Shown here piece after piece: positions 1 through 64,000 of a DNA stretch of 64,000 nucleotides (positions are counted from its first letter, which is position 1; each line of letters starts with the position of its first letter). The stretch comes from Sulfurimicrobium lacus (GTDB lineage: Bacteria; Pseudomonadota; Gammaproteobacteria; Burkholderiales; Sulfuricellaceae). The translations under genes were made by a program, and so were the position numbers. The DNA lies in contig NZ_AP022853.1 in the NCBI RefSeq assembly GCF_011764585.1, forward strand, positions 2,761,501-2,825,500, in the 5' to 3' direction. Under the pieces are notes generated by a model. That model did no database searches. It worked only from the letters and a program-made list of their open reading frames with translations, and was not told the DNA's origin.

Positions 1-1668
1 TCGCACATCGTTGGATTGTCCTGCCTTGATCGATTTCTCCAGCCAGTCCCGGGTTTCCTTCCCCACCACCAGCGGCATGTATGCGCTGACGAAGCGCGCA
101 TCTGCACGTGTAAGCTGTCCGCTCAGGTCAATTTTGCCCGGGCCATTGGTGACCGTGCTATAAGTGCCGTAAGCCGTCCCGGCCAGGTGGTTGTTGGCGA
201 ACGAGGCGCTGTCGAGCTTGAATTCGTGCTGCCCCGCCTTGCTGCTCCATTTCACTTGGGCAGTCAGAGTATCCAGTTCCAGCTGATGATCGAACACGCC
301 CGGCAAGTCCAGACTCATGCGATGGCGCGCATTCACGCCCGCCGAGCCGCCCTTCTCGTTTGCATCGATGTTGCCGCTCAATCCGGAAAAACCGGGCAAG
401 GCATTGCCCGGTGATAAAACATAGGGCCGAACCGCGAGATCGGCGAATTTTCCCTTGACCGCGTAATGGATGGGTGCTTCCCAAGTGCCGCTCCAACTCA
501 CCGCCAGTTCGCGCAACACCCCCTTCGGCTGCAACAAGCGCAGTTTTTCACGCACATCGGCGTCCAGCGGCAGATAATTGGCGAGCTCCAGCAACGGCGC
601 GAACGCCAGCCCGTCCACTTGCAGTTCGACCACGGCGGGCGTCTTCACGCGCTCAGGAACCGATTTGAAACGCACGCCAGTCGGGCCGAAAGTCAGCGCG
701 TCGCGGATAGCGAAGCTCAATTTGCTCGCCTGCAATTCCAGGCCCGGATTCAGATCGCGCCAGCTCAACCGTCCGCTGACGTTTTTCAGGTCCAGTTGCG
801 GCAACTCCGGCTTGAGGCGAGTCAGCACATCATTGAGCCGCACATCTGCGGTGACGCCGCGTACGCGCTTGTTGCCGATGGCCAGCCATGCCTGCACCCC
901 GCCGCTGCCGCGCTCCAGTTGAAACGGCAAATCCAGCCAGCTGCGCCAGGCAGTGATATTCGTGTAATCAAGGCGGGCGTACAACGTGCCGGACCAGTCG
1001 GCAAAACTCTGCAACGAGTTCCCCTTCAGGTCGCCGCGGACATCCAGGGGAAATGCCAGGGCTTGCGGAGGATCGGCGCGCAGTCCGAAACGGTGACGAT
1101 GGCCCCGGTTTTCCAGGCGCAGGTTGGCGTTGTTCAGCACCAGCAGCGGCGCGTGGCGCATATCGTCGAGCCAGGTCACAGTTGCGCCGCGCACCAGAAC
1201 GCGGTGCTGACGCAGCACCCAGTCGCCGAAACCGCTTTCCGTATCGGGTTGGTTGACCCACACGCCGCCGACGTATATCTCGCCCTTGGCGGTGCGGTGC
1301 AGCGCCAGCTTGGGCTGGTCGATTTCCAGCGAATAGAGCCGCACTTCACCCAAGGCAAGACTCCACCAGGCCAGGGTGCTTTCGATGTGGGAAAAGGACA
1401 GCGCGGGCATGCCGGCCCGATCGTAAACCTTCACGTCGCGCAGGCTGAGGTGTGGCCGCAAACCGTCCCAACCGGCGACGATGCTGCCGATGTTCACGCG
1501 CTGCCCGGCAGCATGCGTGATGGTAGCCGAAATGATATGGCGATATTCCGCGATATTAGGCAGCAACCAGTAGCGCAAGCTGAGGACTATGACGGCGAAC
1601 AGAAGCCCGGCGAGGATAAATGCCGAGAGGAGGAAACGGTGCAGCCAGCGGGCAGAAGATTTGAGCAT
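1..1668 (-). CDS. yhdP: YhdP/AsmA-like envelope protein, N-terminal part (cut by window edge)
   Basis: This frame is open from 1668 to the window edge, so only the first 556 codons are seen. It begins with a short basic stretch and one membrane helix (about residues 10-32), followed by RYWLLPNIAEYRHII and then AAGQRVNIG. That N-terminal pattern is typical of the YhdP family of very large AsmA-like proteins, which are thought to bridge the envelope and help move phospholipid to the outer membrane. The rest of the visible part is beta-rich and lacks other landmarks, as expected. An in-frame ATG at 1698 is an alternative start; neither ATG has a good Shine-Dalgarno. Family call is fairly firm; start is uncertain. 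Confidence 0.8.
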   Translation of the reverse strand, partial: MLKSSARWLHRFLLSAFILAGLLFAVIVLSLRYWLLPNIAEYRHIISATITHAAGQRVNIGSIVAGWDGLRPHLSLRDVKVYDRAGMPALSFSHIESTLAWWSLALGEVRLYSLEIDQPKLALHRTAKGEIYVGGVWVNQPDTESGFGDWVLRQHRVLVRGATVTWLDDMRHAPLLVLNNANLRLENRGHRHRFGLRADPPQALAFPLDVRGDLKGNSLQSFADWSGTLYARLDYTNITAWRSWLDLPFQLERGSGGVQAWLAIGNKRVRGVTADVRLNDVLTRLKPELPQLDLKNVSGRLSWRDLNPGLELQASKLSFAIRDALTFGPTGVRFKSVPERVKTPAVVELQVDGLAFAPLLELANYLPLDADVREKLRLLQPKGVLRELAVSWSGTWEAPIHYAVKGKFADLAVRPYVLSPGNALPGFSGLSGNIDANEKGGSAGVNARHRMSLDLPGVFDHQLELDTLTAQVKWSSKAGQHEFKLDSASFANNHLAGTAYGTYSTVTNGPGKIDLSGQLTRADARFVSAYMPLVVGKETRDWLEKSIKAGQSNDVR

Positions 1669-1677
1669 CGATAATCG

Positions 1678-1718
1678 AAAAAAAACGAACCGCAGCATGC
1701 AAGCCATGCCGCGGTTCG
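1678..1718 (-). terminator. Rho-independent terminator of acs
   Basis: Arms CGAACCGC (1686-1693) and GCGGTTCG (1711-1718), with inner arms GCATG/CATGC, form a stem with a 5-nt loop. Read on the minus strand the stem is followed by eight T (1685-1678). It lies downstream of acs and directly before yhdP. Confidence 0.85.
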
Positions 1719-1745
1719 ATTATACGCGCTAAGGGCCTATTCCAA
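1719..1745 (-). promoter_or_regulatory. Candidate yhdP promoter abutting the acs terminator
   Basis: On the minus strand a perfect TATAAT (1724-1719) follows TTGGAA (1745-1740) with a short 15-bp spacer. The start site would be near 1712, inside the upstream arm of the acs terminator hairpin, so the yhdP transcript itself could not form that hairpin. Seen by eye only; the -35 is weak. Confidence 0.4.
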
Positions 1746-1791
1746 TTTCATTACAATTGCGTCACGCGCAATTCAGGTCAGCCCCTTCCAG

Positions 1792-3759
<1,968 letters not shown>

Positions 3760-3855
3760 GGTGCTCTTCTCCGCAGTGTTTTAATTTCGTTGCCGGTGAG
3801 GGATTAAGACTAAGACGAGGTGGGAAATAAATTCTAAACGGCATCACCGCCTTTT

Positions 3856-3886
3856 TACTCCTCACTCCTCTCCCCTCACTCCTCAC
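3856..3886. repeat. Short pyrimidine-rich tandem repeat (CTCACTCCT-type)
   Basis: Between the divergent acs and glnE genes (3760-3956, 197 bp) the plus strand carries imperfect tandem copies of a CTCACTCCTC-like unit. No convincing promoter was found for either gene in this gap. Function unknown. Confidence 0.6.
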
Positions 3887-3956
3887 GCCGCCAAGGGGAT
3901 ACAATATCCGCTAATAATATCGCTTTACGCCGCCACTTTCCACACCGCAAAACGAC

Positions 3957-6659
3957 ATGACCAAGCCACCAGCCGCCTCCGCACAAGACCTGATCGAAAC
4001 CGCACTGCGTCACAGCCGCTACGCACAGCGCCTGGTGCATAGCGACCCCATGTTGCGCGAAGAACTGCTTGCCCAGCTCCACACGCCATGGACCGCACAA
4101 TCCATGCAGGCCGCGCTCGCCGACGCAGTTTGCGGCGACGAAACCACGCTCAAGACGGCCCTGCGCACGCTGCGCAAGCGCGTCATGCTGCGCCTCATCG
4201 TGCGCGATCTGGCCGGTCTGGCCGATCTCGGGGAAGTGATGCGCAATGCTTCGCAACTGGCGGAAGTGACCGTCGCCTTTGCCCTGGAACGCCTGTCTGC
4301 CTGGCTCTCCGCGCAATACGGCCAGCCCGTCGGCGAAGAAAGCGGGACGCCGCAGGACATGATCGTGGTGGGCATGGGCAAGCTGGGGGGCGGCGAGCTG
4401 AATGTATCGTCCGACATCGACCTGATCTTCGCCTACCCCGAAGAGGGCGAAACCAGCGGCCCGCGGCACATCAGCAACCACGAATTTTTCACCCTGCTGG
4501 GCAAGAAACTAATCGCCGCGATCGGCGAGAACACCCCGGACGGCTTCGTGTTCCGCGTCGACATGCGGCTGCGCCCCTATGGCGATGCCGGCCCCCTCGC
4601 CGGCAGCTTTGCCATGATCGAGAACTATTACCTCACCCAAGGGCGCGAATGGGAGCGCTACGCCTGGATCAAGGGTCGCCCCCTGTGCGGCAGCCAATAC
4701 CAGGAACTGGCGGCCATGCTGCGCCCCTTCGTGTTCCGCAAGTACCTGGATTTCGGTGCATTTTCCTCGCTGCGCGAGCTGCACGGGCAAATTCGCCGCG
4801 AAGTGCAGCGGCGCGAGCTCGACGACAACATCAAGCTTGGCCCCGGCGGCATCCGCGAGATCGAGTTCATCACCCAGGTGTTCCAGCTCATCCGCGGCGG
4901 CAAGGAGCCGGCGCTGCAGACGCGCTCCACGCTGGAAGCCATGGACCTGATCGCGCAGCGCGAGCTGATGCAGCCCCAGGCCGTCGCGGAACTGCGCAAG
5001 GCGTATTTTTTCCTGCGCAACCTGGAGCACCGTCTGCAGTACCTGGAAGACGCGCAAACCCAGACCCTGCCAGGCAACGAAGGCGACCGCCAACTGATCG
5101 CGGAGGCCATGAATTTCGCCGACTGGAACGGCTTTTACGCCGCGCTCAACACACATCGCCACAAGGTGACGCGCCATTTCGAGCAGGTGTTCGCCGCGCC
5201 GCAAAGCCAGCAGCAAAGCCACCCCCTGAGCGCGCTGTGGCAGGGACACCTAGCTGATAACGAGGCGGTCGGGCAACTGGTGGAACTCGGCTACAGCAAT
5301 GGCGAAGAGACCTGGCAACGCCTCACCCGCATACGCCAGGGCAACCGCTACGCGCAATTGCCGGAAACCAGCCGCATCCGCTTCGACGCCCTGCTTCCGC
5401 CGCTGATCCAGGTTGCCGCCGGCTTCCCCAATCCGGACGAAACGCTGGAGCGTATCCTCAAGCTGCTGGAAAACATCAGCCGCCGCGCCGCCTACCTCGC
5501 CCTGCTGCTGGAATATCCGCAAACCCTGAGCCAGGTGGCCAGGCTGTGCAGCACCAGCCCGTGGGTGTCCGACTACCTCACCCAGCACCCGGTGCTGCTG
5601 GACGAACTGCTCGACACCCGCAGCCTCCACACCGCGCCGGACTGCACCCGATCGCGCGCCGAGCTGCGCGCCTTGCTCGACGCGGCGAGCGGCGACACCG
5701 AGCGGCAGATGGACATCCTGCGCCATTTCAAGCAAGCGCAGGTATTCCGCCTGGTGACGCAGGACCTGGCCGGCATTCTGCCGCTGGAAAAGCTCAGCGA
5801 TCATCTGAGCGACCTCGCGGACCTGATCCTGGGCGAAACGCTGCGCCTGTGCTGGCAAGGGCTGCGCATCAGGCACCGCGACGAGCCGCGCTTCGCCATC
5901 GTCGGCTACGGCAAACTGGGCGGAAAGGAACTGGGTTACGCCTCGGACCTGGACATCATCTATCTCTACGACGACGATGCACCGGAGGCGCCGGAAATCT
6001 ACGCCCGGCTCGGCCAGCGCATCAATACCTGGCTCACCAGCCTGACGTCCGCCGGCATGCTCTACGACACCGACCTGCGCCTGCGCCCCAACGGCGCCAG
6101 CGGGCTGCTGGTCAGCACGATGGCGGCCTTCGAAAATTACCAGCAAACCCAGGCCTGGATCTGGGAGCATCAGGCGTTGACCCGGGCGCGCTACTGCGCC
6201 GGCGATGCGGAAATCGGCGCGAGTTTCGAACGCATCCGGCACCAGGTGCTGGCGCAGCAACGCGACCCGCTCGCACTGAAAAAAGAAGTCCTGGAAATGC
6301 GCCAGAAAATGCTCGACGCCCACCCCAACGCCAGTGGCCAGTTCGACCTCAAGCACGACCGCGGCGGCATCATCGACGTGGAATTCGCGGTGCAATACCT
6401 GGTGCTGGCCCATGCCCATGCGCACCCCGAACTCACGCGCAACGCCGGCAACCTGGCACTGCTAAAACTCGCCGCGGAACTGAGCCTGATACCCGCAGAG
6501 CTGGCGGAAGCATCGCGCGACGCCTACCGCCACTTCCGCCAGTGGCAGCACGCACTGCGCCTGCAAAGTGCCGCCTATGCCCGCATCGCGCCGGAGCAGG
6601 CGGCGCCCTTTGTCACATCGGTACGCCAGCTATGGCACATCGTTTTGGGAGAAAATTAG
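3957..6659 (+). CDS. glnE: Bifunctional glutamine synthetase adenylyltransferase/deadenylase
   Basis: The 900-residue protein has two nucleotidyltransferase domains. The N-terminal (deadenylating) one carries GMGKLGGGELNVSSDIDLIF near residue 138. The C-terminal (adenylylating) one carries GYGKLGGKELGYASDLDIIY near residue 651. In this family GlnE adds or removes AMP on glutamine synthetase in response to PII and glutamine, so its partner is the PII protein encoded at 10433-10771. It starts at an ATG with no strong Shine-Dalgarno. The next small membrane-protein gene begins directly after its stop codon, which suggests translational coupling. Confidence 0.96.
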   Translation: MTKPPAASAQDLIETALRHSRYAQRLVHSDPMLREELLAQLHTPWTAQSMQAALADAVCGDETTLKTALRTLRKRVMLRLIVRDLAGLADLGEVMRNASQLAEVTVAFALERLSAWLSAQYGQPVGEESGTPQDMIVVGMGKLGGGELNVSSDIDLIFAYPEEGETSGPRHISNHEFFTLLGKKLIAAIGENTPDGFVFRVDMRLRPYGDAGPLAGSFAMIENYYLTQGREWERYAWIKGRPLCGSQYQELAAMLRPFVFRKYLDFGAFSSLRELHGQIRREVQRRELDDNIKLGPGGIREIEFITQVFQLIRGGKEPALQTRSTLEAMDLIAQRELMQPQAVAELRKAYFFLRNLEHRLQYLEDAQTQTLPGNEGDRQLIAEAMNFADWNGFYAALNTHRHKVTRHFEQVFAAPQSQQQSHPLSALWQGHLADNEAVGQLVELGYSNGEETWQRLTRIRQGNRYAQLPETSRIRFDALLPPLIQVAAGFPNPDETLERILKLLENISRRAAYLALLLEYPQTLSQVARLCSTSPWVSDYLTQHPVLLDELLDTRSLHTAPDCTRSRAELRALLDAASGDTERQMDILRHFKQAQVFRLVTQDLAGILPLEKLSDHLSDLADLILGETLRLCWQGLRIRHRDEPRFAIVGYGKLGGKELGYASDLDIIYLYDDDAPEAPEIYARLGQRINTWLTSLTSAGMLYDTDLRLRPNGASGLLVSTMAAFENYQQTQAWIWEHQALTRARYCAGDAEIGASFERIRHQVLAQQRDPLALKKEVLEMRQKMLDAHPNASGQFDLKHDRGGIIDVEFAVQYLVLAHAHAHPELTRNAGNLALLKLAAELSLIPAELAEASRDAYRHFRQWQHALRLQSAAYARIAPEQAAPFVTSVRQLWHIVLGEN

Positions 6660-6881
6660 GTGTATATCGTCGCTATCGCCTGGGGCTACGTCGTACTGAT
6701 GATGTCCATCACGGAAACCAGTTTCGTCGCCGGTCTGCTGACTTTCCTGTTCTACGGCGCAGCGCCGCTGGCGCTGTTTCTATGGCTGGTCGGTACGCCT
6801 CAGCGCCGACGCACGCGTTTACGCAAGGCCGCCGAGCAACGCCTCGGTCAGCCAGATGGAAGCGATTCCCAGGGCGATTAG
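6660..6881 (+). CDS. Small two-helix membrane protein of unknown function
   Basis: A 73-residue reading frame begins with GTG immediately after the glnE TAG, with no base between. It has two hydrophobic segments (about residues 1-20 and 24-44), then an arginine-rich stretch (GTPQRRRTRLRKAAEQR) and an acidic end, so it is probably an inner-membrane protein with a cytoplasmic tail. Its last 63 bp overlap the convergent ZIP gene tail to tail. I do not recognise a named family. Similar short proteins are known to follow glnE in related bacteria, which supports it being real (recalled, not searched). Confidence 0.65.
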   Translation: MYIVAIAWGYVVLMMSITETSFVAGLLTFLFYGAAPLALFLWLVGTPQRRRTRLRKAAEQRLGQPDGSDSQGD

Positions 6882-7598
6882 GGATACCTGCTGCACCGTG
6901 GCCTTGATTTCCGGACGCTTGTGCAGCCCCGGAATCAGATCCGCCACCGCCACGTAGATCATGCTTGCCGCCGCCACGCCGAGAAAATACGGCACCAGGC
7001 CCTGCAGCGACTGCAGCCCGACGTAAGCCAGCACGCCGCCCACCATCGTGGCCAGGCTCGACAGCAGATTGAAGGTAAAGGCCTGGCGCCGGGTGTAGCC
7101 GGAGTGAAGCAGGATGAGGAAGTCGCCGACTTCCTGAGGAATTTCGTGCGCGATGATGGCGAGCGAAGTCACCACTCCCACCTGCACGTCCACCATGAAC
7201 GCCGCGGCGATCAGGATGCCGTCGACAAAATTGTGGAAGGTGTCACCCACCATGATCATCATGCCGCTGCGCCCGTGATCGGTATGCCCCTCGTGGACGC
7301 CGTGCACCTCGCACTCATCGGTATGGTGGCAGTGGCGCCACAACACCAGTTTCTCCAGCGTGAAGAACAGCAGGATGCCGAACAATACCGTCCCGGCCAT
7401 GGTGTGCACGTCATGGCTCAGCTCGAATGCGTGCGGCAGTATCTCGAGAAACACCGCGCCCAGCAAGGCACCGATGGCATAGCTCACCAGCAGCGGAACC
7501 ATGGCTGCCCGGGCGGAAAAAGCGAACAGCGCGGCGGCGGCAACGCTCAGTGTGCCGCCGAGCAGGCTTGAAAGTATGATCCAGGCAAGTATGGACAT
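6819..7598 (-). CDS. ZIP-family divalent metal transporter
   Basis: A 259-residue inner-membrane protein with about eight predicted helices. The ZIP metal-binding helices are recognisable: HNFVDGILIAAAF (helix 4) and HEIPQEVGDFLILLHSG (helix 5). Between helices 3 and 4 is a histidine-rich loop (HCHHTDECEVHGVHEGHTDH), typical of zinc or iron importers of this family. The substrate cannot be told from sequence. Transcription is convergent with glnE and its 3' end overlaps the small gene there. The ATG at 7598 gives a helix starting at once, as usual. Confidence 0.9.
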   Translation of the reverse strand: MSILAWIILSSLLGGTLSVAAAALFAFSARAAMVPLLVSYAIGALLGAVFLEILPHAFELSHDVHTMAGTVLFGILLFFTLEKLVLWRHCHHTDECEVHGVHEGHTDHGRSGMMIMVGDTFHNFVDGILIAAAFMVDVQVGVVTSLAIIAHEIPQEVGDFLILLHSGYTRRQAFTFNLLSSLATMVGGVLAYVGLQSLQGLVPYFLGVAAASMIYVAVADLIPGLHKRPEIKATVQQVSLIALGIASIWLTEALLGGLA

Positions 7599-7685
7599 GG
7601 GGCGAGTATGGTTTTTTTAAAATCGCTATTATACGGAGGCTGTCAAGTCCCGCCAGTTCGGCAGCCAGAGGGCTTGCAGCACCAT

Positions 7686-8603
7686 TCAGCGCTTTTCCGG
7701 ATCGATCCAGACAAGCGACGCTATGCGCCCGGTCACGCCATCGCGACGATAGGAGTAAAAACGCTCCGCATCGGAATAGGTGCAGCAGTCCCCGCCATAC
7801 ACCGCGCTCACGCCGATCCGCGCCAGGCGCTGGCGTGCCAGCAGGTAGATGTCCGCCAGCCACTTCCCCGCATTGACCGAAGGGACAAAAGCCGAATCTG
7901 CTGCCGGGTCGTGCTCCATGAAAATTTGCCGCACCTCTCCGCCGACTTCGAATGCTTGCGGGCCGATGGCGGGACCGAGCCAGGCGAGGACTTCCCCCGC
8001 TTCGACCGCCATAGCCGCCACCGCAGCTTCCACCACGCCATCCGCCAAGCCTCGCCAACCGGCGTGCGCCGCGGCCACCACCGTACCGGCGCGGTCACAC
8101 AGCAGGACGGGCAGGCAATCGGCGGTCAGCACGGCACAGACAACCCCGGATTTTCGCGCCACGCTGCCGTCAGCTGTAATTTGAGACTCACGAAGCGAGC
8201 CTTCGTCCCCCTCTCCCGTCTCGCCGGATTGAGCAGCTTTGCTGCCAATCCCGGCGGGGACGCCCCTTGCGGGTGCAGGGGGAGGGCTGGGGTGGGGGAA
8301 ACGGTCACGGCAAGTTTCATGGTCGGGAGTCACACTTTTGCCATGACCGTTGGGCACGCCCGCGGCATGATCGGCATCCGCGATGCCTCGGCCATGCACC
8401 TGTTTCAGCCACACCGGCTCAGTAGGCAGGCTGGTTTGCAGCATGCGCCGGTTGGCAGCGACTGCAATGGGGTCGTCCCCGACATGATCGCCCAGATTGA
8501 GGCAGGCATAGGGCGCCACGCTCACCCCGCCAGCGCGAGTCGTCACCAGGGCATGCACACTGGCCGGCGCGGGCCAATCCGGAACGATCCAGCCTTGCTT
8601 CAT
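7686..8603 (-). CDS. pgeF: Peptidoglycan editing factor PgeF (YfiH/laccase-domain) with an in-frame repeat insertion
   Basis: A purine-nucleoside phosphorylase/laccase-fold protein; family members cleave mis-incorporated L-Ser from peptidoglycan precursors or act on purine nucleosides. The metal-binding motifs are intact: [15 protein letters not shown] and AAHAGWRG. The start at 8603 overlaps the rluD stop (ATGA), so the two are coupled. Between ADAD and the [16 protein letters not shown] segment there are about 50 extra residues rich in Pro, Gly and Ala. They are encoded by a C-rich palindromic repeat (about 8180-8300) that keeps the frame open, and family members normally have only about ten residues here. 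Activity is probable because the active-site motifs are untouched, but unproven. Confidence 0.92.
8180..8300. repeat. Palindromic C-rich repeat inserted within pgeF (copy 1)
   Basis: Nested inverted repeats: CCCCCTCTCCC (8207-8217) faces GGGGGAGGG (8278-8286). A central hairpin spans 8222-8256 with loop TTT. A terminal hairpin ACGAAG/CTTCGT spans 8190-8206. It shares its CACCCCAGCCCTC...GAGAGGG layout with the repeats at 10386, 37548 and 54359. It is about 120 bp and read in frame by pgeF. Confidence 0.75.
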
Positions 8604-9595
8604 CGGTCTTCGTTCCGCAGCGCTTCGAGCAATGCGGCCATATCGTCCGGCATGTCGACGCGCCACTCCATCGCCTCCCCGCTGACCGGATGAATCAATC
8701 CGAGACGGGTGGCGTGCAAGGCCTGGCGCGTGAAGCCTTTGACCGCCTCGCGTAGCGCCACCGGGATATTCATGCCTTTGCCGGCATAGACCGGGTCGCC
8801 CAGCAGGGGAAAGCCCAGGTGCTGCATGTGCACGCGGATCTGGTGCGTACGTCCGGTTTCAAGCTGGCAGCGCACCAGGCTGTAGTGCGCGAAGCGTTCT
8901 ACTAAGGCGAAATGGGTTAGCGCCGGTTTGCCATACTGCACCACCGCCATCTTGATGCGCTGCGTGGGATGGCGGCCGATGGGCGCCTCCACGCTGCCCG
9001 TTTCCTGCGGTGCACCCTGCACCACGGCGAGGTATTCGCGCTTCACCGAGCGCGCCTGCAACTGGCGCACCAGGTCGGTCTGCGCGGTAAATGTCTTCGC
9101 CACCACCAGCAAGCCGCTGGTGTCCTTGTCGAGACGATGCACGATGCCGGCACGTGGAATCCCTGCCAGCTGGGGAGCGTGATGCAGCAGCGCATTAAGC
9201 ATGGTGCCCTGCCAGTTGCCGCTACCAGGATGGACCACCAGCCCGGCGGGCTTGTTGATGACCAGCAACGAGTCGTCCTCGTAGACGATGTCGAGCGCGA
9301 TATCTTCCGGCCGGAAAGCGATTTCGTCCGCCGCGAGCTGCGTCTCCACCTCGGCCTGGTCGCCCTGCCATACGATATGACGCGGGATGACGACAGCGCC
9401 GTTGAGCTTGACGTGTCCATCCTTGATCCAGGCTTGCAGGCGACTGCGGGAATACTCCGGCAGCAGGGTCGAGAGCGCCTGATCCAGGCGCAGCCCGCTG
9501 CAATCGGACGGAATCTCCAGGAGCAGGGGTGAATGGGGCTGGAGTTGAGGGGCGTTTCGGTTATAATCGGTCAAATTTTTTTCGGATTCAGTCAT
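8600..9595 (-). CDS. rluD: 23S rRNA pseudouridine(1911/1915/1917) synthase RluD
   Basis: The 331-residue protein has an N-terminal S4-like RNA-binding domain ([32 protein letters not shown]) and a RluA-type catalytic domain. The catalytic motif [15 protein letters not shown] carries the essential Asp, and [23 protein letters not shown] follows. It modifies helix 69 of 23S rRNA. The start chosen, MTESEKN at 9595, gives the usual family length; its ATG overlaps the divergent bamD ATG within CATG. No Shine-Dalgarno is evident, so a later start is possible. It is followed by coupled pgeF, the order conserved in Proteobacteria. Confidence 0.93.
9562..9567 (+). promoter_or_regulatory. Candidate -10 box of bamD
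   Basis: A perfect TATAAT lies 26 bp before the bamD ATG, inside the first codons of rluD. No good -35 was seen at 16-18 bp upstream, so this is only a partial promoter match. Confidence 0.4.
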
Positions 9596-10379
9596 GAAGC
9601 GTAGTTTAGCGTTAATTCTGCTGTTGCTGGTGACCGGTTGCGGTCTGCTTCCCGAAGTCCAGGACGAAACCAAGGGCTGGTCGGCGCAAAAGCTCTACAG
9701 CGAAGCCAAGAACGAGATGAATGATGGCAACTACAGCAAGGCCATCAAGTATTTCGAAACACTCGAGGCACGCTACCCCTACGGACGCTATGCACAGCAG
9801 TCGCAACTTGAAGAAGCCTATGCCTACTTCAAGGACAACGAGCCGGTTTCCGCCATCGCCGCCTGCGACCGTTTCATCAAGCTGCACCCCAATCATCCCA
9901 ACGTCGACTACGCCTACTACCTGAAAGGGCTAGCCAACTTCAACGAGGACCTGGGCCTGCTCGGCGCAATCGCCGACCAGGATCTGTCCGAACGCGACCC
10001 CAAGGCCGCCAAGGATTCGTTCGAAGCGTTCAGGGAGCTGGTCACACGCTTCCCCAAGAGCAAATACGCTCCTGATGCCGCGGCGCGGATGAAATACCTG
10101 GTCAACACACTGGCCGCCAGCGACGTGCATATCGCACGTTACTACGCACGGCGCGGCGCCTATGTGGCTGCGGTCAACCGTGCACAAATCGTGCTGCAGG
10201 AATACCCGCAGACCCCCGCCACGGAAGAAGCGCTGGCGATCATGGTGCAGTCCTACGACGCCATGGGTTTGAATGACTTGCGCGACGATACGCGCCGGGT
10301 GCTGAGCAAGAACTACCCGAACAGCAAATTCCTGAACGGCTCCAGCCAGAGCAAGAAGCCTTGGTGGCGTCTCTGGTAA
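9594..10379 (+). CDS. bamD: Outer-membrane assembly lipoprotein BamD (ComL)
   Basis: The 261-residue protein begins with a lipoprotein signal peptide whose lipobox VTGC places the lipidated cysteine at residue 16. The mature part is built of TPR-like helices ([34 protein letters not shown] and following). BamD is the essential lipoprotein partner of BamA in outer-membrane beta-barrel insertion. Divergence from rluD is conserved widely. It is convergent with glnB, and the gap between them holds a palindromic repeat that may serve as terminator for both. Confidence 0.95.
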
Positions 10380-10385
10380 AGCGTT

Positions 10386-10420
10386 CCCCCCTGCCCTCCC
10401 CCGCTTGCGGGAGAGGGAGT
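10386..10420. repeat. C-rich palindromic repeat between bamD and glnB (copy 2)
   Basis: An 11-bp stem with one mismatch (10394-10404 with 10407-10417) and a two-base loop, preceded by CCCCCTG. It lies between convergent genes and resembles the repeats in pgeF, before rlmN and before rhlE. It could act as a bidirectional transcription stop, though there is no long T run. Confidence 0.6.
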
Positions 10421-10432
10421 GCGAGGTTTTCG

Positions 10433-10771
<339 letters not shown>

Positions 10772-10784
10772 TTATTTCTCCTGG

Positions 10785-12392
10785 TTATTCTGTCCATGGA
10801 CGGTATTTGGAAGTAATGGGGTAGCGCCGGTCCCTGCCGAATCCGCGCGGCGTAATACGCACGCCGACCGGGGATTGGCGGCGCTTGTATTCGCTCAGGT
10901 CGATCAGTTTCACCACGCGCCTCACGTCGCGCTCCGAGAATCCCAGCGCGATGATGTCGTGCGGGCACATGTCATGTTCGACGTACGCCTCCATGATGGC
11001 GTCCAGTACTTCGTACGGTGGCAAGCTGTCCTGGTCGGTCTGGTCCTGGCGCAATTCGGCCGAGGGCGCCCGGGTGATGACGCGTTCCGGAATCGCGCGG
11101 CCAAGGCTGTTGCGATAACGTGCAAGGCGATAAACCAGGGTCTTCGGCACATCCTTGAGCACGGCGAAGCCGCCAGCCATGTCGCCGTACAGCGTGGCGT
11201 AGCCCACTGCCATCTCGCTCTTGTTGCCGGTCGTAATCACGATCGAGCCGTACTTGTTGGATAGCGCCATCAGCAGCGTGCCGCGGATGCGCGCCTGGAT
11301 GTTTTCCTCGGTGGTGTCGAACGGCAGGGCGTCGAATTCGTCGGCCAGGGTGTTGAGGAAAATGTCGAATACCGGCTTGATCGACATCTCGCTGTAATTC
11401 ACGCCCAGCGTCGAAGCCATGACTTCGGCGTCCTGCAGGCTGATATTGGCGGTGTACTGTGAAGGCATCATCACCGCCCGCACCTTGTCCGCTCCCAGCG
11501 CATCGACGGCAACAGCCAGCACCAGTGCGGAGTCGATTCCGCCGGACAAACCCAGCACCACACCGGGAAAGCCGTTCTTTTCCACGTAGTCCTTCACCCC
11601 GAGGCATAAAGCGCGATAGACGCTTTCTTCCAGCGAATACTCGGGAATAATTTCTCCTGCTTGCGGGCAACCGTTCTCCAGTTCCACCAGCCGTAACGAT
11701 TCTTCGAATGCCGGCATCTGCTGCACCAGGGCGCCCTTGCCGTCCATGACGAACGATGCGCCATCGAACACCAGTTCATCCTGACCACCAACCAGGTTGG
11801 CGTAAAAGACGGGCACGCCGCATTCCCCGATGCGTTCGCGCACGGCCTCGTAACGCGATACCTGCTTGTTCATGTGGTAGGGCGAAGCGTTGAGCACCAG
11901 CAGCACTTCGGCCCCAGCGGCAAGCGCGCACGACGCGGCGCCCTCTTCCCAGATATCGGCGCAGATATTGATGCCCAACTTGATCCCGCCCACCTCGAAA
12001 ACACAAGCTTCGGTTCCGGGCACAAAATAGCGCACTTCGTCGAACACGGAGTGATTCGGAAGTTTCTGCTTGTAGTAGGTGGCCACGACCTTGCCGCCCT
12101 GCAGCACCGAAGCGGCGTTGTAACGTCTGCCGTCATCCATGTGCGGGTGCCCCACCACCACAGTAACCCCCTCGATCTGGCGCGCCAGCGTATACAGGGC
12201 ATGGTCGCATGCCACGTAGAACCCGTCGCGCAACAGCAGGTCTTCCGGGGGATAGCCGGTCAACGACAATTCGGGGGTGAGCAGAAGCTCTGCGCCCAGA
12301 TCCCGCGCGCGTTGGGCATGATCAAGTATCCGCGCGGCATTGCCGTCGAGATCGCCGACCACGCAGTTGATTTGGGCTATGGCTATTTTCAT
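10785..12392 (-). CDS. nadE: Glutamine-dependent NAD+ synthetase
   Basis: The 535-residue two-domain enzyme catalyses the last step of NAD biosynthesis: deamido-NAD plus ATP plus glutamine-derived ammonia. The N-terminal nitrilase-type glutaminase domain shows LTGYPPEDLL (Glu region), the lysine in YYKQKLPNHSVF and the nucleophile in GINICADIWEE. The C-terminal synthetase domain has the PP-loop GLSGGIDSALVLAVAVDALG and TTGNKSEMAVGYATLYGDM. It is upstream of glnB and probably co-transcribed. A TATAAT on the minus strand (12424-12419) lies before it, but without a clear -35. Confidence 0.96.
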   Translation of the reverse strand: MKIAIAQINCVVGDLDGNAARILDHAQRARDLGAELLLTPELSLTGYPPEDLLLRDGFYVACDHALYTLARQIEGVTVVVGHPHMDDGRRYNAASVLQGGKVVATYYKQKLPNHSVFDEVRYFVPGTEACVFEVGGIKLGINICADIWEEGAASCALAAGAEVLLVLNASPYHMNKQVSRYEAVRERIGECGVPVFYANLVGGQDELVFDGASFVMDGKGALVQQMPAFEESLRLVELENGCPQAGEIIPEYSLEESVYRALCLGVKDYVEKNGFPGVVLGLSGGIDSALVLAVAVDALGADKVRAVMMPSQYTANISLQDAEVMASTLGVNYSEMSIKPVFDIFLNTLADEFDALPFDTTEENIQARIRGTLLMALSNKYGSIVITTGNKSEMAVGYATLYGDMAGGFAVLKDVPKTLVYRLARYRNSLGRAIPERVITRAPSAELRQDQTDQDSLPPYEVLDAIMEAYVEHDMCPHDIIALGFSERDVRRVVKLIDLSEYKRRQSPVGVRITPRGFGRDRRYPITSKYRPWTE

Positions 12393-12466
12393 ATGATCAC
12401 TTTATCCATTAGGGGTGGATTATACCGTCACCCCAAGCACACGAGGGAAGCCCTGATTTCAGCCGC

Positions 12467-13528
12467 TCACTCGGCGGAAATCTCTTCCAGCGCTCTGGAG
12501 CGCCAGTTCAACACGGCGGTGTGCATCAGCATCTTGTCCGCCAGCTGCGGGTATTCGGCACGGATCACCTCGGCCGCGAACTGGGACAGGAAGCGCGACT
12601 TCAGCTCGGCGCGGGCGCGATCCACACCGATCTCGGCATAAGGGACGGAGGCCAGCAGCAAAAACCCGTCATCCGGCGTGCGCCCGGCGCGCATGTTGGC
12701 CTCGATAATGCCTGCTGCTTTGCGTATGGGATCGGCCAGATCCGGGCTGTATGGGCCGATGATGAGGGCGATGTTGGGCGTATGCATGAAATCGAAGCCG
12801 CGCCCGAGGCAGATCATCCACTCGCGATGCTCGATATCCAGCGTGCGCGTGGCTCCCCTCACTTCTGCGACATGGGCCATGTTGCCGAGAATAAGCGGCA
12901 GCAGGTCCTGGCGCACCTGATTCGGCATGTCGGGGAACAGCGCTTCAAGCCGCAGACCCAGGGTGTCGGCATCCTCGGGTTTGAGGGTAGCCACATCCAG
13001 AACGTCGCCCTGCTCACCGTGCAGGATGAGCGAATCGTCGTCGGTTTCGAAACCGCACACGATGGGGTAGACGGTACCGTGACCACGGCCGAAGACATGC
13101 TCTACCTGACGCTTGATGGAATAGGTGTGAGCGATGGCCGCCTCGGTATCGAAACAGAAACCGGCGCAGCCACGGTGCTTGTCGCCTTTGGAAAAATGAT
13201 AGGTGATCAGGGTCAGCACGCGGCGCCCTTGGGTCACCACGTCATGCACGTGATTGGACAACACCTCCCCGAGATGGGGCCAGCCCAGGTTGAACATCCC
13301 GCCCAGGTTGCGGATTGGCGTCAGAATGCCAGTCGGCGTGTTGGTCGCAATGGGGATATTGATGCGCCCGTCCATGCACTTGAGCACAACGATGTCGGTG
13401 GGGTGCTCGGCCAGATAGCGCTCGCGCGCGAGGTACGACTCCGGACTGCAGAAGGATGCCGAGTGCCGGCGCGCAAGATCGAGCAGCCAGCCGATGCGCT
13501 CGTCGATAGTCTTGGTATGGATGTCCAT
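12467..13528 (-). CDS. Beta-carbonic-anhydrase-like zinc protein
   Basis: This 353-residue protein carries the zinc and catalytic signature of beta-class carbonic anhydrases. Cys51-x-Asp53-x-Arg55 is in LKCMDGRINIP, and His118-x-x-Cys121 is in KGDKHRGCAGF. The remainder, including a C-terminal half with GRGFDFMHTPNIALIIGPYSPD, does not look like ordinary beta-carbonic anhydrases of about 220 residues. Similar proteins are, as I recall, annotated with a carboxysome-shell carbonic anhydrase domain. No carboxysome genes are in the window. Inferred role: CO2/bicarbonate interconversion, unproven. The ATG at 13528 is preferred over a TTG at 13585. It is isolated upstream of nadE. Confidence 0.65.
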   Translation of the reverse strand: MDIHTKTIDERIGWLLDLARRHSASFCSPESYLARERYLAEHPTDIVVLKCMDGRINIPIATNTPTGILTPIRNLGGMFNLGWPHLGEVLSNHVHDVVTQGRRVLTLITYHFSKGDKHRGCAGFCFDTEAAIAHTYSIKRQVEHVFGRGHGTVYPIVCGFETDDDSLILHGEQGDVLDVATLKPEDADTLGLRLEALFPDMPNQVRQDLLPLILGNMAHVAEVRGATRTLDIEHREWMICLGRGFDFMHTPNIALIIGPYSPDLADPIRKAAGIIEANMRAGRTPDDGFLLLASVPYAEIGVDRARAELKSRFLSQFAAEVIRAEYPQLADKMLMHTAVLNWRSRALEEISAE

Positions 13529-13586
13529 TACGTGCTTCCCGGTCGATAACGGGAAAAACTCCTCAAGTGGCCCGCCACGAGGCAAT

Positions 13587-13602
13587 CGTCCGAAAAGCCG
13601 GA
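13587..13602. other. Small hairpin between cobC-like and carbonic-anhydrase-like genes
   Basis: CGTCCG and CGGACG flank a short A/T-rich loop in the 122-bp gap (13529-13650). There is no T run on either strand, so it is not a clear terminator. Confidence 0.3.
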
Positions 13603-13650
13603 CGAGTGCTTATGGGATTAGAGCAAGCGCCTGCCCCGCGGCATGACCGG

Positions 13651-14253
13651 TTACAGGACCCCGTTATGGAACTCCAGGCTCGGCAGGGCGGTCTTGCCTT
13701 CGCCCTCGATATGAATCCGCGTGATCCCCGAGTTGCTTACCTGAATGCGGAAAATGTGGTCCATCGGCATGCCCAGCACGTAAGCCATGATCATGCGGAT
13801 CACGCCGGCGTGTGCGACCACCAGCACATGCTCGCCCTTGTATTCCTTGACCAGCACGTGCCACACCGCGCTTACACGGGCGGCGAATTCGGTCAGCGGC
13901 TCAGCACCGATGGGGTGGTGATGCAGCGGGTCGCGCCAGAATTTCAGCAGGGTGTCGGGGTCGTTCTCCATCAGTTCCTGCGGCGTTTTGCCTTCCCATT
14001 CACCGAAACCGATTTCCATCAGGCGCCGGTCTTCGCTGACCGGAATCTGCCATTTTTGCGCCAGCGCGTGCGCGAAATCCGCGCAGCGCGACAGCGGCGA
14101 CGTCGCGATATGCTGCCACGGGTGATGCTCGCCCACGGCCGCCCACATTTCCTCCCAGCCTTTTTCGCTCAGGGGATCGTTGGTCTGGCCGCGATATTTC
14201 TTGCCGCCGACGGGCTCGCCATGGCGGATCAGGTCTATGGTTGTGATTTTCAT
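13651..14253 (-). CDS. cobC: Histidine phosphatase family protein (CobC/alpha-ribazole phosphatase-like)
   Basis: The 200-residue protein starts MKITTIDLIRHGEPVGG, placing the phospho-acceptor histidine in the RHG motif. LVVAHAGVIRM supplies the second catalytic histidine and GFGEWEGKTPQEL the acid region. Members of this branch remove phosphate from alpha-ribazole 5'-phosphate or adenosylcobalamin 5'-phosphate in cobalamin assembly. The CbiB-like gene 26 bp upstream supports that role, but broad-specificity phosphatases share these motifs, so the symbol is tentative. Confidence 0.75.
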   Translation of the reverse strand: MKITTIDLIRHGEPVGGKKYRGQTNDPLSEKGWEEMWAAVGEHHPWQHIATSPLSRCADFAHALAQKWQIPVSEDRRLMEIGFGEWEGKTPQELMENDPDTLLKFWRDPLHHHPIGAEPLTEFAARVSAVWHVLVKEYKGEHVLVVAHAGVIRMIMAYVLGMPMDHIFRIQVSNSGITRIHIEGEGKTALPSLEFHNGVL

Positions 14254-14279
14254 GATTTTCTTTCTATATAAGTTGAGAA

Positions 14280-15203
14280 CTAAGACCCTGTCCATCGAGC
14301 CAAAGTAAGTAGTAACAACAACACCAGCCACAACACCAGCGCACGCCACACCATGCTCACGGCGCTGTCGAGATAGTCCGCATCGGCCTCATCGCCCAGC
14401 CCAAGCTCCGGACGTGGCTCGATCCCATCGCGTCCGGGAATGGCATCTCCCAGCTTCACTCCCATGGCGCCGGCACCGCTGGCAAGCACGATCCCCACGC
14501 CACGCTGCGTCCACTGCCCCGCCTGCGAACGCCAGCAATACATGGCATCCTCGAAGTCACCCACAACGGCAAAACTGATGGCGCTAACATGCAGCGGCAC
14601 CCAATCCATCCATGCGAATACCCGCGTCGCCACTTTGCCGAAATCGCCGAATTCCCGTTCGTCCAGTTCGCCCCATTTCAGGCTTAGAATCTGGCAGAGG
14701 CGATAAAACAGCGCACCGCCCGGTCCGAACACCGCAAACCAGATTATCACCCCAAACAGGTGTTGATAGGCGCCGCGCAAAATTTCTTCTATCCCCAGCT
14801 TGGCAACCTCGCTGGCAGAAAGGAGAGAAGCATCCCGCCCCAGCCATTTTCCCAGTTGCTCTCGAGCCTCGTCCAGTTTCTGCCCGCGCAAGGCTGAAGC
14901 GATGCTGGCTGCATTCACACCCAGGAACCGGAATCCCATCGCAAGGTACAGCACGGCTACGCTCCACAGCCATCCCAGCAGGGTATTGAGCTGATCCAGG
15001 AACAGATAACCCGCTGTCGCCAGCGAAGCCAGGGGAACGACCGCCAGCAGCCACGCCAGCAAGCCGTGCCGGTGGGCACCGGCATTGAATTGTTGCTCAA
15101 GGTAATGGGCGTAGCGGGAAAACCAGGTATAGGCGCGGACATGCGCGGGCAGCGGCTGAAAGTAGTCGAGTAAAAGCGCGGCGAGCAATGCAAGAAAGCT
15201 CAT
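14280..15203 (-). CDS. CobD/CbiB family membrane protein
   Basis: The 307-residue protein has several hydrophobic helices, beginning MSFLALLAALLLDYFQPLP. It carries family landmarks: MGFRFLGVNAASIASALRG, ASEVAKLGIEEILRGAYQHLFGVIIWF and GPGGALFYRL. True CbiB joins aminopropanol phosphate to cobyric acid in the inner membrane. This betaproteobacterial branch is divergent and also resembles AmpE, so the biochemical role is less certain. It sits between a GyrI-like gene (10 bp upstream) and the cobC-like gene on one strand, probably one operon. Confidence 0.7.
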   Translation of the reverse strand: MSFLALLAALLLDYFQPLPAHVRAYTWFSRYAHYLEQQFNAGAHRHGLLAWLLAVVPLASLATAGYLFLDQLNTLLGWLWSVAVLYLAMGFRFLGVNAASIASALRGQKLDEAREQLGKWLGRDASLLSASEVAKLGIEEILRGAYQHLFGVIIWFAVFGPGGALFYRLCQILSLKWGELDEREFGDFGKVATRVFAWMDWVPLHVSAISFAVVGDFEDAMYCWRSQAGQWTQRGVGIVLASGAGAMGVKLGDAIPGRDGIEPRPELGLGDEADADYLDSAVSMVWRALVLWLVLLLLLTLARWTGS

Positions 15204-15213
15204 AGAAAATTCT

Positions 15214-15720
15214 TTAGAGGTTCATTTCCACAGTCAGCACCCCATTCTGGTAAAGCTCAACCGTGGGTTGCCGGAATTGCATGTGATGTTCGTCGAGATA
15301 ATCCATCAACGCCGAATAAGCTTTTCCCGGCGCCAGCAAGAGCTGCGCCTTGACCTTGACGACCAGCGCAAGGCGCGCCGGCACATCACCGATCGCCAAA
15401 GGTTCGCTGACCCTGGCATGCGCGTCCACCAGATAGCCTGTCTGTGCAACCCAGTCGCGCTTCGGGGTGGTGCGTGCATCATTCAGCAGCAAGGTGATCG
15501 GCGTCCCGACGGCGACCCCCTGCTGCCGCAGACGTCCCAGCACTTCCTGCTGCTTGTCCGGCAATTTCGAGTAGTCGCCCTTTTGGGTCATGTAGGCGTA
15601 ATGGTAGGGGCCACGTTGTGCAATCTCGAAGCTCGCTTTATTGAAGCCACCCCACCACCAGTAGGTCAGAATCAGGGGCAGTACAAATGCGAGCAGAAAG
15701 GGTAACCAGTGCTTCTTCAT
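15214..15720 (-). CDS. Membrane-anchored GyrI-like ligand-binding domain protein
   Basis: The 168-residue protein has one N-terminal membrane helix (about residues 5-24). The periplasmic domain resembles the GyrI/AraC-effector small-molecule binding fold (FEIAQRGPYHYAYMTQKGDYSKLP, with YSALMDYLDEHHMQF near the end). The fold call rests on general pattern and is tentative. It is the first gene of a set with the CbiB-like and cobC-like genes. Start MKKHW at 15720 was chosen; an ATG at 15738 is possible. Confidence 0.6.
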   Translation of the reverse strand: MKKHWLPFLLAFVLPLILTYWWWGGFNKASFEIAQRGPYHYAYMTQKGDYSKLPDKQQEVLGRLRQQGVAVGTPITLLLNDARTTPKRDWVAQTGYLVDAHARVSEPLAIGDVPARLALVVKVKAQLLLAPGKAYSALMDYLDEHHMQFRQPTVELYQNGVLTVEMNL

Positions 15721-15761
15721 GCCATTCCGTTGGGTCAAATACAGTTGGGAAAGATATCACG

Positions 15762-15801
15762 AAAACGCCGACCGGCCCACAACGGCGCCGTGCGGCGTTT
15801 T
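15762..15801. other. Inverted repeat between the GyrI-like and FimV-like genes
   Basis: Arms AAAACGCCG (15762-15770) and CGGCGTTTT (15793-15801) flank a G+C-rich 22-bp loop, with T on one side and A on the other. The 278-bp gap 15721-15998 holds this repeat and probable promoters for both divergent genes. TTGAGG-18-CATAAT near 15852-15881 is a weak plus-strand candidate. Confidence 0.4.
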
Positions 15802-15998
15802 GCGACAGCATGGGGGAACAGAATGAAACTGATATAAATCGCCAATTGACCTTGAGGGAAAGTCGGCCATCAGCGCATAATGATTACAGTTTGTTCATGA
15901 AGTTAAATCGTTCATTTCATGAGTCCAAGCGACCAACGCATTCACCGACGAATCTACAGATGGAAAATGCATTCCTGCCAAAAAAAGAGATAAACGCC

Positions 15999-16973
15999 AT
16001 GAATACCTGGAAAATCGCACCGATTGCCACGCTTGTAATCACACTGCTGGCCCCTTTACCCGGCGCCGCCTTCAGCCTGGGTGAAATTACCGTGCAATCG
16101 TATCTGGGAGATCCTTTCCGGGCAACGATACCCGTGCAAACCGCACCCAATGAAGAAGTGGACATTAGCTGCCTGAACCTTTCGCCTCCGGCACCGGCGG
16201 ACGGAATGGTATACCTGCGCCACGCCCAATTATCCCTGTCACGGCAGGGCGGAATGTGGCAACTGCTCATCTCCGGCAACAACGCACTGAATGAACCTTA
16301 CCTCAGCGTATTCATCCAGAGCGGCTGCCAGGAACAAGGGCGCCTGGTGCGGGAATATACCGTCCTGATCGATCCGGCCACATACGTTGAAGTGCCGCAA
16401 GCCATGGAGAAGGCACCCTCCATATCCAAACAGACCGTCGCGGCAACACCGGCTGCGGGCGGCACTTCTTCCAGGGCCAGCAATCGCCGTGCCGCACGGA
16501 GCAAAGCAAAACAAGGCACGCCCCCGATTGCACGGAAAAAAATCATCAGTCACACAGTTCCGTCCAAGGACCGGCTGAAGGTAGTATCAGGCGTTGCGGA
16601 AACGCCTGCAGCGCCCGGCCAGACGGAAAAGGAGCGCATGCAGCAGCGTGAAAAGGAATTGACCAAGGAACTGGATGACAAGACAGCCCAGTTTCTGGCG
16701 ATGCAAGCCCAACTGGCGAAGCTTGAGTCCAAACTCTCGGAGATGCAAAAAACGATCGAGCTGCAAAACAGGATGTTGGCTGCGATGCAGAAACCATCGA
16801 CTCCAGCGCAGAAAACTGCCAATAGCTGGAAAGACTACTGGCCTGCCGGACCAGGCATCCTGATTGCGGGGATGATCTACTTCTTCGCCAGCCGCTCGCG
16901 CAAGCGCACGCTGGAAAACTGGGAACCGACTCAGCGCGGATCCAATTCCGGGAAAGCCAGAAACCCCTTCTAA
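15999..16973 (+). CDS. Short FimV/HubP-like protein
   Basis: The 324-residue protein starts with a signal peptide ([26 protein letters not shown], cleavage near AAFS). The FimV-type N-terminal domain follows ([20 protein letters not shown], with two cysteines in CLNLSPP and SGCQEQGR). Next come a basic linker, a coiled coil (about residues 207-265) and one C-terminal membrane helix followed by SRSRKR. It lacks the long cytoplasmic acidic and TPR parts of full FimV, which the window encodes separately at 50447-52099. A peptidoglycan-associated, inner-membrane-anchored role is inferred. It stands alone between divergent and convergent genes. Confidence 0.75.
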
Positions 16974-17716
16974 GCGATTCCGGCATTCCGCTGGCGGCGA
17001 GCTTCAAACAGGCACATGCCTGCCGCCACCGAGACATTGAGGCTCTCTACCGTGCCGAACATGGGAATACGCGCCAACTGATCGCAGTTTTCACGCGTCA
17101 GGCGGCGCAATCCCTCCCCTTCCGCGCCCAGCACCAGTGCCAGGGGACCGTCGAGCTTGATACCGAACAAGTCACTTTCCGCCTCGCCCGCCGTCCCCAC
17201 CACCCAGATCCCCAGTTCCTGCAACTCGCGCAAGGTGCGTGCCAGATTGGTCACCGTGATGAACGGCACGGTTTCTGCCGCACCGGAGGCCACCTTGCGC
17301 ACCGTGGGATTGAGTCCTGCAGCGCGATCCTTGGGCGCGATTACGGCGTGCGCGCCCATTGCATCCGCCACGCGCAGGCACGCCCCGAGGTTGTGCGGGT
17401 CCTGCACGCCATCCAGCACCAGCAGTAACGCCGGTTCGCTCAAGCCTTCCAGCACGCCGTCCAGGGTATGGGGCAAGGCAAGAGCCGCCGCAACCTTCGC
17501 CACCACGCCCTGATGGCGGCCTTCCGGCGCCATGCCGTCGAGACGCTGGCGCGGCGTCTGGATCACGCGCACGCCGAGTGATTCGGCAAGCTGCTGCAGA
17601 TCGCGCGAGCGCTGGTCGTGCCGCCCCTCGTCAAGATGGATTTCCTGCACGCTGGACGGATTCTGGCGCAGACGGCTGGTGATGGCATGAAAACCGTAGA
17701 TCAGAACGGACTGCAC
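16970..17716 (-). CDS. rlmB: 23S rRNA (guanosine-2251-2'-O)-methyltransferase
   Basis: The 248-residue SpoU/TrmH-type SAM-dependent enzyme has an N-terminal substrate-binding domain ([23 protein letters not shown]) and a knotted C-terminal domain. The SPOUT motifs are clear: [42 protein letters not shown] and [15 protein letters not shown]. It methylates G2251 of 23S rRNA. It follows rnr by 3 bp, the conserved rnr-rlmB operon. Its 3' end overlaps the convergent FimV-like gene by 4 bp. Confidence 0.95.
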
Positions 17717-17719
17717 AAA

Positions 17720-20074
17720 TCACTCCTGGCCGGCTTTGGGCTTCGCCTTACGGCGTGGCGCCGCTGCGGCCTTGGGCGTCGGGGTGCTGGCCGCGCCGCG
17801 GGTTTTCGGCGCTTCGGTTCTGGCTGACCTGGACGAGCGAGGCTTGGTCGGCGCGGCCCCAGGGCGCTTCTCTTCCTTCACCAGTGAAAAATCGACGCGA
17901 CTGGTTTCCAGATCCACCCGCGCGACTTTTACCTGCATCCTGTCGCCCAGACGGAAGCGCGTAGCGCTGCGTTCGCCCAGCATCTGGTGTTTCGCGGCGT
18001 CGAAGTGGAAATACTCGTCGCCCAGGTCGGTCACATGCACCAGACCTTCGACATAAATATCGTCCAGCGCGACGAAGACGCCGAAACCGGTGACGCCGCT
18101 GATGCTGCCGCTGAAGACTTCGCCCACCTTGTCCTGCATGAAGAAGCATTTGAGCCAGGACTCCACATCACGGGTGGCTTCGTCGGCGCGGCGCTCGGTC
18201 ATGGAACAGTGCATGCCGAGTTCGTCCCACTTGCCGGGTTTGTATTTTTCCTTGTGCAGCGCCGCCTTGATGGAGCGATGTACCAGAAGGTCGGGGTAAC
18301 GGCGGATCGGCGAGGTGAAATGGGTGTAGTTTTCATAAGCCAGGCCGAAATGGCCCACATTGTCCGGGCTATACACCGCCTGACGCAGTGAGCGCAGCAT
18401 CACCGTCTGCAGCAATTGCGCGTCCGGGCGATCCTTGATCCTCGTCAGCAGCTTGGCGTAATCCTTGGCATGGGGGTCGTCGCCGCCACCCAGTTCCAGG
18501 CCAAATTCGCGCAGAAACTCGCGCAGATTGAGCAGCTTCTCCGGCGTCGGCCCCTCGTGGATGCGGTACAAGGCGGGGTGCTTGTGCTCCTTGAGGAACT
18601 CGGAGGCGCAGACGTTGGCCGCCAGCATGCACTCCTCGATCAGGCGGTGGGCGTCATTGCGGTGTACCGGCACGATGCGGTCGATCTTGCCCTGGGCGTT
18701 GAACATCATCTGGGTTTCAATGGTCTCGAAATCGATCGCACCGCGCTTGGCGCGCGCCTTGACCAGCACCTTGTAGAGTTTTTCCAGTTCCTGGACGTGC
18801 GGCAGCAAGGCTTCATGTTCCTGTGCTGCCTTGCCTTTCGGATCGGCCAGCATTTCGGCCACGATGGTGTAGGTAAAGCGCTTGTGGGAGTTCATCACCG
18901 CCGGGTAAAAGCGGTATTTCTTGACCTCGCCGCTGCTGTTGATGTCCATTTCGCACACCATGCACAGGCGTTCCACGTGCGGATTGAGCGAGCACAAACC
19001 GTTGGACAGTTCTTCCGGCAGCATCGGGATGACGCGGCGCGGGAAATACACCGAATTGCCGCGTTCTATCGCCTCCTTGTCGAGGGGCTCGCCCGGCTTC
19101 ACGTAATGACTCACATCGGCGATCGCCACGTACAGCTTCCAGCCGCCCTTGCCGAGCAGCTTCCAGCCCTTGCCCAGCGGCTTGCAGAACACTGCGTCGT
19201 CGAAATCGCGCGCAGTTTCGCTGTCGATGGTAACGAGCGGCAGATCGCGCACGTCCTCACGCCCTTCGTAATCCTTTTTCTGCACCTTGGGCTTGAGCTT
19301 CCTGGCTGCTTCCGCCACGGCTTCAGGAAATTCGTTGGGCAGATTGTGCTTGCGCAGGGCGATTTCGATCTCCATGCCGGGGTCGGCATAGTTGCCCAGC
19401 ACTTCTGCGACCCGTCCGATCGGACGGTTGTGCTTGGAAGGCTGTTCAACCAGTTCCACCATCACCACCTGGCCAGGCTGTGCTCCCATGTCGGACCCCG
19501 GCTCTATGAGGATTTCCTGGCTGATGCGTTTGTTTTCCGCCGTCACGAACAGGATGCCATGCTCGACGTGCAACCGACCCACCAGGCGCGTGTTGACGTG
19601 CTCGAGCACCTCCACGATGCTGCCTTCGGGACGTCCGCGCCGGTCCACCCCGATCTGCCGCGCCATGACATGATCGCCGTGCAGCACCTTGTCCATCTGT
19701 TTGCCGGAAAGGAACAGATCGGGGCCGCCATCGTCAGGCACCAGGAAACCGAATCCGTCGGGATGCCCCTGCACCTTGCCCTTGATGAGGTCCAGCTTTT
19801 CCACCAGGCAGATCGCATTCTTGCGGTTGCGCATGATCTGCCCGTCGCGTTCCATGGCCCGGAGACGGCGGGTGAATATCTCAGCGTCTTCGTCGCTTAA
19901 TCCGAGAAGATTGATCAGCTTTTCGTCGCTGATCGGCACGCCCTGCTCTGCAAGGATGTCGAGCACGAACTCGCGGCTCGGCAGCGGCTTTTCATAATTT
20001 TTGCTTTCCCGCTCGTAATGCGGGTCTTGATGTTTTCCGCCTTTCTTGGCGGTTTTGCTATTTTGATTTGACAA
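17720..20074 (-). CDS. rnr: Ribonuclease R
   Basis: The 784-residue 3'-to-5' exoribonuclease has, in order, an N-terminal winged-helix region, cold-shock domains, the RNB catalytic domain, an S1 domain (GEVFSGSISGVTGFGVFVALDD) and a lysine/arginine-rich tail. The RNB active site is seen in TIDSETARDFDDAVF. It degrades structured RNA and aids rRNA and trans-translation quality control. The start codon is TTG at 20074 with AGGAA upstream; no ATG fits the conserved N-terminus. The Shine-Dalgarno and start codon overlap the divergent tRNA promoter. It is followed by rlmB in one operon. Confidence 0.95.
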   Translation of the reverse strand: MSNQNSKTAKKGGKHQDPHYERESKNYEKPLPSREFVLDILAEQGVPISDEKLINLLGLSDEDAEIFTRRLRAMERDGQIMRNRKNAICLVEKLDLIKGKVQGHPDGFGFLVPDDGGPDLFLSGKQMDKVLHGDHVMARQIGVDRRGRPEGSIVEVLEHVNTRLVGRLHVEHGILFVTAENKRISQEILIEPGSDMGAQPGQVVMVELVEQPSKHNRPIGRVAEVLGNYADPGMEIEIALRKHNLPNEFPEAVAEAARKLKPKVQKKDYEGREDVRDLPLVTIDSETARDFDDAVFCKPLGKGWKLLGKGGWKLYVAIADVSHYVKPGEPLDKEAIERGNSVYFPRRVIPMLPEELSNGLCSLNPHVERLCMVCEMDINSSGEVKKYRFYPAVMNSHKRFTYTIVAEMLADPKGKAAQEHEALLPHVQELEKLYKVLVKARAKRGAIDFETIETQMMFNAQGKIDRIVPVHRNDAHRLIEECMLAANVCASEFLKEHKHPALYRIHEGPTPEKLLNLREFLREFGLELGGGDDPHAKDYAKLLTRIKDRPDAQLLQTVMLRSLRQAVYSPDNVGHFGLAYENYTHFTSPIRRYPDLLVHRSIKAALHKEKYKPGKWDELGMHCSMTERRADEATRDVESWLKCFFMQDKVGEVFSGSISGVTGFGVFVALDDIYVEGLVHVTDLGDEYFHFDAAKHQMLGERSATRFRLGDRMQVKVARVDLETSRVDFSLVKEEKRPGAAPTKPRSSRSARTEAPKTRGAASTPTPKAAAAPRRKAKPKAGQE

Positions 20075-20095
20075 AATTTTCGTTTCCTATAGAAT
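20068..20095 (+). promoter_or_regulatory. Promoter of tRNA-Leu
   Basis: Consensus TTGACA (20068-20073), a 16-bp spacer, then TAGAAT (20090-20095). The start would be about 8 bp before the tRNA. The -35 overlaps the rnr TTG start codon on the opposite strand. Confidence 0.7.
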
Positions 20096-20109
20096 TCGCG
20101 TTTCTTGAA

Positions 20110-20194
20110 GCCCAGATGGCGGAATTGGTAGACGCGCACGGTTCAGGTCCGTGTGCCGCAAGGTGTGGAGGTTCGAGTCCTCTTCTGGGCACCA
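20110..20194 (+). tRNA. tRNA-Leu (anticodon CAG)
   Basis: The acceptor stem GCCCAGA (20110-20116) pairs with TCTGGGC (20184-20190), followed by A and an encoded CCA. The anticodon loop in CACGGTTCAGGTCCGTG gives CAG. The long variable arm (TGCCGCAAGGTGT) and the T arm GGTTCGAGTCC are as expected for a class II leucine tRNA. It reads CUG codons, the main Leu codon in this G+C-rich genome. A UUCG-capped terminator follows. Confidence 0.97.
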
Positions 20195-20200
20195 AAATAT

Positions 20201-20240
20201 AAAGGGCGGGTTCTTCGGAACCCGCCCTTTTGTTTTTCTC
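20201..20240 (+). terminator. Terminator after tRNA-Leu
   Basis: A 13-bp perfect stem (20201-20213 with 20218-20230) is capped by TTCG and followed by TTTTGTTTTT. An A/T-rich run on the other side means it may also stop read-through from purA. Confidence 0.92.
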
Positions 20241-20274
20241 TCGACTACATTCAAGGAAAAACGTGAAGGCGGGT

Positions 20275-20305
20275 GGCTGGTGCGGCAGTCTCCGCCCCAC
20301 CAGCC
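20275..20305 (-). terminator. Possible purA terminator hairpin
   Basis: GGCTGGTG (20275-20282) pairs with CACCAGCC (20298-20305), shortly after the purA stop on the minus strand. The nearest T run is about a dozen bases further on, so termination here would be weak. Confidence 0.4.
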
Positions 20306-20322
20306 CTGAATCCGCCGCTGCA

Positions 20323-21645
<1,323 letters not shown>

Positions 21646-22809
21646 CTAAGACTTGATTTTTTCTATTTGCCACTGGTTATCGCGTAAAACCAGAACCCGA
21701 TCGCAATTCAGCTCATCGCGTTGCGCTTCATGACCAGGCAAGTCCATTACAACCACCTCTCCCTGGCTGCGCAGCGTCTCGATTTTATCCTGCAATGCCG
21801 CGTCCCCGGCATGCGGTGCGAGGATCGCTGGAGCTGCAGCCGCAGGCCCCAGGGCGCCGCACAACACGCGCAAATCCATGCTAAAACCCGTTGCCGGTCG
21901 CGCGCGACCGAAGACCTTCCCCACTTCGTCGTAACGCCCGCCCTTGGCGACTGCGTGCGCCTGACCCGGAAGATAGACAGCGAACACCACTCCGCTGTGG
22001 TAGTGGTAGCCGCGCAATTCCGCCAGATCGAAGGCGATGCTATCCGCCATCTCACCAACACCCGCGGCGATGCTGCGTAAATCGTCCAGCGCGCGCCGTA
22101 TCTCGGGATAATCTGGCAGGCTTTTCTGTGCCCGCTCCAGAACTTCGATGCCGCCATAAAGCTGCGGCAACAGCAATATCGCATCACGGGTAACGGCATC
22201 CAACCCCTGCGCCAATTCGCCGATGCTGGACACATCCTTGCCTTGCAATGCCTGGAATAGCGCAGCTTCGAGGTCCGCGGAAACGCCGCCCCGCTCCATC
22301 AATGCCTGGAAAATGCCGACATGGCCGATATCCAGGTGGATGCCTTGCAAGCCGATCAGCTGCAGCGCCTTTAACATCAGTTGCTGTATCTCTACATCGC
22401 TTTCTATGCCTGGGTGACCAAACAACTCGGCACCGATCTGCAATGGCTCACGCGTTTGCATCATGCCTTCCGGCATGGCTTGCAGCACGCTGCCTGCGTA
22501 ACACAGACGCACCACACCACCGCGATTGAGCAGGTGCGCATCGACCCGCGCTGCCTGGGGCGTGATGTCGGCGCGCAACCCCATCATGCGTCCGGAGAGC
22601 TGATCGACGACTTTGAACGTTTTGAGATCCATGTCGTGCCCGGTACCGGTCAGCAGCGAGGGCAGGTATTCCAGCATGGGGGGGATGACCTGCAGGTAAC
22701 CATGAACGTGAAACAGGTCGAGCAAGCGACGGCGCAGGCTTTCGATCCGCCGCGCTTCAGGCGGCAGGATGTCTTCGATATATTCGGGAAGTAACCAGAT
22801 TTGCATCAT
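21646..22809 (-). CDS. hisZ: ATP phosphoribosyltransferase regulatory subunit
   Basis: The 387-residue class II aminoacyl-tRNA-synthetase-like paralogue of HisRS starts with WLLPEYIEDILPPEARRIE, the HisZ hallmark. It has motif-2-like FEIHVVPG-region equivalents (GLRADITPQAARVDAHLL) and GGRYDEVGKVFGRARPATGFS. HisZ lacks tRNA charging and instead forms the octameric enzyme with short-form HisG for the first step of histidine synthesis. hisG is not in the window. Its ATG overlaps the stop of the DUF2065 gene (ATGA). Confidence 0.94.
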   Translation of the reverse strand: MMQIWLLPEYIEDILPPEARRIESLRRRLLDLFHVHGYLQVIPPMLEYLPSLLTGTGHDMDLKTFKVVDQLSGRMMGLRADITPQAARVDAHLLNRGGVVRLCYAGSVLQAMPEGMMQTREPLQIGAELFGHPGIESDVEIQQLMLKALQLIGLQGIHLDIGHVGIFQALMERGGVSADLEAALFQALQGKDVSSIGELAQGLDAVTRDAILLLPQLYGGIEVLERAQKSLPDYPEIRRALDDLRSIAAGVGEMADSIAFDLAELRGYHYHSGVVFAVYLPGQAHAVAKGGRYDEVGKVFGRARPATGFSMDLRVLCGALGPAAAAPAILAPHAGDAALQDKIETLRSQGEVVVMDLPGHEAQRDELNCDRVLVLRDNQWQIEKIKS

Positions 22810-22985
22810 TTAACCAAGAAAAACATCAACAGGCCGCCCAGCATCGATCCCAGGCCGACAAAACGGAGCTGACCATCGGAAAGCTCAATCATTTTGCGAA
22901 AGGTCTCGCGCCATACGGCGGGAGCCAAAAACGGCAAAACACCTTCGATCACCAACATGAGCGCAAAAGCGGCCAGCAAATTCAC
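22806..22985 (-). CDS. DUF2065 small inner-membrane protein
   Basis: The 59-residue frame starts with GTG (22985), with AAGG 8 nt upstream, 10 bp after the hflC stop. It has two hydrophobic helices around a conserved LPFLAPAVWRETF loop, the DUF2065 pattern. A GTG at 23015 would lengthen it into hflC but leaves no ribosome site. Genes of this family regularly follow hflC and precede hisZ in Betaproteobacteria, suggesting a link to the HflKC complex. Function unknown. Confidence 0.8.
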   Translation of the reverse strand: MNLLAAFALMLVIEGVLPFLAPAVWRETFRKMIELSDGQLRFVGLGSMLGGLLMFFLVK

Positions 22986-22995
22986 TTGCCGGACC

Positions 22996-23877
22996 TTACT
23001 TACCCGCTTTACCACCCGAATTCTTCATATACCTGAAGAATTCGGAATTCGGTTCCAGCACCATCACGTCGGATTTGTTCTTGAAGCTTTGGCGGTAGGC
23101 TTCCATGCTGCGGTAGAAAGAATAAAACTCGGGATTTTGTCCATAAGCTGCGGAATAGGTAGCCGCCGCCTTGGCATCGCCTTCACCCTTGGTTTGCTGG
23201 GCGGTACGATAAGCCTCGGCAAGGATCACTTCGCGCTGACGGTCGGCGTCGGCACGAATTTTCTCCGCCTCGGCCGAACCCTGCGAACGAAGTTCATTGG
23301 CGACGCGCTTGCGCTCGGCTTCCATGCGCTGGTACACCGATTCGCTCACTTCCTGCGGCAATTCCACGCGTTTCAGACGCACGTCCATGACCTGTATGCC
23401 GATCTTGCGCGCATCGATGTCAGCCTTCTGGCGCAGGATTTCCATGATCTGGTCACGCTCGCCCGACACCACGTCGTGCACGGTGCGCTTACCGAATTCC
23501 GCGCGCAAACCGTCGTTCACCGTTTGTGTGAGACGCGTCTGGGCTTGCAGTTCATCGCCGGCCACGCTGACGAAATACTGTTTCGCGTCGACGATGCGCC
23601 ACTTGACGAAATAATCTACCAGCACGTTTTTCTTTTCCGAGGTGATGAAACGCTCGGATTCTGATGGATCGAGCGTGCGCAGACGGGTGTCGAAGAAGCG
23701 GACATCCTGCAGCAGCGGCACCTTGAAATAGAGTCCGGGCTGCTGTTTGATGGACACGATCTCACCCAACTGACGCACGATCACATACTGCCACTGGTTG
23801 ACGGTGAACATCGACAGGCTGGAGAAGGCTAGCAACGCCAGCAGCGCCATCAATACACTACTAATATGCTTTTTCAT
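22996..23877 (-). CDS. hflC: FtsH protease modulator HflC
   Basis: The 293-residue protein has one N-terminal membrane helix and an SPFH/Band 7 domain (LRTLDPSESERFITSEKKNVLVDYFVKWRI), then a long coiled coil (RMEAERKRVANELRSQGSAE). It forms a large periplasmic cage with HflK that modulates FtsH proteolysis of membrane proteins. The start overlaps hflK by 4 bp, fitting equimolar synthesis. Confidence 0.95.
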   Translation of the reverse strand: MKKHISSVLMALLALLAFSSLSMFTVNQWQYVIVRQLGEIVSIKQQPGLYFKVPLLQDVRFFDTRLRTLDPSESERFITSEKKNVLVDYFVKWRIVDAKQYFVSVAGDELQAQTRLTQTVNDGLRAEFGKRTVHDVVSGERDQIMEILRQKADIDARKIGIQVMDVRLKRVELPQEVSESVYQRMEAERKRVANELRSQGSAEAEKIRADADRQREVILAEAYRTAQQTKGEGDAKAAATYSAAYGQNPEFYSFYRSMEAYRQSFKNKSDVMVLEPNSEFFRYMKNSGGKAGK

Positions 23878-25052
23878 GGACGCGCCTCCCGATCCCGGCT
23901 GCGGAATGTGTCGCGGCTCCTTATTGTGTTGTCCGGAAGAATGGCTTCCGGAACCGGTGCCGGCTTCGCGTCGCCGGAAATCTGTGTGCCTGAAGCCGAT
24001 TGCTGAATCAACTTGTCGAGCGGCAGGTAAAGCATGCTGTTGCTGCCCTTCTGGTCAACCAGCACCTTGCTGGTGGTGGAATATATCTGTTGCATCGCAT
24101 CCAGGTACAGGCGTTCACGGGTGACGCCCGGCGCCTTGTTGTATTCGGCCATGATCTGTTTGAAGCGAGCCGCATCACCTTCGGCATTCGCGATCACACG
24201 CTGCTTGTAACCGTCGGCTTCCTGCAGCAGGCGCGAAGCACCGCCGCGCGCCTTGGGAACGACATCGTTGGCATAGGCTTGCCCTTCGTTTTTCTGGCGC
24301 TCCCGGTCCTGACCTGCCTTGACCGCGTCGTCGAAAGCGGATTGCACCTGCTCGGGAGGCTGTGCATTCTGCATCGTCACCTTGCTGATGGCGATACCAG
24401 TCTGGTAGCGATCGAGTATTTCCTGCATCAGTTTGGAAGCTTTGGCCGCGACTTCGGCGCGCCCTTCATATAGAACGAAGTCCATCTTGCTCTTGCCCAC
24501 GATTTCACGAATTGCCGTTTCCGCCGTCTGCAGCACGGCATCATCGGGATGACGGTTATTGAACAGGTAGGCCTTGGGATCTTTCAGGGTGTATTGCACG
24601 GCAAACTGGATATCGATGATGTTCTCGTCATCGGTAAGCATGAGCGATTCTTTCAGCACCTTGCTCTTGATGGTGTTGCGGTAGCCAACCTCGACAGTGC
24701 GTACCTGTTCCATGTTGACCACTTCGGCACTCTCGATGGGATACGGTATATGCCAGCGCGGTCCCGGCTCGGTGGTTTCGACCCACTTGCCGAAGCGCAG
24801 CACCACGCCACGTTCACCTGCGTTGACGATATAGAAGCCGCTGCCCAGCCACACCACAAGAGCAAGCGCAGCCACGATGCCTAAGCCACCGAAAGCCTGA
24901 CCGCTTGTAGGCATGCCGCCACCCGAAGAAGGCTCCTTGCCCTTGCCTCCGAACATGGCGCCCAGCTTCTGGTTAAATTTGCGCCACAACTCATCGAGGT
25001 CGGGCGGACCACTGTTGTTTTTCTTGCCCCAGTCGGGATCGTTCCAAGCCAT
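23874..25052 (-). CDS. hflK: FtsH protease modulator HflK
   Basis: The 392-residue protein has a glycine-rich cytoplasmic N-terminus (MAWNDPDWGKKNNSGPPDLD), typical of HflK. A membrane helix follows near residues 75-95, then the SPFH domain (FYIVNAGERGVVLRFGKW) and a coiled coil with repeated Gln/Arg/Glu (DRERQKNEGQAYANDVVPKA). It is the partner of HflC in the HflKC-FtsH complex. It lies 42 bp downstream of hflX in the same operon. Confidence 0.95.
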   Translation of the reverse strand: MAWNDPDWGKKNNSGPPDLDELWRKFNQKLGAMFGGKGKEPSSGGGMPTSGQAFGGLGIVAALALVVWLGSGFYIVNAGERGVVLRFGKWVETTEPGPRWHIPYPIESAEVVNMEQVRTVEVGYRNTIKSKVLKESLMLTDDENIIDIQFAVQYTLKDPKAYLFNNRHPDDAVLQTAETAIREIVGKSKMDFVLYEGRAEVAAKASKLMQEILDRYQTGIAISKVTMQNAQPPEQVQSAFDDAVKAGQDRERQKNEGQAYANDVVPKARGGASRLLQEADGYKQRVIANAEGDAARFKQIMAEYNKAPGVTRERLYLDAMQQIYSTTSKVLVDQKGSNSMLYLPLDKLIQQSASGTQISGDAKPAPVPEAILPDNTIRSRDTFRSRDREARP

Positions 25053-25094
25053 ATTTAATCTTCAGGTTTCATGAACAAAGGTCCAAATTCAAAT

Positions 25095-26234
25095 TCACGG
25101 CGCGCTTGTGTGTTGCGGCACGGCATCTTCTTCTGAACTTGGAGCTTGGCTCTTGGCACCATACTCAAGCAACGCCTCCCGGATCAATTCCATTCCGGCA
25201 CCGGTCAGCGCGCTGACATGAATGCGCACGATTCTACCATACTCGTCCCGCTCCAAGCCCGGGGCCTGGCCTTTCATGTCAATTTTGTTGTACACCATGA
25301 TCTGCGGGGCATTGGCGCCGATCTCGTCTAGCACCGCATTGACTTCATCGATCTGTTGCTCGCGGTTTCCACTGGCGGCGTCCACGATGTGCAACAGCAA
25401 ATCCGCTTCCACCGCCTCGGTCAGGGTGGAGCGAAACGCGGCGACCAGGGTATGCGGCAAATGCTTGATAAACCCGACGGTATCCGAAAGCACCACCTCG
25501 CCGGCCTCGCCCAGATAAAGGCGTCGCGACGTGGTATCGAGCGTGGCGAACAACTGGTCCGCAATATAGGCGGTGGCGTGAGTAAGGCGGTTGAACAGCG
25601 TGGACTTGCCGGCATTGGTATAGCCGACCAGCGACACCGACAGCACCTTGCCGCGTACCCGCGAGCGGCGCTGCACCTGGTGCTGGCGCCTGAGCCGCTG
25701 GAGTTTGTCCTTGAGTAGCTTGACGCGCTTACCCAGCAGACGACGATCGGTTTCCAGCTGGGTTTCGCCCGGCCCGCGCAGGCCGATACCGCCCTTCTGT
25801 CTTTCCAGGTGGGTCCAGCCGCGGATCAGGCGTGTCGCCAGATGCTCCAGCTGCGCCAGCTCCACCTGCAGCTTGCCCTCGGAACTGCGAGCGCGCTGGG
25901 CAAAAATATCGAGGATCAGCGTGGTGCGATCGACCACGCGCGTTTCCAGGCGCTGTTCCAGGTTGCGCTGCTGCGCCGCAGAAATTTCGTGGTTGAAAAT
26001 CACCAGTCCGGCGCCGCTTTGCCGTAGTGCATCGGCGACCTCCTGCACTTTTCCACTACCGGCATAGAGGGCCGCATCCGGACGCGAGCGTTTGCCCTCG
26101 ACTACCGCGACGGCCTGCACGCCGGCACTTTCAGCCAGCCGGTGCAATTCTTCCAGGCTATCGGCATAGTCCGCATCGCCGAAATCAAGACTGACCAATA
26201 CCGCGGTATCTGCGCCCCCGGGACGGTCAAACAT
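25095..26234 (-). CDS. hflX: Ribosome-associated GTPase HflX
   Basis: The 379-residue protein has the HflX N-terminal domain (AALYAGSGKVQEVADAL, NHEISAAQQRNLEQRL), the glycine-rich linker KGGIGLRGPGETQLETDRR and a GTPase domain. The G1 motif is [15 protein letters not shown], with DTVGFI and NKID following. It splits stalled 70S ribosomes under stress. It lies 12 bp downstream of hfq and upstream of hflK, a conserved order. Confidence 0.95.
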   Translation of the reverse strand: MFDRPGGADTAVLVSLDFGDADYADSLEELHRLAESAGVQAVAVVEGKRSRPDAALYAGSGKVQEVADALRQSGAGLVIFNHEISAAQQRNLEQRLETRVVDRTTLILDIFAQRARSSEGKLQVELAQLEHLATRLIRGWTHLERQKGGIGLRGPGETQLETDRRLLGKRVKLLKDKLQRLRRQHQVQRRSRVRGKVLSVSLVGYTNAGKSTLFNRLTHATAYIADQLFATLDTTSRRLYLGEAGEVVLSDTVGFIKHLPHTLVAAFRSTLTEAVEADLLLHIVDAASGNREQQIDEVNAVLDEIGANAPQIMVYNKIDMKGQAPGLERDEYGRIVRIHVSALTGAGMELIREALLEYGAKSQAPSSEEDAVPQHTSAP

Positions 26235-26246
26235 CGAGGAGACTAC

Positions 26247-26489
26247 TTAAACCGAATCAGAGGGATGTTCGAAAGGAATGCTCACCGGACGTGCTGGCAC
26301 GACGGTGGAAATAGCATGTTTATATACCATCTGCGTAACCGTGTTCTTGAGCAACACAACGTACTGGTCAAAGGATTCCACCTGACCCTGCAGCTTGATA
26401 CCGTTGACGAGATAAATAGAAACCGGAATATGCTCTTTACGCAGAATATTCAGGAACGGGTCTTGTAACATTTGCCCTTTAGCGCTCAT
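26247..26489 (-). CDS. hfq: RNA chaperone Hfq
   Basis: The 80-residue protein starts [20 protein letters not shown], the conserved Hfq N-terminus. It carries the Sm1 motif ([25 protein letters not shown]) and the Sm2 motif with YKHAIST. The hexameric ring pairs small RNAs with mRNAs. GGAGC lies 6 nt before the chosen ATG; an upstream in-frame ATG at 26531 is rejected because it precedes the ribosome site. It leads the hfq-hflX-hflK-hflC-DUF2065-hisZ-purA operon. The upstream gap 26490-26632 holds only a weak TAGAGT-type -10 candidate. Confidence 0.97.
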
Positions 26490-26632
26490 TTTTTGCTCCA
26501 AACGCAATACTTCGTTGTTATGAATGGCCACTCTAATGGATTTTGCTATCGATTGCCAGCAGCATTGCCGATGAACATGGAGCGTTCCAATCGATATTTC
26601 AAGATGGGGCGCGAATTAGTTATATGTGACAT

Positions 26633-27802
26633 TTATTCTTTAGGCCAGTAGTCCGTGGCAATGCCGTCGCCCAGGTCTGCTTCGATCAGGCGGCGGCGCA
26701 CTTCGAGCAAGCGTGCGATCAACTGCGGCTCCTGCTGACCATATGCATCGGCATCCGCCACCCGGTTGACCACCACGCCGAGCAATTCGGTAATCGCGTT
26801 GCCGATGGAATTCTGGCTGATCGTGACAATCAGCTTGCCTTCGTCGTTGCGGTATATGAGCTGCTTGAACGCCGGTTGCCAGCGGATGGCGTTGGCATAC
26901 TTGGCATCGGTAATGCAGCGGTCCCGGACCTTCTTCGCCGTCTTGAGAAAGTCGTTGTTGAACAGCAGCACGTTTTCGACCTGGTCCGGAAAATAAAGAT
27001 CGGGCAGCATCGGCGCGTTGCGCGAGGAAACCTGCGAGAAGAAACTGCGATAGAAATCGATAAAACCCTTCAGCACCAAGTCATATTCATGCCAGAAACG
27101 CACGTCTTCCAGCGCCGCCGCGCCGCCGGGAATCTCCCAGCTCGGCAGGCCCTGCGGGTAGCCGGTCAGCCCCAGGCGCGCGGCGTCGTCGCTCACCGGC
27201 CGCAAGACCTCCAGGTGCAGCGCCTGGCAAATGAATTCTCGATAGGCATCGTGCATGTACATCTCGAATAGCGAGTGCTGGCCGCCATCGGTGAGATTGG
27301 GGTTTTTCGGGTCGGCCAGCTTGGCATCGCGCAGCTGGTCCATGGAAAACACGATGAAATGGTTGTGCAGCATGCGGATGCTGGGCACGCCGGGAGAGGT
27401 CAGGGGCCAGGTCGCATCGAGGCTCGCCTCCCCCGCCAGCACCAGGTGCTGCGCGGGATCGGGGAATTCTTCCAGCATATAGTCGATGATGATCTGGTTC
27501 ATCCGGTTCCACACGTGTTTGACGTTGTCCGGCACCTGGGTACGGCGCACTGGACGCCCCAGAGGATTGAGGACGATCTGCGACGTGTTGTAGATGATCG
27601 ATGCATCGAAGACGTTGCTATGCCCCAGCGCCTTGCGGTAAAGCAGCAAATTTTCCGGATTCAGCAGCAGCCCGTTGTTGTTCACCAGATCGTTGAGATT
27701 TTCCGTGCTGTTGAAAAATTCGTTGGGCTTCATCCCCTCAGGCACGTCCAGGGGAATGGGGCGAAAAGGGGTAACGATCTCGCGTGGGCCGGATTGGGTC
27801 AT
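26633..27802 (-). CDS. Uncharacterised 389-residue soluble protein
   Basis: I do not recognise this family. The start MTQSGPREIVTPFRPIPLD (27802) is preferred over a frame extension that would begin inside the adjacent inverted repeat. There is no signal peptide or membrane helix. Notable segments are LHNHFIVFSMDQLRDAKL with an H-x-H pair, HSLFEMYMHDAYREFICQ, and ITISQNSIGNAITELLGV-like C-terminal helices; it is rich in Asn, Asp and aromatic residues. It lies alone between hfq and der, which are usually neighbours in Betaproteobacteria. The palindromic element ends 31 bp before its ATG. Codon use looks like that of neighbouring genes, so recent foreign origin is not obvious. Confidence 0.8.
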   Translation of the reverse strand: MTQSGPREIVTPFRPIPLDVPEGMKPNEFFNSTENLNDLVNNNGLLLNPENLLLYRKALGHSNVFDASIIYNTSQIVLNPLGRPVRRTQVPDNVKHVWNRMNQIIIDYMLEEFPDPAQHLVLAGEASLDATWPLTSPGVPSIRMLHNHFIVFSMDQLRDAKLADPKNPNLTDGGQHSLFEMYMHDAYREFICQALHLEVLRPVSDDAARLGLTGYPQGLPSWEIPGGAAALEDVRFWHEYDLVLKGFIDFYRSFFSQVSSRNAPMLPDLYFPDQVENVLLFNNDFLKTAKKVRDRCITDAKYANAIRWQPAFKQLIYRNDEGKLIVTISQNSIGNAITELLGVVVNRVADADAYGQQEPQLIARLLEVRRRLIEADLGDGIATDYWPKE

Positions 27803-27833
27803 GGTGGATATGCCTGAGTGATATGTGGGGCTA

Positions 27834-28100
27834 GTGTAGTGTTGCACGCTAAACGGCACTTTCAGCGAGCGCCTGGGCGGCCAGATGCAAGACGCGGGTG
27901 CGCCGGAATAGTCACTCTATTCCAAGCGCCCGCAACGCCGCAGATGGCCACCCAGGCGCTCGCCCGGAGGGAGCCTTCCCAAGAGCGCCCTAACCGCGTT
28001 GCGGCGCTTGGCAAGGGAATAGCCATTGCCTGCGCGCCGCGCCTTGTTATGCCACTTTTGGGAAGGCTCTGAAAGTGCCGTTTAGCGTGCAACACTACAC
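27834..28100. mobile_element. 267-bp MITE-like palindromic element with 32-bp perfect terminal inverted repeats
   Basis: The 32-bp ends (27834-27865 and 28069-28100) are perfect inverted repeats. Inside, 27865-27883 pairs with 27945-27963 (18 of 19) and encloses a hairpin centred on GGAATAG/CTATTCC (27905-27923). Next, 27971-27982 pairs perfectly with 28058-28069 and encloses a second hairpin (about 28001-28040). The two lobes are imperfect inverted copies of each other. There is no open reading frame for a transposase, and no flanking target duplication could be seen. The remaining 225 bp to der (28101-28325) holds no recognisable gene, only CGATGCA/TGCATCG inverted repeats. Confidence 0.7.
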
Positions 28101-28325
28101 AAGCGATGCAGCTTTTTACCACAGCCGACAAACGCCGGGCAGCAAAAAATTCGAATATGAGGATAAGGCTATTGCATCGTTGACAAAACGCAGGATATTT
28201 TGGCGACGAGGCGCAGCCGAGCGACCATTTTGTCTCGCGCTACTGCCCCTGGAGCCAATTCATCTTCGATGGAGAGGTTGCTTCAACGATGCGCCACACA
28301 TTTCGCGCCCATTCCTTGCACGCAC

Positions 28326-29732
28326 TCAGTACTTCTTGCCGTAGGCCTTCCTGCTGCGCCGCCTCTTGCTGCGCGCTGCATTTTCATCGGCTTCGGTTTT
28401 AGGTGCGGGCTTGCGGTCGGCAAAGGGATTGCTGCCTTGTTTGAACTGTACGCGCAGCGGCGTGCCCTGCAGTTCGAACGCCGTGCGGAAAACGCCTTCC
28501 AGATAACGCTTGTAGCTGTCCGCCACGTTCGCAGTTGCCGTGCCGTGCACGATCACCAGCGGGGGGTTGGAGCCGCCCTGATGCGCATAACGCAATTTGG
28601 GCCGGATCGGACCGACCTTGGGCGGTTGATGCTTTTCCGTCGCGGCGATCAGCACGCGCGTCAGCATGGGCGTCGACATCTTCTTCATCGCCGCCGCGAA
28701 GGCGCCGTCGATGGACTTGAACAAACCGCCCACGCCCGTGCCCTGCAGGGCGGAAATGTAATGATATTTGGCGAATTCGAGAAACTGCAGCTTGCGCGCC
28801 AGATCGCTCTTGATCACCTCGCGCCGCGCCTCGTCCAGGCCGTCCCACTTGTTGATCGCCACCACCAGCGCCCTGCCCGCTTCGAGAATAAAGCCGGCGA
28901 TATGCGCGTCCTGTTCGGAAACATCCTGGCGCGCGTCCAGCACCAGCACCACCACGTTGGCGTCCTCGATCGCCTGCAGCGTCTTGACGACCGAGAATTT
29001 CTCAATCGCTTCGAATACCTTGCCGCGTTTCCGTACACCCGCGGTATCGATCAGGGTGTAGCGCCGGTCGTCGCGCTCCAGGTCGATATAGATGCTGTCG
29101 CGCGTCGTGCCGGGCTGGTCGAAGGCGATCACGCGCTCTTCGCCGAGCAGACGGTTGACCAGCGTGGATTTGCCCACGTTGGGGCGACCGACGATGGCCA
29201 CCTTGGGATGGTCGTCCTTCTCCTCGCTCTCCTCCTCATCGGGGAAGTCGGCCAGCGCCAGTTCCACCAGCTCGCGCACGCCTTCGCCGTGCGCGCTGGA
29301 AATCACCAGCGGGACGCCGAGGGCTAGTTCGTGGAACTCCGCCGCCACTACTTCGCGGCGCATACCTTCGGCTTTGTTGACGGCGAGAAACACCGGCCGG
29401 CCGGACTTGCGCAGCCCCTCGGCGATGGTCTTGTCCTGCGGCGTCAAGCCTTGGCGCGCGTCCACCAGGAAGATGATGCAATCCGCCTCGTCGACGGCCT
29501 GCAGCGTCTGCTTCGCCATTTCATGCAGGATGCCGTCTTTGGCAACCGGCTCGAAACCGCCGGTATCCACCACCAGGTAAGGCTTGCTGCCCACCAGGCC
29601 GTGACCGTAATGGCGGTCGCGGGTCAGCCCGGGCAGGTCGGCCACCAGCGCATCGCGCGTCTTGGTCAGACGGTTGAAAAGCGTGGATTTTCCGACGTTG
29701 GGGCGACCAACCAGGACTAGGGTAGGCTTCAT
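28326..29732 (-). CDS. der: Ribosome biogenesis GTPase Der (EngA)
   Basis: The 468-residue protein has two tandem GTPase domains, unique to Der. The first P-loop is [15 protein letters not shown] at the N-terminus and the second [16 protein letters not shown] near residue 183. Each is followed by DxxG and NKxE/NKWD motifs. A KH-like C-terminal domain and a basic tail ([15 protein letters not shown]) follow. It is essential for 50S subunit assembly. Its start overlaps the bamB stop by 4 bp. Confidence 0.96.
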
Positions 29733-30904
29733 TGTATCGCCAGGGAGAATAGACCACCGTTGCGGGTCTGCACCAGGATGTTCTGGCCCAACATCTGCGG
29801 CTCCGCGCCAACTGCGCTGCCGTCGGTGGCGGCACGTCCGGCAAAGCTGCCATCTTCGCGCGACAGCACATGCACGTAACCCTCCAGGTCGGCGACGGCG
29901 ATATGGCTGCCTGCAACGACCGGGGTACTCACGCGACGAAACAACAGTTTGTCCTGCTTCCAGATGCTGGCGCCGCTATTCTTGTCGAGCGCGTGCACTG
30001 CGCCACGGGCATCGCTGACATAGATATTGGACTTGTCCAACGCCAGACCGGTCAGGCTCGACATGTCGCGCGCCCATACCGGATTGCCGCTCAGGATATC
30101 GAAACAGGCCACCCTCCCCTGATAAGCCACGGCACAGACATGGTTGCCATCCACCACCGGCAAGCTGGTGATGTCGGCGATGCGTTCCAGTTCAGTTGCG
30201 CCGCGCGGCTGTGCCACGTTCGCTTCCCAGCCGAGAATACCGTTGGAAAGCGAAATTGCCACCAGCTTACCGCCGGCATAGCCGGCAAACACGCCGCCGC
30301 GCGACACCACCACGCCTGCGTGGCTGCGAATGGCCAGGGTCGGCAGCGCACGTTGATAGACCCATTTGCGTTTACCGTCATGGGCATCCAGGCCGAAAAT
30401 CTGGCCGTCGGCAGCACGCACTACCACCACGCCATCGGATGCCTGAGGCGCGCTAAGGACCTCGCTGGAAACCTGCGCCTGCCATAGCGATTTGCCATCG
30501 AGATCGTAAGCCAGCACTTCGCCTTTGCGGGTAGCGACCATCACCAGGCCTTCGCCCACACCGACACCGCCAGAAAGCTTTTTACCGGTTTCGACCCGCC
30601 ATTGCAGCTTGCCGCTGTCGCCTTCGAAACGCGCAAGGCTGCCGCCATATCCCGCCGCAAACACGCTGCCGGCGGCAATAGCGGGGGTGAACACGTAATC
30701 ACCTGCAGCACCCGCACTCGCCTGCCACTGGGTTTTCACCGCCACGGCAGGTTTTATTTCGGCCAAAGGCGCGGGTTTATCCGTTTTTTCGTTACCGCCC
30801 CACAGACCGAAGCCCGTGGAAAGGGACTCGCCCAGCCCGGCGCAGCCAACCAGCGACAAGGCCAGCAGGCCCACCATAGGAAATTTCATTGCACTAATTT
30901 TCAT
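29729..30904 (-). CDS. bamB: Outer-membrane assembly lipoprotein BamB
   Basis: The 391-residue protein starts with a lipoprotein signal whose lipobox LVGC puts the lipidated cysteine at residue 21. The mature part is a PQQ-type beta-propeller with repeated segments such as [20 protein letters not shown] and [18 protein letters not shown]. BamB is a scaffold of the BAM complex; BamD of the same complex is encoded at 9594-10379. Its ATG overlaps the stop of the upstream TPR gene (TAATG) and its stop overlaps der, so the three are coupled. Confidence 0.94.
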
Positions 30905-31533
30905 TATCCGCCCAATCCATCCAGTTTCATCTGTACCAGACCACGATAAGCGCTGGTCGGGTCGATTTTTTCCAAAGCCAGCTTGTAGGATGCCTGTGCT
31001 TCGCTTTCCTTGCCGGAGGCCAGTAATACGTCACCCTTGAGGTCGGCATAGAGTCCGTCGAATGCCGCGCCATGCTTGGTCTCCAGCTGTTTCAACGCCT
31101 CGCCATAATTTTTCTCGTCCAGCAATATTCCGGCCAGACGCAGACGTGCCACATCTCTGACCTCATCGCTTTCGTTATGCCCCAGCACCCATTGCAATTG
31201 GGCCTTGGCGCTCTTGGCGTCGCCGCTCTCGTAATTGGCGTTGGCAGCCACCAGTGCGGCATGCGTGGCGTAGGACGTGCGCGGAAAATTCTCGATCAGC
31301 TGGCCCGCAGCTTCTCGCACCTTGTTGACATCATGGCTATCGGCTGCGCCCTGCAGCACTTCATACAAACCGGCAGCCTGCCCGGCCTGTTTATGCTGAT
31401 ATGCGCGCCAGCCCTGGATACCCGCTACGATGGCCACGAACACCGCGACACTGAGCAAAACGGTATTGCCGTTTTGCTTCCACCACGCCTTGATCGCGTC
31501 TATCTGTTCCTGCTCTTCCAAATCGTAAGCCAT
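30904..31533 (-). CDS. yfgM: YfgM-like membrane-anchored TPR protein (ancillary SecYEG translocon subunit)
   Basis: The 209-residue protein starts with the family signature MAYDLEEQEQIDAIKAWWKQNG, then one membrane helix (about residues 24-42) and periplasmic TPR-like helices. In E. coli YfgM joins PpiD at the Sec translocon. AGAGG lies 5 nt before the ATG. It sits between hisS and bamB, as in most Proteobacteria, with an 80-bp palindromic repeat separating it from hisS. Confidence 0.88.
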   Translation of the reverse strand: MAYDLEEQEQIDAIKAWWKQNGNTVLLSVAVFVAIVAGIQGWRAYQHKQAGQAAGLYEVLQGAADSHDVNKVREAAGQLIENFPRTSYATHAALVAANANYESGDAKSAKAQLQWVLGHNESDEVRDVARLRLAGILLDEKNYGEALKQLETKHGAAFDGLYADLKGDVLLASGKESEAQASYKLALEKIDPTSAYRGLVQMKLDGLGG

Positions 31534-31555
31534 GTCTACCTCTTGAATAACTTAA

Positions 31556-31632
31556 TTAACCACGGAGAGCACGGAGAACACGGAGCTAAAGGCCCTGTTT
31601 TTCTCCGTGTTCTCCGTGTACTCCGTGGTTAA
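31556..31632. repeat. Long inverted repeat of CACGGAG units between hisS and yfgM
   Basis: Two 30-bp arms (31556-31585 and 31603-31632) match at 28 of 30 positions and flank a 17-bp loop. Each arm is built of three CACGGAG-like units. The right end supplies the hisS stop codon (31629-31631). As RNA this would be a very stable hairpin inside the operon transcript. Confidence 0.85.
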
Positions 31633-32897
31633 ACTGCCTTTCCTCCCAGCACATCGCCGGCTTCCGCCACCGTCATCCGCGCCTGATCGCCCATTTCGCG
31701 CAACGGCTTGAGCGTGACCTGCTCCGCCCCCGCCTCGTCGTCGCCAATGATGACGGCGAAGCGCGCGCCGCTGGAATCGGCTTTCTTCATCTGCGACTTG
31801 AAGCTGCCGCCGCCGCAATGCAGGATCGCGTGCAGACCCTGTTCGCGCAGGGTTTCCGCGACGTTAAAAGCGAAACGGCTGGCCGCCTCGCCCTGATGCA
31901 CCACGTAGGCATCGGCGGAAATTTCCGGCGCGACGAATTGCTGCTCTTCCAGCAAAGCCAGCAAACGCTCCACCCCCATGGCGAAACCGCAGGCCGGAGC
32001 CGGTTTGCCGCCGATCTGCGCGATCAGGCCGTCGTAGCGCCCCCCGGCGCACACCGTGCCCTGCGCACCGAGGCGCGTGGTCACCCATTCGAACACGGTG
32101 AAGTTGTAGTAGTCCAGCCCCCGCACCAGGCGCGGGTTGATGCGGTATTCGATGCCCGCGTCGCGCAGCATCTCCTGCAGCTTCTCGAAATGCAGCAGCG
32201 AATCCTCGTCCAGGTCATCCAGCAGCTTGGGCGCAGCTTCGATCAGGGCCTGCAGCGCCGGGTTCTTGCTGTCCAGCACGCGCAGCGGATTGGTGTGCAA
32301 ACGGCGTTTGGAATCTTCGTCCAGCAGGTCGAGATGCTGCTCCAAATAATGCACCAGCCGCGCGCGGTGGCGGGCGCGATCCTCGGAACTGCCGAGAGTA
32401 TTGATCTCGAGCGCCACGTCCTGGATGCCGAGCCGCTTCCACAAGCGGGAAGTCATGATGATCTGCTCGGCGTCGATGTCCGGCCCGGCGAAACCGAGCG
32501 ACTCCACGCCGACCTGGTGGAACTGGCGGTAGCGCCCTTTCTGCGGACGCTCGTGGCGGAACATCGGCCCCATGTACCACAGGCGCTGCGGCGCGTTGTA
32601 GAGCAGGTTGTGCTGCAGCACCGCGCGCACGCAGGAGGCGGTGCCCTCGGGGCGCAGCGTCAGGCTTTCGCCGTTGAGGGCATCGGTGAAGGTGTACATT
32701 TCCTTCTCCACGATGTCCGTCACCTCGCCGATGGCCCGCTTGAACAGCCCGGTCTGCTCCACGATGGGCATGCGGATGCACTTGTAGCCGTAGCTCTTGA
32801 GCCAGTCGCGCACCGTGTCCTCGAAAAACTCCCACAGCGCAGCGTGCTCGGGGAGAATGTCGTTCATACCGCGAATGGCCTGGATTGCCGTACTCAT
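31629..32897 (-). CDS. hisS: Histidyl-tRNA synthetase
   Basis: The 422-residue class II synthetase has full length. The N-terminal [20 protein letters not shown], motif 2 ([19 protein letters not shown]) and the histidine-binding signatures [14 protein letters not shown] and [10 protein letters not shown] are present, followed by the C-terminal anticodon-binding domain. Its TAA stop is formed by the outer end of the CACGGAG inverted repeat, so the repeat probably trimmed or replaced the original C-terminus by a few residues. Confidence 0.97.
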
Positions 32898-32917
32898 CGA
32901 TTCGTTCGCCCTTTTTC

Positions 32918-33688
32918 TTAGCGACCGGCCAGGATCGCTTCGTGCACCCCGCTCCAGAATTTGATGCGCGCTTCCACCGCCTGCGCTGCCGCGGTTTCGG
33001 CTTCACGGATACGCACAGGGTCGCCGCCGCACAACACCTCCAGCATCTTCAGGGAAAGCGGCGCATGGGAAGTCTCGTCGAGGTGGATGTGGCGTTCCAG
33101 GTAGTAGTGGAAAGCCGGTGCCTGGTCCTTGCCGATGCTCATTTTCGCCAGGAAAGCGCGAAACATGTTGGGAATCACGTGCTCCCGACCCAGCGCGAAA
33201 GCCGCGGCCACCACGTGCGGCTTGCCGCTGGCGATGAAGCCGAAGGTGGTGCGCATGAATTCGCGCGCCGGCTCGGGCACGTCGCCCTGCTCCAGCGCAG
33301 CATCGATGCCGTCTTTCTTCACCAGTTCGATGAAAGCCAGCGGCTTGACCGCCGAAGCGCCCACTTCGTCCATCGCCTGGCAATAAAGCTCGAAATGGCT
33401 GGCATAAGTTTCGCGCCCTGCGCTGTCGGGCAAGCCGATGTCCGACTCCTCTTCGAGAATGATCTCGTTAATGAAACGGCGCACCGACGGGTCGCCGAAG
33501 GGAATCCATGGCACCGCGGCTGGCGCGATCGCACCCTGGAGATATTTGGCCAGCGACATGAAATCCCATACCGAATGCACGTGGTGGGACATGAAGCAGT
33601 TCAGGTCGTCTATACCCTGCAGCGCGCCGTACACGGCATGATTGTTGAGCCGCTCCCGCAGGGGCGAAAGAAATGAAACGTCCATCAT
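32918..33688 (-). CDS. DUF3050 protein, haem-oxygenase-like fold
   Basis: The 256-residue protein matches the DUF3050 pattern: [20 protein letters not shown], then [38 protein letters not shown] and [21 protein letters not shown]. The Glu and His residues on these helices are placed as in haem-oxygenase-like diiron oxidases and TenA/PqqC-type proteins, so a non-haem metal oxygenase is possible (inference). It starts 3 bp after the ispG stop and ends 20 bp before hisS, so it probably shares their transcript. It is not part of the usual ispG-hisS pair. Confidence 0.75.
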
Positions 33689-33691
33689 GTA

Positions 33692-34807
33692 TTAGTCCAC
33701 AGCCTTGATTGAAATGATTTTGCCGCCGCTCTCTTTCATGGCGGCGATTTTGGCGCGTACCTGGCGCTCGATCTGGTCGACTATTTCCGCTTCAGTCACC
33801 TTGTAGCTCGGCTTGCCTTCGACGTAGAGCAGGTTGGGCGACCCGCCGGCGAGGCCGATATCCGCTTCGCGCGCTTCGCCGGGGCCGTTCACCACGCAGC
33901 CCAGCACCGCTACGTCGAGGTGTTCCATCACGTCTTCCAGGCGCTGCTCCAGGGCGTTGACGGTTTTGATGACGTCGAATTCCTGGCGCGAGCATGACGG
34001 GCAGGCGATGATGTTGATGCCCTTGTTGCGCAGGTGCAGGCTTTTCAGGATATCGAAGCCGACCTTGACCTCTTCCACCGGGTCTGCGGCCAGCGAAACA
34101 CGGATGGTATCGCCGATGCCGGAGGCCAGGATCATACCCAGACCAATGGCCGATTTCACGCTACCGGAGCGCAATCCACCGGCCTCGGTGATCCCCAGGT
34201 GAAGCGGTTGTTCGATCTGGCTGGCGAGCAGTTTATAAGCCTCCACCGTCATGAAGATTTCCGACGCCTTGAGACTGACCTTGAAATCGGGAAAATTGAG
34301 GCGCTCGAGGATTTCGATGTGACGCAGCGCGGATTCCACCAGCGCTTCCGGCGTAGGCTCGCCGTATTTTTTCTGCAAGTCCTTTTCCAGTGAACCGGCA
34401 TTGACGCCGATGCGGATCGGAATGCCGTGGTCCTTGGCCGACTGCACGACCGCCTGCACCCGGTCCTCGCGGCCGATGTTGCCGGGATTGATGCGCAGGC
34501 AGTCCGCGCCGAGTTCCGCCACGCGCAATGCGATCTTGTAGTCGAAATGGATGTCGGTAATGAGCGGCACCGGGGAGCGCTTCCTGATCAGCCCGAAGGC
34601 TTCGGCTGCATCCATGCTGGGCACTGACACCCGCACGATGTCTGCACCGGCCCTGGCCGCACGCTCGATCTGCGCAACGGTGGCATCGACGTCGGTGGTC
34701 TCGGTATTGGTCATGGTCTGCACCGAAATCGGCGCATCGCCGCCGACCGCCACGTTGCCGACCATGATTTGCCGGCTCTTGCGGCGGGGGATTTCAACTT
34801 TGAACAT
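33692..34807 (-). CDS. ispG: 4-hydroxy-3-methylbut-2-enyl diphosphate synthase
   Basis: The 371-residue 4Fe-4S enzyme of the MEP isoprenoid pathway reduces MEcPP to HMBPP. Family features: [28 protein letters not shown], and the cluster cysteines in [17 protein letters not shown] plus [12 protein letters not shown]. It is 7 bp downstream of rodZ. The order ndk-rlmN-pilW-rodZ-ispG is conserved in the class. Confidence 0.96.
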
Positions 34808-34814
34808 GAGAACG

Positions 34815-35675
34815 CTACTCCAGAGTTAAGCGCGCAACATCCGCTCTGGTGTAAGCGGTGAGGTCGACCGACTGACCCTTGTAGGCCAGTTTGACATTGG
34901 GCGCGCTGCCGATCACCAGCGACAATGGCGGCTCGCCTTCCAAAGTTAGCTGAGTCCCGGCCGGGTTATTCTGAGAATGGATTTTCTTGCCGTTCTTGTC
35001 GCGCACTTCCACCCAGGCCGGGCCCGAAAAGCTCAACTGCACCCGAGCCTGTGCCACGCTGGCTTCAGGCACCGGCACCGGCACCGGTGCCTGCGTCGGC
35101 GCTACGTTTTCTACCGGCGGTAGCGCGGGCTGCAGGCTTTGTTCGGAAATCGCATCAGCCTCAGGCGTTTTTGCGTCGGTCGGAGCCGACGCATCGGTAT
35201 TCACCGCAGGAGCCATGGGTACTTGCGATTTGACAGTCGTAACCGACTTGGCCGATTCCGGCCCCAGCCAAACCAGAACACCCCAAGAAACCAATGCGAC
35301 GACCACGAAGCTGGTTAGCAGCCATTTCAGCCAGGGCTTCCGGTGATGTTCGGAAAAACTGATCTGCTGGGATGGCGCCTGAATATCCTGCGTTTGCGGT
35401 TCTTGCTGGACGGGGAAATACTCCGCCACCATGCGATCGGGATCCAGGTTTACCAGACGTGCGTAATTACGTACGAAACCGCGCACAAAAGTCCGGCCCG
35501 GCAAGTTGTCGTAATCGCTGGCTTCGAGCGCTTCGACCTGTTTTACACTAAGCCGGAGCGCACGCGCTACGTCCGCCACGCTCAGGTCCTGGGCTTCACG
35601 TGCACGCGCCAGTTTCGTGCCCGCGCTTTCCTGCTCCATGGCAGTAAAGTGTTCTTCAGAAACTAATTCGGTCAC
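34815..35675 (-). CDS. rodZ: RodZ-like cytoskeletal/HTH membrane protein
   Basis: The 286-residue protein has an N-terminal Xre-type helix-turn-helix domain ([34 protein letters not shown]). One membrane helix follows near residues 114-137, then a Pro/Ala-rich linker and a C-terminal beta domain (DUF4115; [18 protein letters not shown]). RodZ links MreB to the wall-elongation machinery and sets cell shape. Its ATG overlaps the pilW stop by 4 bp. Confidence 0.92.
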
Positions 35676-36442
35676 TTCCGCCCCTCACCTGTTGCGGTTT
35701 CGTCGTATTGCCCACTGCGAAATGCCCGCGCCTCCCGCGAATCGGGAAAACGCGTTCTGAGTTGCGCGCCATAGGTCTCTTCCGCGTCGCGGTTACCCTG
35801 GCGATGCGCGATGCGCACGCCCAGCCACAGCCCCTCCCGCGTCTGCCCCCCCAGTTTCATGAAAGAGTCGAGGTAGCGTTGCGCTTCGTCATAGTTACCG
35901 TTTCTGAAATTGATTTCGGCCATGTGCCACTGCGCCTGTCCCAGTTCTGGCTGAATTTTGAGCGCGCGCAGGAAGAACTCTTCGGCACCTTTGTCGTCAC
36001 CCTTCTTCAGCGAACATTCGCCGGCGTTGAGGTAGGCTTTTTCCGGCGTTGCGTAAAGCGGATTTTTCAACGCGCTCATGAAATGGCCGATGGCCTCATC
36101 CGTATGGTTGCGCTGACACAGGAACCAGCCGTAATTATTGTGCGCCTCAGAATTGTTCGGATCGAGGCTGAGAGAGCGTTTGAAATAGTCCCCCGCCTTG
36201 TCGTATTCCCTCAGTTCGGTGTACAGCAAGCCGAGCATGTTGTATGCCGGCGCATAATTGGAATCCGCCTTGATGGCCGTGTTCAGTTCCTCCAGCGCGA
36301 TGCCGAGCTTGCCCATGCCGTAATAGCCGGCACCGAGCTCAGTATGAATTTGCGCGCGTTTGGTCTCGTCCGACATCTGATCCGCCCACACCGGCCGGAC
36401 CACGCTCAATAACACCACCAATATCACCAGCAGATTTTTCAT
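35672..36442 (-). CDS. pilW: Type IV pilus biogenesis/stability protein PilW (PilF)
   Basis: The 256-residue protein has a signal peptide and several TPR units ([60 protein letters not shown]). Family members are outer-membrane lipoproteins needed for secretin assembly in type IV pili. Here the signal sequence ([14 protein letters not shown]) has no lipobox cysteine, so this copy looks like a soluble periplasmic protein. It overlaps both rlmN and rodZ by 4 bp, implying coupled translation. Confidence 0.9.
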
Positions 36443-37524
36443 ACAGCAGACTCCACAATGTTGAACTGCGTCCGTTTGGTTTTATCCTGCACTTGACCGG
36501 CAAGCTGGCCGCACGCGGCATCGATGTCGTCGCCCCGCGTCTTGCGGGTGGTCGCGATCAACCCCGCCTGCATCAGTTCATCGCGGAAACGCCGCACTGT
36601 CTCGGGTCGGGAGCGGTTGTAACCCGACATGGGGAACGGGTTGAAGGGAATCAGGTTGAACTTGCACGGCACGTCCTTCACCAGTGCGATCAATTCCCGA
36701 GCGTGCGCCACGCTGTCGTTGACGCCATCCAGCATGACATACTCAAAAGTGATGAAATCGCGCGGCGCCTTTTCGATGTAGCGGCGGCAGGCCGCCATCA
36801 GTTCAGCGAGGGGGTATTTCTGGTTGATCGGCACCAGCACATCGCGCAGCGCATCGTTGGGTGCATGCAGCGAAACCGCCAGGGCGACAGGACAGGTATC
36901 GCGCAAGCGATCCATGGCCGGCACCAGGCCTGAAGTACTGACCGTAACACGGCGGCGCGACAGGCCATAAGCGTGGTCGTCCAGCATCAGGTTCAGGGCG
37001 GTCACGACATTGTCGAAATTAGCCAGGGGCTCGCCCATGCCCATCATCACCACGTTGCTGATGATGCGTTCGCCCTTGGGATCGCGCCCCAGCGCCTTGT
37101 TGGCCCACCACAGCTGGCCGATGATCTCGGCCACCGTCAGGTTGCGGTTGAACCCCTGCTTGCCCGTGGAGCAGAAGCTGCATTCCAGCGCACAGCCCAC
37201 CTGGCTCGAGATGCACAGCGTGCCGCGCTCATCCTCGGGGATGAACACGGTCTCGATGCCGTTATTGGCGCCGACGTCCAGCAGCCATTTGCGCGTGCCG
37301 TCGTCGGACAATTGTTCCTTGATGAGTCGCGGCGGCTCGACCACCGCCACGACACTCAACTTCTCCCGCAGGGACTTGGCGAGATCGCTCATGCGAGCGA
37401 AATCGCTCTCGCCGAAGTGGTGTATCCAGCGCAGCACTTGCTTGGCGCGAAACGGCTTCTCGCCGATTTCCGCAAAAAAAGCGGTGAGCTGAGGGAGGTC
37501 GAAGTCGAGCAGGTTAGTGGGCAT
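36439..37524 (-). CDS. rlmN: 23S rRNA/tRNA adenine-C2 methyltransferase RlmN
   Basis: The 361-residue radical SAM enzyme has the CxxxCxxC cluster motif in [15 protein letters not shown] and the conserved [16 protein letters not shown] and [14 protein letters not shown]. It methylates A2503 of 23S rRNA and A37 of some tRNAs. The ATG at 37524-37522 lies in one arm of a perfect 11-bp inverted repeat (37516-37526/37537-37547), with the Shine-Dalgarno AGGTG in the loop. An upstream ATG in the other arm opens an eight-codon frame whose TAA overlaps the rlmN start region. Translation may therefore be restrained by structure. Confidence 0.96.
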
Positions 37525-37547
37525 GAAACACCTGTGTCATGCCCACT
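37516..37547 (-). promoter_or_regulatory. Inverted repeat enclosing the rlmN translation start
   Basis: AGTGGGCATGA (37516-37526) and TCATGCCCACT (37537-37547) are perfect inverted repeats around a 10-base loop. In the mRNA the start AUG is in the downstream arm and the AGGTG ribosome site is in the loop. Confidence 0.6.
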
Positions 37548-37602
37548 TCCCTCACCCCTGCCCTCTCCCGGAAGGAGAGGGAGACTGAGTGTCGCTCCGC
37601 GA
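37548..37602. repeat. C-rich palindromic repeat between ndk and rlmN (copy 3)
   Basis: CCTCACCCCTGCCCTCTCC, then a stem CCCTCTCC (37561-37568) with GGAGAGGG (37574-37581). A second small hairpin GTCGC/GCGAC follows at 37591-37602. Same layout as the pgeF, bamD-glnB and rhlE-leader copies. Confidence 0.65.
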
Positions 37603-37620
37603 CTTTCGTAATACGCGGCA

Positions 37621-38046
37621 TTAGCGGTTGTAGACTTCCATGCCGGGGAAGAAATAGCCGATTTCAACTTTCGCGGTTTCGGGAGCGTCGGAGCCGTGCA
37701 CTGCGTTGGCATCGATGCTTTCCGCGAAATCGGCACGGATGGTACCTTTTTCGGCTTTCTTCGGATCGGTGGCGCCCATAAGTTCACGGTTCTTGGTAAT
37801 GGCGTTTTCGCCTTCCAGCACCTGGATCATCACCGGGCCGGAGATCATGAAGTCCACCAGGTCCTTGAAGAAGGGGCGCTCGCGGTGAACGGCGTAAAAG
37901 CCCTCTGCATCGGCGCGCGACAGGTGCTTCATCTTGGCAGCGGCAATCTTGAGGCCGTTGCTTTCGAAACGGGAATAGATTTTGCCGATCACGTTTTTCG
38001 CCACGGCGTCGGGTTTGATGATGGACAGGGTGCGTTCAACAGCCAT
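37621..38046 (-). CDS. ndk: Nucleoside diphosphate kinase
   Basis: The 141-residue protein has normal length. It carries the nucleotide-binding N-terminus ([21 protein letters not shown]) and the catalytic histidine at position 117 in [16 protein letters not shown]. It equilibrates NTP pools. GGAG lies 8 nt before the ATG. A 15-bp palindrome centred at 38081 lies in its leader. The gap to rlmN carries copy 3 of the C-rich repeat. Confidence 0.97.
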
Positions 38047-38073
38047 TTAGTATCTCCAGATGTAACAAGTTAA

Positions 38074-38088
38074 GGTTCTTCAAGAACC
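38074..38088. other. Perfect 15-bp palindrome in the ndk leader
   Basis: GGTTCTTCAAGAACC reads the same on both strands except at its centre base. It lies 28 bp upstream of the ndk ATG, in the 148-bp gap shared with the divergent SPOR gene. It could be an operator or an mRNA hairpin; no family is recognised. Confidence 0.4.
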
Positions 38089-38194
38089 GGCTAAAATATC
38101 ACGGAATCCTTATAAAATAAACCTCGCGGCGGCAAAAACGAAGTGATAACATGCCGTCATCTTTTTGTGACCATTCCGTAATCAGGGAGTTCCG

Positions 38195-38950
38195 ATGCCG
38201 GAGCAGCCAGCCAATGACGATCAGGCAGAAATCAAGAAACGCGCCATGCAGCGCCTGGTGGTTGCCGCTTCACTGGTCGCCGCTGCGGTAATCACACTTA
38301 CGGTACTGAATTACAAAAAGCCCGAACAGGCACAACCGGTTACCACTTCTACTGCACCTGTCGCGGAGCAAGCGGTGCCGCTCCAGCCTGAAGCCGCTGC
38401 AGAAAAACCGCAGGAAGAAGAAAAACCTGCTGAAGCGCCAGCCGAACCAACCCCGCCCGTTCCTGAATCTGCAGCAACCCCTGCCACACCACCGGCACCG
38501 CCGCCACCCCAGGTGATCAACAAGGCAGAGGCGCCTGCCGCTCCAACCCATGCGAAGCCTCGCGCCGAAGCGCCAGCCGCGCTCCGTATCGCCCAGGAAC
38601 CAAGTGCCCCAGCGCCCAAACAGGCCAAGCCGATAACGACCGCGCCGCAGCAACAGCCCGCGCCGGTCGCAAGCCCAGCGCCGGAAACAAAGCCGGTGGC
38701 CGCGCCTAACAAACCCGCCAAACCGGCAGCCGAGCCCAGCCCCGCCAAGGGTTTCGCGGTACAGCTCGGACTGTTCTCCAACCCGGAGAACGCACTGCAA
38801 TTGCAGAAACGCCTGGCGGACCACGGCATCAAGTCCTATACCGAGACCCGGCTCCAAGTCGGTCCTTTCCAGACCAAAGCGGAAGCGGACCAGGCTTTGG
38901 CCAAGATTCGCAGCCTCGGCATCAACGCCGTGCTCACCCCGGCACGCTGA
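38195..38950 (+). CDS. SPOR-domain cell-division-type membrane protein
   Basis: The 251-residue protein has a short cytoplasmic N-terminus and one membrane helix (about residues 22-42). A long Pro/Ala/Glu-rich linker follows, then a C-terminal SPOR domain of about 70 residues (FAVQLGLFSNPENALQLQKR...VGPFQTKAEADQALAKI). SPOR domains bind denuded septal glycan strands, so it probably goes to the division site like FtsN or DedD; which paralogue is unclear. AGGGAG precedes the ATG. It is divergent from ndk and followed by prfC with its own -10. Confidence 0.85.
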   Translation: MPEQPANDDQAEIKKRAMQRLVVAASLVAAAVITLTVLNYKKPEQAQPVTTSTAPVAEQAVPLQPEAAAEKPQEEEKPAEAPAEPTPPVPESAATPATPPAPPPPQVINKAEAPAAPTHAKPRAEAPAALRIAQEPSAPAPKQAKPITTAPQQQPAPVASPAPETKPVAAPNKPAKPAAEPSPAKGFAVQLGLFSNPENALQLQKRLADHGIKSYTETRLQVGPFQTKAEADQALAKIRSLGINAVLTPAR

Positions 38951-39017
38951 TATACCACGCTGCAAAAACCATACACACGGGTTTTCCGAGCCGCCACGCA
39001 AGGGCAGTGCAAGCTGT

Positions 39018-39023
39018 TATAAT
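39018..39023 (+). promoter_or_regulatory. Candidate -10 box of prfC
   Basis: A perfect TATAAT 29 bp before the prfC ATG. The region 16-18 bp upstream shows no good -35. Confidence 0.4.
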
Positions 39024-39052
39024 TGCGCACTTTTTTCCGCGCTCAATCGATC

Positions 39053-40623
<1,571 letters not shown>

Positions 40624-40627
<4 letters not shown>

Positions 40628-41838
40628 CCGGGCCTGCCGTCGACGCGCGGGCGCAAGTAAATGGGAATGTGTTTGACGCCCCAGAGGATAAAGCAGACCA
40701 GCCAAACCAGGGCTGCCGCCAGGTAGAAATGCGCGGCGCCAGGCAAGGGAAGGTCACCCAGAATGCGGAACAGCGCGGTGAACTGGAAGCCCAGGAACAG
40801 CAGCCAGGTGGTTGCATCCGCCTCGAGCGGACGCCCGGAATGGCCGAGCGTGACGCGCGTCACCATCGCCAGCACCATGGAAGAGAAATAGCCGATGGTG
40901 AGCGCGTGGAGCGGCGCGAAGCCCAGCACGTATCGCCCGAGCGAAAACTGCATGAAGCTCTGCAGCCCATAAAGCGCCAGCGACAAAGCCAGCCAGGCGA
41001 AGCCGACATGCAGCACCGCCAGCAGGCGCACCTGGAAGCTGCGGCGGAACCCCCACAGCACGGAAAGATAAAGCGCCACGCCGGCCATCGGCAGGTCCGC
41101 CAGCCACAGCAGGCGCGTGACGCCGCCCAGGTCCAGCGCGGCGTGCAAGGCCATACCCCCGAGCAGGACGAAAAGCGCCCAATAAGGCCTGCGCATCTGG
41201 TAATCGCTCAGCACCGTACTGGAGAAAAACGGCACCATGCGGTGGCTGACGGAAACGAAAGTCGGCAGCAGGAACAGCCAGATGCCGCCGGTAATGGCCA
41301 GATGCAGCCAGAAGAACGTGTCGCTGAGCAGCCACAGCAGATAGGCCGCCGCGCCGAGCCAGCCGACCAGCATCACTCCCACGATGGTGTAGGCATGACG
41401 CTTGTCGTCGTACGGGCTTTTCACCACGATGTTGAGCAGCGCGAGCCACCCCACCATCCAGCCCGCCAGGTAGAGCAGCAACGCCAGCACGGCCAGCCAG
41501 CGCCCGACCAGCAGCGCGGGATAGAAGAGCGCCACGCCCGCCGCCATCAGCACGAAGGCCGGCACGTAATGCGCGCGCTTCACCTTGTCCCCATTTACCC
41601 AGTTGGGCGCCGCGGTCATCAGGAAGCCGAAAACGAAAAAAGGAAAGAAACCGTACAGCATGAGGAACGCATGCCCCCAGATCGACGGCACGACCCAGGC
41701 GGCGGGCGCGAAGAGGCCCAGGTAACGAGCCGCCAGGTCGAACGTCCACCACAGCAACGCGAGAATGCCCTGCATCGCCCCGGCGAAGAAAAAGACGCGA
41801 TGCGGTGCAGCGGTAAAGGTTTGCCAGCGAGAGTTCAT
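40624..41838 (-). CDS. nnrS: NnrS family haem/copper membrane protein
   Basis: The 404-residue protein has about 12 hydrophobic helices. NnrS landmarks: [47 protein letters not shown] and [25 protein letters not shown], with histidines placed for haem or copper binding. In other bacteria it protects against nitrosative stress and accompanies denitrification genes. Start MNSRWQTF at 41838 is chosen over an upstream ATG at 41895. An FNR-type site and -10 box precede it. No nitrite or NO reductase genes are in the window. Confidence 0.9.
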
Positions 41839-41900
41839 TTTATCTTTGCGAGTGGGCAACGTTAAAGCACATGGAGTGATGTTTGCAGAAATCAAGTCGC

Positions 41901-41943
41901 ATCATAGTTTGGCGAGGAGGATTCAAGCCTTAACCCAAATCAA
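41901..41943 (-). promoter_or_regulatory. Class II FNR/Dnr-type promoter of nnrS
   Basis: On the minus strand TTGAT-TTGG-GTTAA (41943-41930) matches the FNR/CRP-family box TTGAT-N4-ATCAA at 8 of 10 positions. TATGAT (41906-41901) follows. This puts the site about 42 bp upstream of the predicted start at 41894, the spacing of class II activation. Confidence 0.65.
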
Positions 41944-41972
41944 GGATAGTTCGTTTGCGCGACCTGAAACGC

Positions 41973-41998
41973 CCCGGCCCCTTCGTGAAGGGGCCGGG
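41973..41998 (-). terminator. Hairpin terminator downstream of lpdA
   Basis: A perfect 12-bp G+C stem (41973-41984 with 41987-41998) lies 33 bp past the lpdA stop. Only GCGTTTC follows on the minus strand, so the U tract is poor, but stem stability is very high. It separates pdh transcription from nnrS. Confidence 0.65.
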
Positions 41999-42031
41999 AT
42001 GATCATCATGGAACGCTGCGCGACAGCCTCC

Positions 42032-43738
42032 CTATTTCTTTTTCACGAACATGTCGGTGATCGTCCCCTCAGCCATTTCCGCAGCGAAGCACAGCGTTTC
42101 CGACAAGGTGGGATGCGGATGAATGGTCAGGCCGAGGTCCTGCGCATCGGCCCCCATTTCCAGGGCCAGCACGGCTTCCGCGATCAACTCTCCGGCGTTG
42201 GGGCCGACGATCCCGGCCCCCAGCACGCGGCGCGTGTCTTTTTCGAGCAGCAGCTTGGTCACACCGTAATCGGCATTGATCGACAGCGCACGGCCGCTGG
42301 CCGCCCACGGGAAGGAGGCCTTCTCGTAGTCGATCCCCTGCGCCTTGGCCTCGGTTTCGGTCAGCCCCATCCATGCCACTTCGGGATCGGTGTAAGCCAC
42401 GGAGGGGATGGTGCGCGCATCGAAGGCCGCCTTGTGGCCGGCGATGACTTCCGCCGCCACCTTGGCCTCGTGCACCGCCTTGTGCGCCAGCATGGGCTGG
42501 CCGACGATGTCGCCGATGGCGAAGATGTGGGGCACGTTGGTGCGCTGCTGCTTGTCGACCGGGATAAAGCCCTGCTCGTTGACCAGGATACCGGCATTCT
42601 CCGCACCGATCAGCTTGCCGTTGGGACGACGCCCGACCGCCACCAGCACGCGGTCGAAGGATTGCGGCGCGGGGGCATTTTCGCCCTCGAAGCTCGCCAC
42701 GATGCCGTCTTTCCTGGCCTCTAGGCCGGCGACCTTGGTGTTCAGGAAAATCTCGTAGTGCTTCTCGATTTTCTTGTGCAGCGGCTTGACGATATCCTTG
42801 TCGCAGCCGGGAATGAGCTGTTCACCCAGTTCCACCACGGTGATTTTCGATCCCAGGGCGTGGTACACAGTAGCCATTTCCAGGCCGATGATGCCGCCGC
42901 CGATGACCAGCATTTTTTTCGGCACGTCCGCCAGTGCAAGGGCACCGGTGGAATCCATGACGCGCGGATCAACCGGAAAACTGGGTATCTTTACCGCCTG
43001 GGAGCCGGCGGCGACGATGGCGTTGTCGAATGAAACACTTACTTCGCCCTGTTCCGTCTCCACCTTGATGTGGTGAGGCGCGACGAACTGGCCGCGCCCC
43101 TGGATCACCTGCACATTGCGCTGTTTCGCCAGCTGCATCAGGCCGCCGGTGAGACGGTTCACCACGCTCTCTTTCCAGCCACGAACCTCGTCGATATCGA
43201 CCTTCGGCTTGGCGAACTTGACGCCGTGAGCGCCCATCTCCTCGGCCTCGGAAATCACCTTCGCCACATGCAGCAGCGCCTTGGAGGGTATGCAGCCGAC
43301 ATTGAGGCACACCCCGCCCAGGGCGGCGTAGCGTTCGATCAGCACGACCTTCTTGCCCAGGTCGGCAGCGCGAAAAGCGGCCGTGTAGCCGCCCGGACCA
43401 CCGCCGAGCACCACCACGTCAGCACGGATTTCATTGCCGGATGCCGCCTCAGGAGCGACGGAAGGCGCGGGTGCCGGGGTTGGGGCGGGTTCCACCTCAT
43501 CCACTTCCAGCGTCAGAATTTCTGCACCCCGGGACACCTTGTCACCCAGCTTGAGGCGAACCGATTTCACCACGCCGGCATGGCTGGAGGGAATCTCCAT
43601 GGTCGACTTCTCGCTTTCCAGCGTGACCAGGGCTGTTTCCTTTTCGATACGGTCTCCCGGCTTGACCAGCACCTCGATCACCGGAACGTCGTTGAAATCG
43701 CCAATGTCCGGCACGCTTACTTCGATGATTTTGCTCAT
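42032..43738 (-). CDS. lpdA: Dihydrolipoamide dehydrogenase with N-terminal lipoyl domain (E3 of PDH)
   Basis: The 568-residue protein has a lipoyl domain (residues 1-80, lipoylation lysine in TLESEKSTMEIPS) fused to a flavoprotein disulfide reductase. FAD binding is in VVVLGGGPGGYTAAFRAADLG, the redox disulfide in GGVCLNVGCIPSKALLHV, and the C-terminal base in IHPHPTLSETL. It reoxidises dihydrolipoamide in the pyruvate dehydrogenase complex using NAD+. It is the last gene of aceE-aceF-lpdA, 9 bp after aceF. The fused lipoyl domain is common in Betaproteobacteria. Confidence 0.95.
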   Translation of the reverse strand: MSKIIEVSVPDIGDFNDVPVIEVLVKPGDRIEKETALVTLESEKSTMEIPSSHAGVVKSVRLKLGDKVSRGAEILTLEVDEVEPAPTPAPAPSVAPEAASGNEIRADVVVLGGGPGGYTAAFRAADLGKKVVLIERYAALGGVCLNVGCIPSKALLHVAKVISEAEEMGAHGVKFAKPKVDIDEVRGWKESVVNRLTGGLMQLAKQRNVQVIQGRGQFVAPHHIKVETEQGEVSVSFDNAIVAAGSQAVKIPSFPVDPRVMDSTGALALADVPKKMLVIGGGIIGLEMATVYHALGSKITVVELGEQLIPGCDKDIVKPLHKKIEKHYEIFLNTKVAGLEARKDGIVASFEGENAPAPQSFDRVLVAVGRRPNGKLIGAENAGILVNEQGFIPVDKQQRTNVPHIFAIGDIVGQPMLAHKAVHEAKVAAEVIAGHKAAFDARTIPSVAYTDPEVAWMGLTETEAKAQGIDYEKASFPWAASGRALSINADYGVTKLLLEKDTRRVLGAGIVGPNAGELIAEAVLALEMGADAQDLGLTIHPHPTLSETLCFAAEMAEGTITDMFVKKK

Positions 43739-43747
43739 GAGTTATCC

Positions 43748-45040
43748 TTACAGCAGGAGACGGCGCACGTCGGACAGCACCGCCGAGAGGAACGAGGTCA
43801 TGCGTGCGCCCAGCGCCCCGTCGATCACGCGGTGGTCATAGGAAAGAGAAAGCGGCAACATCAGGCGCGGCACGAATTCCTTGCCATCCCACACCGGCTT
43901 CATCGAAGCGCGCGACACGCCGAGAATGGCGACTTCAGGGGAGTTCAGGATGGGGGTGAAATAGGTGCCACCGATGCCGCCCAGGCTGGAAATGGTGAAG
44001 CAGCCGCCCTGCATTTCGGTCGGACCGATCTTTTTCTCGCGCGCCTTGCCGGACAGCGTCATCAGCTCCTGCGAAATCGCCATCACACCTTTCTGGTCCA
44101 CGTCACGCACCACGGGCACGACCAGTCCGTCCGGCGTGTCGGCCGCGAAGCCGATATGAAAATACTTCTTCAGCACCAGGCTGTCGCCGTCCTCGCTCAG
44201 CGAGGAGTTGAATTGCGGGAATTCCTTGAGGCCTGCCAGCACTGCCTTCATCAGGAAGGGCAGCAGGGTCAGCTTGACGCCCTGCTTGGCAGCCTCGTCC
44301 AGCATGCCCTTGCGGAATGCTTCCAGCTCGGTGATATCCACCTCTTCGAACTGGGTGACATGCGGCGAGGCAACCCAGTTGCGGTGCAGATTGGCGCCGG
44401 ATATCTTCTGAATCCGCGACAGGGGCTTGATCTCGATTTCGCCGAACTTGGAGAAATCCACCGCGGGCAGGCCGGGCAAACCGAAATTCAGGCCGCCTGC
44501 CGCAGCACCGCGCGGCTTGGCCAGCTCGGCCTTGACGAACGCCTGCACGTCTTCCTTGAGAATGCGGCGCTTGGGGCCTGAGCCGTTGACCAGGGAAAGA
44601 TCGACGCCCAACTCGCGGGCAAAGGCGCGTACGGAGGGACTCGCGTGGACTTTTCCGCCGCTTTCGACCACCGCGGTCGATTGTCTGGTAGCCAGAGGAG
44701 GCTGGGGCGCCGATGCAGCCGCCGGTTTCGCCTCTGCCACAGGCTGGGGAACCGCAGCAACAGGTGCGGGTGCAGCAGCAGGCTGGCTCGCCACGACTTC
44801 AGCTGCTTCCATGGTCAGAATCAGGCTGCCTTCGGCAATTTTGTCGCCCACCTTGACGCGCAACGATTTCACCGTTCCCGCAAAAGGCGCGGGAATGTCC
44901 ATGGTGGACTTGTCGCTCTCCAGTGTAATGAGCGAATCCTCCGCCTTCACCACGTCGCCTTCCTTGACCAGCACCTCGATCACGTCCACTTCGGGAAAAT
45001 TTCCGATGTCCGGAACGCGCACTTCCTTGATATTTGACAC
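43748..45040 (-). CDS. aceF: Dihydrolipoamide acetyltransferase (E2 of PDH)
   Basis: The 430-residue protein has one lipoyl domain (lysine in [17 protein letters not shown]) and an Ala/Pro-rich linker. A peripheral-subunit-binding domain ([21 protein letters not shown]) and the catalytic core, with active-site [18 protein letters not shown], follow. It moves acetyl groups to CoA in the PDH core. A palindromic repeat fills the 95-bp gap to aceE. Confidence 0.95.
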
Positions 45041-45067
45041 TATTATTTCTCCTAAACCTTCAGCTAT

Positions 45068-45132
45068 CCGTCATTGGAACGTAGCGCAGCGATCTGCTCG
45101 TCGAGGGAAAAGCTGCGCCAGCTCGCAATGAC
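45068..45132. repeat. Palindromic intergenic repeat between aceE and aceF
   Basis: The outer arms GTCATTG (45070-45076) and CAATGAC (45126-45132) enclose shorter pairs such as GCGCAGC and GCTGCGC. The layout resembles a widespread class of GTCATTGCGAG-type repeats in environmental Proteobacteria (recalled, not searched). It lies inside the pdh operon. Confidence 0.6.
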
Positions 45133-45135
45133 AAA

Positions 45136-47790
45136 TTACACCGTCACCGGATTGGGTTTATTGGGATCGATACCGTATTTCTTGATCGCTTCGCTCACCT
45201 TGGCTGCCGGCACCTGGCCTTCGTCGGCCAATGCCTTGAGCGCAGCCACCGCGACGTAATAACGGTCCACTTCGAAGAAGCGGCGCAGTTTTTCGCGGCT
45301 GTCGCTGCGGCCGAAGCCGTCGGTACCGAGCGTCACGTAGTTTGCCGGCACGAATTCGCGGATCAGGTCGGCATAGGCTTTCATGTAGTCGGTGGAGGCG
45401 ATGACCGGCTCCTTCCCGCCCTTGAGGCATTTCCCGACATAGCTCTCGCGCTGCGGCTTTTCCGGATGCAGCATGTTCCAGCGCTCTGCATCGAGGCCGT
45501 CGCGGCGCAACTCGTTGAAGCTGGTCACGCTCCACACTTCGGCGGACACGCCGAAATCGTTTTCCAGCAATTCGGCAGCCGCTTCCACTTCGCGCAGTAT
45601 GGTGCCCGAGCCCATGAGACGCACCTTGAGCTTCTTCTTGCCGGCCTTCTTCAGCAGGTACATGCCCTTGATGATGCCCTCTTCCACACCCTTGGGCATG
45701 GGCGGGTGAACGTAGTTTTCGTTCATCACCGTGAGGTAGTAGTACACGTCCTCCTGCTCCTTGTACATGCGGCGCAGGCCGTCCTGGATGATTACCGCCA
45801 GTTCGTAAGCGTAGGTCGGGTCGTAGCTGACGCAGTTGGGGATCATGGCCGCCTGCAGATGGCTGTGGCCGTCCTCGTGCTGCAAACCCTCGCCGTTGAG
45901 TGTGGTGCGCCCCGCCGTGCCGCCCAGCAGGAAGCCGCGCGCCCGTGCGTCGCCCGCCAGCCAGGCGAGGTCGCCGATGCGCTGGAAGCCGAACATCGAG
46001 TAATAGATGTAAAACGGGATCATCGCCACGCCGTGGTTGCTGTAGCTGGTCGCCGCGGCAACCCAGGAGGCGAATGCGCCGGCCTCGTTGATGCCTTCTT
46101 CGAGGATCTGGCCGGTCTTGGCTTCGCGGTAGTACATCACCTGGTCGGCATCCTGCGGCTCGTATAACTGGCCTTGCGAGGAATAGATGCCGAGCTGGCG
46201 GAACATGCCCTCCATGCCGAAAGTACGCGCCTCGTCAGGGACGATCGGCACCACGTTCTTGCCGATCACCTTGTCCTTGACCAGCGTGCCGAGCACGCGC
46301 ACGAAGGCCATGGTGGTGGAGATTTCACGCTCACCGGTTCCGGCAAGAATGGCATCGAAGTCCTTGAGCGAAGGCACATCGAGCGCGGCTGCTTTCTGAC
46401 GGCGCGCCGGCAGGTAACCGCCCAGGTCCTTGCGGCGCTGCTTGAGATACTGCATTTCCGCGCTGTCTTCGGCGGGACGGTAAAGCGGCACGCTGGATAG
46501 CTGGTCGTCGGAAATGGGGATATTGAAACGGTCGCGGAACTGCTTGAGCGAAACGTCGGACATTTTCTTCGCCTGGTGAGTGACGTTCTGGCCTTCGCCG
46601 GACTCGCCCATGCCGTAGCCCTTGACCGTCTTGGCAAGGATCACGGTCGGCTGGCCGGTGTGCCGGGTTGCCGCCGCGTAAGCCGCGTACACCTTGAACG
46701 GATCGTGACCGCCGCGATTCAGACGCCACACGTCTTCGTCCGACATGTTGGCGACCATTTCCAGCAGCTCCGGATACTTGCCGAAGAAATGCTGGCGCAC
46801 GTAGGCGCCGTCCTTGGCCTTGTAGTTCTGGTAATCACCGTCCACGCACTCTTCCATGCGCTTGAGCAGCAGACCCTTGGTGTCCTTCGCCAGCAGTGCG
46901 TCCCAGTGACGCCCCCACACCACCTTGATGACGTTCCAGCCGGCGCCGCGGAATACGCCTTCGAGTTCCTGGATGATTTTGCCGTTGCCGCGCACCGGGC
47001 CGTCCAGGCGCTGCAGGTTGCAGTTCACCACGAAGATCAGGTTGTCGAGTTTCTCGCGCCCGGCCAGCGAAATCGCGCCCAGAGATTCCGGCTCGTCGGT
47101 CTCGCCGTCGCCGAGGAAGGCCCAGACCTTGCGGTTCTCGGTATTCACCATGCCGCGATCGTTGAGGTACTTCATGAAGCGTGCCTGGTAAATCGCGGTC
47201 AACGGGCCCAGGCCCATGGACACGGTGGGGAATTGCCAGAAATCGGGCATCAGCCAGGGGTGCGGATAGGAAGGCAGGCCGCCACCGTCCACTTCCTGGC
47301 GGAAATTTTTCATCTGCTCGTCGCTCAGGCGGCCTTCCAGGTAGGCGCGCGCATAGATTCCTGGCGAGGAATGGCCCTGGATGTACAGCAGGTCGCCGCC
47401 GTGCTTGTCGTCCGGCGCATGGAAGAAATGGTTGAATCCCACGTCATACAAAGTCGCGGCGGAAGCGAAACTGGCGATATGCCCGCCGACACCGGGGCTT
47501 TTCTTGTTTGCCTGCATCACGGTAGCGATGGCATTCCAGCGGATCAGCGCGCGGATGCGCCGTTCCAGCGCGAGATCGCCGGGGAAGGTGTCTTCCTGAT
47601 GCACCGGAATGGTGTTGAGATAAGCCGTGCTGGCGGAATAAGGCAGGTTGGCGCCGCTGCGTCGCGCCTTGTCGATCATCTGCTCCAGCAGAAAATGGGC
47701 GCGCTCCGCACCTTCCAGCTCTAGAACCGCATCCATGGCGTCAAGCCACTCTTGCGTTTCCTGCGGATCCATGTCGGGGGTTGATGCCAT
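45136..47790 (-). CDS. aceE: Pyruvate dehydrogenase E1 component (homodimeric)
   Basis: The 884-residue thiamine-diphosphate enzyme starts MDPQETQEWLDAMDAVLELEG after a short lead. The ThDP motif runs from FLGDGETDEPES to NLIFVVNCNLQRLDGPV. The HQEDTFPGDLALERRIRALI and GHIASFASAATLYDVGFNHFF regions are as in the family. It decarboxylates pyruvate and passes the acetyl group to E2. It is first in aceE-aceF-lpdA and divergent from the aminopeptidase gene; the 104-bp gap 47791-47894 has no clear promoter pair. Confidence 0.97.
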   Translation of the reverse strand: MASTPDMDPQETQEWLDAMDAVLELEGAERAHFLLEQMIDKARRSGANLPYSASTAYLNTIPVHQEDTFPGDLALERRIRALIRWNAIATVMQANKKSPGVGGHIASFASAATLYDVGFNHFFHAPDDKHGGDLLYIQGHSSPGIYARAYLEGRLSDEQMKNFRQEVDGGGLPSYPHPWLMPDFWQFPTVSMGLGPLTAIYQARFMKYLNDRGMVNTENRKVWAFLGDGETDEPESLGAISLAGREKLDNLIFVVNCNLQRLDGPVRGNGKIIQELEGVFRGAGWNVIKVVWGRHWDALLAKDTKGLLLKRMEECVDGDYQNYKAKDGAYVRQHFFGKYPELLEMVANMSDEDVWRLNRGGHDPFKVYAAYAAATRHTGQPTVILAKTVKGYGMGESGEGQNVTHQAKKMSDVSLKQFRDRFNIPISDDQLSSVPLYRPAEDSAEMQYLKQRRKDLGGYLPARRQKAAALDVPSLKDFDAILAGTGEREISTTMAFVRVLGTLVKDKVIGKNVVPIVPDEARTFGMEGMFRQLGIYSSQGQLYEPQDADQVMYYREAKTGQILEEGINEAGAFASWVAAATSYSNHGVAMIPFYIYYSMFGFQRIGDLAWLAGDARARGFLLGGTAGRTTLNGEGLQHEDGHSHLQAAMIPNCVSYDPTYAYELAVIIQDGLRRMYKEQEDVYYYLTVMNENYVHPPMPKGVEEGIIKGMYLLKKAGKKKLKVRLMGSGTILREVEAAAELLENDFGVSAEVWSVTSFNELRRDGLDAERWNMLHPEKPQRESYVGKCLKGGKEPVIASTDYMKAYADLIREFVPANYVTLGTDGFGRSDSREKLRRFFEVDRYYVAVAALKALADEGQVPAAKVSEAIKKYGIDPNKPNPVTV

Positions 47791-47894
47791 GTTGCGCCTC
47801 CTGAAGTAGACTTTTGCCCAAACCTGTTATGATTCCTTAACTTGGCTACTTTGGTCAAGGTTTGAATACTGCCCACCATCCCGGACACCGCACC

Positions 47895-49386
47895 ATGACC
47901 GACACGAAGATAGTTGAAAAACAATCGGATATAACCGAACAGTCGGTCACAAAGAGCACCCATATATTAATCGTGCTCCCTCCGGCAAAAAGCTTTTCCC
48001 AGCTCGATGAAGCGATCCTGACGGATGTGCTGCGCGCGGATGTGCTGCGCGCCCGCATGCAGCGGCGCGGGGCAAAGCTCGATTCACTGAAAAAAACCCC
48101 GATGAGCGGCGACCTGGAACAAGGTGCGCTGGCGGCATGGGTCATGATCGACCCGGAGCAGAGCACTTTCGAACAGCACACGGCGATGCGCAAGGCGCTC
48201 GAACTGCTGTTGGCGGAGCAGCCCAGGGAAATCGTCATCGCGGTCAGCGGCACGCCGGAACAGCGCCGACTGGCAGCGGAAAACGCCATCTATTGCACCC
48301 TGGTAAACAGCGCCTTGTTGCCGGAACGCAAGAAAAAAGACGCGCGCAAGGCGCTGCAAAAAATCACCCTTTTCGGTCACCGATCCGAGGATGCGTATCG
48401 CACCCTGCGCGCGCAGGCGGCAGGCAACACCCTGGCACGCGAACTCACCATGCTGCCCGCCAACGACCTTACTCCCGGACTTTGACCGCGAGCGTATCCG
48501 CAAGCTGGCCAAGGAATCAGGCTGGAAATGCGAGGAATTCGACCTGAAGAAATTGCGCAAGATGGGAGCCGGTGCCTTTGTCGCGGTTGCGCAGGGCAGC
48601 GAGGAAGAAGACGCTGCCATCGTCCATCTCACCCACCGTCACCCGCGGGCAAAACAGACCGTCGCGCTGGTAGGCAAAGGCATCTGTTTCGATACCGGCG
48701 GGCACAACCTCAAGCCGGCACGCTACATGCACGGCATGCACGAAGACATGAACGGCTCGGCGGTGGCACTAGGCCTGCTGCTGGCGGCCAGCCAGGCGGA
48801 TCTGCCGGTCAACCTGGACGTCTGGCTCGCCATCGCCCAGAACCACATCAGCCCCAAAGCCTACAAGCAGAACGACGTGGTAACGGCGCTCAACGGCACC
48901 ACCATCGAAATCATCCACACCGATGCCGAAGGCCGCATGGTGCTGGCCGACACGCTCACCCTGGCCTCGCGCGCAAAACCCGACTTCATGCTGGATTTCG
49001 CCACCCTCACCGGCAGCATGGCCACCGCCCTCGGTGCGCGCTATTCCGGCATTTTCTGCAACCGCGAGAAGCTGCTGGCCGCCGCCCTCGCTGCCGGGAA
49101 GTCTTCGGGCGAGCGGGTCAACGCCTTCCCGCTCGATGCCGACTACGAAGAGGGCCTGGACAGCCAGATCGCCGACATCAAGCAATGCACCATGGAAGGC
49201 GAAGCCGACCACATCCTGGCGGCGCGTTTCCTCATGCGCTTCATCGAAAACTACACGCCCTGGCTGCACATGGACCTCTCCGCCAGCAACTGCAAGGGTG
49301 GGCTCGGCGCTGTGGCATCCGACGTAACGGGCTTCGGCGTGGCGTGGGGGGTTGAATTGTTGGGTAACCCCTTGGAGAAATTGTAA
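47895..49386 (+). CDS. M17 leucyl-aminopeptidase family protein, interrupted by a +1 frameshift at CTT-TGA-C
   Basis: Two overlapping frames make one M17 metallopeptidase of about 496 residues. The first ends at TGA 48483-48485 after LTMLPANDLTPGL. The second continues in the +1 frame with DRERIRKLAKESGW. The catalytic domain is intact: VGKGICFDTGGHNLKP, the acidic MHEDMNGSA, and HTDAEGRMVLADTL with the metal-binding Asp/Glu. The join lies at C48480-TT-TGA-C, and removing the G at 48484 would give the family-like LTPGLYRER. It could be a mutation, a sequencing error, or +1 frameshifting as in prfB, but no AGGGGG-type stimulator is seen. The ATG at 47895 is chosen; TTG at 47862 is possible. 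Confidence 0.8.
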
Positions 49387-49409
49387 AGCACGGCCCGCTG
49401 CGCTATAGT
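49381..49409 (+). promoter_or_regulatory. Candidate moaA promoter
   Basis: TTGTAA (49381-49386), a 17-bp spacer and TATAGT (49404-49409) match sigma-70 hexamers at 4 and 5 of 6 positions. The -35 includes the stop codon of the aminopeptidase gene. The ATG of moaA is 32 bp past the -10. Confidence 0.5.
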
Positions 49410-49441
49410 CAAAACCACTCCAGTCCTTCCCGGCGCCAGCC

Positions 49442-50428
49442 ATGAACGGTAACACCCCTCTTTCCGACCGCTTCCAGCGCAACATCGAATACCTGCGCCT
49501 GTCGGTCACCGACCGCTGCGACCTGCGCTGCAGCTATTGCATGCCGGAGGATTTCAAGGGCTACGAGGAGCCGGAACACTGGCTCAATTTCGACGAAGTC
49601 GAGCGCCTGATCGGGGCTTTCGCGCGCCTGGGCGTGAAGCGCCTGCGCCTGACCGGCGGCGAACCGCTGTTGCGGCGCAATCTGCCGGAACTGGCCAGAC
49701 GCCTGTCCGCCCTGCCCGGCATCGAGGATTTATCCCTCAGCACCAACGCTACACAACTCTCCAAGTACGCGCATTCCCTGCACAATGCGGGCGTGTCCCG
49801 CATCAACGTCAGTCTCGACTCGCTGCAGCGCGAGCGGATCGCGCAGATCACCGGGCGCGACTGCCTGGACAAGATCCTGGCCGGCCTGATGGCGGGCAAG
49901 GAAGCGGGATTCGCGCCGATCAAGATCAACATGGTGGCGCAGCAAGGCGTCAACGACGACGAAATCGACGCCATGGTGGCGTTCTGCCTCGAACACGGCT
50001 TCATCCTGCGCTTCATCGAAACCATGCCGGTCGGCAGCACCGGCCGCAACGCGCAATACCTTGACCTGCAGCCGGTCAAACTGCGCCTGCAGGAACGTTT
50101 CGGCCTGGTTGAGGGCGTGATGCCCGGTGGCGGGCCGGCACGCTATCTGAAATCGCGGGACGGAAAATTCAGCGTAGGCTTCATCACCCCGATTTCCCAG
50201 CATTTTTGCGAGACCTGCAACCGAGTACGCCTGGCGGTGGACGGGACGCTTTACACGTGCCTGGGACAGGATGAAAAATTCGAGTTCCGGCCGTTGCTGC
50301 GCGGCGGCATTTCAGATGCGGAACTTGAAGACGCCATACGCAACGCCATTTCACTAAAGCCTGAGCGCCACGAATTCAAGGAAGAGCCCGGCAAGATCGT
50401 GCGTTTTATGTCGACCACGGGCGGCTGA
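49442..50428 (+). CDS. moaA: GTP 3',8-cyclase MoaA
   Basis: The 328-residue radical SAM enzyme starts molybdenum cofactor synthesis. The N-terminal cluster motif CDLRCSYCMPEDF and the C-terminal cluster cysteines in HFCETCNRVRLAVDGTLYTCLG are present. So are LRLTGGEPLLRR and the conserved C-terminal Gly-Gly (FMSTTGG). Partner moa genes are not in the window. It is convergent with fimV, 18 bp apart. Confidence 0.96.
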   Translation: MNGNTPLSDRFQRNIEYLRLSVTDRCDLRCSYCMPEDFKGYEEPEHWLNFDEVERLIGAFARLGVKRLRLTGGEPLLRRNLPELARRLSALPGIEDLSLSTNATQLSKYAHSLHNAGVSRINVSLDSLQRERIAQITGRDCLDKILAGLMAGKEAGFAPIKINMVAQQGVNDDEIDAMVAFCLEHGFILRFIETMPVGSTGRNAQYLDLQPVKLRLQERFGLVEGVMPGGGPARYLKSRDGKFSVGFITPISQHFCETCNRVRLAVDGTLYTCLGQDEKFEFRPLLRGGISDAELEDAIRNAISLKPERHEFKEEPGKIVRFMSTTGG

Positions 50429-50446
50429 CGCCGCAAGGAAAAAAGC

Positions 50447-52099
50447 CTAGCTACCCTTTTCTGCGTCGCTTTCGGGGTGCGTTTTTGTCGGCTTGAAAGG
50501 TTCAGGGAAAAGCGGGTCGAACCCCAGACTATCGTCTTCTTTCAACGCTTCTGGTTGTGCTTCCTTCACCTCGGACGGCTTGTCGTCAAGGACGAATTCC
50601 AGCGGCGTATCCAGGGCCGGAAGTTCCGGCACGGGGGGCGCCGCCTCGGCAGGCGCCTCGTTCTCCGCCTCGGAGCTGGCATAAAGCGGATTCGCGCCAT
50701 CCAGCTGGCGTCCCAGTTTGTGCACCAGCACCCGCAAACCGCTATCGTCCATCGTCGCCTGGCAACGCAGGGCAAGCTGTTCGAACTCCTGTTTCATACC
50801 CAGCGTGCTGTAGGTTTCAAACAGCTTTTTCCATAACTGGACGTCATCCGGATGTTTCTCCAGATATTCCTGCAATAGCTCGATGGCCCGGTTAGACCAG
50901 CCATAAGCGAGGTAAAGATCCGCTTCATCCAGCACGGACTCCGCCTCGGTGAATGTAACGGACTCGTTCGAGGTATCGAAAATGCTGGTAACGCTGTGAT
51001 AGAGCTCGTCTTCCTGGTTGTTCGCGGGCGCTGTTGCGGCGCGCTTCTCGCCGTGCAGTGCTGACGGCATGGAATACGTCACATCGGGGGAAAACTCCTG
51101 GCGCAACTCCTCTTCCAGCCATGCCGCGGCCTGCCGCCTGCGCCACCGCCACCACACCGAAATCAGCAGCGCCAGAATCAGGGAAACGCCTGCCAATCCT
51201 CGCAGGGAGAGGCTTTCCAGTCCGCCCAACCATTTATCCAGCACACCGGGCGAGGTCTGCAAGGGTATGTGCGCGGGAGCCGTGGCCAGGCGCTCGCTCA
51301 TGGCCAGGTGTTTGTCGGTCTTGGCAAGCGCCACCTGCAACTCACCGATTTGAGATTCAAGCTGCATGATGCGGTTTTTCATGCTGAGAGTATTGGCGAC
51401 CTGGTCGTCAGCATCCAGCAAGCGCTGCTTTTCGCGCAGTTGTCGACGCTGATCCTCGCTCATTTTTCCCAGCAAGGATAAATCGAGCCCCTCGCTGGAG
51501 AGCTTGAGGCGAAATTCTCCTTCGCCGCCGGCCGGCGCGTGCTCGGGCGGCATTTTTTCCGGCGAACTCGCGGCGGCGGGGGAAGAGACAGGCTTTGGTG
51601 CGATTCGCGCCTTGCGCGGTTTGCGGGGTGCGACTTCGGATTTCGCGACCGGTGGCACACTCGGCTCCGTCACGGGAAGCGAAGGTGCGGGTGAGGCCGG
51701 CACTTCGGGATCGAGCAACACGGTGAACACCCGGTTAATTCGCCCCTGGCCGCAATCGGCCTGTATCAACAGACGCGCAAAGGGTTCACCGATGGCGTGC
51801 TGCGAACTGATTTCAAGCTGCATGCGCCCGTCCACCTGTTCCAGCGCCAGACGAGCGCGGGTCAGGTAGGTGAAATCATCCTGGCGCTCGGGACGCACCA
51901 GAGAAAAGCAACTGTCATCGAGTTGCTCACCCTTGTCTGCCTTAACCGGGATCGAAGCGCGCAGGGGTTGGCCAAGACTGGAATGCAAGGCGAGGTCGCC
52001 CAATATCATGGCGGAGGAAGTCGAAGAGGACAGGCCGACACAGGACACAACCCCCGCGGCCAACAATCTCGCTGCCAATATCCTGATCCGCATCCCCAT
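50447..52099 (-). CDS. fimV: FimV/HubP-type polar protein
   Basis: The 550-residue protein has a signal peptide and a FimV N-terminal domain (ILGDLALHSSLGQPLRASIPV). A basic/proline linker, a coiled coil (about residues 215-275), one membrane helix (about 295-315) and a cytoplasmic acidic region follow. Two TPR-like helices with FimV character (ADLYLAYGWSNRAIELLQEY, LWKKLFETYSTLGMKQEFEQ) come next. FimV organises type IV pili, polarity and twitching. The usual LysM motif is not evident and the protein is shorter than Pseudomonas FimV. A related shorter protein is at 15999-16973. Confidence 0.82.
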   Translation of the reverse strand: MGMRIRILAARLLAAGVVSCVGLSSSTSSAMILGDLALHSSLGQPLRASIPVKADKGEQLDDSCFSLVRPERQDDFTYLTRARLALEQVDGRMQLEISSQHAIGEPFARLLIQADCGQGRINRVFTVLLDPEVPASPAPSLPVTEPSVPPVAKSEVAPRKPRKARIAPKPVSSPAAASSPEKMPPEHAPAGGEGEFRLKLSSEGLDLSLLGKMSEDQRRQLREKQRLLDADDQVANTLSMKNRIMQLESQIGELQVALAKTDKHLAMSERLATAPAHIPLQTSPGVLDKWLGGLESLSLRGLAGVSLILALLISVWWRWRRRQAAAWLEEELRQEFSPDVTYSMPSALHGEKRAATAPANNQEDELYHSVTSIFDTSNESVTFTEAESVLDEADLYLAYGWSNRAIELLQEYLEKHPDDVQLWKKLFETYSTLGMKQEFEQLALRCQATMDDSGLRVLVHKLGRQLDGANPLYASSEAENEAPAEAAPPVPELPALDTPLEFVLDDKPSEVKEAQPEALKEDDSLGFDPLFPEPFKPTKTHPESDAEKGS

Positions 52100-52235
52100 C
52101 AGTTACCGATCTTGTCCTAAATATATATTCAAGAAAATCGAGGCGTTACGCCGCATCCGGCGTGGATTATAGCACGCTGTCGTTAAAGTCCTTGTGGCGA
52201 GGACCAACGGAGGATAGCAAAACCCTGTGCAGCGC

Positions 52236-52260
52236 ATCCGGCGTGAAGCTCACGCCGGAT
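52236..52260 (-). terminator. Hairpin downstream of typA
   Basis: A perfect 11-bp stem ATCCGGCGTGA/TCACGCCGGAT with a 3-base loop lies 7 bp past the typA stop. There is no good T run. A second copy of the CATCCGGCGTG core, as ACGCCG/CGGCGT, lies at 52147-52162. The 168-bp gap holds nothing else recognised. Confidence 0.55.
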
Positions 52261-52267
52261 GATTTAC

Positions 52268-54079
52268 TCAGGCATTTCTGGCGCGCTTGCGTTCGTTCTC
52301 GGTGAGGTAACGCTTGCGCAGGCGGATGGATTTCGGCGTCAGCTCCACCAGTTCGTCGTCGGCGATGAATTCCACCGCGGACTCGAGTGTCAGCTGAACC
52401 GGCGGGGTCAGGCGCACGGCTTCGTCAGTACCGGAGGAACGCACGTTGGTCAGTTGTTTGCCCTTGATCGGGTTCACCACCAGGTCGTTATCGCGGCTGT
52501 GAATACCGATGATCATGCCTTCGTACAGCTTGTCGCCGGGGGAAACAAACATGCGGCCACGATCTTCCAGCTTCCACAGCGCATAGGCGACTGCCTCGCC
52601 GTTGTCCTGCGAGATCAGCACGCCGTTATGACGCGAAGGAATGTCCGGCTTCATCGGTGCGTATTCATCGAATACGTGGCTCATCACGCCGGTACCGCGC
52701 GTCAAGGTCATGAATTCCGACTGGAAGCCGATCAGGCCACGTGCCGGAATGCGGTAATCCAGGCGCACACGCCCCTGGCCGTCGGGCAACATGTCCTGCA
52801 AATCGCCACGGCGACGACCGAGCTCTTCCATCACCGCACCCTGATTGGAATCTTCCACATCGGCGGTAAGCATTTCGAACGGCTCGCATTTCTCGCCATC
52901 GATTTCCTTGAGCAGCACGCGTGGGCGCGAAACCGACAACTCATAACCTTCACGACGCATGGTTTCGAGCAGAATCGTGAGGTGCAACTCACCACGCCCG
53001 GCGACCACAAACACGTCCGCGTCACCGGTTTCATCGACACGCAGCGCGACGTTGGTGAGCAACTCCTTGTTCAGACGCTCGCGAATCTGGCGGCTGGTAA
53101 CGAATTTGCCTTCCTGCCCGGCCAGAGGCGAGTTGTTGACCTGGAAATTCATGGTCAAGGTGGGCTCGTCCACGGTCAGCATCGGCAACGCTTCCGGTGC
53201 GTCGACCGCGGTCAGCGTGACGCCGATACCGATCTCATCGACCCCGTTGATCACCACGATGTCGCCCGCCTGCGCTTCATCCAGCTGCACCCGGTTCAAG
53301 CCGCTGAAGCCCAGCACCTGGTTGACTTTCGCACGCACGCCCTTGTCTCCCGGACCACGCATCACCAGCACTTCCTGCCCCGGCTTCAAACGGCCGCGAG
53401 CAACACGGCCGATACCGATGCGGCCGACGTAACTGGAATAATCGAGGGCCGAAATCTGCAGTTGCAGCGGCAGGTCGGGATTGCCTTCCGGCGAGGGCAC
53501 ATGCTTGAGGACAGCTTCGAACAGCACGCGCATGTTGTCGCTCGGCGTGTTGTAATCCAGCGAGGCAAAGCCGTTGAGGGCCGAAGCATAGACCACGGGA
53601 AAATCCAGTTGCTCTTCGGTCGCGCCCAGCTTGTCGAACAGGTCGAAGGTCTGGTTCACCACCCAGTCCGGACGCGAGCCGGGACGGTCGATCTTGTTCA
53701 CCACCACGATCGGCTTGAGGCCAAGCGCCAGGGCTTTCTTGGTCACGAAGCGGGTCTGCGGCATCGGGCCTTCGACCGCGTCCACCAGCAGCAGCACGCC
53801 GTCGACCATCGACAGCACGCGTTCCACCTCGCCGCCGAAGTCGGCGTGTCCCGGAGTGTCAACGATATTGATGTGGTGGCCCTCAAACTCGATCGAGGTA
53901 TTCTTGGCAAGAATGGTGATGCCACGCTCTTTTTCCAGATCGTTGCTGTCCATCACTCGTTCAACCACATGTTGGTGTGCGGCGAAGGTACCTGCCTGCT
54001 GCAGGAGCTTGTCCACCAGGGTGGTCTTGCCGTGGTCGACGTGGGCGATAATGGCGATATTACGGAGGGCGCGTGACAT
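52268..54079 (-). CDS. typA: Ribosome-associated translational GTPase TypA/BipA
   Basis: The 603-residue protein carries [17 protein letters not shown] (G1), [16 protein letters not shown] (G3), [13 protein letters not shown] (G4) and the TypA C-terminal domain ([15 protein letters not shown]). It acts in 50S assembly and stress adaptation. GGAAAG precedes the ATG. An extended -10 TGCTAGAAT is upstream on the minus strand. A long open frame on the opposite strand is a composition artefact. Confidence 0.96.
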
Positions 54080-54111
54080 GAAAACTTTCCGGTGCTGTAA
54101 AAAGCCGACAA

Positions 54112-54120
54112 TTCTAGCAT
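54112..54120 (-). promoter_or_regulatory. Extended -10 box of typA
   Basis: TGCTAGAAT on the minus strand, 33 bp before the typA ATG. An extended -10 (TGn) can compensate for the weak -35. Confidence 0.4.
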
Positions 54121-54126
54121 AACTAT

Positions 54127-54155
54127 CTGGTAATTTTCTGAATTACACGTATAAT
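54127..54155 (+). promoter_or_regulatory. Candidate rhlE promoter
   Basis: CTGGTA, a 17-bp spacer and a perfect TATAAT (54150-54155). The start would be near 54162, giving a leader of about 280 nt before the rhlE GTG. Confidence 0.45.
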
Positions 54156-54161
54156 GCGCCA

Positions 54162-54439
54162 CCTTGTCTGGTAGAAATCTTCCAGGCACTTGGTTCATCG
54201 TTCCCTGGCCCCCTAGAATTCAGCCTTTCTGAATTTCAGCTTTACCCCCGGTTAGCGACGATGTTTTAGTTGCGCCGCGCGGTGTTTTGCTGACGTTTAT
54301 CTCCGGTATTTCCGGTTGTCTCGCCGTTCCCTGCCTGCGCATTTGTATTTTTGGAGTTGCCCTCACCCCTAGCCCTCTCCCGCATTGCGTGAGAGGGGGA
54401 CGTAGTGCGCTGTGCGATTCCTTAATTTGAGGAATTTCC
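54162..54439 (+). other. Long structured leader region of rhlE
   Basis: The 360-bp gap 54080-54439 contains no gene. Downstream of the candidate promoter are an AGAATTCAG/CTGAATTTC hairpin (about 54215-54238) and copy 4 of the C-rich repeat. Then comes GAGGA 6 nt before the GTG start. A cold-shock-type regulated leader is possible but unproven. Confidence 0.45.
54359..54410. repeat. C-rich palindromic repeat in the rhlE leader (copy 4)
   Basis: CCCTCACCCCTAG, then an interrupted stem CCCTCTC-CGC/GCG-GAGAGGG (54373-54397). A short GTGCG/TGCG-type tail follows. Same layout as the copies in pgeF, after bamD and before rlmN. Confidence 0.65.
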
Positions 54440-55762
54440 GTGTCTTTTGAATCTTTAAATCTTAATCCTTCCATTCTCAAAGCTATCATCGAGAGCGGCT
54501 ACACCGAACCTACCCCAATCCAGTCTGCGGCGATTCCTGAAGTCATCGCCGGCCATGACCTGATGGCCTCGGCACAAACCGGCACCGGCAAAACCGCCGC
54601 TTTCATGCTGCCTGCCCTGCACAAGCTGGCAACGCCTTCGGCAGTCAAAAGCCGCGGCCCGCGCGTACTGGTACTGACACCCACCCGCGAACTGGCAAAC
54701 CAGGTCAACGAAGCCGCACGCAAATACGGCAAGAACCTGCGCGTCAATACCGTGTGCATCCTGGGCGGCATGCCTTATCCGCTGCAAAACAAGCTGCTGT
54801 CGCAGCCTGTTGACATCCTGGTTGCCACGCCCGGCCGCCTGATCGACCACCTGGAACGCGGCCGCATCGATTTCTCGCGCCTCGAAATGCTGATCCTGGA
54901 CGAAGCCGACCGCATGCTGGACATGGGCTTCATCGACGACGTAGAGAAAATCGCCGCCGCCACCCCTGCCAGCCGTCAGACCCTGCTCTTCTCCGCCACG
55001 CTGGAAGGCGTGATCGGCAAGCTGGCCGCGCGCCTGCTGAAGGATCCCAAACGCATTCAGATCGCCGCGCAACAAGCACGCCACGAAAACATCGAGCAGC
55101 GTCTGCATTTCGTTGACGACATGGCGCACAAGAGCCGCCTGCTGCAGCATCTGCTCACCGATGTCGATCTCAAGCAGGCCATCGTCTTCACCTCCACCAA
55201 GCGCGACGCCGACATGCTGGCGGAAGACCTGTTCGCACAGGGCCACTCCTCGGCAGCCCTGCACGGCGACATGAACCAGGGCGCACGTACGCGCACCCTG
55301 ACCAAAATGCGCCGCGGCGGCATTCGCGTCCTGGTCGCCACCGATGTGGCAGCGCGCGGCCTGGACGTTCCCGGCATCAGCCACGTGATCAACTTCGACC
55401 TGCCCAAGTTCGCCGAAGACTACGTGCACCGCATCGGCCGTACCGGTCGTGCCGGCGCCTCCGGTATCGCTGTTTCTTTCGCGTCCCACAAGGACATGCA
55501 GCACCTGCAGCGCATCGAACGCTTTACCGGCCAAACCATTGCGCCGCACACCATAGCCGGCTTCGAGCCGAAGCGTGTACCGCGTGCCGGCGGCGCTCCG
55601 CGCTCAGGCGCAGGGCAGGACCGCAAATTCGCCGGCAAGCCTGCTGGTGCTGGCGGCCGCAGCTTTACCGGCCAACCGCGGCGCGAAGGCGGCTTCGGTA
55701 GCGGCGAAAAGCGTCCCAACGCAGGCGGCTTCGGCCACCACAACGGACGCCGCCACGGTTAA
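54440..55762 (+). CDS. rhlE: DEAD-box RNA helicase RhlE-like
   Basis: The 440-residue protein starts with GTG (GAGGA 6 nt upstream). Helicase motifs in order: Q motif (GYTEPTPIQSAAIP), Walker A (AQTGTGKTAAF), PTRELA, GGMPYP, TPGRL, DEAD (LILDEADRMLDMGF), SAT, and the C-terminal HRIGRTGRAG. A glycine/arginine-rich, low-complexity tail of about 60 residues follows, as in RhlE. It probably acts in ribosome assembly and RNA remodelling in the cold. A strong bidirectional terminator ends it. Confidence 0.93.
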   Translation: MSFESLNLNPSILKAIIESGYTEPTPIQSAAIPEVIAGHDLMASAQTGTGKTAAFMLPALHKLATPSAVKSRGPRVLVLTPTRELANQVNEAARKYGKNLRVNTVCILGGMPYPLQNKLLSQPVDILVATPGRLIDHLERGRIDFSRLEMLILDEADRMLDMGFIDDVEKIAAATPASRQTLLFSATLEGVIGKLAARLLKDPKRIQIAAQQARHENIEQRLHFVDDMAHKSRLLQHLLTDVDLKQAIVFTSTKRDADMLAEDLFAQGHSSAALHGDMNQGARTRTLTKMRRGGIRVLVATDVAARGLDVPGISHVINFDLPKFAEDYVHRIGRTGRAGASGIAVSFASHKDMQHLQRIERFTGQTIAPHTIAGFEPKRVPRAGGAPRSGAGQDRKFAGKPAGAGGRSFTGQPRREGGFGSGEKRPNAGGFGHHNGRRHG

Positions 55763-55780
55763 GCCGTTGTAGCAAGCAAT

Positions 55781-55812
55781 AAAAAAGGCGCTGAAAAGCG
55801 CCTTTTTTATTT
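55781..55812. terminator. Bidirectional terminator between rhlE and the glycine-zipper gene
   Basis: A 12-bp stem AAAAAAGGCGCT/AGCGCCTTTTTT around a GAAA loop (55781-55808), with A and T runs on both sides. It serves both convergent genes. Confidence 0.92.
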
Positions 55813-55827
55813 TCGGCCCCGACCGAA

Positions 55828-56163
55828 TCAATCGTCGTAACGATCGCCCTCGCGCCCGTGACGATGCTTGTAATGCCCGCGATGCCGTCCATTGTCGTGA
55901 TGGTCATGATCGTCGACATAAACGACTTCTCTGCGCACCGACGGTTCGCGCCGGTTCGAAGTCAGCACTGCCGTTCCGGTAGCACCGCCGATCGCACCGC
56001 CGATGATCGCACCATCGCGTCCACCCACGGCAGAGCCGATAGCGGCACCCGTTGCGCCACCCAAGGCACCGCCCAGGACAGCATTGCCGTCCACACCTGC
56101 GTGCGCGGGGACCGCAAGAGCGCCGAGCAAGGCGAGACCAGTCAAACCAGCAAACAATTTCAT
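55828..56163 (-). CDS. Secreted glycine-zipper protein with His/Asp-rich tail
   Basis: The 111-residue protein starts MKLFAGLTGLALLGALAVPAHA, a clear signal peptide. A glycine-zipper segment follows (GNAVLGGALGGATGAAIGSA, GAIIGGAIGGATGTAVL), of the kind that inserts in or associates with membranes. The C-terminus is rich in His, Asp and Arg (DDHDHHDNGRHRGHYKHRHG) and could bind metal ions. The start at 56163 is chosen because the signal peptide begins there. No specific family function is known. Confidence 0.8.
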   Translation of the reverse strand: MKLFAGLTGLALLGALAVPAHAGVDGNAVLGGALGGATGAAIGSAVGGRDGAIIGGAIGGATGTAVLTSNRREPSVRREVVYVDDHDHHDNGRHRGHYKHRHGREGDRYDD

Positions 56164-56228
56164 GAATATTCCCTCAGTTACCAAAAATGCGATTGAAAAT
56201 GGTAGCAGCTTTCCCGCACCCGGAAAAA

Positions 56229-56732
56229 TTACGGTTTGTTCACCAAACCGTCTTCCGTGTTGAGCAGCCGAGCCGTCGTGATGAAAGACAAGGTTCGGTG
56301 CCCCTGGATATCGGCGTGCAGGGCCTCCACGATAGGCGGGTTGGCGGGCACATCGGCCTGCCATGAAATCACGAAGTTGGCGCCGGAGCCGCCGGCCGAC
56401 TCCTTGCGTTCCACGTACATTTCGTAAGTCGCCATGGGCGCGATGGTTTTGGACGCGGACACATACTCGTTCAACAGCTTGCCACGGGTGTCGTAATAGC
56501 GCGCTGACACGACCCGGATGGAGCGCGTGAGATCCGTATTGCGGATGCTCACCAAGGCCGATACCAGACTTTTGAGCGGCACGCCCGCCTTGTCCAGGTC
56601 ACCGTGCCACACGTGCGAATAAATCGGCAGATACAGCGTTTGACCCCGGGAAAGCGCGGGAACCTCTTCGGCTATAGCCAGGCCAGTCATGCACATGGCA
56701 CCGATCAACCACAGCAGGCGGATAATTTTCAT
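56229..56732 (-). CDS. DUF3124 secreted protein
   Basis: The 167-residue protein has a signal peptide (MKIIRLLWLIGAMCMTGLAIA). The mature part is a beta-rich domain with TLYLPIYSHVWHGD, SIRNTDLTRSIRVVSARYYD and TYEMYVERKESAGGSGANFV, matching the DUF3124 pattern. Function unknown. AGGAG lies 5 nt before the ATG. It begins 8 bp after the truncated haemoglobin stop and is the last gene of a run that starts at hoxF. Confidence 0.8.
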   Translation of the reverse strand: MKIIRLLWLIGAMCMTGLAIAEEVPALSRGQTLYLPIYSHVWHGDLDKAGVPLKSLVSALVSIRNTDLTRSIRVVSARYYDTRGKLLNEYVSASKTIAPMATYEMYVERKESAGGSGANFVISWQADVPANPPIVEALHADIQGHRTLSFITTARLLNTEDGLVNKP

Positions 56733-56740
56733 GGGGCTCC

Positions 56741-57121
56741 TCAGCCTTCCTTGTTGCGCATGAAATCCGCGGTCTTGTGAAACGCCGCCGTCAGTTCGTT
56801 GCGCAGTTTGTCGTCCACGCCCACGTCGTCCATGGCGCGCATCATGCACCCCATCCACTGATCGCGCTCCGCCTCGCCGATGGCGAACGGCAAGTGGCGC
56901 TGGCGCAGGCGCGGATGGCCGAACTGTTCCACGTACAGCTGCGGCCCGCCAGTCCAGCCGGAGAGGAACATGAACAGTTTGCTGCGCGCCCCGGAAAGGT
57001 CCTGGGGATGCAGCTTGCGAATGCCGTAATAGTCCGGGTCCTCGTCCATGATTTCGTAAAAGCGGTCCACCAGGCGACGTATGGTCTCTTCGCCGCCGAT
57101 CTTTTGGTAATGCGTTTCCAT
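56741..57121 (-). CDS. Group II truncated haemoglobin
   Basis: The 126-residue protein aligns by eye with TrHbO-type globins. Tyr22 is at B10 (RFYEIM), the proximal His76 is in GHPRLRQRHLPFAIG, and Trp89 is at G8 (ERDQWMGCMM). Such globins bind O2, NO or peroxide and are tied to oxidative or nitrosative stress. It starts 2 bp after purT, so it is translationally close to purT and the hydrogenase genes. The exact ligand role cannot be told from sequence. Confidence 0.93.
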   Translation of the reverse strand: METHYQKIGGEETIRRLVDRFYEIMDEDPDYYGIRKLHPQDLSGARSKLFMFLSGWTGGPQLYVEQFGHPRLRQRHLPFAIGEAERDQWMGCMMRAMDDVGVDDKLRNELTAAFHKTADFMRNKEG

Positions 57122-57123
57122 GA

Positions 57124-58323
57124 TCAGCCTCTCACTGGTTTGACAAGGCTGGCAGCCAGCTTGGCGCGGCTGCGTGCTTCCTCGACGTTGGCGCCATTGG
57201 CCAGCGCCACGCCCATGCGGCGACGAACGAAGCTTTCCGGCTTGCCGAACAGGCGGATGTCGCTGTGCGGCACCATCAATGCCTGCGCCACACCCTCGAA
57301 GGCGATGCCTTTTTCGTCCATGCCACCGTAGATCACCGCCGACGCCCCCGGCTCGCGCAGGCTCACATCCACCGGCAAGCCGAGAATCGCGCGCGCGTGC
57401 AGTTCGAACTCGGACAGGCGCTGGCTGCACATGGTCACCATACCGGTGTCGTGGGGGCGCGGGCTGACCTCGGAGAACCATACACGATCGCCCCTGACGA
57501 ACAATTCCACGCCAAAAATACCGCGTCCGCCAAGATTGTCGGTGACGGCTTTGGCTACCTGCTGGGCCTTCTTCAACGCTTCCGGGCTCATCGCTTGGGG
57601 CTGCCAGCTTTCGACGTAATCGCCTTTGACCTGTATGTGGCCGATGGGGTCGCAGAAATGGGTTTCGATCTCGCCATTCGCGCCGAGCGCGCGCACGGTC
57701 AACAGCGTGATCTCGAAATCGAACTCGATCATTTCCTCGACAATCACCCGCCCGCGGTTCACCCGCCCGCCGCTCATGGCGTAATTCCATGCCTTTTCCA
57801 CGTCCTCGGGGCCATTCACGGTGGACTGTCCTTTGCCGGAAGAGGACATCACCGGTTTGACGATGCAGGGGTAGCCGATGGCCTTGTCGACCCACATCTG
57901 CAGTTCATTCTGAGTATCGGCAAAGGCATAGCGCGAGGTTGGCAGCTCCAGCTCTTCCGCAGCAAGGCAGCGGATGCCCTCGCGGTTCATGGTGAGCCGG
58001 GCTGCGCGGGCGGTTGGAATCACTTCCGCCAGCCCGGCCTGTTCGATTTCAGCCAGCATGTCGGTGGCGATAGCCTCGATCTCGGGCACGACGAGATGCG
58101 GTTTTTCTTGCTCCACCAGCGCGCGCAAGGCCTGTCCGTCGGCCATGTTGATGACGTGGGCGCGGTGCGCCACCTGGTGGCCCGGCGCATCCGGGTAGCG
58201 ATCCACCGCAATGACCTCGGCGCCCAGGCGTTGCAGGGCGATGATGACTTCCTTGCCCAGTTCGCCGCTGCCGAGCAGCATGACGCGGGTGGCGGAGGGA
58301 CTTAAAGGGGTGCCGATTTTCAT
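57124..58323 (-). CDS. purT: Formate-dependent phosphoribosylglycinamide formyltransferase
   Basis: The 399-residue ATP-grasp enzyme uses formate and ATP to formylate GAR in purine synthesis, replacing the folate-dependent PurN. Motifs: [38 protein letters not shown] (ATP-grasp loop) and [27 protein letters not shown]. The start [18 protein letters not shown] at 58323 is supported by the homologous N-terminus. It lies 10 bp after the hydrogenase protease gene and 2 bp before the globin gene, an unusual place for a purine gene. Confidence 0.95.
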
Positions 58324-58333
58324 GTGGATTGCC

Positions 58334-58831
58334 TCAGATGGTTTTCTCTGGCGGCATGATAAATTGATCCCATGCCTGGTGGCTAGGACTGGCACAGAGT
58401 TTTTGTAGCAGCGCCTGGGCAGATTCGAGATTGGACGCGGCCGCAGCGCTCAGCGGCTCGCCCAGTTCGAAGGCATGCCCACGCACGCCCAGCAGGTAAG
58501 AGGGCGGCGGCTCGCCGTACAGTTCCCGGTAGGCTTGGAGCACGGCTGCCGGGCTCATGGCATGAGAAGTGTAGCTGGTGTCTTTGGCCGCAGTTAAACG
58601 CGTGAAGGCGTAAGGCGGCGCACAGGAAACGCTGGCGTCGACAAACAGCACCCGTTCGCGGCCCAACATATCCGCCGCATGTTCGACCTGCAGCTGGAAA
58701 TCGGTAAGCAGTTCGACGTTGGGCGGATTCAGTGCCTCCAGCCGCTCGATCAGCAACGGGCCGAGGGCATCGTCGCCGCGGCTCGGGTTGCCGTAGGCGA
58801 AGATCAGCAGCGGTGCCGTCAAACGCCGCAA
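58334..58831 (-). CDS. hoxW: Hydrogenase maturation endopeptidase (HoxW type)
   Basis: The 165-residue protein begins [23 protein letters not shown], the N-terminal motif of the HyaD/HycI/HoxW proteases whose acidic residue binds nickel. [15 protein letters not shown] and [16 protein letters not shown] give the second Asp and the His ligand. It removes the C-terminal peptide of the large subunit after nickel insertion. It overlaps hoxH by 13 bp, which fits its inferred substrate. Confidence 0.88.
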
Positions 58832-60309
58832 CTACCCGCGCTGCCGCGCTCCATGCGGTCGACCACCTTGCCTTCGGCATCCCATAACTCCACTTCCAGC
58901 GGCATCTTGCCCAGGGCATGCGTGGCGCAGGACAGGCAGGGATCGAAGGCGCGGATCGCCACTTCGATATGGTTGAGCAGGCCCTCGGTAAGCTCATTGC
59001 CGTCCAGGTATTTGAGCGCCACCTGGCGCACCGCCTCGTTCATCGCCTGGTTGTTGTGGGTAGTGGAAACGATCAGGTTGGCGCGCACGATCAGCTCGTC
59101 CTCGTTGATGCGGTAGTGGTGGATCAGTGTGCCGCGCGGCGCCTCGATCACGCCCACGCCGCGCAGGGAGCGCTCGCCCTTGGTGACCAGTTCGTCGCCC
59201 AGCAGGTCGCCGTCGTGCAACAGTTCCTTGATGCCTTCGGCGCAGTGCAGCATCTCGATCATGCGCGCCCAGTGGTAGGCCAGCGTGGACTGGATGGCCA
59301 TGCCACCGCCGAACTCCTTGAAAGTCTTTCTCTCGGCCTCGGCCAGCGGGGTCGGAATGAAATCGCAGTTGTTGACGCGCGCCAACGGCCCCACGCGATA
59401 CCAGCCATTTTCCCGCCCCATGGAGCGGATGAAGGGGAATTTCATGTAGGACCAGGGCCGCACTTCCTCGTGGACCTGATCCCAGTAATGGCTGTAATCG
59501 AGGTGATCGAAGATGATTTGGTCGTTCTGGTCCTTGGCGCGCAAGCCGCCGTGGTAGAGATCGAGGGCACCGTCTTCGCGCACCAGGCTCATGAAACTGG
59601 ATTTGAAAAAGCCGAAGCCGTTGTGGAAATCCGGGGTTTCGCAATAGACCTTGCGGATCAGGTCCACCGCATCGCGGCTCCAGGCGATCATCTGGTCGAT
59701 GTCTTTCAACAGCGCATAACGTTCGGCCAGCGTCAGATTCTTGTTCACCCCGCCAGGTACCGCACCGGTACCGTGCACCCGCTTGCCGGAGGTGAGCTTG
59801 ATGATCTCCTGCCCGTATTTGCGCAGCGCCACGCCCTGCCGGGCGATTTCGGGATAAGCGGCGGCGACACCGACGATGTTGCGCTTGGCCACGTCGCTGT
59901 CGAAACCGAACAGCAGATCGGGCGAGGCCAGGTAATAGAAATGCAGCGCATGGGATTGCAGCACCTGCCCCAGGTGCATCAGGCGCCGCAGTTTCTCGGC
60001 GGTGGGCGTGAGCTTCGCGCCGACGATCATGTCCATGGCCTTGGCCGCGCCCAGGTTGTGGCTCACCGGGCAGATGCCGCACAGGCGCTGGACGATCACC
60101 GGCACTTCCCAGAACGGCCGCCCCTGGATGAATTTCTCGAAGCCGCGGAATTCGACGATATGGAACCGCGCCTGGTGCACGTGGTTGTCCGCGTCGAGCA
60201 GGAGCGTCACCTTGCCGTGGCCTTCCACGCGCGAGACCGGCTCGATCACCACGCGCTTGAGGTTCTCGGGATGGGCGGCTGTTTCAAGTTCAAAAGTCAT
60301 GGTGTGCAT
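58819..60309 (-). CDS. hoxH: NAD-reducing [NiFe]-hydrogenase large subunit HoxH
   Basis: The 496-residue protein carries both nickel-binding motifs: RLCGICPVSHNLGAAKAMD near the N-terminus and DPCLSCATH near the C-terminus. A tail of about 30 residues after the last His (ALGKMPLEVEL...) would be removed by HoxW. EPVSRVEGHGKVTLLLD is the usual large-subunit start. With HoxFUY it belongs to the group 3d cytoplasmic hydrogenases that couple H2 oxidation to NAD+ reduction. hyp maturation genes are not in the window. Confidence 0.95.
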   Translation of the reverse strand: MHTMTFELETAAHPENLKRVVIEPVSRVEGHGKVTLLLDADNHVHQARFHIVEFRGFEKFIQGRPFWEVPVIVQRLCGICPVSHNLGAAKAMDMIVGAKLTPTAEKLRRLMHLGQVLQSHALHFYYLASPDLLFGFDSDVAKRNIVGVAAAYPEIARQGVALRKYGQEIIKLTSGKRVHGTGAVPGGVNKNLTLAERYALLKDIDQMIAWSRDAVDLIRKVYCETPDFHNGFGFFKSSFMSLVREDGALDLYHGGLRAKDQNDQIIFDHLDYSHYWDQVHEEVRPWSYMKFPFIRSMGRENGWYRVGPLARVNNCDFIPTPLAEAERKTFKEFGGGMAIQSTLAYHWARMIEMLHCAEGIKELLHDGDLLGDELVTKGERSLRGVGVIEAPRGTLIHHYRINEDELIVRANLIVSTTHNNQAMNEAVRQVALKYLDGNELTEGLLNHIEVAIRAFDPCLSCATHALGKMPLEVELWDAEGKVVDRMERGSAGSCGV

Positions 60310-60314
60310 TCTCT

Positions 60315-60857
60315 CTAGTCAAAATGCAGCATCTCGTAATCCAGCTTCGGCTCGCGCCCCGCCAGCAGGTCGGTGAGGAACTGCCAGATCGCCTCGCCCG
60401 AGGGCGGGCAGCCGGGGAGGAAATAATCCACATTCACCACTTCGTAGATCGGGTGCACCTTGTCGAACGGCAGCGGCAATTCGGGATCATTCGGCACTTG
60501 GCCGCCCTCCAGCCCGCCTTCGTACTGGTACACCTCCTGGAAGCAATCCCACAGGTCGATGTTGTTGCGCATGGCCGGCAGGCCGCCGTTGATGGCGCAG
60601 GCGCCGATGGCGACCAGCACCTTGCAGTTCTTGCGGAATTCCCGCAGCACGTGGACGTTCTCGGCGTTGCATACGCCGCCTTCGACGATGCCGACATCGC
60701 ACGGCCCGCAGTGCTTGATATCGGTGAGCGGCGTGCGGTTGAATTCCACCAGTTCCACCAGATCGAACAGGCGCTCGTCGATGTCGAGCAGAGACATGTG
60801 GCAGCCGAAGCAGCCGGCCAGCGAGCAGGTGGCGAGGCGGATTTTCTGTTCACTCAT
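60315..60857 (-). CDS. hoxY: NAD-reducing hydrogenase small subunit HoxY
   Basis: The 180-residue protein is the short small subunit typical of this class, with one proximal 4Fe-4S cluster. Ligand motifs: CSLAGCFGCHMSLLD, HCGPCDVGIVEGGVC, IGACAINGG and LPGCPPSG. It lacks a Tat signal, as expected for a cytoplasmic enzyme. The start MSEQKIRLATC at 60857 overlaps the hoxU end by 8 bp. Confidence 0.94.
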   Translation of the reverse strand: MSEQKIRLATCSLAGCFGCHMSLLDIDERLFDLVELVEFNRTPLTDIKHCGPCDVGIVEGGVCNAENVHVLREFRKNCKVLVAIGACAINGGLPAMRNNIDLWDCFQEVYQYEGGLEGGQVPNDPELPLPFDKVHPIYEVVNVDYFLPGCPPSGEAIWQFLTDLLAGREPKLDYEMLHFD

Positions 60858-61575
60858 GGTCGCCTCCGGTCTGCACTTCCTTGATGCTGAGATGGTCCTT
60901 GATACTAAGATGGTCATAGATGCGATCGCCGATCGGCACGGCGAAACCGCGCCGCTTGACCAGCAGCGCCCCGGTCGGGCACACCTGCATCGCCTTGTCC
61001 GTCGCCGCGATACTGGTGTCGCCCAGCCGGCCGCTGGTCGAGTTGACCACCAGCGTGGTGCCGATGCCGCGCCCCGAGAGCCCGAACACGCTCTTGCCGT
61101 CCACGTCGCGGCTGGCACGCACGCACAGCTCGCAATAGATGCAGCGGTTGCGGTCGAGCAGCACGTCGGGATGGGAGGCGTCCACCTCGCGTTGCGGGTA
61201 GAAATGATTGAAGTGCGGACTCATCATGCCGAGATAGTAGGCCACGGCCTGCAGCTGACAGTTGCCGCTCTTCTCGCAACCGGGGCAAAGATGGTTGCCT
61301 TCGACGAACAGCATCTGCGTCAACACCAGGCGCTCCGCGTTCAGTTCCCCGGTGTCACTCAACACCTCCTGCCCCTCCACCGCGGGCATGGTGCAGGACG
61401 CGACATTGCGCCCGTTCACTTTCACCGTGCACAGCTTGCAGCTGCCGTGGGGCTTGAATTCCGGGTTGTGGCACAAGTGCGGAATATAGATCCCCGCCGC
61501 CAAGGCCGCGTCCATGATCGTCTGGCCGTCAGAAAAGGCCACGGCTTGACCGTCGATGCTGATGGTTTTGCTCAT
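60850..61575 (-). CDS. hoxU: NAD-reducing hydrogenase diaphorase subunit HoxU
   Basis: The 241-residue ferredoxin-like subunit resembles the N-terminus of NuoG. The 2Fe-2S ligands are in CHNPEFKPHGSCKLCTVKVNG, further cluster ligands in HLCPGCEKSGNC and CIYCELCVRASRDV, and a late CPTGAL. The start MSKTISIDG overlaps the hoxF stop (ATGA). Near the C-terminus an 18-bp tandem duplication (60880-60897 and 60898-60915) doubles DHLSIK. Confidence 0.94.
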   Translation of the reverse strand: MSKTISIDGQAVAFSDGQTIMDAALAAGIYIPHLCHNPEFKPHGSCKLCTVKVNGRNVASCTMPAVEGQEVLSDTGELNAERLVLTQMLFVEGNHLCPGCEKSGNCQLQAVAYYLGMMSPHFNHFYPQREVDASHPDVLLDRNRCIYCELCVRASRDVDGKSVFGLSGRGIGTTLVVNSTSGRLGDTSIAATDKAMQVCPTGALLVKRRGFAVPIGDRIYDHLSIKDHLSIKEVQTGGDHE

Positions 61576-63401
61576 AGGTGCGCCCACTCGTCGTCACGTC
61601 CGGTAATTTTCCGCGCCGTTTCCAAAGCACCGTCGAGGTCGAAGGCGGGTTCGAAGGCGAGGGCCTTGAGCTTGCGCTCGAAAGTGCCGGGGAATTTCTT
61701 CAACGTATCCAGCACCGGGTTGGCCGCACTATGTCCCAGGCCGCAATGGCTCATGGAACCGAGGATGCCGCCGAGGTGCTTGAGTTCCTCCAGGTCGGCG
61801 GGCGTGCCGTGGCCGCCGGCGATCTTGTCCATGATCTTTTTCTGCAACTCCGTCCCCACCCGGCACGGAGTGCAGAAGCCGCAGCTTTCATGGGCGAAGA
61901 AATGGGTGAAATTATGCGCCGCGGCGAACATCTCGCGCTTGCGGTGGAACACCATGAAAGCACCCGCCGTGGGGAGATCCTCGAAGGCGATGCGGCGACC
62001 GAACTCCTGCCACGACACCAGCGTGCCGGAAGGCCCGCTGATCTGCACCGCGTGCGCGTCGTCGCCGCCGCAATCGCGCAGGATCTGCTCCACCGTGACG
62101 CCGAAGGGATATTCGTAGATGCCGGGGCGGGAAACGTCGCCGGAAATGGACAGCAGCTTGGTGCCGGTGGACTGCGGCGTACCCTGGGCGGCGAACCACT
62201 CGCCGCCATGCAGGCCGATCTTCGCCGCAGCGGCGAAGGTTTCGACATTGTCCACCACGGTCGGTCGGCCCTTGTAGCCATGCGTCACGGGGAACGGCGG
62301 CCGGTTGCGCGGGCGTCCGCGCTTGCCTTCGAGGGACTCGATCAGCGCGGATTCTTCGCCGCAGATGTAGGCACCGGCGCCGAGGTGAATTTCGATATCG
62401 AAACTGAAGCCAGCCTCGCCGAGGATGTTGTCGCCCAGCAAGCCGGCCTCGCGCCGGCGCTTCAGCACCGCTTCGAGCGGCTCCAGCAGGTAGCGGTATT
62501 CGCCGCGCAAATAAAGGAAACCCTTGCTGGCCCCGACCACACGTGCCCCTATCGTCATGCCCTCGAACACCAGGTCGGCGTAGCTGGTGAGCAGCACCCG
62601 GTCCTTGAAAGTGCCCGGCTCGCCCTCGTCGGCGTTGCACACGATGAAACGCTCGGGATTGCCGCCGATGTCGCAGATGACGCTGCCTTCCTCCTCGGCC
62701 ACGGCGGCGTGGCAGAAAGTCCATTTCGAAGCGGTCTTGAAGCCCGCGCCACCGCGCCCGCGCAAGTTGGCTTTATCCACTTCGGCCAGGGTTTCCCGCG
62801 TACCGCGCGTCAGGGTGGCGCGGATGGCGCTGCCGGATTCGAACGCGTCGCCGAGCAGGGTATCCTTGCGCCGGATGTTGTCCACCACCTCGAACAGCAT
62901 GGGCGGCCAATCCGCCACCGGTTTGCGGCTGCGGATCAGTTCAGCGATCAGGTCCAGCCGGTTCTGATCCAGATTGGTCAGCGCCCAGCCGTTCACCAGC
63001 GCTGCCGGCCCCTGGTCGCACATGCCGGTGCAGGAAGTGGTGTCCACGCTCACCAGGTTGTCTTCCGACACCCTGCCCTGCTCAACCCACAGCTTGTTGC
63101 AGAAATACTGCATCAACTCGCGGTTACCCAGCATGTTGTCGGTGATGTTGTCGGAGAACAGGACGCGGTACTCTCCCGCCGGTTGGAGCGAAAGAAAGGA
63201 ATAAAAACCGGCCACGCCTTCCACTGAATCCCGGGGAATGCCCAGATGACTTGAAATGCAGGTCACCGCCTCGGGAGGAATGAAGTGGAGCGTATCCTGC
63301 ACATCGCGCAAGATTTGCAGCAGTCGCGATGCATCGGCCCCGTGCCGCTGAAGCACAGGCGACAGACGCTGTTCAATATCGGGAAACTCGCATGGTTCCA
63401 T
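61572..63401 (-). CDS. hoxF: NAD-reducing hydrogenase diaphorase subunit HoxF
   Basis: The 609-residue protein is a NuoE-NuoF fusion. The N-terminal thioredoxin-like 2Fe-2S part shows DTTSCTGMCDQGPAALVNG. The FMN/NADH-binding part shows LRGRGGAGFKTASKW and ICNADEGEPGTFKDR-like sequence, then GAYICGEESALIESLEGKRG. The final 4Fe-4S motif is CGFCTPCRVG. It transfers electrons from the hydrogenase to NAD+. AAGGG precedes the chosen ATG at 63401. It heads the run hoxF-U-Y-H-W-purT-trHb-DUF3124. Confidence 0.95.
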   Translation of the reverse strand: MEPCEFPDIEQRLSPVLQRHGADASRLLQILRDVQDTLHFIPPEAVTCISSHLGIPRDSVEGVAGFYSFLSLQPAGEYRVLFSDNITDNMLGNRELMQYFCNKLWVEQGRVSEDNLVSVDTTSCTGMCDQGPAALVNGWALTNLDQNRLDLIAELIRSRKPVADWPPMLFEVVDNIRRKDTLLGDAFESGSAIRATLTRGTRETLAEVDKANLRGRGGAGFKTASKWTFCHAAVAEEEGSVICDIGGNPERFIVCNADEGEPGTFKDRVLLTSYADLVFEGMTIGARVVGASKGFLYLRGEYRYLLEPLEAVLKRRREAGLLGDNILGEAGFSFDIEIHLGAGAYICGEESALIESLEGKRGRPRNRPPFPVTHGYKGRPTVVDNVETFAAAAKIGLHGGEWFAAQGTPQSTGTKLLSISGDVSRPGIYEYPFGVTVEQILRDCGGDDAHAVQISGPSGTLVSWQEFGRRIAFEDLPTAGAFMVFHRKREMFAAAHNFTHFFAHESCGFCTPCRVGTELQKKIMDKIAGGHGTPADLEELKHLGGILGSMSHCGLGHSAANPVLDTLKKFPGTFERKLKALAFEPAFDLDGALETARKITGRDDEWAHL

Positions 63402-63574
63402 GGGACCACCCTTTGCCAAGGTATGAGGTACTGAACTTCTGATTCACTATACTATAAAGTTATGACAATTCCTCTACCTAAAAATACTCCATCGAACCTC
63501 CGCAGATATACGCCCTCTCGCCCTCTCCAGCTTTCCTGCTAGAATTTCCACCCACGCCGCAATAAGGGAACAGC

Positions 63575-64000
63575 ATGCCGCGCATTCTCTTCAACCGCAC
63601 CCCGATGCTCGCCGGCAGCGATATACAGGCGCTGCGCGGCCAGATTCGCAACTATTTCCACGCCACCAGCGACCGCTACGAGCAGCTGTTCGAAATCCTG
63701 GCCAGCGACGACGCCTATTACCGGAAGCCCATCGCGCTGCGCCATCCGCTGATTTTCTATTACGGCCACACCGCCACCTTCTTCGTCAACAAGCTGGTGC
63801 TGGCCGGACTGCTGGAACAGCGCATCGACCCGAAATTCGAATCCATGTTCGCCGTGGGCGTGGACGAGATGAGCTGGGACGACCTTGACGATGCCCACTA
63901 CGACTGGCCGCGAGTCGAAGAAGTGCGGGCCTACCGGGCCAGGATGCGGGAGGCGGTGGACGAAGTAATCCGCGACGCGCCGCTGGACCTGCCGGTGAAC
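63575..64000 (+). CDS. ovoA: OvoA-like 5-histidylcysteine sulfoxide synthase, N-terminal part (cut by window edge)
   Basis: Only the first 142 codons are present. They form a DinB-like helical domain with HPLIFYYGHTATFFVNKLVL and ESMFAVGVDEMSWDDLDDAHYDWP, which I recognise from OvoA, the iron enzyme that couples cysteine and histidine in ovothiol synthesis. The catalytic FGE-sulfatase-like domain and any methyltransferase lie beyond the window, so SenA/EgtB-type relatives cannot be excluded. AAGGGA lies 5 nt before the ATG. It is divergent from hoxF across a 173-bp gap (63402-63574) with no clear promoter. Confidence 0.75.
   Translation, partial: MPRILFNRTPMLAGSDIQALRGQIRNYFHATSDRYEQLFEILASDDAYYRKPIALRHPLIFYYGHTATFFVNKLVLAGLLEQRIDPKFESMFAVGVDEMSWDDLDDAHYDWPRVEEVRAYRARMREAVDEVIRDAPLDLPVN

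Follow-up and report, generated by a model that had tools for sequence, protein, structure and literature searches.

The 267-bp stretch at 27834-28100 of the window, by which we mean the whole 64,000-nucleotide segment of the Sulfurimicrobium lacus genome that was analysed, is a mobile non-coding MITE. Its palindromic sequence is bounded by perfect terminal inverted repeats (TIRs) of 32 bp and holds two lobes, inverted relative to each other, round a CCC-NNN-GGG centre. We put at about 85% the probability that it is a non-autonomous DNA transposon (MITE) with a conserved folded body and relies on a transposase from elsewhere to bind its TIRs. In the mechanism that we propose, the transposase encoded elsewhere would bind the TIRs and move the element in trans, and it would be an IS5-family enzyme of the DDE type with TNA, TA or YTAR targets. 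The interior is unlike a decayed transposase gene: around the centre, two inverted hairpin lobes form a folded body that is conserved. MITEs are usually viewed as internally deleted copies of one insertion sequence (IS). In the present family, across many genera, conservation and structure reside in the interior and variation in the ends, which makes it possible to test whether a MITE interior plays a part in transposition.

Anatomy and genomic setting of the element

The left TIR (27834-27865, plus strand) is the exact reverse complement of the right TIR (28069-28100, minus strand), and the length and terminal repeats reported in the first-pass annotation of this DNA proved exact to the base. 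A repeat search gave TIR arms of 36 nt at 97% once they were lengthened by 4 nt. The TIR ends of the window copy are GTGTASTGTTKCACGCTAAACGG, and the same ends occur at L002, L003, L017, L018, L033 and L043. Eleven paired copies of this TIR type, of which seven are full length, have the ends GTGTASTG..CASTACAC; in these copies the TIR was set by the search pattern and the boundary by the flanks.

Lobe 1 (27865-27963, plus strand) consists of an outer arm, asymmetric internal loops and an inner hairpin. Within it lies the 57-nt lobe core GCAAGRCGCG..CGCAACGCCGCAG (27887-27943, plus strand), which by its length and invariant alignment columns is the most conserved part of the family. A mini-hairpin, CCC-GGA-GGG, occupies the centre (27963-27971), and lobe 2 (27971-28069, minus strand) is an inverted copy of lobe 1. 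The description of the two hairpin lobes as imperfect mirror copies is borne out by their arm pairs in the repeat search, which match at 88% over 24 nt in lobe 1 (27865-27888/27940-27963) and at 83% over 24 nt in lobe 2 (27971-27994/28046-28069), where the outer 12 are perfect. It is also borne out by R1, a lobe covariance model for which 27 elements, the window's among them, each supplied the left lobe. R1 matched both lobes on opposite strands, lobe 1 with 71.0 bits, being itself among the 27 in the model, and the right lobe, which is absent from the model, with 64.7 bits on the minus strand. The lobes are thus homologous and inverted. Folding of 27830-28104 as DNA gave -113.8 kcal/mol against a mean of -56.3 for shuffled sequences (z -14.9), and none of 200 shuffles equalled it; the opposite strand folded as RNA gave -196.4 (z -16.2). 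The open reading frames that overlap the element just run through the palindrome, and the view that it is non-coding and lacks a transposase stands.

The element had been placed between hfq and der. On one side this is right: der, encoding the EngA GTPase, occupies 28326-29732 on the minus strand (Pfam MMR_HSR1 and KH_dom-like, the EngA C-terminal domain). On the other side the element does not directly adjoin hfq, as a 389-aa gene intervenes (26633-27802, minus strand), for which a longer 408-aa frame had no match in Pfam. A search of 8 genomes of the genus found this gene in 7, the own genome among them, with 85-90% identity in the six others.

Copies, empty sites and target duplications

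The own genome holds two further full copies of the window TIR type at 86% identity, plus fragments, and genomes of the same genus carry more copies, up to 93% identical. Some part of the window element was matched in 17 of the 61 genomes searched, own included. By lobe model and TIR search, the element is absent from all five sister loci anchored on both flanking genes (L250-L254); L251-L253 alone are plainly alignable empty sites by eye, L250 being shorter and L254 longer with an unrelated stretch. At L255, which has no der anchor, neither the lobe model nor the TIR gave a match, and in G002 the neighbouring 389-aa gene was not matched.

The left flank of the window copy is TA (27832-27833), presumably a 2-bp target-site duplication, and the right flank is AA (28101-28102) where most other copies have TA, so that the duplication is degenerate, if it is one at all. 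TA is found on both sides in 8 of the 11 paired copies of this TIR type, and the own genome's three full copies, the TA/AA window copy among them, all depart from TA at one end. In Paracidovorax wautersii, which yielded 43 exact cores and 158 TIR matches, the 3-bp TNA flanks are identical at 33 of 35 end pairs, and their context is mostly C-TNA-G; of the two exceptions, one is a second pairing within L256.

The copies with differing flanks, the five sister loci without the element, the TA and TNA duplications in relatives and the lack of an internal transposase support the earlier suggestion of a MITE, which would be moved in trans. Copies with variable flanks and an empty site in relatives had been proposed as the proof of mobility, and both were found. 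A single copy, its presence in all relatives and a lack of compensatory changes had been named as refuting observations, and none of the three was borne out. A cruciform-forming site had been another suggestion; a fixed site of this kind is ruled out, and such a function of this locus is not supported, because the anchored sister loci lack the element.

Shorter forms were also seen. Palindromes of about 47-53 bp made of two TIR ends alone lie at G000:C1:161034-161086, 1797674-1797724 and 2152587-2152639 and at L191 and L204, and they are apparently internal deletion products of the element. G021, from another genus of the family, carries at three places (L039, L169 and L186) a 94-95-bp element with the window's TIR and a different interior.

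The two-lobed family and its conserved fold

The lobe core GCAAGRCGCG-N-CGCAACGCCGCAG measured 57 nt in 16 of the first 20 examples, and the exact core pattern was found in at least 120 stretches of genome contigs. The genera among the matches listed include Acidovorax, Paracidovorax, Curvibacter, Polaromonas, Thiobacillus, Nitrosomonas, Methylobacillus, Thioalkalivibrio, Halopseudomonas and others; these taxa are a sample, and the names Planctomycetes and Acidobacteriota, attached to metagenome-assembled genomes, may reflect misbinning. A slightly looser core pattern matched 36 of 399 genomes of the order, own included, while the reversed control pattern gave 0 matches. Across the phylum, the looser pattern matched 8 of 397 genomes, own included, five of which lie outside the class. 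In viral contigs (IMG/VR) the lobe core pattern was present in five (L164-L168), and L167 carries a complete 269-bp element. The window element used as query found one record among plasmids, an Azotobacter plasmid matching in the lobe part only, and no match among the phages searched. Likewise a P. wautersii copy found one plasmid record (Comamonas) and none among the phages searched.

Of 118 cores at 117 loci, 103 have an enclosing inverted repeat and 78 yield elements of 255-295 bp; those left unused comprise 15 without an enclosing repeat, 20 with shorter pairs and 5 with longer ones. Adding the window copy and a further 13 elements, drawn from the own genome and from relatives, to the 78 gives 92 rows (91 distinct). 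Their median length is 269 bp, and 85 of the 92 measure 261-275 bp. They sort into 16 TIR groups. In the own genome, R1 found at least 49 lobe matches at 36 places, 47 of them at E below 1e-6 and two weak (E 0.002 and 0.009); the count of 49 is a minimum, because scoring covered 150 of the 1926 candidates from the first look. Matches at 36 places take up a sizeable part of a 3.8-Mb genome, and the covariance model allows annotation of elements that are easily overlooked by sequence search. All 13 double lobe matches in the own genome are in plus/minus order. At 24 places examined there, the same body lies under at least five TIR types, GTGTASTGTTKCAC, GGGCTCGTTAATG, GGGCSTGTTAA, GGAACCYCTGATYAAG and ATCCTAGAAACC (the last on 240-bp elements), and two places have no TIR. 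The types GGGCTCGTTAATG and GGGCSTGTTAA may be distant relatives. In G040 (L030 and L042) a one-lobe version was seen with the TIR CAGGCYGTTGAAAAAC and matching TTAC or TTAG flanks, and its core is common with lobe 1 of the window.

The fold of the family is conserved and most of the sequence is not. For this analysis 27 of the 92 rows were aligned: a filter at 82% identity left 30, and L061_6685, L088 and L097 were dropped by hand, L061_6685 being the same element as L061_1146 on the other strand. In the 27 elements, 88.7% of 2385 cells were paired against a shuffled mean of 59.2%, and slid partners gave 35.8-41.7%; the consensus structure was derived from this same alignment and is therefore favoured over its slid versions, and the rows are phylogenetically non-independent. 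Two-sided changes were observed in 82 of 89 pairs, and none of 500 shuffles of the 27 elements attained any of the five measures. The CCC/GGG centre, with its three C-G pairs, is invariant in 27 of 27, as is nearly every core position in GCAAG.C and AAC.C.G.

The level at which the fold is kept was addressed with counts of wobble mismatches, for which two sets were used, 29 non-redundant elements (the 30 less L061_6685) and all 92 rows. In the 92 rows, with the plus strand folded and G.U forbidden, the TIR stems hold 72 G.T and 77 A.C, and the lobe-1 outer arms hold 49 and 58. Because RNA selection on one strand should give many more G.U than A.C, these counts do not support a structured RNA as the reason for the palindrome, which had been another of the early suggestions. 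The lobe-1 inner stem leans to G.T, with 24 against 9 A.C in the 29 elements (p 0.014). In the 92 rows this stem gave 85 against 27 on the plus strand when G.U was allowed, and 47 against 26 (plus) or 36 (minus) when it was forbidden. These counts leave room for some single-strand selection at the lobe-1 inner stem. The lobe-2 outer arms gave 39 G.T against 17-20 in the 92 rows with G.U forbidden, and 17 against 21 in the 29. In a control of 15 tRNAs from the examined loci and the window there were 16 G.T and 0 A.C, a count biased by the tRNA finder, which may mark allowed pairs only. A strand bias of the inner lobe 2 seen in the first wobble count was rejected as a folding artefact; its sign flips with the strand folded.

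An alternative would make the element a structured non-coding RNA, in which the lobes are kept because a folded transcript has a function of its own, for example as a terminator, an sRNA or a site for RNase III, and mobility is secondary. The very stable fold, the excess of G.T in the lobe-1 inner stem and the position of the elements mostly at gene 3' ends would fit such a transcript, but we hold it to be improbable given the near-equal G.T and A.C counts in the TIRs and lobe-1 outer arms, as against 16 to 0 in the tRNA control, and given the artefactual origin of the lobe-2 inner bias. Nor did Rfam offer a family: at the gathering threshold nothing was found in the element, the window's one match being a tRNA elsewhere, and a permissive search of the element gave a best E of 0.1 (24.4 bits against a cut-off of 83).

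We infer instead that the palindrome is kept at the DNA level. Selection for a DNA hairpin or cruciform used in transposition may maintain it, or copying from arm to arm, or the two together. The body may help transposition or spare the host. That copying alone is at work, with arms matched by template switching in the absence of structural selection and the shape a by-product, we consider rather unlikely. The balanced mismatches in the TIRs and lobe-1 outer arms suit such copying, as do the short TIR-end palindromes of about 47-53 bp and the changes of neighbouring pairs in blocks between copies of the same genome (inner stems of G393), but copying alone would not keep the length within 261-275 bp in 85 of 92 rows. 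Moreover, the asymmetric loops of the core are unpaired and yet conserved, and arm copying alone is therefore insufficient to account for them. In the lobe core the sequence itself probably matters, for example as a putative protein site.

No publication naming the two-lobed family was found in a literature search that covered few subscription journals, and as far as our searches show it is unnamed. The available parts of two reports describe bacterial MITEs (RUP, NEMIS/Correia, ERIC, Nezha and Coxiella QMITE) as short and non-coding, with TIRs, target duplications, mobilisation in trans and a stable fold (PMC10969869, PMC3733652). The window family resembles them in being short and non-coding and in its TIRs and stable fold; unlike them, its two-lobed body spans many TIR types and bacterial classes, whereas in these excerpts MITE families are described singly. 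The CIR elements of Caulobacter and other alpha-proteobacteria are described in part of another report as having two long inverted-repeat arms and a linker, with the structure kept between genera (PMC2229807). By description, CIR elements are about 110 bp long with GANTC motifs, whereas the present elements (267 bp in the window) have TIRs, TNA or TA duplications and a GCAAGGCGCG/CGCAACGCCGCAG core. BRE, a 75-91 bp repeat of Bordetella counted also in Polaromonas, Acidovorax and Delftia (Hot et al. 2011, PMC3110155), is in the available portion of that report usually intergenic, suspected to be mobile and often tandem (VNTR), and TIRs go unmentioned there. The often tandem arrangement of BRE differs from that of the lobes here, which lie in inverted pairs inside TIRs and are inverted in all 13 double matches noted above; BRE is set apart by description only.

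Terminal repeats, transposases and insertion sites

IS5-family genes of P. wautersii abut the TIRs GAGCCTGTTTACGATCT and GAACCTGTTTACGATCT, which match the MITE TIR at 15-17 of 19 nt and have the same target context. A complete IS of 841 bp with a TCA duplication lies at L222, and its TIR matches a Curvibacter MITE TIR at 17-18 of 19. The L222 frames match NCBIfam NF033580 (IS5 family), the second above the cut-off and the first below, and Pfam DUF4096/DDE_Tnp_1. A further TIR type, GGAACCTCTG, starts about 75 bp ahead of a gene annotated as an IS5 transposase on a plasmid of Methylomonas. The flanks there are TTAA and CTAA, and the right end matches less well; this TIR was found in nine plasmid records, and one of the three examined adjoins an IS5 transposase. 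In P. wautersii and Methylomonas the IS5-family IS resemble the present elements in their TIR ends and in having TNA or YTAA at the flanks. They differ in carrying a transposase, and L222, the one complete copy examined, is filled by transposase frames with little room for lobes.

From these matching ends, IS5-family transposases are the likely source for the P. wautersii elements, and the enzyme of the window element would by analogy with this relative also be of the IS5 family. A pattern search of 22 genomes of the bacterial family showed no autonomous element with the window's TIR. At 16 loci with this TIR, where the first 60 residues of each open reading frame were inspected by eye, there were solely full MITEs, derivatives of about 95 bp and 47 bp, and solo TIRs. 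Plasmid searches gave four records for the window's TIR and three for the GGGCTCGTTAATG type, all at E 1 or worse, and the exact pattern of the window's TIR had no match in the viral contigs. In the own genome there was no DUF4096 match, and for its two DDE_Tnp_1 genes no paired matching ends were found.

Movement by a single-strand transposase (HUH, REP/RAYT-like) or an integrase is hardly credible for these elements. The inverted imperfect hairpin pairs might recall REPINs, and structure kept over sequence might recall integron attC sites, but the defined TIRs, the 2-3 bp target duplications and the TIR-matched IS5 genes are against such a mode; the look for GTAG tags and attC boxes was by eye.

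For a MITE moved by IS5-type enzymes, the occurrence of the same body under different TIRs across lineages suggests that the body may either have followed diverging IS5-type transposons or have been re-ended onto them. The differing terminal repeats apparently let the element borrow the enzymes of different transposons. We offer tentatively, and at less than even odds, the wider proposal that one DNA body colonised many transposition systems, keeping its shape and core while exchanging or re-evolving its TIRs, and that the hairpin or cruciform shape together with a core-bound protein would make it a good passenger of IS5-type systems.

The neighbouring genes, defined by simple calling of open reading frames, were convergent in 12, codirectional in 13 and divergent in 2 of 27 cases in P. 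wautersii (L256-L283), and 3, 16 and 2 of 21, respectively, in the own genome (L296-L325), where 14 of 22 gaps to a gene 3' end do not exceed 10 nt. An open frame of at least 100 codons is closed by 17 of 32 duplications in P. wautersii, compared to 31 of 104 background CTRAG sites (Fisher p 0.02); this enrichment at stop codons is suggestive only, since true stops and insertions count among the background sites. It would be explained by the purging of insertions that fall within genes.

Solo TIR ends were observed in G061, which has 12 exact 16-bp ends GAACGTGTTCACGATC with TNA on both sides (L206, L209, L211, L213, L273, L286, L287 and L289-L293), 10 of them with TCA on both sides. In 10 of the 12 a flank closes an open frame of at least 100 codons, and these solo ends look like excision or deletion footprints at stop codons.
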